Positions 1 to 32,280 of a stretch of DNA of 32,280 nucleotides are shown here, in pieces (position 1 is the stretch's first letter; each line of letters starts with the position of its first letter). The notes beneath the pieces are model-generated. The model did not search any database. It saw only the letters and a program-made list of their open reading frames with translations, and was not told where the DNA came from. This DNA comes from an uncultured delta proteobacterium (GTDB lineage Bacteria; Myxococcota_A; UBA9160; JAFDET01): positions 1-32,280 of the forward strand of contig CAMYLJ010000041.1 of NCBI GenBank assembly GCA_947259215.1, read 5' to 3'. A program made the position numbers and the translations under genes.

Positions 1-920
1 CTCTCGTGCTCGGCGATGCGGCGCGGCTCGAGCACCTCGCCCGCTGCGCGCACCTCCGCCAGACCGTCGGCCTCCACGAGCTCCCGCACGTCGGGGTCCA
101 CCGAGGCGATGGTGCAGACCGCGAGCCCGCGGTCGACGGGCTTGCGCGCGCCCGTCGCCTGACCCCGTTTCAAGAGCCGCGCCAGCCCGGGCCCGAGGAC
201 CTCGGTGTGGATGCCGAGGTCGTTTGCCCCGAGCCGCTCCGCGGCCGCGTCGGGCACGGAGCCGATCCCGACCTGGAGCGTGGCCCCGTCCGGAACCAGC
301 GGCGACAGGTGGCGGACGATGGCGTCCACGTGCGGCGACGGCGGCACGGGCGTGTCGCTCGCAGCCTCTCCTTGCGCGAGACACGCCGCCTCGATTGCCT
401 CGAGCGGGAGCTCCCGGCCGCTGCGCGTGCGCGGGAGCGCCGGATCGATCTCCGCCAGGATCGGGACGCCCCGCTCGCGCGCCGTCTCCAGCAGCTCCGG
501 GGTGAACCCGGCCGCCCAGCCGTAGGAGCAGCGCCCTTCGGAGTCCGGCGCTGCGAGGCGCACCATCACGCAGTCCGGCCGTGCGCTGCGCATGTGGCGC
601 TGGGCGTCGGAGAAGAGCAGCGGAAGGTACTCGCAGCGGCCGGCCGCCACCAGGGGAGCGGAGGCCGGCGTCGCGAATCCCGTGCGCAGGCGGAAGCGCG
701 GGTTCTGGGACAGAGCCAGTCCACCGAGCGCCATCACGGCGACGAGCGCGCTTCCGCCCACGTCGCGCCGAGCGAGCGCGGCCAGCAAGGTGGTCGGCTC
801 GATCAGCCCCGTGGCCAGGTCCACGCCGTCGGCGAAGCGCGCGGCCACCTCGTCCGGCGTGCCCCAGCGCGCACCGAAGGCGGCCGCCAGGGCTTGCGGG
901 GTCGTCGGGGCCTCGCTCAT
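1..920 (-). CDS. Acetyl-CoA hydrolase/4-hydroxybutyrate CoA-transferase family protein (partial, C-terminus beyond window)
   Basis: Reading from ATG at 920 gives about 306 residues with no stop before the window edge, so the C-terminal part is missing. The visible part matches the N-terminal domain of the acetyl-CoA hydrolase/CoA-transferase family. It has the glycine-rich segment LQVGIGSVPDAAAERL followed by LGIHTEVLGPG and a K(R)GxxTGxxK stretch, which parallel the GIGxxPDA and LGIHxEM segments of 4-hydroxybutyrate and acetate CoA-transferases. Members move CoA between an acyl-CoA and a free acid through a glutamyl-CoA intermediate. The catalytic Glu lies in the missing C-terminal half, so transferase versus hydrolase cannot be decided. 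The ATG overlaps the stop of the upstream MaoC-like gene as ATGA (917-920), which implies translational coupling. Family assignment is firm; the substrate is unknown. Confidence 0.85.
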   Translation of the reverse strand, partial: MSEAPTTPQALAAAFGARWGTPDEVAARFADGVDLATGLIEPTTLLAALARRDVGGSALVAVMALGGLALSQNPRFRLRTGFATPASAPLVAAGRCEYLPLLFSDAQRHMRSARPDCVMVRLAAPDSEGRCSYGWAAGFTPELLETARERGVPILAEIDPALPRTRSGRELPLEAIEAACLAQGEAASDTPVPPSPHVDAIVRHLSPLVPDGATLQVGIGSVPDAAAERLGANDLGIHTEVLGPGLARLLKRGQATGARKPVDRGLAVCTIASVDPDVRELVEADGLAEVRAAGEVLEPRRIAEHE

Positions 921-1759
921 CGGGCCGGAACCGCGGCGCGCCCGACGATGGCGTCGCCGCGCTCCACGCGGCAGCGCACCGTGTGCTCGATGCGTTCGTC
1001 CCGCTCTCCACCCGAAAGCCGCTCGGCCGAGGCCTCGACCCGGTCGCCGGCGAAGACCGGCAGCCGGATGCGCACGTCGAGCTCGCTGCCGATCACCGCG
1101 CCCATGCCGTAGCGGCGGTAGAGCAGGTCGAACAGGTAGGCCATGAAGAGCGTTCCCGTGGCGATCGGCGCCGGAAGCCCGGCGCTGCGAGCGAATGCGT
1201 CGTCGGTGTGGATGCTGATCTCGCCGGGGGGCTCGTAGAGCCGCATCTTCTCGAGGGTCATGCTGCGCACCAGCGGGCCGAGCCGCTCGAGCACGGCGGG
1301 CGGCTCCTCGAGCGCGCGCCGCTCCGTGGGCTTCGTTCCCGATTCGCCCTCGGCGTAGACCAGCACGCCCGTCGTCGTCCCGCGCGCCACCAGCTCTCCC
1401 CGGGCGTTCGTGGTGAGCGTGTCCGTCACGACGTAGCGGCGCCCGCGCTTCACGAACTTGTCGCGGGCCTTGCCGCTCACCGTGAGCCGGTCGCCCACCC
1501 GGGGCACCCGCACCACCTCGAGCCGCTGCCCGGCGTGCACGGATTGCGAGATGTCGAAGAACCGGTCGGCGAGCTGGACGCCGTCGGCAGCGAGGAGCGA
1601 CACCGGCGCCTGATGCGGATCGGGATAGCGTTCCTGCTCGGTGGCGCCCAGGTGGCGCTCCACCAGCTCCTCGCTGAGCTCGTAGTCGAAGGGCCCGATC
1701 GGATCCCCGGGCTGGATCCGCTCGAACGGGACCTTGGGTCGACCCTTCGGATCTTCCAT
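917..1759 (-). CDS. Double-hotdog FAS1-like dehydratase/MaoC-domain protein
   Basis: A 280-aa protein when started at ATG 1759 (MEDPKGRP). The longer open frame up to 1876 adds a low-complexity run that would overlap the neighbouring gene, so I reject it. Two hotdog-like halves are visible. The N-terminal half (about residues 10-140, including RPVHAGQ-like and GDRLTV segments) resembles FAS1-like dehydratase domains. The C-terminal half (about 170-280) has a MaoC-like region with IHTDDAFARSAGLPAPIATG. The usual R-hydratase signature GDxNPxH is not intact: the His is present but the expected Asp and Asn-Pro are not. Acyl-CoA hydratase activity is therefore inferred, and a binding or thioesterase-like role is possible. 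It sits between a small secreted protein and a CoA-transferase, with a 4-nt overlap to the latter, which fits acyl-CoA processing. Confidence 0.8.
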   Translation of the reverse strand: MEDPKGRPKVPFERIQPGDPIGPFDYELSEELVERHLGATEQERYPDPHQAPVSLLAADGVQLADRFFDISQSVHAGQRLEVVRVPRVGDRLTVSGKARDKFVKRGRRYVVTDTLTTNARGELVARGTTTGVLVYAEGESGTKPTERRALEEPPAVLERLGPLVRSMTLEKMRLYEPPGEISIHTDDAFARSAGLPAPIATGTLFMAYLFDLLYRRYGMGAVIGSELDVRIRLPVFAGDRVEASAERLSGGERDERIEHTVRCRVERGDAIVGRAAVPAR

Positions 1760-1784
1760 GCAGGGCGGGCTCCGGCCGGTGGCG

Positions 1785-2165
1785 CTAGCGCTTGAAGATC
1801 GTGCGGCCCCACCAGAGTGCGGCGCGGCAGGTAGCGATCTTGCGGACGTCGGCATCGACGCCCGCGCCGGCGCCATCCTCGAAGTACTGCTTCAGCCCGG
1901 AGCCCATGGAGGTCGCGTCGGGCCAGCTGCCCATCCAGAAGAAGTCCGGGAGATCCGGGTCGGTGTCGTACTGGGGAGTCAGGATGACGGCGGTGTACGG
2001 GCCCTTGAGACCCGCCTGCACCTTCTTCCACTTCTCGATCCACTTGTCGAAGTCGGCCATGTCGAACCCCTTGTTGAAGGTGCAGCCGTAGAACTCGTAC
2101 GGCTCGGCGGAGGCGGGCCCGGCGGCGAGGAAGGTGACGAGAAGTGCCAGGGCTGCGGTTCGCAT
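1785..2165 (-). CDS. Small secreted protein of unknown function
   Basis: A 126-aa protein starting at ATG 2165. An AAGGAG motif lies six bases upstream, so this start is preferred over the in-frame ATG at 2207. Residues 1-20 form a clear Sec signal peptide: MR, a hydrophobic run, then an A-S-A cleavage site before EPYEF. The mature part is about 106 aa, rich in Trp, Tyr and Phe, with two cysteines (one in YGCTFNKG, one in the near-C-terminal IATCRAALWW). A disulphide is possible once exported. I do not recognise a named family. It is the first gene of the minus-strand set leading into the MaoC-like and CoA-transferase genes, 25 bp before the MaoC-like start, so it is probably co-transcribed with them. 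Confidence 0.75.
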   Translation of the reverse strand: MRTAALALLVTFLAAGPASAEPYEFYGCTFNKGFDMADFDKWIEKWKKVQAGLKGPYTAVILTPQYDTDPDLPDFFWMGSWPDATSMGSGLKQYFEDGAGAGVDADVRKIATCRAALWWGRTIFKR

Positions 2166-2295
2166 GCGGATCTCCTTGCTTTGGAAGGGACAACCCTTGT
2201 ACCGCATCTCCGCCCGCGAGTGCGGATCTTTCGCGGAGGTCGCCCGGCGTCCGTAACCCGCTGAAACTGAAGAGTGTTTATCGTGAGTGCGGGCT

Positions 2296-2325
2296 GGCTA
2301 CCGCAGCCCGCGGCGAGCGGTAGCC
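2296..2325 (+). promoter_or_regulatory. Perfect 9-bp inverted repeat in leader of the 2333 gene
   Basis: GGCTACCGC at 2296-2304 is the exact reverse complement of GCGGTAGCC at 2317-2325, separated by 12 bases. The right arm ends seven bases before the ATG at 2333. If transcribed it would form a stem against the initiation region, and there is no clear Shine-Dalgarno sequence between it and the ATG. It could be a protein-binding palindrome or an RNA hairpin limiting initiation; the sequence alone does not decide. Confidence 0.5.
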
Positions 2326-2332
2326 TGAGGCC

Positions 2333-2980
2333 ATGGACCCCCGCGAGATCCGACCTGGTCTCTTCCACTGGACGGCGCCCCACCCGAAGATCCGGATCGA
2401 GGTGAGCAGCTACTGGCTGGCGGACGCGAAGGTGCTGCTCGATCCCCTGCTGCCGGGCGGTGGGCTCGACTGGCTGCGCGAGCACGGCCCGCCCGAGCAC
2501 GTGATCCTCACGAACCGCCATCACTGGCGGCACTCGAGCGAGATCGTGGGCGCCTTCGGCTGTCCGGTCTGGTGCAACGAGGTCGGGCTACACGAGCTCG
2601 ACGGCGAGCCGGGCCGCGACCGGGTGCGCGGATTTCGCGCGGGCGACGGGCTCCCGGGCGGGATCGAGTCGCACGAGGTGGGCGTTCTCTGCCCCGACGA
2701 GACCGCGCTCCGCTTCGAGCTGGCCGGAGGGAGCGCCTGCCTGGCGCTGGCCGACGCCGTGGTCCGCATCGGCGAGAACGCCCGGGGCGACGGCCCGCTC
2801 TGCTTCGTGCCCGATGCCTTGATGACCGATCAGCCCGATCAAGTCGAGCCGGTGAAGCGCGGCCTGCGCGAGGTCTGCCGCCGGCTCTGCGAGCTCGAGT
2901 GGGACACGCTGCTCCTCGCCCACGGGCATCCGCTCGTGGGCGACGGCAAGCAGGAGCTGCAAGCCTTCGTGGCCGGCTGA
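2333..2980 (+). CDS. Metallo-beta-lactamase-fold-like protein with degenerate metal motif
   Basis: A 215-aa protein. The arrangement resembles a compact MBL-fold hydrolase: an N-terminal strand pair ending in VLLDPLLP, then VILTNRHHWRHS (residues 58-68) where the HxHxDH zinc motif normally stands, a middle strand with LALADAVV, and a C-terminal DTLLLAHGHPL that fits the last His motif. In the best alignment the motif keeps two His (64 and 67), but the first His and the Asp are replaced by Arg. Metal binding, if any, must differ from classical members. I have an impression that NRHHxRH variants recur in such proteins but cannot verify it. It precedes the ThDP enzyme gene by 106 bp on the same strand. 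Function unknown; hydrolase activity is only inferred from the fold. Confidence 0.7.
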   Translation: MDPREIRPGLFHWTAPHPKIRIEVSSYWLADAKVLLDPLLPGGGLDWLREHGPPEHVILTNRHHWRHSSEIVGAFGCPVWCNEVGLHELDGEPGRDRVRGFRAGDGLPGGIESHEVGVLCPDETALRFELAGGSACLALADAVVRIGENARGDGPLCFVPDALMTDQPDQVEPVKRGLREVCRRLCELEWDTLLLAHGHPLVGDGKQELQAFVAG

Positions 2981-3086
2981 GGCGCTGCCCACCTGGGCTG
3001 GCGCGGTGACCCCGGTCCATCGCATCATGGGGTCGAAATCCGATCCAGCCCGCCCGCCGCGCGATCGGCGGCCGAGGAGGTCCCCC

Positions 3087-4814
3087 ATGTCCACGATCAG
3101 CGTCGGTGAGCTTCTGGTCCGTTGCCTGAAGGCGGAGGGCATCGAGCTCGTGACCGGCATCATCGACGGAGCCCACATCCCGATCGTGGTGCACACCGCC
3201 AAGTACGGGATCCGCTACGTGAACGCCCACCACGAGGAGGCCGCGGTCCACGTGGCGGAGGGCTACTCGCGCATCGCGCGGCGGCCCGGCGTGGTGATCG
3301 GGAACCCGGGCTGCGGCACCGGGAACATGCTGGCTGGCGTGGTGAGCGCGCACGCGGAGGGGCATCCGATCGTCGCCATCGGGACCCTGCGGCCGCGCAT
3401 CAAGACCGACCCGAACCGCGGCGGCGCCTGGCAGGCGGCGGACACCGAGAGCATGGCGCGCCCGATCACGAAGTACGCGGCCACCGTGCGCCAGTGGGAG
3501 CGGCTCCCCGAGATGATGCGCGCCGCTTTCCGCGCGGCGATGACCGGGCGGCCGGGCCCGGCCTATCTGGCGATTCCAGACGAGCTGCTGCTCGAGGAGA
3601 TCGACGCGGACCGCCTGCCCCCGATCCACGAGGCGGAGCGCTACCGGGTCACGAACCTCGGGTCGGGCGATCCGGCCGCGATCGAGCGCGCCGCCGAGCT
3701 GCTGGGGAATGCGAAGCGGGTCTATGTGCACGCCGGCAAGGGCGTGTTGTGGGCCGACGGCGCCGAGGCGCTGCTCGCGCTCGGCGAGCACCTCGGCGCC
3801 TGCCTGGGCGCGAGCCTCGGTGCCCGCGGCGTCGTGCCCGAGGACCACCCGCATTACTTCCATCCCTTCGATCTGGCCGGCGCCGGCGCGGCGCGCAGCG
3901 AGGCGGAGGTGGTGCTGGTGGTGGGTGGCCGGCTCGGCGAGTACGACGCCTGGGGCGCGCCGCCCATGTGGGGCGATCCGGCCGGGCAGACCACCATCCA
4001 GATCGATTCGGACCCGATGTCGATCGGGCTGAACCGCCCGGTGGACCTCGGCATCGTGGCCGACGCCCGCGCGGCGCTGGAGGCGCTCCATCAGGCGGTG
4101 CGCGCCCGCAGCGAGGCCCGCGCCGAGCCGCCGGACCTGGCGCGCTACCGCGCCAAGAGCGCCGAGACCATGCAACAGGGGATCGGCTACCTCGGGTCCG
4201 AGTGCACCACGGGCGTGAACCCGGGGAAGATGGTGATGGCGGTGCGCCAGAAGTTCCCGCCCGAGGCGATCACGGTCCTCGACGGCGGCAATACGACCCT
4301 CACCGGTGTCGCCTTCCACCCGATCCTCTCGTCGCCGAGCTTCCTGTACTCCGTCAAGATGGGCTACCTCGGCACCGGTCTGCCCTTCGCGCTCGGCGCC
4401 AGCCTGGCGGCGCCCGACCGCCCCGTCTGCCTCATCACGGGCGATGGCGCCTTCGGCTTCCACGTGATGGAGCTCGAGACGGCCGTGCGCGAGGAGCTCC
4501 CGGTGGTGGTGCTGGTCGCGGTCGACGACGCCTGGGGGATGGAGAAGACGGCCTACCTGGCCATGGGCTACGACGCTGGGGACTGGGAGCGCCGCGGGAT
4601 CGACCTGGCGAGCGTCTCGTACGACGCCCTGGCGCGCAGCCTCGGCTGCCACAGCGAGCGCGTGGAGAAGGACGAAGAGCTCGAGCCCGCTCTCGAGCGC
4701 GCGATCGCGGCGGGCCGGCCCGCCGTGATCCACGTGCAGGTGGACCGCGAGCTCAACACGAAGCCCCCCGGCTGGGAGCAGTTCCGCGCGGCGCGGAGCG
4801 TGCAGGGCTACTGA
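3087..4814 (+). CDS. Thiamine diphosphate-dependent enzyme, acetolactate synthase/2-hydroxyacid decarboxylase superfamily
   Basis: A 575-aa protein. Start ATG 3087 is chosen because GAGGAGG lies six bases upstream; the in-frame start at 3006 has no such site. The domain order is typical: N-terminal Pyr domain with HHEEAAVHVAEGYSR (Glu50/51, the position of the ThDP-activating Glu), a central Rossmann-like domain (about 195-330), and a C-terminal PP domain with GDGAFG (residues 452-457). The GDG-x25-NN cofactor motif ends in Asp480-Asp481 rather than Asn-Asn. The length matches acetolactate synthase large subunits and related lyases and decarboxylases. No small regulatory subunit is nearby, so a biosynthetic AHAS is unlikely. 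A 2-oxoacid decarboxylase, carboligase or 2-hydroxyacyl-CoA lyase is more plausible. An epimerase-like gene follows 22 bp downstream. Confidence 0.88.
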   Translation: MSTISVGELLVRCLKAEGIELVTGIIDGAHIPIVVHTAKYGIRYVNAHHEEAAVHVAEGYSRIARRPGVVIGNPGCGTGNMLAGVVSAHAEGHPIVAIGTLRPRIKTDPNRGGAWQAADTESMARPITKYAATVRQWERLPEMMRAAFRAAMTGRPGPAYLAIPDELLLEEIDADRLPPIHEAERYRVTNLGSGDPAAIERAAELLGNAKRVYVHAGKGVLWADGAEALLALGEHLGACLGASLGARGVVPEDHPHYFHPFDLAGAGAARSEAEVVLVVGGRLGEYDAWGAPPMWGDPAGQTTIQIDSDPMSIGLNRPVDLGIVADARAALEALHQAVRARSEARAEPPDLARYRAKSAETMQQGIGYLGSECTTGVNPGKMVMAVRQKFPPEAITVLDGGNTTLTGVAFHPILSSPSFLYSVKMGYLGTGLPFALGASLAAPDRPVCLITGDGAFGFHVMELETAVREELPVVVLVAVDDAWGMEKTAYLAMGYDAGDWERRGIDLASVSYDALARSLGCHSERVEKDEELEPALERAIAAGRPAVIHVQVDRELNTKPPGWEQFRAARSVQGY

Positions 4815-4836
4815 GTCCGGCGGGGCGAGGGTCGCC

Positions 4837-5883
4837 ATGACGTCGCGCCCGGCGCCGGTCGGAGCTGAGGGCCAGACTCCGAAGCTACCGGGCCGCGTGT
4901 TCGTGACGGGCGCCGCCGGTTTCGTGGGTCGCGCGGTCCTCGCCCGCTACCGCGAGCTCGGCGTCGAGGTAGGCGGCATGGACGTGCGCGCCGACCCGGA
5001 CTGGAACGTCGTGGCTGGAGACCTCGGCGAGTCGGGTGCCTGGCAGAAGCACGCCGACGGCTGCGACCTCGTGGTCCACACGGCCGCGGTGGTCTCGAAC
5101 GTGGCGCCGCCGGAGCTGTACCGGCGCATCAGCGTGGCCGGCGTGCGCCGTGCGCTCGACGCCGCGGTCGCCGGCGGAGCCCGGCGCTTCCTGCACGTCT
5201 CTTCCGTCGGCGCCTACGGCTGGCACCGCCCGCCCGACGCCGACGAGAAGACTCCGATCACCGTGCTCTCCGGCAACGCCTACCAGGACGCCAAGGCGGC
5301 GAGCGAGCACCCGGCGCTCGCCGCTCACGCCTCCGGCGAGATCGCGTGCACGCTGGTGCGGCCTTCCGACGTGTACGGCCCGGGGTCAAGACCCTGGGTG
5401 CTGATCCCGCTGGAGATGATCCGCAAGGGGCTCTTCCTCCTGCCGGCCCACGGTCAGGGCCTCTTCTCGCCCGTCTACATCGACGACCTGGTGGACGGCA
5501 TCCTGCTGGCGGCGGGCCTGCCGGCCGGAGCCGGACAGATCTTCAACCTGCTCGGCGCGGCGCCCGTGCCCGCCGCCGAGTTCTTCGCGTACCACATGCG
5601 CTGGGCCGGACGCAGCGGCCCGCCCCGCAGTCTTTCGACGGGCACCGCGGTTCGGATTGCACGCGTCGTCGGCGCGCTCTCCAAGCTCCTGGGCCGACCC
5701 AGCGAAGCCAGCGCCCAGACCATGCTGATGCTGAGCAAATCCCATCCCCTCTCCGGGGAGAAGGCCCGCCGCCTGCTCGGCTACGAGCCCAAGGTCGGCC
5801 TGGCCGAGGGCATGCGCCGGACCGAGGCCTGGCTGCGCGAGCAGGGGCTCGTCGCGCGCCGGCCGGCCGGGGACCCCTTGTAA
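4837..5883 (+). CDS. NAD(P)-dependent epimerase/dehydratase (extended SDR)
   Basis: A 348-aa extended short-chain dehydrogenase/reductase. A Rossmann motif GAAGFVG is at residues 25-31, followed by a VxGDLG strand, VVHTAAVVS, HVSSVGAYG, and the active-site pair Tyr149-xxx-Lys153 in AYQDAK. A VRPSDVYGPG segment after it is typical of sugar epimerases and 3-beta-hydroxysteroid dehydrogenase-like members. The C-terminal half contains a short hydrophobic stretch and a final LGYEPKVGLAEGMRRTEAWL segment, the usual end of this family. Substrate could be a nucleotide sugar, sterol or polyketide-type ketone and is not decided by sequence. The gene begins 22 bp after the ThDP enzyme, so they are probably co-transcribed. 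Confidence 0.88.
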   Translation: MTSRPAPVGAEGQTPKLPGRVFVTGAAGFVGRAVLARYRELGVEVGGMDVRADPDWNVVAGDLGESGAWQKHADGCDLVVHTAAVVSNVAPPELYRRISVAGVRRALDAAVAGGARRFLHVSSVGAYGWHRPPDADEKTPITVLSGNAYQDAKAASEHPALAAHASGEIACTLVRPSDVYGPGSRPWVLIPLEMIRKGLFLLPAHGQGLFSPVYIDDLVDGILLAAGLPAGAGQIFNLLGAAPVPAAEFFAYHMRWAGRSGPPRSLSTGTAVRIARVVGALSKLLGRPSEASAQTMLMLSKSHPLSGEKARRLLGYEPKVGLAEGMRRTEAWLREQGLVARRPAGDPL

Positions 5884-5896
5884 GAGGCTACTTTCG

Positions 5897-5932
5897 CTGG
5901 AGTTTCTCCTCCAGGCCCGGATGCTTCGGGCC
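5897..5932 (+). other. Two adjacent short hairpins between epimerase and hydrolase genes
   Basis: CTGGAG (5897-5902) pairs with CTCCAG (5909-5914) across a 6-base loop. GGCCCG (5914-5919) pairs with CGGGCC (5927-5932) across a 7-base loop. The two stems share one base, so they are nearly stacked. They begin 13 bases after the epimerase stop. There is no T-run, so this is not a classical intrinsic terminator; attenuation or a processing site is possible. Confidence 0.35.
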
Positions 5933-5973
5933 GGCGGGCGGTCCGGCCCACGAGTGCGAGAATCAGGGCTGCG

Positions 5974-6864
5974 ATGGATCTGCGCGAGATCACGATCCAC
6001 GACCAGCGCGTCACGTACCGCACGGCCGGCGAGGGCCCGGTGTTGCTGCTGATCCACGGGATGGCTGGCAGCGCCACCACCTGGAAGCAGGTGATGCCTC
6101 GACTGGCCGAGTGCTTCACGGTGGTGGCGCCGGACCTGCTCGGGCACGGCCGCTCGGACAAGCCGTCAGGCGACTACTCGCTCGGCGCCTTCGCGAGCGG
6201 CCTGCGCGATCTGCTCGTCGCGCTCGGCCACGAGCGCGCCACCGTGGTGGGCCAGTCGCTCGGCGGCGGGGTCGCCATGCAGCTCACCTACCAGTACCCG
6301 GAGCGCTGCGAGCGGCTCGTGCTCGTGGGCGCCGGGGGGCTGGGCGTCGAGGTCAATCCGCTGCTGCGCTACCTCACCCTTCCCGGCTCCGAAGCCGTGC
6401 TGCGGCTGGCCTGTGCGGCGCCGATTCGCGGTACGGTCGAGGCCGTCGCCGGCCTGGCGTCCCGGCTCGGGCTGGAGCCGGCGGCGGTCGTGGTCGAGCT
6501 GTGGCGGAGCTACGCGTCGCTCGCCGACGACGACACGCGCAAGGCCTTCCTGCGCACCCTGCGGGCGGTCGTCGACCCTCGCGGCCAGGCCGTGAGCGCC
6601 GCGAACCGCCTGCACCTGGCGGCAGAGGTGCCCACCCTGATCGTCTGGGGCGACGCCGACCCGATCATCCCCGTCGACCACGCCGCCGAGGCGCACGCCG
6701 CCATCCCGAGCAGTCGGCTCGAGATCTTCGAAGGCTGCGGTCACTATCCCCACTGCGAGGCGCCCGAGCGCTTCGTGGAGGTGCTGACCGAGTTCATCGA
6801 GACGACGATCCCCGCCCGGATCACCGTCGCGTCGCACCACGTGCTGCGCTCGACCGGCAGCTAG
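5974..6864 (+). CDS. Alpha/beta-fold hydrolase
   Basis: A 296-aa protein with all elements of the alpha/beta hydrolase catalytic machinery: oxyanion-loop segment LLIHGMAGS, DLLGHGRSDKP, nucleophile elbow GQSLGGG with Ser95, acid in WGDADPIIP (Asp229), and histidine in GCGHYPH (His257). A helical cap (about 125-200) lies between the nucleophile and the acid. Hydrolases of this shape include meta-cleavage product hydrolases, haloalkane dehalogenase-like enzymes, esterases and epoxide hydrolases. The Ser nucleophile excludes dehalogenase and epoxide hydrolase chemistry, which use Asp. It is the last of the plus-strand genes starting at 2333 and ends facing the convergent NnrS gene. Substrate is unknown. 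Confidence 0.88.
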   Translation: MDLREITIHDQRVTYRTAGEGPVLLLIHGMAGSATTWKQVMPRLAECFTVVAPDLLGHGRSDKPSGDYSLGAFASGLRDLLVALGHERATVVGQSLGGGVAMQLTYQYPERCERLVLVGAGGLGVEVNPLLRYLTLPGSEAVLRLACAAPIRGTVEAVAGLASRLGLEPAAVVVELWRSYASLADDDTRKAFLRTLRAVVDPRGQAVSAANRLHLAAEVPTLIVWGDADPIIPVDHAAEAHAAIPSSRLEIFEGCGHYPHCEAPERFVEVLTEFIETTIPARITVASHHVLRSTGS

Positions 6865-6877
6865 CCCCTCAGGCATC

Positions 6878-6949
6878 GGGGACGTTCCTCGAAATTTGCG
6901 GTTGGTGCCAGACCTTGGCGCGCTGGGGCAGGAGTGTCCCCAACCGCAA
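6878..6949. repeat. Nested inverted repeats between convergent genes (possible bidirectional terminator)
   Basis: The 106-bp gap between the convergent hydrolase and NnrS stops holds a 10-bp perfect inverted repeat: TTGCGGTTGG at 6896-6905 and CCAACCGCAA at 6940-6949. A second pair, GGGGAC (6878-6883) and GTCCCC (6936-6941), shares two bases with it, and a third, TGGGG (6924-6928) with CCCCA (6938-6942), forms a small alternative hairpin. The stems are mutually exclusive. Position suggests a two-way terminator, or a degenerate REP- or transposon-end-like repeat. Confidence 0.45.
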
Positions 6950-6970
6950 GAGTTGAGGCCGATGTCTGGG

Positions 6971-8167
6971 TCAGCCCGGCTTTCCGTCCAGGCGCGGCCG
7001 GGTCAGGATGGGCGCGTAGACGACGGCGAAGAGCGCAAAGGCCCCGGCCCAGAGCGCGCCCGCCAGCGCCAGCAGCGGCGCGTGCTGGCCCGGCACGAGC
7101 GCGGATGCGACCCGCGCGGCGGCGCCCGCGTGGACCAGCGCGTACGCGCCCACGGCGCCTCGCGGCAGCACGAGGGGTCGGCCGGTGTGCCCGAGCCCGA
7201 CCCGCGTCATCACGGCCAGGATCATGGCGCCCATGGCCCCCGCCGTGAGGGCGTGGAGCCCGGCCGTCGCCAGGACGGGGTTCCCGAGGTCGCCGGCGCC
7301 GACGAGGAGCAGGCCGATCGCGACCCAGGCCAGGCCGGCGTGGAGCGACCAGACGAGCGGGTCGCCCCCGGTGCGCCGCGTCTGCCAGCCGCCCATCCGC
7401 GCCGCCACGGCGAGCCCGGCGGCGCACGCGACGACGCCGCTCGCCGCGCTGCGGGGCGCGACGAGATCGACCAGCGTCACCCCGACCACCGACGCGATCG
7501 CCAGCCGATCCAGCCAGGGCGGCGAGCTCACCTGTCCCGCGAAGCCGGTTCGCCGCAGCGCGTTGGCGGTGAAGGCCGGCGTGATGCGCCCGCCGATCAC
7601 GACCATCAGCACCACGACCCCGTCCACGGCCAGGCGCAGCGCGCGCGGCGCCCAGCCGCTGGCGAGGCCCAGCGCCTCGGCGTGCACGGCGGCGTTCGCC
7701 AGCGCGAGCCCGGCCACCACCACGACGATGCCGTGGTTGCGCCGCTGCGCTCGGCCCCAGAGCGTTCGCGCGAGCACGACCGCGACGGCGGGCAGGAAGG
7801 CGAGATCGACGGCGGCCACGAGGCCTACGGGCAGGACGCCGGCCGCGAGCATCGCGAGGCGTGCCGCTCCCCAAAGGCCCGCCAGCGCAACGAGCCCCCG
7901 CCCCGCCAGCGCCGGCCGTGCGGCCCATACGGGTGAGGCCGTCAGCAGGAAGCCCGCGACAGCCGCGGCCACCGTCCCGAAGAGCATCTCGTGGGCGTGC
8001 CACCAGGCGGGCACGAGCCAGCGCGGGGCCGGCAGGACGCCGAGCCAGATGCCCGTCCACAGGGGAACGACGAGCGCGGCGTGGATTGCCGCTCCCAGGA
8101 AGAAGGGCCGGAAGCCCCGGCCCCAGAGCGGCCGAGTCCGATCCGGGGGCGACGCTGCGGGCTGCAT
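6971..8167 (-). CDS. nnrS: NnrS family membrane protein
   Basis: A 398-aa polytopic membrane protein, starting at ATG 8167 (MQPAASPPDRTRPLWGRGFRP). The 64 extra residues up to 8359 are low-complexity and overlap the divergent gene, so they are excluded. About 12 hydrophobic segments are visible. Family markers are the N-terminal GFRPFFLGAA, WWHAHEMLFG with AGFLLTASPVW, GGRITPAFTANALRR, and the C-terminal HALTAGAMGAMILAVMTRVGLGHTGRPL. NnrS proteins are haem- and copper-containing inner-membrane proteins tied to nitric oxide stress and denitrification regulons. No nitrite or NO reductase genes are in view, so here it probably serves NO protection. It diverges from a DUF2804 gene with only 29 bp between start codons. 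Confidence 0.92.
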   Translation of the reverse strand: MQPAASPPDRTRPLWGRGFRPFFLGAAIHAALVVPLWTGIWLGVLPAPRWLVPAWWHAHEMLFGTVAAAVAGFLLTASPVWAARPALAGRGLVALAGLWGAARLAMLAAGVLPVGLVAAVDLAFLPAVAVVLARTLWGRAQRRNHGIVVVVAGLALANAAVHAEALGLASGWAPRALRLAVDGVVVLMVVIGGRITPAFTANALRRTGFAGQVSSPPWLDRLAIASVVGVTLVDLVAPRSAASGVVACAAGLAVAARMGGWQTRRTGGDPLVWSLHAGLAWVAIGLLLVGAGDLGNPVLATAGLHALTAGAMGAMILAVMTRVGLGHTGRPLVLPRGAVGAYALVHAGAAARVASALVPGQHAPLLALAGALWAGAFALFAVVYAPILTRPRLDGKPG

Positions 8168-8196
8168 CCCCGTATGATGCCCGAGAGGAGCCGGAA

Positions 8197-9276
8197 TTGG
8201 AGCGCCGCCTGCCGGACCACCTGCCCATCCTGGATGCCCGACTCGGGCGCGGAGACCCTCCGTCGTGTTACGAGGAGCGCGAGATCGTGGCGCCGGTGGA
8301 CCTCTGCGACGCCCGCGGATTCCTCGACCCGGCGGCGATCGGCTGGTCGCGCCAACCACTGGTGCGCGCCAACCTCTCGGGCCATCCGCTGCGCAAGAAG
8401 CGCTGGAACTTCTGGAACTGGATCGATCCGGACTTCGTCTTTTCCGTGACCCTCGCCGACATCGACTACGCCTCGTTCTGCTCGGTGTCGTTCATCGATT
8501 TCGAGAGCGGCGAGAGCGCCAGCGGCATGTCGCTCGGTCGGCCTGGCCGCTTCCCGATGCCGGAGCAGGTGGAGCGCAGCATCGCCTACCGCGCCGGCGG
8601 CTTCGAGTACAGCAACCGGAACGAGGGCGGCGATCTCCAGGTCGCCTTCCGCGGGCCCAGCCGGGAGGGAAAGCCCATCGCGGCGGAGTTCGCGGTCCAG
8701 CGGCCCCCGGATCAGGAGAGCCTGAACGTGGTGGTGCCCTGGTCGCGGCGGCGCTTCCAGCTCAACTCGAAGCACAACACCCTGCCTTGCCAGGGCCAGG
8801 TGTGCGTCGGCGACCGCCGCTACGAGCTCCGGCCGGATCGCTGCCACGCGGTGCAGGACTGGGGGCGCGGCGTCTGGCCCTGGCGCTCCTTCTGGAACTG
8901 GGGCGTCGGCAGCGGGGTCCAGGACGGGAGCCGGATCGGCGTCAACCTGGGCGGCAAGTGGACGACGGGCACCGGCTCGAACGAGAACGGCATCCTGCTC
9001 GACGGACGGCTCCACAAGATCATGGAGGACGTCCGCTGGGACTACGATCCTGCCGACGATCGCGCGCCGTGGCGCGTCCGCACGCAGCGCACCCCGTGCG
9101 TCGACCTGACCCTCCAACCCCGCTTCGCCCACCGCACGCGCCTCGCCCTGGGCCCCCTCGCGAGCGGAGGCGTGTGCTGCTTCGGGCGCTGGACGGGCCG
9201 GCTGGAGATCGACGGCCAGACCCTCGAGATCCGGGGCCTGCCCGGCTGGGCCGAGGAGTTCGCCCATCGCTGGTGA
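8197..9276 (+). CDS. DUF2804 family protein
   Basis: A 359-aa protein predicted from a TTG start at 8197, which has GAGAGGAG six bases upstream. No ATG is available in this frame near the conserved N-terminus, and the longer upstream frame lies opposite NnrS. The sequence is aromatic-rich, with Trp repeats such as WNFWNWID (residues 70-77), DWGRGVWPWRSFWNWGVG and a final GLPGWAEEFAHRW. These features match DUF2804 as I know it, a widespread family of unknown function whose beta-rich fold is reminiscent of lipocalin/hydroxyneurosporene-synthase-type barrels (the fold is inference). There is no signal peptide or membrane segment. It diverges from nnrS and is followed by a universal stress protein gene 86 bp downstream. 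Confidence 0.82.
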   Translation: MERRLPDHLPILDARLGRGDPPSCYEEREIVAPVDLCDARGFLDPAAIGWSRQPLVRANLSGHPLRKKRWNFWNWIDPDFVFSVTLADIDYASFCSVSFIDFESGESASGMSLGRPGRFPMPEQVERSIAYRAGGFEYSNRNEGGDLQVAFRGPSREGKPIAAEFAVQRPPDQESLNVVVPWSRRRFQLNSKHNTLPCQGQVCVGDRRYELRPDRCHAVQDWGRGVWPWRSFWNWGVGSGVQDGSRIGVNLGGKWTTGTGSNENGILLDGRLHKIMEDVRWDYDPADDRAPWRVRTQRTPCVDLTLQPRFAHRTRLALGPLASGGVCCFGRWTGRLEIDGQTLEIRGLPGWAEEFAHRW

Positions 9277-9362
9277 CGCGGCGCCGGGTGCGGCCGCGGC
9301 TGCGGAATCAGTAGACTGCCGTGGAGCCGCCGCGATTCCGCGGCTCGAGCGAGGAGCCCCCG

Positions 9363-9803
9363 ATGCCCGTCTTCCGGAAGATCCTGGTGCCCGTCGATTT
9401 CTCTCCCCATTCCGACAAGGCCGTCGAGCTGGCGGTCGACGTGGCCCGGAAGTTCGGAGCCCGGCTCGACCTGCTGCACGCCTACCATCTACCCATCGGT
9501 GTCGAGTACGACTACTCGCTTCCGCCGGAGCTCCTCCCCGCCGTTCGCGAAGCCGCGATCCGGAAGCTCGACGAAGCCGTGGCGAAGCTCAGCGGCGAGG
9601 GCCTCGAGGTGGGCGGAGAGGTGACGGAGGGCCACCCCTCGGAAGTCATCCTGGAAGCGGCTCGTCGGCTCGAGGCGGACCTGATCGTGATGGGGACGCA
9701 CGGTCGCAGCGGCCTCCAGCACCTGGTACTCGGAAGCGTGGCGGAGCGGACGCTCCAACACGCGCGGTGCTCGGTGATGACCGTGACGGCGGAGGCGGAG
9801 TAG
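9363..9803 (+). CDS. Universal stress protein (UspA family)
   Basis: A 146-aa single-domain UspA protein. ATG 9363 is preferred because GAGGAG lies about eight bases upstream and the family N-terminus (MPVFRKILVPVDFS) starts here; the in-frame ATG at 9321 would precede this site. The nucleotide-binding signature G-x2-G-x9-G-S is complete at residues 111-125 (GTHGRSGLQHLVLGS), so this is an ATP-binding type member. The C-terminus ends in the expected CSVMTVTAEAE strand. Such proteins act in stress endurance under starvation, oxidative or respiratory stress. The gene ends 10 bp before the convergent patatin gene. Confidence 0.93.
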   Translation: MPVFRKILVPVDFSPHSDKAVELAVDVARKFGARLDLLHAYHLPIGVEYDYSLPPELLPAVREAAIRKLDEAVAKLSGEGLEVGGEVTEGHPSEVILEAARRLEADLIVMGTHGRSGLQHLVLGSVAERTLQHARCSVMTVTAEAE

Positions 9804-9813
9804 CCGCCGGCGC

Positions 9814-11646
9814 TCAAGGCGCCTTGCGCCAGGCCCCGAGCTTCTCCTGGATGAGCGGCAGCGCGTTTCGCGCCGCCTCGGCCCCGCGCGCGATCATCGG
9901 CTCGCCCGCCCAGAACTCGAGCAGCCAGAACTCCTTCAGCTCCGGGTTGATGAGCACGTCGGCGTCGCCGGCGCGGTCGTTGCCGAGCTGGTATTGCATC
10001 AGCTGGATCGTGCGCATGAGGGCGTCGAAGCCGCCGGGGAGCCGGCGCTGCTCCTCGCTGCGCAGGCGAGCCAGCGGGTTCAGCTTGCCGGCGGCGGCCA
10101 GGATGCGGTCCAGCGGGTTGCGCACGTCCGGGTCGAGGGGCGGCACGACGTTCACCGCGATCACCAGGTCCGCTCCCATGCGGCGCGCGGTCTCCGCCGG
10201 CACCGGGTCCACCATGCCGCCGTCGATGTAGACGCCGTCGCCGATGCGGTAGGGGGAGAGGATCGCCGGCGCGGCGAAGCTGGCGTGCACGGCGTCGGCC
10301 AGCTCGCCCTCGCGGAGCTCCGCGCGGGCGCCGGTCTCGATGTCGGTCGCCACGGCACGGAACGGGATGCGCAGGTCGTTGAAGGTGCGGCCGGTGATGG
10401 GCCCGATGGAGGCCAGGACCTTCTTGAAGTGCTCGCCGGCGAAGAGCCCGGGCTTCACCGGGTTGAAGTCGGCCGCCAGGTAGAGGAGCTCGGGCATGAT
10501 GCCCAGGAAGTCCCGCAAGGTCTTCACGCGGGTGGCCATCTCGTGCAGGTCGGACGGTGGCATGCCGAGCGCGTAGTGCGCTCCGACGATCGCCCCCATG
10601 CTGGCGCCGGAGACCGCGTCCACGGGGATGCCGGCGTCCTCCAGCACCTCGAGCACACCGATGTGGGCCAGCCCCCAGGCGGCCCCGCTGCCGAGGGCCA
10701 GGCCGACGCTGTGCCCGCACAGGCTGCGGGCCAGGCGCTCCACGCTGCGGGTGCGGTCGGGCTCCTCGGCGGCCAGGGGGATCAGGTCCAGGCCCGACAC
10801 CGGCGGACCGCGGCCGTCGCGGCGATCGTGCACGAAGATCACCCGTCGGGCGGCAGAGCTCGGCTGCGGCAGCGTCTCGCCCTCGACGCGCTGGACGAGT
10901 ACGTCCGCCTGCATGCCGAGCCTCACGTCCCGCAGCGACTCGTGGATCTCGCCGAAGACGAAGCCCACCTGTCCCATCCGTTCGCCCAGCTCCCGGTTCA
11001 CGCGCGCGCGCATCGCTGCGGGATCGTCCAGCTCGCCGGCGCTCACCCAGTCGCGGCCGCCCGAGCGCAGAGGCTTCACGCGACCCGCCGCTCGCCCCGA
11101 GGCGAAGGTCGCCACGGCGACCGAACGACCCGATTCCTGCTCCACGGCTTCCGCCAGGGCGCGCAGGAACCTGCGCCGGGCGCCCCACTTGCCCTCGCTC
11201 CGGAAGGCGACGATCTGGCAACCCTCCTGGCGCGCGCCCTCGAGCAGGATGTCGAGACTGCGCGCCAGCATGCGGCTGAACTCCTCGGAGAAGTCCGCGG
11301 GCTGGAGCTCCCGGAAACGCGGCGCCCGCTCCCGGCGCAGGAGCAGCAGGCGGCAGTCGATCGCCGCGGTCGCGGTGGCGCGCCGGCGGTCGTCTGCGAC
11401 GAGGGCCGTGCCGAAGGTCTCGCCGGGAGTCAGGCGCACGAGGGTGCGGTCCCCCGTCGAGAGATCCACCGCGCCTTCGACCAGCAGGTAGCTGGCGTCC
11501 CCGTCCTCTCCCTCCCGGAACAGCAACGCGCCTTGGGGAACGGTCCGCTCCTCGAAGAGCTCCGCGACCTCTTCCTGCCGGGATTCGGGGAGGTCCCGAA
11601 GCCAGGGGGAAGCGAAGAGCGCCCGGCGAGCCTGGGGGGTGAGCAT
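9814..11646 (-). CDS. Cyclic-nucleotide-binding-domain patatin-like phospholipase (NTE-like)
   Basis: A 610-aa protein from ATG 11646. Residues about 10-110 form a cNMP-binding-type beta-roll (VPQGALLFREGEDGDASYLLVEGAV, then LTPGETFG). Residues about 140-300 form a linker domain like that of bacterial neuropathy-target-esterase homologues, with no intact P-loop. The patatin domain starts near 312: oxyanion loop GSGAAWGLAHIG (319-330), nucleophile GASMG with Ser349, and catalytic Asp475 in YIDGGMVDP. The usual Arg of the GGGxRG oxyanion loop is Trp here. Members are serine esterases or lysophospholipases acting on membrane lipids. The gene lies 5 bp downstream of an acyltransferase gene on the same strand, which suggests linked lipid remodelling. 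Whether a cyclic nucleotide is really bound cannot be told from sequence. Confidence 0.9.
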   Translation of the reverse strand: MLTPQARRALFASPWLRDLPESRQEEVAELFEERTVPQGALLFREGEDGDASYLLVEGAVDLSTGDRTLVRLTPGETFGTALVADDRRRATATAAIDCRLLLLRRERAPRFRELQPADFSEEFSRMLARSLDILLEGARQEGCQIVAFRSEGKWGARRRFLRALAEAVEQESGRSVAVATFASGRAAGRVKPLRSGGRDWVSAGELDDPAAMRARVNRELGERMGQVGFVFGEIHESLRDVRLGMQADVLVQRVEGETLPQPSSAARRVIFVHDRRDGRGPPVSGLDLIPLAAEEPDRTRSVERLARSLCGHSVGLALGSGAAWGLAHIGVLEVLEDAGIPVDAVSGASMGAIVGAHYALGMPPSDLHEMATRVKTLRDFLGIMPELLYLAADFNPVKPGLFAGEHFKKVLASIGPITGRTFNDLRIPFRAVATDIETGARAELREGELADAVHASFAAPAILSPYRIGDGVYIDGGMVDPVPAETARRMGADLVIAVNVVPPLDPDVRNPLDRILAAAGKLNPLARLRSEEQRRLPGGFDALMRTIQLMQYQLGNDRAGDADVLINPELKEFWLLEFWAGEPMIARGAEAARNALPLIQEKLGAWRKAP

Positions 11647-11651
11647 CGTGT

Positions 11652-12599
11652 CTAGACTCCGATCTGTCGCAGCACCCGCTGCAGGGAGCGGATTCCGCCG
11701 TCGAGGAGGTCTCCGTGATGGTGGCGCCGCGCCACGGCGGCGTCGAGGAAGCGCTGGCATGTGCTCCAGACGCGGCCGTGCAGCTCCTCCAGCGCCTCGG
11801 GATCGCGCAGGGCGCGGCGGCGGTCGCCCAGATCGAGGGGCTCGGAGACGCTGTGGGTGATGCGCACGGGGAACGGGAGCAGGGCGGGAAGGAGGTGCGG
11901 GCCGGCGGCTCCGATGCGCAGGCGCAGGCCGCGGTAGCGGGACGCGTCCTCGCCGGCCAGGGTCCGCAGCAGCGCGCCGGGCGTCGGAAGCCGCGACTGG
12001 TAGTAGGCCTCGTCGCTTCCCACGGCGGCGACGAACACGACCTCCGCGTCGGCCTCGAGGGCGAGGCGGAGGTAGCCGGTGCGCTCCTGCCACTGGAGGG
12101 TGTACGGCTCGCGGTGGTAGTCGCGCATGCCGGACTCGCGCACGCCGCCCGGGTAGAGCATGAGGAATCCGTGGCTCCGCACGGCCTCCACGGTCTCCTC
12201 GGGGTGGCGGGCCGGGATCACGCGGAAGTGGCGCGCGAACTCGCGCAGCACGGGAATCCGGAACCAGGCCTCGTGGGCGATGAAGTGCGGCAGGCGGCCG
12301 GTGCGGGCGTGGACCTGGGCCAGCAGCAGCGTCGGGTCGACCACGTCGAGGGCGTGGTTCCCTACCAGGATGACGCGGCGTCCGTCCGCGAAGAGGCGCT
12401 CCAGCCGCTCCAGCTGGAGCACGCGATGCCGGTGGTAGCGGCCCAACGCGCCGGCCAGGGACAGGCCGCTGCGCAGGAGCCAGTCCCCGGCGTCCACCAG
12501 CGGGGCGGGCGCCGCCGGCACGAGCTCGGCGCCGCTGCGCCCCGCGCGGCGCGGCTGCGTCGCTCTCTCCGCCGCTCCCGTGCCGGGCGCCGGGCTCAC
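11652..12599 (-). CDS. Glycerolipid acyltransferase-like protein (PlsC/DGAT-like)
   Basis: A 315-aa protein with a GTG start at 12599. The GTGA overlaps the stop of the upstream gene, which favours it over longer in-frame starts lying opposite or inside that gene. Acyltransferase landmarks are VGNHALDVVDP (residues 79-89), corresponding to the NHxxxxD region, and LYPGGVRESG (148-157), corresponding to the substrate-binding PEG/PGG block. The acidic residue after the His is spaced atypically (H-x2-D and H-x5-D rather than H-x4-D). The length and PGGxRE block are closer to DGAT2-like and bacterial lysophospholipid acyltransferase members than to classical PlsC. It likely transfers acyl groups to a glycerolipid at the inner membrane. 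It sits between the secreted unknown protein and the patatin phospholipase in one tight operon. Confidence 0.85.
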   Translation of the reverse strand: MSPAPGTGAAERATQPRRAGRSGAELVPAAPAPLVDAGDWLLRSGLSLAGALGRYHRHRVLQLERLERLFADGRRVILVGNHALDVVDPTLLLAQVHARTGRLPHFIAHEAWFRIPVLREFARHFRVIPARHPEETVEAVRSHGFLMLYPGGVRESGMRDYHREPYTLQWQERTGYLRLALEADAEVVFVAAVGSDEAYYQSRLPTPGALLRTLAGEDASRYRGLRLRIGAAGPHLLPALLPFPVRITHSVSEPLDLGDRRRALRDPEALEELHGRVWSTCQRFLDAAVARRHHHGDLLDGGIRSLQRVLRQIGV

Positions 12600-13645
12600 T
12601 GCGCGCCCTCCCGGGCGCGAATCGCCTCGAAGCGCGCGCGCACGCGGTCGGCCACCCGCCCGGCCGCGATCGGTCGCGCCACCCTCCCCGTCATGCCCGC
12701 CATCTGGTCGATCGAGGTCCGGCTGGTGTAGACGACGACGATCCCACCCTCTACCGGCAAGGCGCCGTTCACGATCTGGACCGTGTTGAAGGAGTGACCG
12801 ACGAAGTACTGCCGCTCGGCGACCACCGCATGGCCCGGCCGGCGCGCGAGCATGCGGTGGGAGAGGATGAAGTTGGGGCGCCCCTCGACGCTTTGCTTGA
12901 TCCAGTAGAAGAGGTGCTCGACCCCCTGTGCGTTCCCCGCCGGAAAGCCGACGAAGGCCTTGTGCAGCGCGGGCTCGTTCTCCTGGAAGAAGCGGGACGC
13001 GCCGGCGGCCAGGCGCAGCGTCTCGGACGGGTCGATCGTGCGTCCCTTGCCGCGGTCGTAGGCTGCGAGGCCCGCGAGCCCCTTCTCCCGGTAGGCGCGG
13101 TAGCGCCCGAGCAGCACGTCGCGGTAGGCCGCACTCACCGCCTCGCGCGCCGCCGGATCCGAGCCGTCGGAATGCTGCCCGGCCAGCTCGCGGAAGCGGG
13201 CGATCTCCTCCCGGGAGAGGTTGAAGTCCGAGCCTCCGTCGAAGCGCAGCAGCGCCGTGACGTCGGACGCCTCCTCGGCCGTGAAGCGCACCCCGGCGAA
13301 CTCCGCCCGGTCCGCCGGCCACGCCGAGAGCGCGCCGAACTCGATCACGTTGCGGTCCACCTCGAAGACGTCGCCGCGCACCACCGACGCCTGGGCCTCC
13401 TCCAGCGACGCCGAGAAGAGACCCGCCACGCTGATCGCGAGCTCGGTCCGTTCCTTCCCTTCCTGGATGCGGCGCGAAACGATCTGCCCGGCCAGGAGCT
13501 CCTGATTCGCCGCCGCGTCGAAGCCCAGGTAGGCCAGGATCGAGTCGAGCTCGACCGCGCCGGCCGGGCTCGCTGCGGGCAGCAGCAGCGCCAGCGGAAG
13601 CAGCGCCCAGGCGGGGTGAGGCGTGGCGCGGGGAGAGAGCCGCAT
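12596..13645 (-). CDS. Secreted protein of unknown function in lipid operon
   Basis: A 349-aa protein from ATG 13645 (MRLSPRATPHPAW). A 26-residue in-frame upstream extension is possible but would push the signal sequence inward. Residues 1-30 form a signal peptide: a hydrophobic LLPLALLLP core and an A-G-A cleavage site. The mature protein is mostly helical with charged stretches, and has a C-terminal part of mixed strands (RQYFVGHSFNTVQIVNGALPVEGGIVVVYTSRTSIDQM). There is no second membrane span and no catalytic motif I recognise. It is the first gene of the operon with the acyltransferase and patatin, overlapping the acyltransferase start by 4 nt. A periplasmic role tied to lipid handling is inferred from context only. 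Confidence 0.72.
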   Translation of the reverse strand: MRLSPRATPHPAWALLPLALLLPAASPAGAVELDSILAYLGFDAAANQELLAGQIVSRRIQEGKERTELAISVAGLFSASLEEAQASVVRGDVFEVDRNVIEFGALSAWPADRAEFAGVRFTAEEASDVTALLRFDGGSDFNLSREEIARFRELAGQHSDGSDPAAREAVSAAYRDVLLGRYRAYREKGLAGLAAYDRGKGRTIDPSETLRLAAGASRFFQENEPALHKAFVGFPAGNAQGVEHLFYWIKQSVEGRPNFILSHRMLARRPGHAVVAERQYFVGHSFNTVQIVNGALPVEGGIVVVYTSRTSIDQMAGMTGRVARPIAAGRVADRVRARFEAIRAREGAQ

Positions 13646-13782
13646 GCCCAGATCGTTAACAGATGGGTTCGGGGAGGGCGACGATCGGAACGTGTGGATT
13701 CCGCTCCGCAATCGATCCTCCATCCTCTCTGGATCGCCGGGTCTGGCGCCCCCGGGCGCTGCGACGTAGCGTCCGGCTCGCC

Positions 13783-15348
13783 GTGAAGCTCCTCGCCGTA
13801 CACCCGAGCAGCCTGATGTACTCCCGGGTCTTCCTGCGGCTCGAGCCGCTGGGCCTGGAGCTCGTGGCCGAGGCGGCCCGTCAGCGCGGTCACCAGGTGC
13901 GGCTCCTCGACCTCCAGGCGGCCAGCCACGCGGAGTACCGCAAGATCCTGGACGAGTGGCGGCCGGACGCGGTGGCCTTCGCGGTCAACTACCTGGCCAA
14001 CGTGCCCGAGGTGATCGACCTCGCGACCGAGACGAAGCAGCGGCTCCCGGGCTGCTACGTGGCGGTCGGCGGCCACAGCGCCTCCTTCACCGCGAACGAG
14101 CTGCTGGAGCACGCCCAGGGCGCCATCGACTGCGTCCTCAAGGGCGAGGGCGAGGCCAGCTTCCCGGGGCTGCTCGAGGCCGTGGAGCAGGACCGGGGCG
14201 CCGTCCACGAGATCCCGGGCGCCGTTACCCTCGAGGGCGAGGGCCCGCCGCCGCGCTTCGTGGAGAGCCTCGACGACCTCCACCCGGCGCGCGACCTGCT
14301 GCCGAAGCGGCGCAAGTACTTCATCGGCGTGATGGACCCGTGCGCGTCCATCGAGTTCAGTCGCGGCTGCCCCTGGGACTGCACCTTCTGCAGCGCCTGG
14401 ACGTTCTACGGCCGCAGCTACCGCTTGCTGAGCCCGGAGCGCGCCGTCGAGGATCTCTCCCGCATCCGCGAGCCCGGGGTCTTCATCGTCGACGACGTGG
14501 CCTTCATCCGCGAGAAGCACGGCATGGCGATCGGCGAGGCCCTGGCCAGCAAGGGGATCCAGAAGCGGTACTACCTGGAGACCCGCGGCGACGTGCTGCT
14601 GCGCAACAAGGACGTGTTCCGGTACTGGCGCAAGCTCGGCCTCGAGTACATGTTCCTCGGCCTGGAGGCGATCGACGAGGAGGGCCTCAAGAAGTACCGC
14701 AAGCGCGTTCCGCTGAGCGTGAACTACGAGGCCCTCGAGTTCGCCCGCTCCCTGGACATGGCCGTCGCGATCAACATCATCGCGGATCCCGACTGGGACG
14801 AGCAGCGCTTCGAGGTGGTGCGCCAGTGGTGCCTCGAGGTGCCCGAGATCGTGAACCTGACGGTGAACACGCCCTACCCCGGAACCGAGACCTGGCACAC
14901 CGAGGCGCGCCGGCTCACGAGCCGCGACTACCGGCTCTTCGACATCCAGCACGCGGTGCTGCCCACGCGCATGCCCCTGCCGAGGTTCTACGAGGAGCTG
15001 GTGAAGACGCAGCAGGTGCTGAACAAGAAGCACATGGGCTGGGCGCCGATGGCCGAGGTGGCGAAGATCGCGGCGGGCCACCTGCTGCGCGGCCAGACCA
15101 ACTTCCTCAAGATGCTCTGGAAGTTCAACAGCGTCTACGATCCGAAGCTCCAGATCGCCGATCACGCGCAGCCGGTGCGCTACGAGATCTCGCCGCCGCC
15201 GGAGCTGCGCGCGACTCCGAAGCGGGGCGCGCTCTACGTCCACGGCTCCCGTGGGCGCGCGGGGCGCGAGCTCGACGACGCCACCGAGAGCTTCGTGGAC
15301 GCCACGCGCGTGGGCGGGCCGGCACCGGCGCCGCCTCGCGCGGGCTAG
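13783..15348 (+). CDS. hpnR: B12-binding radical SAM protein, probable hopanoid C-3 methylase
   Basis: A 521-aa protein starting with GTG at 13783 (VKLLAVHPSS). The upstream in-frame ATG at 13663 would add a basic, low-complexity leader. The N-terminal cobalamin-binding domain (about 1-140) contains GLELVAEAARQRGH, RPDAVAFAVNYLANVPE and VAVGGHSASF. The radical SAM core carries the 4Fe-4S cluster motif CxxxCxxC as Cys196, Cys200 and Cys203. This architecture and sequence agree with my recollection of HpnR, which methylates C-3 of hopanoids; I could not check by search. No other hopanoid genes (shc, hpnH and others) are in the window. It diverges from the lipid operon and is overlapped at its 3' end by the P-type ATPase frame. 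Confidence 0.72.
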   Translation: MKLLAVHPSSLMYSRVFLRLEPLGLELVAEAARQRGHQVRLLDLQAASHAEYRKILDEWRPDAVAFAVNYLANVPEVIDLATETKQRLPGCYVAVGGHSASFTANELLEHAQGAIDCVLKGEGEASFPGLLEAVEQDRGAVHEIPGAVTLEGEGPPPRFVESLDDLHPARDLLPKRRKYFIGVMDPCASIEFSRGCPWDCTFCSAWTFYGRSYRLLSPERAVEDLSRIREPGVFIVDDVAFIREKHGMAIGEALASKGIQKRYYLETRGDVLLRNKDVFRYWRKLGLEYMFLGLEAIDEEGLKKYRKRVPLSVNYEALEFARSLDMAVAINIIADPDWDEQRFEVVRQWCLEVPEIVNLTVNTPYPGTETWHTEARRLTSRDYRLFDIQHAVLPTRMPLPRFYEELVKTQQVLNKKHMGWAPMAEVAKIAAGHLLRGQTNFLKMLWKFNSVYDPKLQIADHAQPVRYEISPPPELRATPKRGALYVHGSRGRAGRELDDATESFVDATRVGGPAPAPPRAG

Positions 15349-17815
15349 CGCCGTCGCCGCCCGCGGCCTCACCAGCGCCGACGCGCGCCGGCTGCTCGCC
15401 GAGCACGGGCCCAACGCGCTGCCGGAAGCGCCGCCCGTGCCGCTCTGGCGGCGCTTCCTGCGCCAGCTCCAGAGCGCCTTGATCTACGTGCTGATCCTCG
15501 CGCTGGTGGTGGACCTCGGGGCGTGGCTGCTCGAGGGAGCCGAAGACGTTCCCTTCGAGTCCATCGCGATCGCTGCCATCCTGATCCTGAACTCCGTGCT
15601 CGGCGTGTGGCAGGAGTACCGGGCGGAGAACACGCTGGCGAGCCTGCGCGAGCTCGAGGCGCCGCAGGTGTGGGTGCTCCGCGACGGGCGGCTCGCGCGC
15701 GTGGTGAGCCGCGACGTGGTGCCCGGCGACGTGGCGCGCATCACGGCCGGCGGACGGGTGCCGGCGGATGCAAAGGTGGACGACGAGCAGGGCCTGATGC
15801 TCGACGAGTCGATCCTGACGGGGGAGTCGGTGCCCGTCGAGAAGGAGCCGGGCGCCGAGGTCTTCGCCGGAACCCTGGTGGTGCGCGGGAGCGCCTGGGC
15901 GCAGGTCACGCGCACCGGGCCAGCCAGCAGCATGGGGCGCATCGCCGGGATGCTGGGCGAGGTGGAGGCCGAGCGCACGCCCCTGGAGCAGCGCCTCGAC
16001 GTGTTCGGGGCGCAGATCGCGCGCTGGGTGCTGGCGCTCTCGGTGGCGCTGGTGGCGGGCAACGTGGCGTTGCAGGGCTGGGAGCGGCTCGACGACGCCT
16101 TCCTGTGGGCCGTCGCCCTGGCGGTGGCCGCCATCCCGGAAGGGCTGCCCGCGGTGCTGGCCCTGACCCTGGCGCTCGGCGTGGAGCGCATGTCGAAGCG
16201 CCGCGCGGTGGTGCGCAAGCTCGCGGCCGTCGAGGCGCTGGGTTCCGTGACCGTGATCGCCACCGACAAGACCGGCACCATCACCGAGAACCGCATGCTG
16301 GTCCGGCAGCTCGAGAGCCCCGACCCGGCGCGCGCGCTGCGCGCCATGGTGCTGGCCAGCGACGCCGATCCCGACGCCGGCGGCGATCCCCTCGAGGCGG
16401 GCCTGTTCGGGTACGCGCGCGAGCACGGCCTGGATCCCGTCGCGCTGCGCCTGGCCTGCCCGCGTCAGGCCGAGCGCTCCTTCGACAGCGCCTGGAAGTT
16501 CATGCGCGTGACCGTGCAGGAGGACGGCGCGCTCGCGAGCTACCTGAAGGGAGCGCCCGAGGTGCTGCTCGAACGCTGCGCGCTCTCGCCGGACGAGCGC
16601 CGGAGCTGGGTCGAGCGCTCCGCGCGCTACGCCGCCGAGGGCCTGCGCGTGCTGGCCCTGGCCCGCGGGAGCGGCGAGGCGGAATCGGACCTCGAGTGGC
16701 TCGGGCTCGTGCTCTTCTGGGATCCGCCGCGCGCCGAGGTGCCCGACGCCGTGCGCGCGGCCCGCGCGGCCGGCGTGCGCGTGCTGATGATCACCGGCGA
16801 CCATCCGTTTACGGCGGCGTCCGTGGCCCGCATGGTCGGCATCGACGGCGATCGGGTCGTGACGGGCGACGATCTCGCGGAGCGGGGGCCCGAGGCCCTG
16901 CGCGAGCTGGTGGCCGAGGTGGACGTCTTCGCCCGCGTGTCGCCCGCGCACAAGATGGCGCTGGTGGAGGCGCTGCGCGCGCGCGGCGAGGTGGTGGCGG
17001 TGACGGGCGACGGCGTGAACGACGCGCCGGCCCTGAAGCGCTCCGACGTGGGCGTCGCCATGGGCCAGCGCGGCAGCGACGTCTCGCGCGAGGTGGCCGA
17101 CCTGGTCCTGCTCGACGACAACTTCGCCACCATCGTCGCCGCGATCGAGGAAGGTCGGAACATCTACGAGAACATCCAGACCTTCATTCGCTTCCTGTTC
17201 TCGACCAACGTCGCACTGGTGCTCCTCGTCTCCGTCGGCGCCGTCGGGGCGGCGGCGTTCGGCCTGCGCGACGCCGCCGGCGCGCTGCTGGTTCCCCTGA
17301 CCGCGGCGCAGCTGCTGTGGGTGAACATCATCGCCGACGGCCCGCCGGCCCTGGCGGTGGGGCTCGACCGCACACCCGGCGTCATGAAGCGCCCCCCGCG
17401 CCGGCGCGACGCCGCGCTCTTCGACGCCCCCGCGATCCGTTTCGTGCTCGTGACCGGCGGCGTCAAGGCGGCCGTCGGGATCGTGATGCTGGTGGCGCTG
17501 CCCGTGCTGGGCCTCACCAGCATCGCCACCCGGACGGCGGTGTTCCTGTACGAAACCCTGGCCCAGCTGGCCTTCGTGTACCCGTCGCGGGCGCTCAGCT
17601 TCCGCCCGCTGCCGAACCGGGTGCTCAACACGATCGTCGTCGTGAGCGTGCTGCTCCAGCCCGCCATCGTCTTCCTGCCGGGCATGCGGAAGATGCTGGG
17701 CCTCGAAGGGCTCGCGCTGATCGCCTGGGGCTGTGTGGCGGGGGGCGTGCTCTTCTCGTGGCTCTTCGCCGAGGTCTACACGCGGCGCGCCCGGAGCCGC
17801 GCCAGCGAAGCCTAG
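15251..17815 (+). CDS. P-type cation-transporting ATPase, P2 (Ca2+-like) type
   Basis: An 854-aa P2-type ATPase. It has an N-terminal cation-ATPase segment ([21 protein letters not shown]), actuator TGES, M4 with IPEGLP, the phosphorylation loop DKTGT with Asp339, MITGDH, hinge TGDGVNDAP, and M5-M10 with [17 protein letters not shown] and [13 protein letters not shown]. Compared with SERCA, the M4 Glu and M6 Asn/Asp are kept but the M5 Glu of site I is hydrophobic. This fits a single-site, PMCA-like Ca2+ or Mn2+ pump; the ion is an inference. GTG 15251 is the only usual start codon before the conserved region. It gives an unconserved leader of about 35 residues and a 98-nt overlap with the end of the radical SAM gene, so the true start is uncertain. 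Confidence 0.9.
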
Positions 17816-18750
17816 GGGGGCGAGTCCGGCCGGCGCTGCCCCAGCGCGACCAGCAGGGAGCCCGCGACCACGACGGCGGCTGCCACGAGCGCGCCGGCCG
17901 AGACCGAGCGGGCGTCCACCTGCGCCGGCCAGAGCGACGCCGCTGCCGCCGTGAAGCCCAGGGTGGCGAGCGGCGTGAGGGCCAGCACTGCGGAGACGCG
18001 CGACGCCTCCCAGTGCTCGAGCGCGGCCGCGAAGGTGCCGTAGGCGAGCAGCGTGTTGAGCGAGGCGAGGAGCAGGAGCGCCCAGCCGGCCCCGTCCAGG
18101 CCGGCGAGCGCCGCGGGCGTGGCGCCGAACGAGAAGAGCAGTGCGCTCCCGGCGTAGATGCAGAGCATGATGCCCTGGGACGGGAGCCAGAGCAGGAGCT
18201 GCTTCTGGGCCAGGCCGTAGACGGCCCAGGTGAGCGACGCCACGCCGATCCAGCCCACGCCGGCCAGGTAGCGATCGAGGCCCTCCGCCAGGGTCCGCAG
18301 CTGGCCGGCGAAGAACCCGCCCATGCCGGCCACCAGCACCGCCAGGCCGAGCCACTGGACGTGCGAGAACGGCTCCCGGAAGACGGCGATCCCTCCCAGC
18401 GCCAGCAGCAGCGGCGCTGCCTGGATCAGCACCTGCGCGGTGGGGGCGTCGGTCCGGTCGAGGCCGACCAGGTACGCCAGGTAGTTCGCCGCCAGGAAGA
18501 GCGTGGCCACGGCCAGCAGACCGAGGCGCCTGCGTCCGAGGCCGCGGAGCCCCGGCAGCGCGGTGCGGGACCGCAGCCACGCGAATAGCACCAGCGCGGC
18601 GAACGAAAACCGAAACCAGGTGATCGTCACCGGATCGAGCGCGGTCAGCACGCCCTGGAGCACCAGCGGCAGCACGCCCCACAAGAGCATCGTGCTCGAC
18701 GCGAGCGCGAGTCCGAGTCCAAAGCGGCCGGAAGCCTGGTGGCGAACCAT
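17812..18750 (-). CDS. EamA/DMT-superfamily transporter
   Basis: A 312-aa membrane protein with about ten hydrophobic segments in two repeated halves, the hallmark of drug/metabolite transporters. The first half begins LALASSTMLLWGVLPLVL and includes WFRFSFAALVLF, NYLAYLVGLDRTDAPTAQVLIQAAPLLLALGGIAVFREPF. The second half begins around GWIGVASLTWAVYGLAQK and contains YGTFAAALEHWEASRVSAVLALTPLATLGF, the typical EamA repeat end. Such carriers usually export amino acids, nucleosides or toxic metabolites. The gene is convergent with the P-type ATPase, and the two stop codons are read from the same CTAG (17812-17815). Substrate is unknown. Confidence 0.9.
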   Translation of the reverse strand: MVRHQASGRFGLGLALASSTMLLWGVLPLVLQGVLTALDPVTITWFRFSFAALVLFAWLRSRTALPGLRGLGRRRLGLLAVATLFLAANYLAYLVGLDRTDAPTAQVLIQAAPLLLALGGIAVFREPFSHVQWLGLAVLVAGMGGFFAGQLRTLAEGLDRYLAGVGWIGVASLTWAVYGLAQKQLLLWLPSQGIMLCIYAGSALLFSFGATPAALAGLDGAGWALLLLASLNTLLAYGTFAAALEHWEASRVSAVLALTPLATLGFTAAAASLWPAQVDARSVSAGALVAAAVVVAGSLLVALGQRRPDSPP

Positions 18751-18884
18751 GGGTCGCCGAGGGTAGGCCGCGGCCGCGCCCCGGCTCCGCCTGCCCGGGA
18801 GAGAAGCCTACGGCCTGTTGGGGTCTTCGGCGCATCGGGGATCTCCCGGCTTCACCGGGCCACGCCCTGCGGGTAGTCCCACGC

Positions 18885-19214
18885 GTGCGGTGGGGAAAAT
18901 CGCTCCACAGATGCGGAACGAGTTTTCCATTCCACGGTTTCGACTGCGCGGGCGCCAACTCGTCCGGTGTGGGCGTCCCCACTGGCACCCCGTATTCGTG
19001 GGTCTTCGACATCGAGATGGCTGCCGGGGACCTCTTTACAGGTCCCTTCCAGGCGTCCATCAAGGCGCGCTACGCCGATAACTCCGGCAAGAAGGTGGGC
19101 GATCTCGTCTCCGAGAACATCACCCTGATGGTCCCCGAGCCCAGCGCCGGCGCCCTTCTGGGCCTGGGCCTTGGCATGAGCGGTCTGGCGCTCTTCAGGC
19201 CCCGCCGGCGCTAG
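18885..19214 (+). pseudogene. Decayed PEP-CTERM protein gene (C-terminal remnant)
   Basis: The frame encodes 109 residues from a GTG with no ribosome-binding site and no N-terminal signal peptide. The C-terminus is a textbook PEP-CTERM sorting tail: VPEPSAG, a hydrophobic LLGLGLGMSGLALF span, then RPRRR. Before it, GVPTGTPYSWVFDIEM and ASIKARYADNSGKKVGDLVSENITL look like the end of a secreted beta-rich ectodomain. PEP-CTERM proteins need a Sec signal and are processed by an exosortase. Without the N-terminus this copy cannot be exported, so I call it a truncated pseudogene. The 134 bp upstream (18751-18884) shows no recognisable missing N-terminus in another frame. No exosortase gene is in the window. 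Confidence 0.65.
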
Positions 19215-19224
19215 GCGCGAGCCG

Positions 19225-20109
19225 TCAGAGGACGGCCGTACCCGCCGGCTCCTCGACCACGCCGTTTTCGATCTCCCCCACGCCGTCGATCGCGATCCGC
19301 ACGACGTCGCCCACCTTCAGCAGCTGGGGCGGCTTCATCGCGATCCCGACGCCGCCCGGCGTCCCGGTGACGATCACGTCGCCGGGCTCGAGGGTGAAGG
19401 CCGTGGACAGGTGCTCGATCAGCGCGAAGCAGTCGAAGATCAGGTTCTTGGTGTTGGACGACTGGCGCAGCTCCCCGTTCACCCAGGTCTTGAGGTCGAG
19501 CGAGTGGGGATCGGGCACCTCGTCGGCGGTCACGATCCAGGGGCCGAGCGGGCAGTGGGTGTCGAAGGACTTGCCCATGGTCCAGGTCGGCACCCGCAGC
19601 TGCCAGTCGCGCACGGTGACATCGTTGGCGACCGCGTAGCCGGCGATCACCTCGCCCGCGCGATCCGCGGGTACGTGCCGGCAGCGCCGACCGATCACCA
19701 GCGCGAGCTCGCCTTCGTAGTCCAGCACGTGCGACGCGCGCGGCAGGTGGAAGGGATCGTAGGGCGGATGCGCCGCGGTCGACTGCTTGTTGAAGACCAT
19801 GGGGAAGTCCGGGATCTTCATGCCGGCCTCCTTGGCCTCCTCCACGTGGTCGCGGTAGTTGACGCCGATGGCCAGGATCTTCGGCGGGCGCAGGATCGGC
19901 GACTCCAGGTGCACCTGGTCCAGGGGCAGGCGCGAGCCACCTGCGGCCAGCGCGGCCCGGGCGGCGTCCAGGGCGGTCTCCCCCGCTGTGAGGAAGGCGC
20001 ACATCTCGGTCGGAAGATCCGGCGCGGCGCTCGAGAGGTTGACCACCTCTTCGCCGTCGACGAGGCCGATCCGGGTGCTGCCCTGATGGGTGAAGGTGAC
20101 GAGCTTCAT
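19225..20109 (-). CDS. Fumarylacetoacetate hydrolase family protein
   Basis: A 294-aa single-chain FAH-fold enzyme. The N-terminal small domain begins MKLVTFTHQGSTRIGLVDG. The catalytic beta-barrel includes ILAIGVNYRDHVEEA (with the His-Glu pair), DYEGELALVIGR giving Glu132 and Glu134, ANDVTVRD giving Asp163 as third metal ligand, and the C-terminal GDVIVTGTPGGVG. Members are Mg2+ or Mn2+ enzymes that hydrolyse or isomerise ring-cleavage products, including 2-hydroxyhepta-2,4-diene-1,7-dioate isomerase, acylpyruvases and 2-keto-4-pentenoate-hydratase relatives. It lies 3 bp after an extradiol dioxygenase gene on the same strand, so processing of the meta-cleavage product is the most likely role. 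The exact substrate is not determined. Confidence 0.92.
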   Translation of the reverse strand: MKLVTFTHQGSTRIGLVDGEEVVNLSSAAPDLPTEMCAFLTAGETALDAARAALAAGGSRLPLDQVHLESPILRPPKILAIGVNYRDHVEEAKEAGMKIPDFPMVFNKQSTAAHPPYDPFHLPRASHVLDYEGELALVIGRRCRHVPADRAGEVIAGYAVANDVTVRDWQLRVPTWTMGKSFDTHCPLGPWIVTADEVPDPHSLDLKTWVNGELRQSSNTKNLIFDCFALIEHLSTAFTLEPGDVIVTGTPGGVGIAMKPPQLLKVGDVVRIAIDGVGEIENGVVEEPAGTAVL

Positions 20110-20112
20110 GGT

Positions 20113-21045
20113 TCAGCGTCCTGCCTGTTCGCGCGCCTTGGCGATGTCGCCGAGGTCGCTGGGGTTGAAGAAGATCTCGGGCGGCGTGGCCGGGCCCCAG
20201 ACGGAGAACTCGTTGCCGGCCCAGTCCGTGCCTTCCTTCCAGGCGTCGTCGTCCGGGATGAAGTCCATGTCGGTGAAGAACTCGAACATGTTGCCGGCCG
20301 GGTCGAGCATGTACCAGTAGACGTTCGAGCCGATCACGTGCCGGCCGATCCCGACCACGTGGCGATCCTCGTCCTCGTGCCGGCGCAGGTAGCTCGAGGC
20401 GGCGTGGGCCAGGGCGTCGATGTCGTCGTGCTCGAAGGCGTAGTGGTTCAGGTAGGGGACCGGGCCCGGCGCCAGCAGCAGGTTGTGGTGGTCGCCGGAG
20501 CAGCGCAGGAAGGAGGCGATGCCGAGGATCGTGTCGCTGGGCCGGAAGCCCAGGCCCTCGACGTAGAACTCGCGCGCCTTCTTGGGGTCGGGAGTCCCGA
20601 GCACCACGTGGCCGAGGCGCCGCGGCGGGCGGTTCTCCGCGACCAGCACCGCGTACTCCCGGTCGAGCTCGCGCGTGCGCGCGCCCGGCCCGTTGCGTGC
20701 GCGCGGCGGTACCTGGGAGAGGCGGACCGGGTCGCTCACCTCCACCGCGACCTCGTGATCGTTCACGGGGTCGTTGCAGCGGAGGGTCCCGTCCGCGATC
20801 CGCGAGGCCACGCCCAGACCCTCCAGCCGGCGCGCGATCTCGGACAGGTCGGCCTCGCTCTCGCAGCCGACCCGCATGGTCAGGAGCTGCCGCCACGGCG
20901 CCTCCTCGACCCGGATCTGCCTGGGGACGTCCGCGGTCCCCCAGAGCCCGTCGGTCCGGGCGAGCCCGATCTCCTGGTAGAAGTCGTGGAGGACGTCGGG
21001 CTCCGTGGCCCCGATCTCCATTCCGAGGAAGCTGTGCAGTGCCAT
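20113..21045 (-). CDS. Extradiol ring-cleavage dioxygenase (type I, VOC/BphC-like)
   Basis: A 310-aa two-domain vicinal-oxygen-chelate protein. The N-terminal domain (about 1-130) lacks metal ligands, as usual. The C-terminal domain has the Fe(II) triad in the expected places: His146 in RLGHVVLG, His201 in YLNHYAFE and Glu255 in GNMFEFF. The second-shell pair is His186/187 (SGDHHNLLL) and a Tyr in SNVYWYM. This is the pattern of 2,3-dihydroxybiphenyl or catechol 2,3-dioxygenases. A strong AGGAGG site lies seven bases before ATG 21045. It is the first gene of the minus-strand unit with the FAH hydrolase and diverges from a flavin monooxygenase, so it most likely cleaves the catechol that the monooxygenase makes. 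A steroid-type catechol cannot be excluded. Confidence 0.92.
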   Translation of the reverse strand: MALHSFLGMEIGATEPDVLHDFYQEIGLARTDGLWGTADVPRQIRVEEAPWRQLLTMRVGCESEADLSEIARRLEGLGVASRIADGTLRCNDPVNDHEVAVEVSDPVRLSQVPPRARNGPGARTRELDREYAVLVAENRPPRRLGHVVLGTPDPKKAREFYVEGLGFRPSDTILGIASFLRCSGDHHNLLLAPGPVPYLNHYAFEHDDIDALAHAASSYLRRHEDEDRHVVGIGRHVIGSNVYWYMLDPAGNMFEFFTDMDFIPDDDAWKEGTDWAGNEFSVWGPATPPEIFFNPSDLGDIAKAREQAGR

Positions 21046-21089
21046 CCGGGGACCTCCTGGCGGCTCGATCCGGCCGCTCGCAAAAAATC

Positions 21090-21128
21090 CTAGTCAAATG
21101 TCTAGCATCGTGCTAGTCAATTGTCTAG
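21090..21128. promoter_or_regulatory. Tandem 16-bp operator-like sites in divergent promoter
   Basis: Two 16-bp elements, CTAGTCAAATGTCTAG (21090-21105) and CTAGTCAATTGTCTAG (21113-21128), differ at one base and are 23 bp apart start to start. Each is flanked by CTAG on both sides and is close to palindromic (the second mismatches its own reverse complement at only one symmetric base pair). They fill the gap between the dioxygenase start (21045) and the monooxygenase start (21139). A dimeric repressor, most simply the TetR protein encoded at 23072, is the likely ligand. Confidence 0.65.
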
Positions 21129-21130
21129 AA
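21125..21130 (+). promoter_or_regulatory. Possible -10 element overlapping the second operator copy
   Basis: TAGAAT lies 8 bases before the monooxygenase ATG at 21139 and overlaps the end of the second operator copy. If used, transcription would start at about the ATG. There is no Shine-Dalgarno motif before this ATG, which would fit a leaderless transcript. No convincing -35 is visible at normal spacing, so this is tentative. Confidence 0.3.
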
Positions 21131-21138
21131 TAATTCGC

Positions 21139-22821
21139 ATGACGTCAGAGAAAGAGCTTCCGGTCCTCGTCGTGGGCGCCGGCCCGGTGGGCCTGCTGGC
21201 CTCCATCCTCCTGTCCCAGCAAGGAATTTCCAGTCGCGTGGTCGAGCGCCGCGGCGGCCCCCAGACCGCCCCGGCCGCCCACGTGGTGAACGCCCGGACG
21301 CTCGAGATCTGCCGTTCCGCCGGCCTGGACATGCAGGCCATCGGGGCCCTGGCCAAGGACCCCCGCGACGCCGGCCAGACCCTCTGGATGACGCGACTCG
21401 CCGGCGAGGAGATCGGACGCCTGCCCTTCGAGCGCCAGGGCGACGAGTGCCTGGAGTTCACGCCGACCCCCGTGCGAAACCTCTCCCAGCACCGCCTGGA
21501 GCCGGTGCTGGTGGAGGCGTTGCGCAAGTCGCCGGGGGCCCGCCTCGACTACGGACAGCAGTGGGAGTCGTCGCAGCAGGACTCGGGCGGCGTCACCTCC
21601 CGCATCCGCGACCTGGCGACCGACACGGTCTCCGAGGTGCGGAGCCGCTGGCTGCTGGCGGCCGACGGCGCCGGCAGCCGCGTGCGCAAGTCGCTCGGGA
21701 TCGAGGCCCTGGGACCGCAGCGCATCCAGAGCTTCGTGATGGTGCACTTCGCTGCGAACCTGCGCCCCCTGGTGAAGGACCGGCCCGGTGTCCTGTACTG
21801 GATCTGCGACCCGGAGTGCGGCGGCACCTTCGTGGCCCACGACATCGATCGCGAGTGGGTGTTCATGCACCCCTGGGATCCGGAGCGCGAGTCGGAGTCG
21901 GCCTACGACGAGCAGGCCTGCGCCGAGCTCGTGCGCCGCGCGCTCGGGACGCGCGACGTCGACTTCGAGATCCGTCATATCAGCACCTGGACCATGACGG
22001 CGCAGGTGGCGGAGCGGCTGCGCGCGGACCGCGTCTTCCTGGTGGGCGACGCCGCCCACCGTTTCCCGCCGACGGGCGGGCTCGGTCTGAACACCGGAGC
22101 CCAGGACGTGCACAACCTGGCCTGGAAGCTCCGCGCCGTCGAGGCGGGTTGGGCTCCGCTCGAGCTGCTCGAGAGCTACGAAAGCGAGCGGCGCCCCGTT
22201 GCCCAGGAGAACGCCGACCAGAGCCTGCGGAACGCTTTCAAGCTCATCCAGGTTCCGCAGGCGCTCGGCGTCGTGGAGGAGCCGAGCTCCGCGCGCATGG
22301 CGGCGACGCTCGCGGATCCCGCCGGGCGCGAGCGCGTGCAAGCCGCCATCGCGAACCAGGCGGAGCACTTCGACATGCTCGGCCTCCAGCTCGGCTTCAG
22401 CTACGAGTCCGGCGCCGTCGTTCCCGACGGCACCCCGAAGCCGCTCGCCGGGAATCCCGTGCGCGAGTACGTGCCCAGCAGCCGGCCCGGCTCGCGGCTG
22501 CCCCACGCCTGGGTCACGCGCGACGGCGAGCGCGTCTCCAGCCTCGACCTGGTGGCGACCGACGCCTTCACGCTCTTCACCGGACCCGAGGGCGCGGCCT
22601 GGCTCGATGCCGCCGAGGCGCGGGTGGCCCCCGTCCGCTGCGTCGTCGTCGGGGACGGGATCGCGGATCCCGACGGCCACTGGGCCCGGGTTCGCGAGGT
22701 CGGCCCCGACGGGGCGCTCCTCGTGCGCCCCGATCAGCACGTGGCGTGGCGCGCCGCGTCCCTCCCGCCGCAACCCGACACCGCCCTCGAGGCGGCGCTG
22801 CGCGAGGTCCTGAAGCGATGA
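21139..22821 (+). CDS. FAD-dependent aromatic monooxygenase (TfdB/phenol hydroxylase-like)
   Basis: A 560-aa group A flavin hydroxylase. ATG 21139 is preferred; an in-frame TTG at 21121 lies inside the operator. It has the FAD dinucleotide motif VGAGPVG (G13, G15, G18), the DG motif region LLAADGAGSRVRKSLGI, and the second FAD motif VFLVGDAAHRFPPTGGLGLNTGAQD. The C-terminal thioredoxin-like domain (about 430-560) is typical of phenol hydroxylase and 2,4-dichlorophenol 6-monooxygenase relatives. These use NAD(P)H and O2 to hydroxylate phenols ortho to an existing hydroxyl. The divergent extradiol dioxygenase provides the logical next step. Its stop overlaps the start of the next frame as ATGA (22818-22821). 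The specific substrate cannot be named. Confidence 0.93.
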   Translation: MTSEKELPVLVVGAGPVGLLASILLSQQGISSRVVERRGGPQTAPAAHVVNARTLEICRSAGLDMQAIGALAKDPRDAGQTLWMTRLAGEEIGRLPFERQGDECLEFTPTPVRNLSQHRLEPVLVEALRKSPGARLDYGQQWESSQQDSGGVTSRIRDLATDTVSEVRSRWLLAADGAGSRVRKSLGIEALGPQRIQSFVMVHFAANLRPLVKDRPGVLYWICDPECGGTFVAHDIDREWVFMHPWDPERESESAYDEQACAELVRRALGTRDVDFEIRHISTWTMTAQVAERLRADRVFLVGDAAHRFPPTGGLGLNTGAQDVHNLAWKLRAVEAGWAPLELLESYESERRPVAQENADQSLRNAFKLIQVPQALGVVEEPSSARMAATLADPAGRERVQAAIANQAEHFDMLGLQLGFSYESGAVVPDGTPKPLAGNPVREYVPSSRPGSRLPHAWVTRDGERVSSLDLVATDAFTLFTGPEGAAWLDAAEARVAPVRCVVVGDGIADPDGHWARVREVGPDGALLVRPDQHVAWRAASLPPQPDTALEAALREVLKR

Positions 22822-23075
22822 GCCGGTACGACGTCGTGATCAGCGGCTACGGGCCCACCGGGGCCGTGGCGGCCAACCTGCTCGGAAAGCGCGGTCTCCG
22901 TGTCCTGGTGGTGGACCAGAGCGACGAGATCTTCCAGATCCCGCGCGCGGTCCACTTCGACGGCGAGGTGTTGGGCGCCTGCGGCCGGAGTGCGGGATCG
23001 GATCTGCGCGCGGAGATCGCCGGCGGCGTGGCGCGTCTGGCGTCCGGCCTGCGGGCCGAGGGGGGCAAGGCATGA
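22818..23075 (+). pseudogene. Internally deleted second FAD monooxygenase (85-aa remnant)
   Basis: This frame starts at ATG 22818, overlapping the preceding stop by 4 nt, and ends at TGA 23075. Its first ~50 residues are the N-terminal FAD-binding unit of an MhpA-type hydroxylase: GYGPTGAVAANLLGKRGLRV, VVDQSDEIFQIPRAVHFDGE. After that it jumps to about 33 residues, some resembling a C-terminal tail (LRAEIAGGVARLASGLRAEGG). A full-length homologue would be over 500 aa, so several hundred internal codons appear to be missing without breaking the frame. The substrate domain and second FAD motif are absent, so hydroxylase activity is not expected. The start-stop overlaps on both sides are kept, which may maintain coupling to the TetR gene. 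The alternative, a functional short protein, is less likely. Confidence 0.72.
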
Positions 23076-23677
23076 ATGCGACGGCCGAGGTGCGGGGAAG
23101 CGATGCGGTGCGCGCCGCGCTGGTGGATGCGGCGGCGGAGATGCTGGCCGAGGTCGGGCCGCGCGCCATCTCGGTCCGCGAGGTCGCGCGGCGCGCGGGA
23201 GTCAACCACGGTCAAGTCCACCACTACTTCGGCTCCAAACGCGCGCTGCTCGAGGCGGCGATGCGGCAGCTGTCGCAGAACCACTACGAGCACATGACGC
23301 GCCTGGCCGGCGGCGGTGCCATCCCCCCCGCCCTCTCGCTGGCCGAGGACCCGGCCTACTGGCGCGCGATCTGCCAGGTGACGATGGACGGCGACCTCGA
23401 CCTGGCGCGGATCGAGATCGACGAGCACATCTCCGTGCCGCGGCGCGCGCTGCGGGCCCTTCAGGAGCGCTGGGGCGTGGCCGAGGACGATCTCGACTTC
23501 AAGGCGCGTTTCGCGGCCGTGTCGGCCCTGCACCTGGGCTGGGTGGCTTTCGAGGACTTCGTCCTGATGCACGCGGACGTGGACGAGAACGATCGCCCGG
23601 AGCTGCGCAAGCGCGTCCGGCGACTGATCGAATCGCTGGCCGAAGGGGAGGAGGGGGCACCGTGGAGCTCGGACTGA
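23072..23677 (+). CDS. TetR/AcrR family transcriptional regulator
   Basis: A 201-aa TetR-type repressor. The N-terminal DNA-binding domain (about residues 12-60) is clear: AAAEMLAEVGPRAISVREVARRAGVNHGQVHHYFGSKRALLEAAM, shown here across its helix-turn-helix and the HYFGSK hinge. The remaining 140 residues are helical and ligand-binding with no recognisable specificity. It is embedded in the aromatic gene cluster, starting in an ATGA overlap with the truncated monooxygenase frame and overlapping the SDR start by 16 nt, so it is made with the catabolic enzymes and probably controls them. The paired operator-like sites at 21090-21128 are its most likely target. The inducer is probably an aromatic compound or pathway intermediate, by inference. 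Confidence 0.9.
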   Translation: MNATAEVRGSDAVRAALVDAAAEMLAEVGPRAISVREVARRAGVNHGQVHHYFGSKRALLEAAMRQLSQNHYEHMTRLAGGGAIPPALSLAEDPAYWRAICQVTMDGDLDLARIEIDEHISVPRRALRALQERWGVAEDDLDFKARFAAVSALHLGWVAFEDFVLMHADVDENDRPELRKRVRRLIESLAEGEEGAPWSSD

Positions 23678-24441
23678 AGGGTCGCAAGGCCATCGTCTGC
23701 GCCTCGAGCCGTGGTCTCGGCCGCGCCTGCGCGCGCTCGCTGGCGCGCGAGGGAGTCGAGGTTGTCGTGAACGGGCGCGATGCGGCCGCGCTCGAGAAGA
23801 CGGCCGCGGAGCTGCGCGCCGAGACCGGCGCCGGGATCACGCCGGTGGTCGCGGACCTGGACGTCCAGGCCGAGCGCGACCGCCTCGTGGCCGCCTGCCC
23901 CGACGCGGACATCCTGGTCAACAACAACGCCGGCCCGCCGCCCGGGAGCTTCCAGGACTGGGGGCACGCCGAGTGGCTCGCCGCGCTGGAGTCGAACCTG
24001 CTGGCGCCGGTGCTGCTGATCCGTGCGCTCCTGCCCGGCATGCGCGAGCGCCGCTTCGGGCGCATCGTCAACATCACGTCGGCCATGGTGAAGGCCCCGC
24101 TGTCCCCGATGGGCCTCTCGACCGCGGCGCGCAGCGGACTCACCGCCGTGTGCAAGGCCCTCTCCAAGGAGGTCGCCTCGGACAACGTGACCATCAACAA
24201 CCTGCTGCCCGAGCGCCTGGACACGGAACGCCAGGTGCAGATGGCGGAGCTGGTGTCGAACTTCCGCGGCATCTCGTACGAGGAGGCGCGCGCGGAGCAG
24301 GCCCAGAGCATCGCCGCCGGGCGCCTGGGGCGGCCCGAGGAGCTGGGTGACGCCTGCGCCTACCTGTGCAGCGAGCAGGCCGGCTACATCTCGGGCCAGA
24401 ACCTCCAGCTGGACGGAGGCTCCTACCCGGGCCTCATCTGA
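23662..24441 (+). CDS. Atypical SDR-family oxidoreductase (catalytic Tyr/Lys replaced)
   Basis: A 259-aa protein from GTG 23662, which follows a purine-rich GGGGAGGAGGG site. It has an SDR Rossmann fold: ASSRGLGRACARSLAREG cofactor loop, ADLDV, LVNNNAGPPPG, IVNITSAMV with Ser140, and the end YISGQNLQLDGGSYPGLI. In place of the YxxxK active site, the segment after Ser140 reads GLSTAARSGL, so the expected Tyr153 is Ser and Lys157 is Arg. Members of this divergent 3-oxoacyl-reductase-like subgroup are known, but their chemistry is unclear. It overlaps the TetR gene by 16 nt and is followed 12 bp later by a GST gene, so it belongs to the aromatic operon. A dehydrogenase role for a dihydrodiol is tempting but weakened by the lost residues. 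Confidence 0.88.
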   Translation: MELGLKGRKAIVCASSRGLGRACARSLAREGVEVVVNGRDAAALEKTAAELRAETGAGITPVVADLDVQAERDRLVAACPDADILVNNNAGPPPGSFQDWGHAEWLAALESNLLAPVLLIRALLPGMRERRFGRIVNITSAMVKAPLSPMGLSTAARSGLTAVCKALSKEVASDNVTINNLLPERLDTERQVQMAELVSNFRGISYEEARAEQAQSIAAGRLGRPEELGDACAYLCSEQAGYISGQNLQLDGGSYPGLI

Positions 24442-24453
24442 CGCGGGAGACGC

Positions 24454-25473
24454 ATGCTGAAGATCTGGATCCTCGTGCTCCTGGCCGGTGGCGTCGGCTG
24501 GTTCCTCTACGAGCGCAGCCGGCGCCGGACGGCGCCGATGGCCGGCGGGATCCACGAGGACGTGACCCTGCCCCACGAGCGGGAGTGGGAGCTCTATCAC
24601 AACTCCTTCTCGCTCTGCTCCAAGAAGCTGCGCGTGTGTCTGGCCGAGCTGGGTCTCGACTACCGGAGCCAACCCATCGACCTGCTCGAGACGGGCTCGT
24701 ACGAGAACCTGAGCCGGCGCTTCCTGTCGGTGAACCCCGGCGGCATCGTGCCGGTGCTGGTTCACCGCGGGCACCCGGTCTACGAGTCCCACGACCAGAT
24801 CGTCTACGCCGCTCGTCGCGCCGGCCGGCGCGGCCGCGAGCTGCTGCCGGAGGATCCGGAGACCCGCGCGCTGGTGGAGCGCTGGACCGACGTCGCGTCG
24901 CTCGTTGGCCCCGACCCGATCGGGGGCACGGCCGAGCGCGCTGGCCACTGCATCCCGGGCCTCACGCTCCCGATCTTCGCGACCATGGTCCAGTACATCC
25001 CGTACACGCGTTTCCTGGAGGGCCTGCTCTTCCACTTCGAACGCCGGCGCCCGCTGATGCTGGCGCTCCTGAAGCTGCGCGGCATCCACGGCCTGCCGGG
25101 GCTGCCTCCCCTGATGGCGATCCTGCGCCGCAGCCGCCGCGACATGGAGCGCCACCTGGACGCCCTGGGCGAGCAGCTCGAGAAGAACGGCGGTCCCTGG
25201 ATCGCCGGCGAACGCTTCAGCCTGGCCGACGTGAGCTGGGTGGTGATCCTCGACCGCCTGGTCGAGGCGGACTTCCACGGCTTCTTCTGGGGCGAAGACC
25301 GGCGCCCCGCAGTGGCGGCCTACTGGGCGCGGCTCCAGGAGCGTCCGAGCTACGCCGCTGCGATCACGAGCCAGCGCTGCCGGACCCTGCACGACGGGAT
25401 CGCGGACCTGAAGGCGGCGAAGCGCGACGACTCGCGGCTGCGCGCGGCGCTCGAAGGGGTCGAAGGGGAGTAG
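24454..25473 (+). CDS. Membrane-anchored glutathione S-transferase family protein
   Basis: A 339-aa protein. Residues about 3-20 form a single N-terminal membrane anchor (IWILVLLAGGVGWFLY) followed by a basic stop-transfer RSRRR. A GST N-terminal thioredoxin fold follows: ELYHNSFSLCSKKLRVCLAELGLDY, then VNPGGIVPVLVHRG and the ES-type glutathione contact in VYESHDQIVY. The C-terminal helical domain ends with GGPWIAGERFSLADVSWVVILDRL. Cytosolic GSTs normally lack an anchor, so this is a membrane-tethered variant. It lies 12 bp after the SDR and 3 bp before a small membrane protein gene. A role in conjugating or isomerising reactive ring-cleavage products, or in dehalogenation, is inferred from context. 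Confidence 0.85.
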   Translation: MLKIWILVLLAGGVGWFLYERSRRRTAPMAGGIHEDVTLPHEREWELYHNSFSLCSKKLRVCLAELGLDYRSQPIDLLETGSYENLSRRFLSVNPGGIVPVLVHRGHPVYESHDQIVYAARRAGRRGRELLPEDPETRALVERWTDVASLVGPDPIGGTAERAGHCIPGLTLPIFATMVQYIPYTRFLEGLLFHFERRRPLMLALLKLRGIHGLPGLPPLMAILRRSRRDMERHLDALGEQLEKNGGPWIAGERFSLADVSWVVILDRLVEADFHGFFWGEDRRPAVAAYWARLQERPSYAAAITSQRCRTLHDGIADLKAAKRDDSRLRAALEGVEGE

Positions 25474-25476
25474 GAG

Positions 25477-26103
25477 ATGCATCCGATCTGGATCTGGGGC
25501 GTGGCGCTCGTCGTCTACGGGCTCTTCAGCCTCTGGTACAACAACTGGCGCGGTCCCCTCGAGCCGGCCGAAATCGAGATGGTTGTGAAGCGCGCCGCGG
25601 ACGCTCCCGATGCCACGCCGGAGCGCCTGGCGGTGTTGCGCGCCTTCCTCGAGAACGACGACGGCGGCGAGTTCTTCATGCTGAACCTGCTGCGCGCCAA
25701 CCCGGAGCCGGTGGCGGTCGGCGACGAGCCGCCCGCACCCGCGCGCGAGGTGCTCCGCCGCTACACCGGCTACTTCATGCCCCATCTCTTCCGGCGCGCG
25801 GGCCATCCCGCCTTCGTCGGTCCGGCGGCGGGTGGCTACGTCGAGCACTGGGGCGTGGAGGAGAATCCGGGCTGGACCTTCGCCGGCATCATCCGCTACC
25901 GCAGTCGCCGCGACATGCTCGAGCTGGCGACCGATCCGCGCTTCGCGTCGGCCCACGAGTACAAGCTCGCGGCGCTGGCCAACACCCTGGCCTTCCCGGT
26001 GGCGCCGGCGCTCCAGGTGGTGGGCCCGCGGGTCTGGGTCGGTCTCGTCCTGGCACTGCTGGCGGCGCTGGCGCAGCTGGCCTTCGGGGCCGGCGGGCGC
26101 TGA
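25477..26103 (+). CDS. Membrane protein with a DUF1330-like domain
   Basis: A 208-aa protein. An N-terminal hydrophobic segment (IWIWGVALVVYGLFSLWY) is followed by a soluble domain and a C-terminal hydrophobic span (VWVGLVLALLAALAQLAFG). The central part has FMLNLLRANPE, YTGYFMPHLFRRAGHPAFVG, GWTFAGIIRYRSRRDMLELATDPRF and EYKLAALANTLAFPV, which resemble the dimeric alpha-beta DUF1330/antibiotic-biosynthesis-monooxygenase-like pattern. Enzymatic function is unknown. It begins 3 bp after the GST stop, and both proteins start with a membrane anchor, so they may sit together at the inner membrane. It is the last gene of the aromatic cluster. The next 156 bp contain only a small ACCC/GGGT hairpin (26142-26153) and the pckA leader. 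Confidence 0.7.
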   Translation: MHPIWIWGVALVVYGLFSLWYNNWRGPLEPAEIEMVVKRAADAPDATPERLAVLRAFLENDDGGEFFMLNLLRANPEPVAVGDEPPAPAREVLRRYTGYFMPHLFRRAGHPAFVGPAAGGYVEHWGVEENPGWTFAGIIRYRSRRDMLELATDPRFASAHEYKLAALANTLAFPVAPALQVVGPRVWVGLVLALLAALAQLAFGAGGR

Positions 26104-26259
26104 CCGGAGAGTCGGCTGCCCGACAGGTCCGGACGCCTGTAACCCCTCGGGGTCACGCCGGGAATTGGTGCCCGACCGGCTCGAAAACAGCACTCGGATC
26201 CGGTAACCTCCTCCCCTTCACCCCAGGGGGCTTCTCCCCATTCATCATCTGGAGACGGC

Positions 26260-27918
26260 ATGAGCGTTGAAGCAGCGTTGGCCGAGCGGCTGGGCCTTCG
26301 GGATCGGACCCTTCGGTACAACCTGTCCAAGGAAGAGCTGTTCCACGAGGCGATCGCCAACGACCGCGGCCGGATCCGGCCCGACGGTCCCGACGATGAG
26401 CAGAAGGCCCACGCCACCCAGCTCGGCGTCGAAGGCCCGCTCGTCTACTACACGGATCCGAGCTGCACCGGCCGGCCCGTGAACGACACCTTCGCCGTCG
26501 CCTGGCCGGAGATCGAGGGCTCGGTCTGGTGGAAGAACAGCCTCAAGGCCTACGACCCGACGGCCTACGAGGGCCTGCTGCGCCGCGTGGTCGAGCACGT
26601 GAACGGGCGCGACAAGCAGCTCTACGTGAAGGATGTCTTCGTCGGCGTGGACGCCGAGTACGCCGTGCCGTACCGCTTCGTCGGCGAGTACGCGACCCAC
26701 GCCCTGTTCGCCCACAACATGTTCCCCAAGGAAGTGCCGGGCGCCCGTGACAGCGACGACGTGCGTTGGACCATGCTCAACGTACCGTCCTTCCACTGCG
26801 AGCCCGAGCGCGACGGCTCCCTGTCCCGGCGGGTCGTGATCATCGACTTCCGCAACCGCATCTGCCTCGTCGCCGGGCGGGCCGACTACTGCGGCGTGAA
26901 CAAAAAGACCATCTTCACGGTCATGAACTACATGCTGCCCGAGAGCGGCATGCTTCCGATGCACTGCGCCGCCAACGTGGGGGCGGACGAGGACGCTGCC
27001 ATCCTCTTCGGGCTCTCGGGCACGGGCAAGACCACCCTCTCCGCCGATCCCGACCGCCGGCTGATCGGTGACGACGAGACCGCCTGGACCGACTCTGGCA
27101 TCTCCAACCTGGAGGACGGCTGCTACGCCAAGCTGATCGACCTGGACAAGGAGGCGGAGCCGATCATCGCCGCGGCGCTCTCCATGCCGGGGACGATCAT
27201 CGAGAACGTGCCCGCCCTGCCCGGCAAGCCGATGGAGGAGACCGATCCTCAGGACCTGGACCTGACCGACCGCTCCATCACGGAGAACACCCGCTTCTCC
27301 TACCCGCTCGACTGCAACCCGAACGTGGCCGAGGGCGCCCGGGGCTCGCACCCCCAGACGATCGTCCTGCTCACCGCCGACGCCTTCGGCGTGCTGCCGC
27401 CGATCTCGATCCTGAACGGCGAGGAGGTGATGTACCACTTCGTGCAGGGCTTCACGTCGAAGCTCGCCGGCACCGAGGTGGGTGTGACCGCCCCGCAGGC
27501 GACCTTCAGCTCCTGCTTCGGCGCTCCCTTCATGTCCCAGCGGCCCGAGGTGTACGCCAAGCTCCTGCGCGACAAGATGGAGAAGCACCAGGCGCGCTGC
27601 GTGCTGCTCAACACGGGTTGGCAGGGCGGACCGGCGGGCCAGGCGCCGCGGATCTCGATCAAGGACACGCGGAACCTGCTGAACGCGGCCCTGCGCGGCG
27701 ACCTGCACCGCGACGGCGCCGAGTACGCGGAGCACCCGATCTTCCGCCTGCGCATGCCGAAGCAGTGCGAAGGTGTCGATCCCAACGTGCTGGATCCCCG
27801 CTCCTCGTGGCGGGACACGGCCGCCTACGACGTCGCCGCGGAGAAGCTCCGGGACATGTTCCGGGCGAACTTCAAGAAGGGCGGCTTCGGCGACCTGGGC
27901 AGCGACCCGCTCGCCTGA
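26260..27918 (+). CDS. pckA: Phosphoenolpyruvate carboxykinase (ATP)
   Basis: A 552-aa ATP-dependent PEP carboxykinase, the normal length for the family. Key parts are visible: RYNLSKEELFHEAI near the N-terminus, substrate-site RGDSD-region segments around NVPSFHCEPERDGS, the P-loop GLSGTGKTTLS at residues 251-261, the kinase-2 metal site LIGDDE, and ENTRFSYPLD. GLSGTGKTT and the overall sequence place it with ATP-type rather than GTP-type enzymes. It converts oxaloacetate to PEP, the first committed step of gluconeogenesis when cells grow on acids or aromatics. The start ATG 26260 has GGAG six to nine bases upstream. It is transcribed alone, converging with the P450 gene 15 bp away. Confidence 0.97.
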   Translation: MSVEAALAERLGLRDRTLRYNLSKEELFHEAIANDRGRIRPDGPDDEQKAHATQLGVEGPLVYYTDPSCTGRPVNDTFAVAWPEIEGSVWWKNSLKAYDPTAYEGLLRRVVEHVNGRDKQLYVKDVFVGVDAEYAVPYRFVGEYATHALFAHNMFPKEVPGARDSDDVRWTMLNVPSFHCEPERDGSLSRRVVIIDFRNRICLVAGRADYCGVNKKTIFTVMNYMLPESGMLPMHCAANVGADEDAAILFGLSGTGKTTLSADPDRRLIGDDETAWTDSGISNLEDGCYAKLIDLDKEAEPIIAAALSMPGTIIENVPALPGKPMEETDPQDLDLTDRSITENTRFSYPLDCNPNVAEGARGSHPQTIVLLTADAFGVLPPISILNGEEVMYHFVQGFTSKLAGTEVGVTAPQATFSSCFGAPFMSQRPEVYAKLLRDKMEKHQARCVLLNTGWQGGPAGQAPRISIKDTRNLLNAALRGDLHRDGAEYAEHPIFRLRMPKQCEGVDPNVLDPRSSWRDTAAYDVAAEKLRDMFRANFKKGGFGDLGSDPLA

Positions 27919-27929
27919 GGTGGGGCCTC

Positions 27930-27941
27930 GCGCCTAGGCGC
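27930..27941. repeat. 12-bp perfect palindrome at convergent gene ends
   Basis: GCGCCTAGGCGC reads identically on both strands and contains the stop codon of the P450 gene (27934-27936). It lies 12 bp after the pckA stop. It may help termination of the two convergent transcripts, but no T-tract follows on either side. Confidence 0.35.
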
Positions 27942-29184
27942 CTCGCGCGATCCGGTAGCGGATCGGCAGGTGCTTCAGCCCGACGACGAAGCTCGAGCGG
28001 ATCCACTCGGGCTCGCCCGTCAGCTCCACGTGCTCCAGGCGCCGGGACAGCTCCCCGAAGAGCGCCCGCTGCGAGCGCCGCGCCAGGTGCGCCCCGAGGC
28101 AGAAGTGCTCGCCGATCCCGAAGCCCAGGTGCCGGTTCGGATGCCGGTCGACGCGGAAGGCGAAGGGATCGTCGAAGACGTCCTCGTCGCGGTTCGCCGA
28201 GGAGTAGAAGAGCACCAGGGCGTCGCCCTCGCGGATCTTCTGCTCGCCCACCTCGGTGTCGCAGGCCGCCGTGCGCTGCATGTAGTTGACCGGCGAGGTC
28301 CAGCGCACCACCTCCTCGACGGCGGTCGGCACGAGGTCCGGGTTGGCGCGCAGCTTCTCGAGCTGGTCCGGGCGCTCGATCAGGGCGCGCATGCCGCCGA
28401 CCAGGGCGTTCTTGGTCGTGTCGTGGCCCGCGGTGAAGGTGATCAGGTAGTAGCCGAAGGTCTCCATCGGCCCCATCAGCTCGCCGTCGATCTTGCCGTT
28501 GGCCAGCACGCTGGCCAGGTCGTCGCGCGGGTTCTTGCGGCGCTCCTCGATGATCCCGGCGAAGAGCTGGAAGAGCTCGAGGCCGAGCTCGCGCATGGCC
28601 TCGTTCCGGCTCTGGCCCTCGCGCCGGAGCTCCGGGTCGTCCGCCGCGAAGAGCTGGTTGGTGAGCCGCAGGATGCGCGGCTCCTCTTCGCGCGAGACCC
28701 CGAGGATGGTGGACAGGATCCGCAGCGGGTGCGCCGCCGCCACGTCGATGGCGAAGTCGCACTCGCCCTCGCCGGTTTCGCCGGCGAGCTGGTCCACGAG
28801 TCGTCGAGCGCTCTCGTCCACCGCGGCGTCGATCCGGCCCAGCGCGCGGGGCGTGAACCACGGGCTCGCGATCTTGCGGTAGTCCCGGTGCTCCGGCGGG
28901 TCCATCTCGATGATCGTGCGCATGGCGCCGATCCCCTCCTGGCGCGAGAGCTCCTGGTCGTCGCGCACGACGACGATGCCCGGCGAGCTGAGGAAGAGGT
29001 CCGGCCGCTTCGAGATGTCGGTGATATGGGCGTGCTTCGTGATGGCCCAGAAGGGCGGATGGTTCCGCGGGTGGAAACGGTGCACGGGCGCGTGGCGCCG
29101 CAGCTGGGCGAAGGTCTCGTGGGGCGGGCCGCTCTCGCCGTAGGGTTCGGTGCCGATGAGGTCGTAGCCGTCGGTCAGTTCCAT
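27934..29184 (-). CDS. Cytochrome P450
   Basis: A 416-aa bacterial soluble P450 from ATG 29184, with GGAGG about nine bases upstream; the longer in-frame extension is rejected. It has the I-helix oxygen-activation motif AGHDTT (252-257), the K-helix ExxR (Glu291 to Arg294), and the haem-binding loop FGIGEHFCLGAHLARR with Cys362 as thiolate ligand. N-terminal FAQLRRHAPVHRF and MDPPEHRDYRKIASPWFTPRAL resemble class I P450s acting on lipids, terpenoids or steroids, including the CYP125/CYP142-like group, but the substrate cannot be assigned. No ferredoxin or ferredoxin reductase is adjacent, so electrons must come from elsewhere. It is 32 bp downstream of a TetR gene on the same strand and is presumably under its control. 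Confidence 0.96.
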   Translation of the reverse strand: MELTDGYDLIGTEPYGESGPPHETFAQLRRHAPVHRFHPRNHPPFWAITKHAHITDISKRPDLFLSSPGIVVVRDDQELSRQEGIGAMRTIIEMDPPEHRDYRKIASPWFTPRALGRIDAAVDESARRLVDQLAGETGEGECDFAIDVAAAHPLRILSTILGVSREEEPRILRLTNQLFAADDPELRREGQSRNEAMRELGLELFQLFAGIIEERRKNPRDDLASVLANGKIDGELMGPMETFGYYLITFTAGHDTTKNALVGGMRALIERPDQLEKLRANPDLVPTAVEEVVRWTSPVNYMQRTAACDTEVGEQKIREGDALVLFYSSANRDEDVFDDPFAFRVDRHPNRHLGFGIGEHFCLGAHLARRSQRALFGELSRRLEHVELTGEPEWIRSSFVVGLKHLPIRYRIARGA

Positions 29185-29216
29185 GGGTTCTGCCTCCACG
29201 CAGGACGGGGTCCGGA

Positions 29217-29846
29217 TCAGGTACGGGGCCCGGCCGCGAGGCCCAGGCCGGGCAGCAGCCGTCGCCGCAGGAATGCGCGCAGCGCGGCCGGGCTGCGCCG
29301 CGGCTCGGGGGCCGTCATCAGGGCCAGCAGCAAGCGCAGCATGAGCTCGATCGCCTCGTCGGCCTCCGCGTCGCTCCAGCCGGCATTGGCCACCAGCTCT
29401 GCCAGCGCCTCGCGGCTCCACGCGACGGCCTCGGCCCCGGTGGTGGCCTCCAGGGCCGCCGCGTCGAGGGCGGTCGAGTTCCAGACCTGGCACAGGATCG
29501 GATCGCGGCGCATCTCGCGCAGCGCAAACAGCATGGCTTCGATGGCCTGGCGGCCGGGATCCCCGAAACGCTTCAGATGCGCGGCCAGTCGGCCCGTGAG
29601 CCGGCTGCCGGCGCGCAGCAAGGTGGCTTCCACCAGCGCTCGCCGATCGGCGAAGTAGCGATACACCGTGGGCCGGCTGACCCCGGCCTCGAGCGCCACC
29701 GCCGCGATCCCGGTGGCGGGCAGGCCGTCGCGGGCCACGCAGCGGGCGGCCGCGTCGAGCAGCCGCTCGCGCGCGGCGCTGCGCTGGGGCGGGTCGCCGG
29801 CCCAGGCCGCGCGCTCGGACGATCTCCTGAGGGCGGTTGACGCCAT
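29217..29846 (-). CDS. TetR/AcrR family regulator of the P450 operon
   Basis: A 209-aa TetR protein from ATG 29846. An in-frame GTG at 29882 is also open but would begin inside the palindromic operator, so the ATG is preferred. The DNA-binding domain (about residues 23-75) has ARERLLDAAARCVARDGLPATGI, the helix-turn-helix AVALEAGVSRPTVYRYF and the ADRRALVEA hinge. The C-terminal ligand domain is helical and unassigned. It lies immediately upstream of the P450 gene, so the two are probably one transcript. The palindrome at 29869-29891, 23 bp upstream of the start, is well placed for autorepression and for control of the divergent gene at 29913. Confidence 0.92.
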   Translation of the reverse strand: MASTALRRSSERAAWAGDPPQRSAARERLLDAAARCVARDGLPATGIAAVALEAGVSRPTVYRYFADRRALVEATLLRAGSRLTGRLAAHLKRFGDPGRQAIEAMLFALREMRRDPILCQVWNSTALDAAALEATTGAEAVAWSREALAELVANAGWSDAEADEAIELMLRLLLALMTAPEPRRSPAALRAFLRRRLLPGLGLAAGPRT

Positions 29847-29868
29847 CGGATCCAGTGTATCAGGGTGT

Positions 29869-29891
29869 TTACAGATTGCCACAATCTGTAA
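29869..29891. promoter_or_regulatory. Perfect 23-bp palindromic operator between TetR and divergent gene
   Basis: TTACAGATTG (29869-29878) and CAATCTGTAA (29882-29891) are exact reverse complements separated by the 3-base spacer CCA. The region is markedly AT-richer than its surroundings. It lies 23 bp upstream of the TetR ATG (minus strand) and 21 bp upstream of ATG 29913 (plus strand). Size and symmetry fit a TetR dimer site. Confidence 0.75.
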
Positions 29892-29912
29892 TGTTCTCTC
29901 AATTCCCTGAAA

Positions 29913-31154
29913 ATGAAAAAGAATTTCCCAGGAGAGGGGCGCCGGTCTGGCCAGCCGGCGCCACCCGGTCCATCATGGGACGAGCAGCCCCTTCCCATGC
30001 GCGTGCACCCGATGATCCAGAGCCAGGTCGTGCCCAGCGTGCGGCCTTCCGAACGCTCCCCCGCCGCGATCGCGCGCGAGTTCCGCGGACTGCTGGCAGA
30101 TGGCGCGCTGATGCGTCCTGCGGGCTCGGCCCGCGCGCGTCCGGGTTCGCTGCTCTCCCGCGGCTACACGCCCCGGTACAAGATCGAGCTCTTCGACACG
30201 GTCTTCTACATCACGGGAACGCGGCAGAATCCGGACCTGCGCTTCTACGTCGCGTACGTCGTCCAGCGGAATCCGAAGAGCGGCGGGACCGAGATCTTCC
30301 CGCGCCTCTTCTACAAGGACGTGTCGCTCGTCTGGCGCGCCGCCTCCCACTACATCCCGCACCCGGACGGGTACTGGATCGGGAAGGGGGAGGTGCGCTC
30401 GTGCCGGGTGGGCGGTGAGACGCTCGAGGCCTCGGTGGAGTCCACCACGGACCTGCCGTACGAGATCCAGCATGCGCTCGAGTCGCTCCTCCGCGGCACG
30501 CGCCGGATTCCCTTCGACGAGGCGGCGATCGACCTGGTCCTGCGTCGAGCACCCGCCGGTCGGCTCGAGCCGTACCGGGACTTCCTCGAGCCGCGACTGC
30601 GCGCCCGCGCGAACCCGCGCAACCGGATCCACGGGGGCCGCTCCATCGCGCGCTTCACCCGGCGCAACGATCCCAGCTCGTTGCGCTTCGCCGCGGGCTT
30701 CGAGCCGGACTTCTCGGGCGGCCTGATCGACCTCACCGAGTCGCACAGCCGGCTCTACGGGGGCCGGATACGACGCTTCCGGATCCTGTCCCGGAACGGT
30801 CGCGTGCAGTACCTCTTCTTCGCCGGCGGGCGTCACGTATGGATCGCGCCTCCCCAGGCCACGACGACCGAGCTCTCGAGCTTTGGCATCCGCACCATCG
30901 AGGTCGAAGCCGCCGAGGACCTGTCGATTCCCGGCTACGAGTACCACTTCCTCGACGCAACCGAGAATCCGCCGGAGCTCGTCAGCCAGATTCCCGAGGG
31001 CTACGTCGGCGAGCCCAGCGAAGTCGACGACTCCCGCTGCGACGCCTCGCCGTGGCTCGATCGCCTGCCGGTGGTGCAGGAGTTCCGGCGCACGCTGCTC
31101 CGGGGGCACGGCGCCCGCGCGCCCAGGCCCCCGCAGCCCACTGCCCACGCCTGA
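29913..31154 (+). CDS. Protein of unknown function divergent from TetR-P450
   Basis: A 413-aa frame from ATG 29913. In-frame ATGs at 29997 and 30012 are alternatives, and none has a convincing ribosome-binding site. No signal peptide, membrane span or known domain is visible. The N-terminal third has YTPRYKIELFDTVFYITGTRQNPDLRFYVAYVVQ, EIFPRLFYKDVSLVWRAASHYI and WIGKGEVR, and the middle has SRLYGGRIRRFRILSRNGRVQYLFFAGGRHVWIAPP; both look like extended beta-sheet structure. I do not recognise a family. It shares the palindromic region with the TetR gene and is 125 bp upstream of the next plus-strand frame. The strand-dense, motif-poor sequence makes a binding or structural role likelier than an enzyme, but this is a guess. 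Confidence 0.6.
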   Translation: MKKNFPGEGRRSGQPAPPGPSWDEQPLPMRVHPMIQSQVVPSVRPSERSPAAIAREFRGLLADGALMRPAGSARARPGSLLSRGYTPRYKIELFDTVFYITGTRQNPDLRFYVAYVVQRNPKSGGTEIFPRLFYKDVSLVWRAASHYIPHPDGYWIGKGEVRSCRVGGETLEASVESTTDLPYEIQHALESLLRGTRRIPFDEAAIDLVLRRAPAGRLEPYRDFLEPRLRARANPRNRIHGGRSIARFTRRNDPSSLRFAAGFEPDFSGGLIDLTESHSRLYGGRIRRFRILSRNGRVQYLFFAGGRHVWIAPPQATTTELSSFGIRTIEVEAAEDLSIPGYEYHFLDATENPPELVSQIPEGYVGEPSEVDDSRCDASPWLDRLPVVQEFRRTLLRGHGARAPRPPQPTAHA

Positions 31155-31279
31155 GGGGCGCCGCCTCCTGCGAGTCTCCGCTCCCGAATAGCCGCCCGCC
31201 GCCGCGCGTCGAAGCTGTTGCCTCGCGGGTCCCAACGCCGTTGCAGGGGTTGGAGGCGTGGGGGGCCGGAGGGCATTCC

Positions 31280-32280
31280 ATGACCCGGTCCGACGACGGC
31301 TACGAGATCCAGCCCGAGATCTTCTCCTTGCACTGGGAGGGTCCTCCGCGGGCGGAGACGCCGCAGGAGCCCGCTCTTCCCGGCTCCGAGGCGGAGCGAC
31401 GCGAGGCGCGCGAACGCGAGCGCCAGCGCGAACTGCGGGAGGTGCAGCGCACGCAGCGGGGCCAGGCCATCTGGGGCCAGATCGAAAAGGAAGCGAAACG
31501 GCGCGGCGACTCCACGGTGTGGGAGCGCAAGCTCCACGCCTACGCCTGGGTCAAGATGGCTGCGCGCGGCACCGCGGCGGACTACGCGCGGCGCTACGAG
31601 GTCAACCACGCGACCGTTCGCACCTGGATCGCGGACGTCGCGAAGCTGGCCTACGAGGTGGGCTACCGGCTCCACGAGGACCGTCTGCTGCTGGTGGGTG
31701 CCGCGCCGGAAGCACTGCAGGAGCTGCGCGAGCGGGTGAACGAAGAGCCGGGCTCGCCCGCTGCGTGGCAAGCGCTCCGTGCCGCGGAGGCCGAGTTTCG
31801 CGGCGAGGATCCGTACTACCACCTGAACGAGGGCCACGTGCTGCGCGCCCGGGGCGAGCTGCGCGGGTCGGACGCAACGCTCTGCGTCGGGCTCACGATC
31901 GCCGAGGCCCGGCCGATTCGGGCGCTGCTGTGGAACGCGCGCGGACAGACCTTCTGGGACTGCGCCCCCGGCTCGAGCTGGCCCCTGGACGATCACCTGG
32001 AACGCAGCACCAAGGCCTTCCGGCGCTCGGCGTTGCTGGACCCCAGCAGCTACTTCCCGTTCGTGAACCTGGCCCAGCTCGCCGCGGACGAGGGCGACTT
32101 CCGCCGCGCCGAGTACTGGGTGGCGGAGCTGGCTTCGGCCCGCAAGCAGATGGACGCCGCCATGCAGGCCGACCTCGCCCGCTACCTGGATCAGGCCGAG
32201 TGGAGCGGCGCGGTCGGGCGCACCCGCTGGTGGCGCAGCGGCCCGCTGCGCTGGATCCGCGAGGCCGCGCGCGCCGGCGC
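31280..32280 (+). CDS. Unrecognised HTH- and TPR-like protein (partial, 3' end beyond window)
   Basis: An ATG at 31280, with GGAGGG upstream, opens a frame that runs without a stop to the window edge (about 333 codons). Residues about 38-75 are Glu/Arg-rich and probably coiled-coil. Residues about 96-125 read GTAADYARRYEVNHATVRTWIADVAKLA, a pattern like a helix-turn-helix. Residues about 175-295 contain helix pairs with the spacing and residues of TPR repeats (YYHLNEGHVLRARGEL, SYFPFVNLAQLAADEGDFRRAEYW). A DNA-binding or sensing protein with a protein-interaction domain is a reasonable inference. I know no named family with this exact arrangement, and the C-terminus is not visible. Confidence 0.6.
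   Translation, partial: MTRSDDGYEIQPEIFSLHWEGPPRAETPQEPALPGSEAERREARERERQRELREVQRTQRGQAIWGQIEKEAKRRGDSTVWERKLHAYAWVKMAARGTAADYARRYEVNHATVRTWIADVAKLAYEVGYRLHEDRLLLVGAAPEALQELRERVNEEPGSPAAWQALRAAEAEFRGEDPYYHLNEGHVLRARGELRGSDATLCVGLTIAEARPIRALLWNARGQTFWDCAPGSSWPLDDHLERSTKAFRRSALLDPSSYFPFVNLAQLAADEGDFRRAEYWVAELASARKQMDAAMQADLARYLDQAEWSGAVGRTRWWRSGPLRWIREAARAG

Follow-up and report, generated by a model that had tools for sequence, protein, structure and literature searches.

The window, i.e., the whole stretch of DNA under study, spanning positions 1 to 32,280 of contig 41 in an uncultured Myxococcota genome (5.70 Mb in 128 contigs; completeness 95.74%, contamination 0.82%), carries a gene which encodes, with a probability of about 0.93 as judged from profile and column comparisons, the hopanoid C-3 methylase HpnR. 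The predicted product would methylate the A ring of hopanoids at C-3, as a radical SAM methylase that depends on cobalamin. In enzymes of this class, a [4Fe-4S] cluster on three cysteines cleaves S-adenosylmethionine, the resulting radical abstracts a hydrogen (here that at C-3), and methylcobalamin gives the methyl group. At somewhat better than even odds, an uncultured, probably aerobic and putatively non-methanotrophic Myxococcota lineage gained hpnR in one or two transfers, makes 3-methylhopanoids and has gone unrecognised as a source of the 3-methylhopane biomarker.

The longest ORF at the hpnR locus spans 13663-15348 (561 aa from an ATG). The match to the HpnR profile starts with the first residue of the 521-aa product, so the GTG at 13783 fits as the start (Table 1). 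Against the NCBIfam model for HpnR (TIGR04367), the 521-aa protein scored 895.4 bits (cut-off 650; E = 7.7e-270), with positions 1-488 of the 490-position profile aligned to residues 1-488 of the protein; at such an E-value a chance match is of no concern. Both the B12-binding and the Radical_SAM domains of Pfam were recovered together with an intact CxxxCxxC motif, confirming the architecture that had been read from the sequence in the initial annotation.

Table 1. Features of the hpnR locus and other annotated genes in the window, with supporting matches.
Feature	Position	Strand	Basis and remarks
cNMP-binding + patatin phospholipase neighbour	9814..11634	-	PF00027 51.5, PF01734 104.3 bits; start approximate
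Acyltransferase neighbour	11652..12518	-	PF01553 42.1 bits, cut-off 23; start approximate
Secreted-looking protein, unknown family, 375 aa	12596..13723	-	Start = longest ORF; not part of HpnR system
hpnR, probable hopanoid C-3 methylase	13783..15348	+	521 aa, GTG start; TIGR04367 895.4 bits
HpnR B12-binding domain, residues 19-130	13837..14172	+	PF02310 71.1 bits, cut-off 32.1
HpnR radical SAM domain, residues 190-349	14350..14829	+	PF04055 59.9 bits, cut-off 29.5
HpnR CxxxCxxC motif CPWDCTFC, Cys196/Cys200/Cys203	14368..14391	+	Sequence
P-type cation ATPase, downstream, overlaps hpnR end	15335..17815	+	Start approximate; longest ORF from 15251
Small PEP-CTERM sorting-signal protein	18885..19214	+	TIGR02595 21.4 bits, cut-off 16

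The protein was further compared by alignment column with 93 other HpnR (80 proteins from named loci, L096 and 12 further ones) and 11 paralogues. Of the 183 columns with a constancy of 98% or more among those 93, it retained 181, the exceptions being M in place of L at 184 and T in place of S at 360. Moreover, 45 of the 183 near-invariant columns were absent from all 11 paralogues, and 44 of these 45 were retained. Identity to HpnR of named Methylococcaceae, Nitrospirota, Burkholderiaceae and Acetobacteraceae records was 63-73%. On the other hand, solved structures were remote by sequence: only four matched at E<=0.001, the best being 9ccb (39.5 bits), followed by 6fd2, OxsB and TokK entries.

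The HpnR of Methylococcus capsulatus, reportedly the protein of Welander and Summons in 2012, is the natural point of reference. The likeness to it covers the full-length TIGR04367 match, the domain order, the CxxxCxxC motif, the near-invariant columns and the hopanoid genes alongside, while the host differs, being here an uncultured member of the Myxococcota. A different B12-radical SAM subfamily that merely resembles HpnR might in principle produce part of this picture, given the size of the superfamily, with 140 of the 188 phylum genomes sampled matching the HpnR model at some level (E<=0.001). Yet the best such match outside the own genome reached 240 bits in this 188-genome sample, as against 893 here. 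In the profile comparison that the initial annotation had proposed, HpnR was far the best model; BchE (TIGR02026), which shares the B12 plus radical SAM architecture, came next but reached just 151.9 of the 481.35 bits required by its cut-off, HpnJ (TIGR03471) gave 52.8 bits against 577.6, and no other profile outscored HpnR. Such a look-alike can thus practically be discounted, and the other B12-radical SAM subfamilies were dropped, none of them beating HpnR among the NCBIfam models.

The other check proposed at the outset, for a squalene-hopene cyclase (SHC) elsewhere in the genome, located shc on contig 56 amid a hopanoid cluster. This cluster lies entirely on the minus strand and holds dxs (674.7 bits), hpnD (277.1 bits, 1.5 under the cut-off of 278.6), idi (363.2 bits), hpnC (287.5 bits, cut-off 250), hpnE (383.4 bits, cut-off 283), shc (TIGR01507, 780.2 bits, cut-off 431.1), an hpnG-like gene and hpnH (521.2 bits, cut-off 225). 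The hpnG-like gene between shc and hpnH scored 86.7 bits to the HpnG model, under the cut-off of 187; this model was also matched below cut-off in 12 of 14 control genomes, so HpnG function is suggested by cluster position only. Ten B12-binding domain matches were found in the genome, seven over the Pfam cut-off, HpnR among them. With HpnR as the best model and hopanoid genes present, the identification therefore stood on both counts on which the initial annotation had offered to give it up, i.e., a better match to another subfamily or a genome free of hopanoid synthesis genes.

In the pathway that these genes suggest, squalene would be made by HpnC, HpnD and HpnE of contig 56 and converted into hopene by SHC; HpnH and the HpnG-like protein would then extend the side chain, so that HpnR would draw its substrate from a pathway encoded on a different contig of the genome. 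We infer from sequence that the HpnR enzyme works. Production of 3-methylhopanoids by the cell is likely rather than certain, because four of the 12 hpnR-bearing species in an alphaproteobacterial survey made none (PMC12583986). According to the same source, the genome of Rhodopseudomonas palustris lacks hpnR, and in Alphaproteobacteria hpnR usually lies apart from other hopanoid genes (PMC12583986); here hpnR (contig 41) and the hopanoid cluster (contig 56) are on separate contigs.

Since the assembly consists of 128 contigs, and since the three other genomes of the own family that were searched (85-92% complete) matched SHC while HpnR was not found in them, it has to be weighed whether the contig, with a genuine HpnR gene on it, stems from another species and was binned here in error. 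Several lines of evidence speak against such contamination: i) tetranucleotide frequencies of three parts of the window correlated at 0.855-0.870 with the contig stretch that holds the hopanoid cluster; ii) for the middle part of the window, the correlation was 0.72-0.81 with three same-order loci, as against 0.39-0.60 with five named loci from other groups; iii) codon usage of hpnR correlated at 0.981 with that of 12 other window genes; iv) the FAH gene in the window was 82.6% identical over 161 residues to a gene of the same order (at locus L120); v) HpnR was present in two other genomes of the order. We thus consider a foreign contig highly improbable, and it was dropped on the composition match to the contig 56 stretch and the same-order FAH relative. 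The codon usage correlation of 0.981, together with a GC3 of 0.971, also means that hpnR is not marked as a recent arrival.

Among 79 genomes of the order, HpnR was found at E<=1e-100 in three: the own genome and two of one genus in another family. In a phylum sample of 377 genomes, HpnR exceeded the cut-off in the same three, all in one order; when only phylum genomes with completeness of 90% or more and contamination of 5% or less were counted, it was 3/235, and in a smaller phylum sample 1/188. Thus hpnR is very rare in this phylum, in the sample searched. SHC (PF13249, E<=1e-30) was matched in 25 of the 79 genomes, of which at least two (G213 and G216, just 146-149 bits) may not be SHC, and HpnH (E<=1e-50) in 24, 23 of them over cut-off. 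Both were matched in 21 genomes (in one of these, G189, HpnH was only a fragment below cut-off), and all three HpnR genomes were among the 21. By arithmetic the probability of three out of three falling within 21 of 79 is ~0.017, but two of the three genomes share a genus, making this a weak association. One of the other HpnR, that of Deltaproteobacteria bacterium isolate SJ448 (L075, part of G192; by NCBI ranks Myxococcota, class Myxococcia), belongs to the same order, and its genome likewise has SHC and HpnH. Its HpnR is ~70% identical to that of the window, whereas its neighbours differ and its SHC and HpnH scores are lower (322.5 and 397.6 bits, as against 395.6 and 522.6 in the window genome). 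The L075 record agrees letter by letter with a stretch of G192, and it is indirectly, through this shared order, that the genome of the window is assigned to Myxococcota.

Identity was 73% to the HpnR of L002, a named Methylococcaceae, and ~70% to the two others of the own order. HpnR is present twice in the genome of L002 (G234, a Methylococcaceae MAG), with identities of 73% and 71% to the window protein, and the order of L002 has 13 HpnR genes in 12 of 61 genomes (65-73%). HpnR of two Planctomycetota MAGs (L031 and L054) were 68-69% identical. For tree building, 5 of 37 Burkholderia-type rows and 5 of 27 rows from Acetobacter, Gluconobacter and Gluconacetobacter were kept, and L095 was left out as a duplicate of L075. 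One tree included as outgroup four of the 11 paralogues, from the same phylum; the other was built with all 11 left out. The four-paralogue outgroup, in which branches measured as much as 8.86 changes per column, did not settle the deepest branching of HpnR. In the tree without outgroup, the three HpnR of the order lay on one side of a branch with support of 57/20, within a 97/94 set that also contained a Pirellulales MAG; L054, on a long branch, grouped with the HpnR of the order at this 97/94 support. Forcing the window HpnR together with the Methylococcaceae-order rows, 12 out of 13, was not rejected (p-AU 0.24); this group was named after the tree had been seen, and it leaves out L139, placed elsewhere by the tree. 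The tree would thus accommodate either one gain of hpnR in the order with losses or separate gains, and does not tell them apart.

The genes that diverge from hpnR were real as initially described: a secreted-looking unknown protein, a glycerolipid-type acyltransferase (PF01553) and a cNMP-patatin protein, separated from hpnR by at least 59 bases by ORF starts. It had been suggested that they provide a membrane-lipid context for HpnR, and joint action of HpnR with this operon in membrane-lipid remodelling has in its favor the divergent arrangement and the fact that two of the three genes belong to lipid-acting families. We compared 11 neighbour proteins by tblastn (E<=1e-8) with 80 named HpnR loci, kept from 179 relatives, whose flanks extended to 8 kb at most and less where a contig ended. 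The comparison also took in 11 loci of paralogues, the order's two further HpnR regions and the contig stretch with the hopanoid cluster of the own genome. The secreted protein, the acyltransferase and the patatin had no match at E<=1e-8 at the 80 HpnR loci or in the order's two other HpnR regions; over all the loci compared, the only matches at this threshold were to the universal stress protein (four loci, 31-34% identity) and the P-type ATPase (three loci, 31-35%). Nor was an acyltransferase or patatin match found at E<=1e-4 at 19 loci with relatives of the secreted protein (flanks of ~1.5 kb, some shorter). As the operon proteins did not recur at the other HpnR loci compared, HpnR function gains no support from the lipid operon next to it; a joint role is very unlikely, and the functional tie was dropped.

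Relatives of the secreted-looking protein (26-36% identity) occur in 29 of the 79 genomes of the order, the own genome included, where a second copy lies on contig 33. Neither Pfam nor NCBIfam gave a match to the protein (E<=0.001), which possibly represents an undescribed family. One of the 19 loci (L120) has, besides the FAH relative mentioned above, a relative (35%) of the dioxygenase-like gene of the window. Downstream of hpnR, the P-type ATPase matched TIGR01494 with 311.8 bits (cut-off 62.3), its best model being TIGR01522 (533 bits, under the cut-off of 798). At the two other HpnR regions of the order, hpnR is adjoined by a beta-N-acetylglucosaminidase, an amidase, an alpha/beta hydrolase, a Na+/H+ antiporter and an FAD oxidoreductase with a C-terminal domain of the alpha-glycerophosphate-oxidase type (L097), and by an amidase, a molybdopterin oxidoreductase, a Na+/H+ exchanger and CstA (L098). 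An amidase and some cation antiporter are thus common to both, and the window has a cation ATPase; we take this amidase/cation-transporter likeness among the order's HpnR loci as chance.

Patchy occurrence of hpnR has been described before: PMC5462960 gives the gene for three out of 38 genomes of Burkholderia, eight out of 43 of Streptomyces and one out of eight of Methylobacterium, each of them also carrying shc, and documents scattered hpnR inside shc-bearing groups, Acidobacteria included. The occurrence in Myxococcota therefore extends a known pattern, adding a lineage to those that have this known gene. The literature searched contained no previous account of hpnR from Myxococcota, which is a weak negative given that most subscription papers were outside its scope. 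Within that literature, PMC11868695 mentions hopanoids a single time, in the title of a reference, and PMC4919349 contains one mention each of 3-methylhopanes and myxobacteria. According to PMC12583986, 3-methylhopanes in rocks are taken as traces of aerobic methanotrophs. Every added lineage with hpnR, here an uncultured Myxococcota order, weakens this reading, and the list of organisms possibly behind the 3-methylhopane fossil signal becomes slightly longer.

Elsewhere in the window, TPP-enzyme-like, epimerase-like, alpha/beta hydrolase, FAH-family, extradiol-dioxygenase-like and P450-like genes lie at 3006-6864, 19225-21045 and 27934-29493, their best NCBIfam matches all being under cut-offs. 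The epimerase-like protein is not HpnA by profile test, because its best model, HpnA, gave 92.3 bits against a cut-off of 367.65. Taken as a set, the genes of these three stretches hint at aerobic ring degradation, and the lineage is probably aerobic because of the dioxygenase- and P450-like genes in the window. The small PEP-CTERM protein also matched PF07589 of Pfam with 19.7 bits, just under the cut-off of 20.7.
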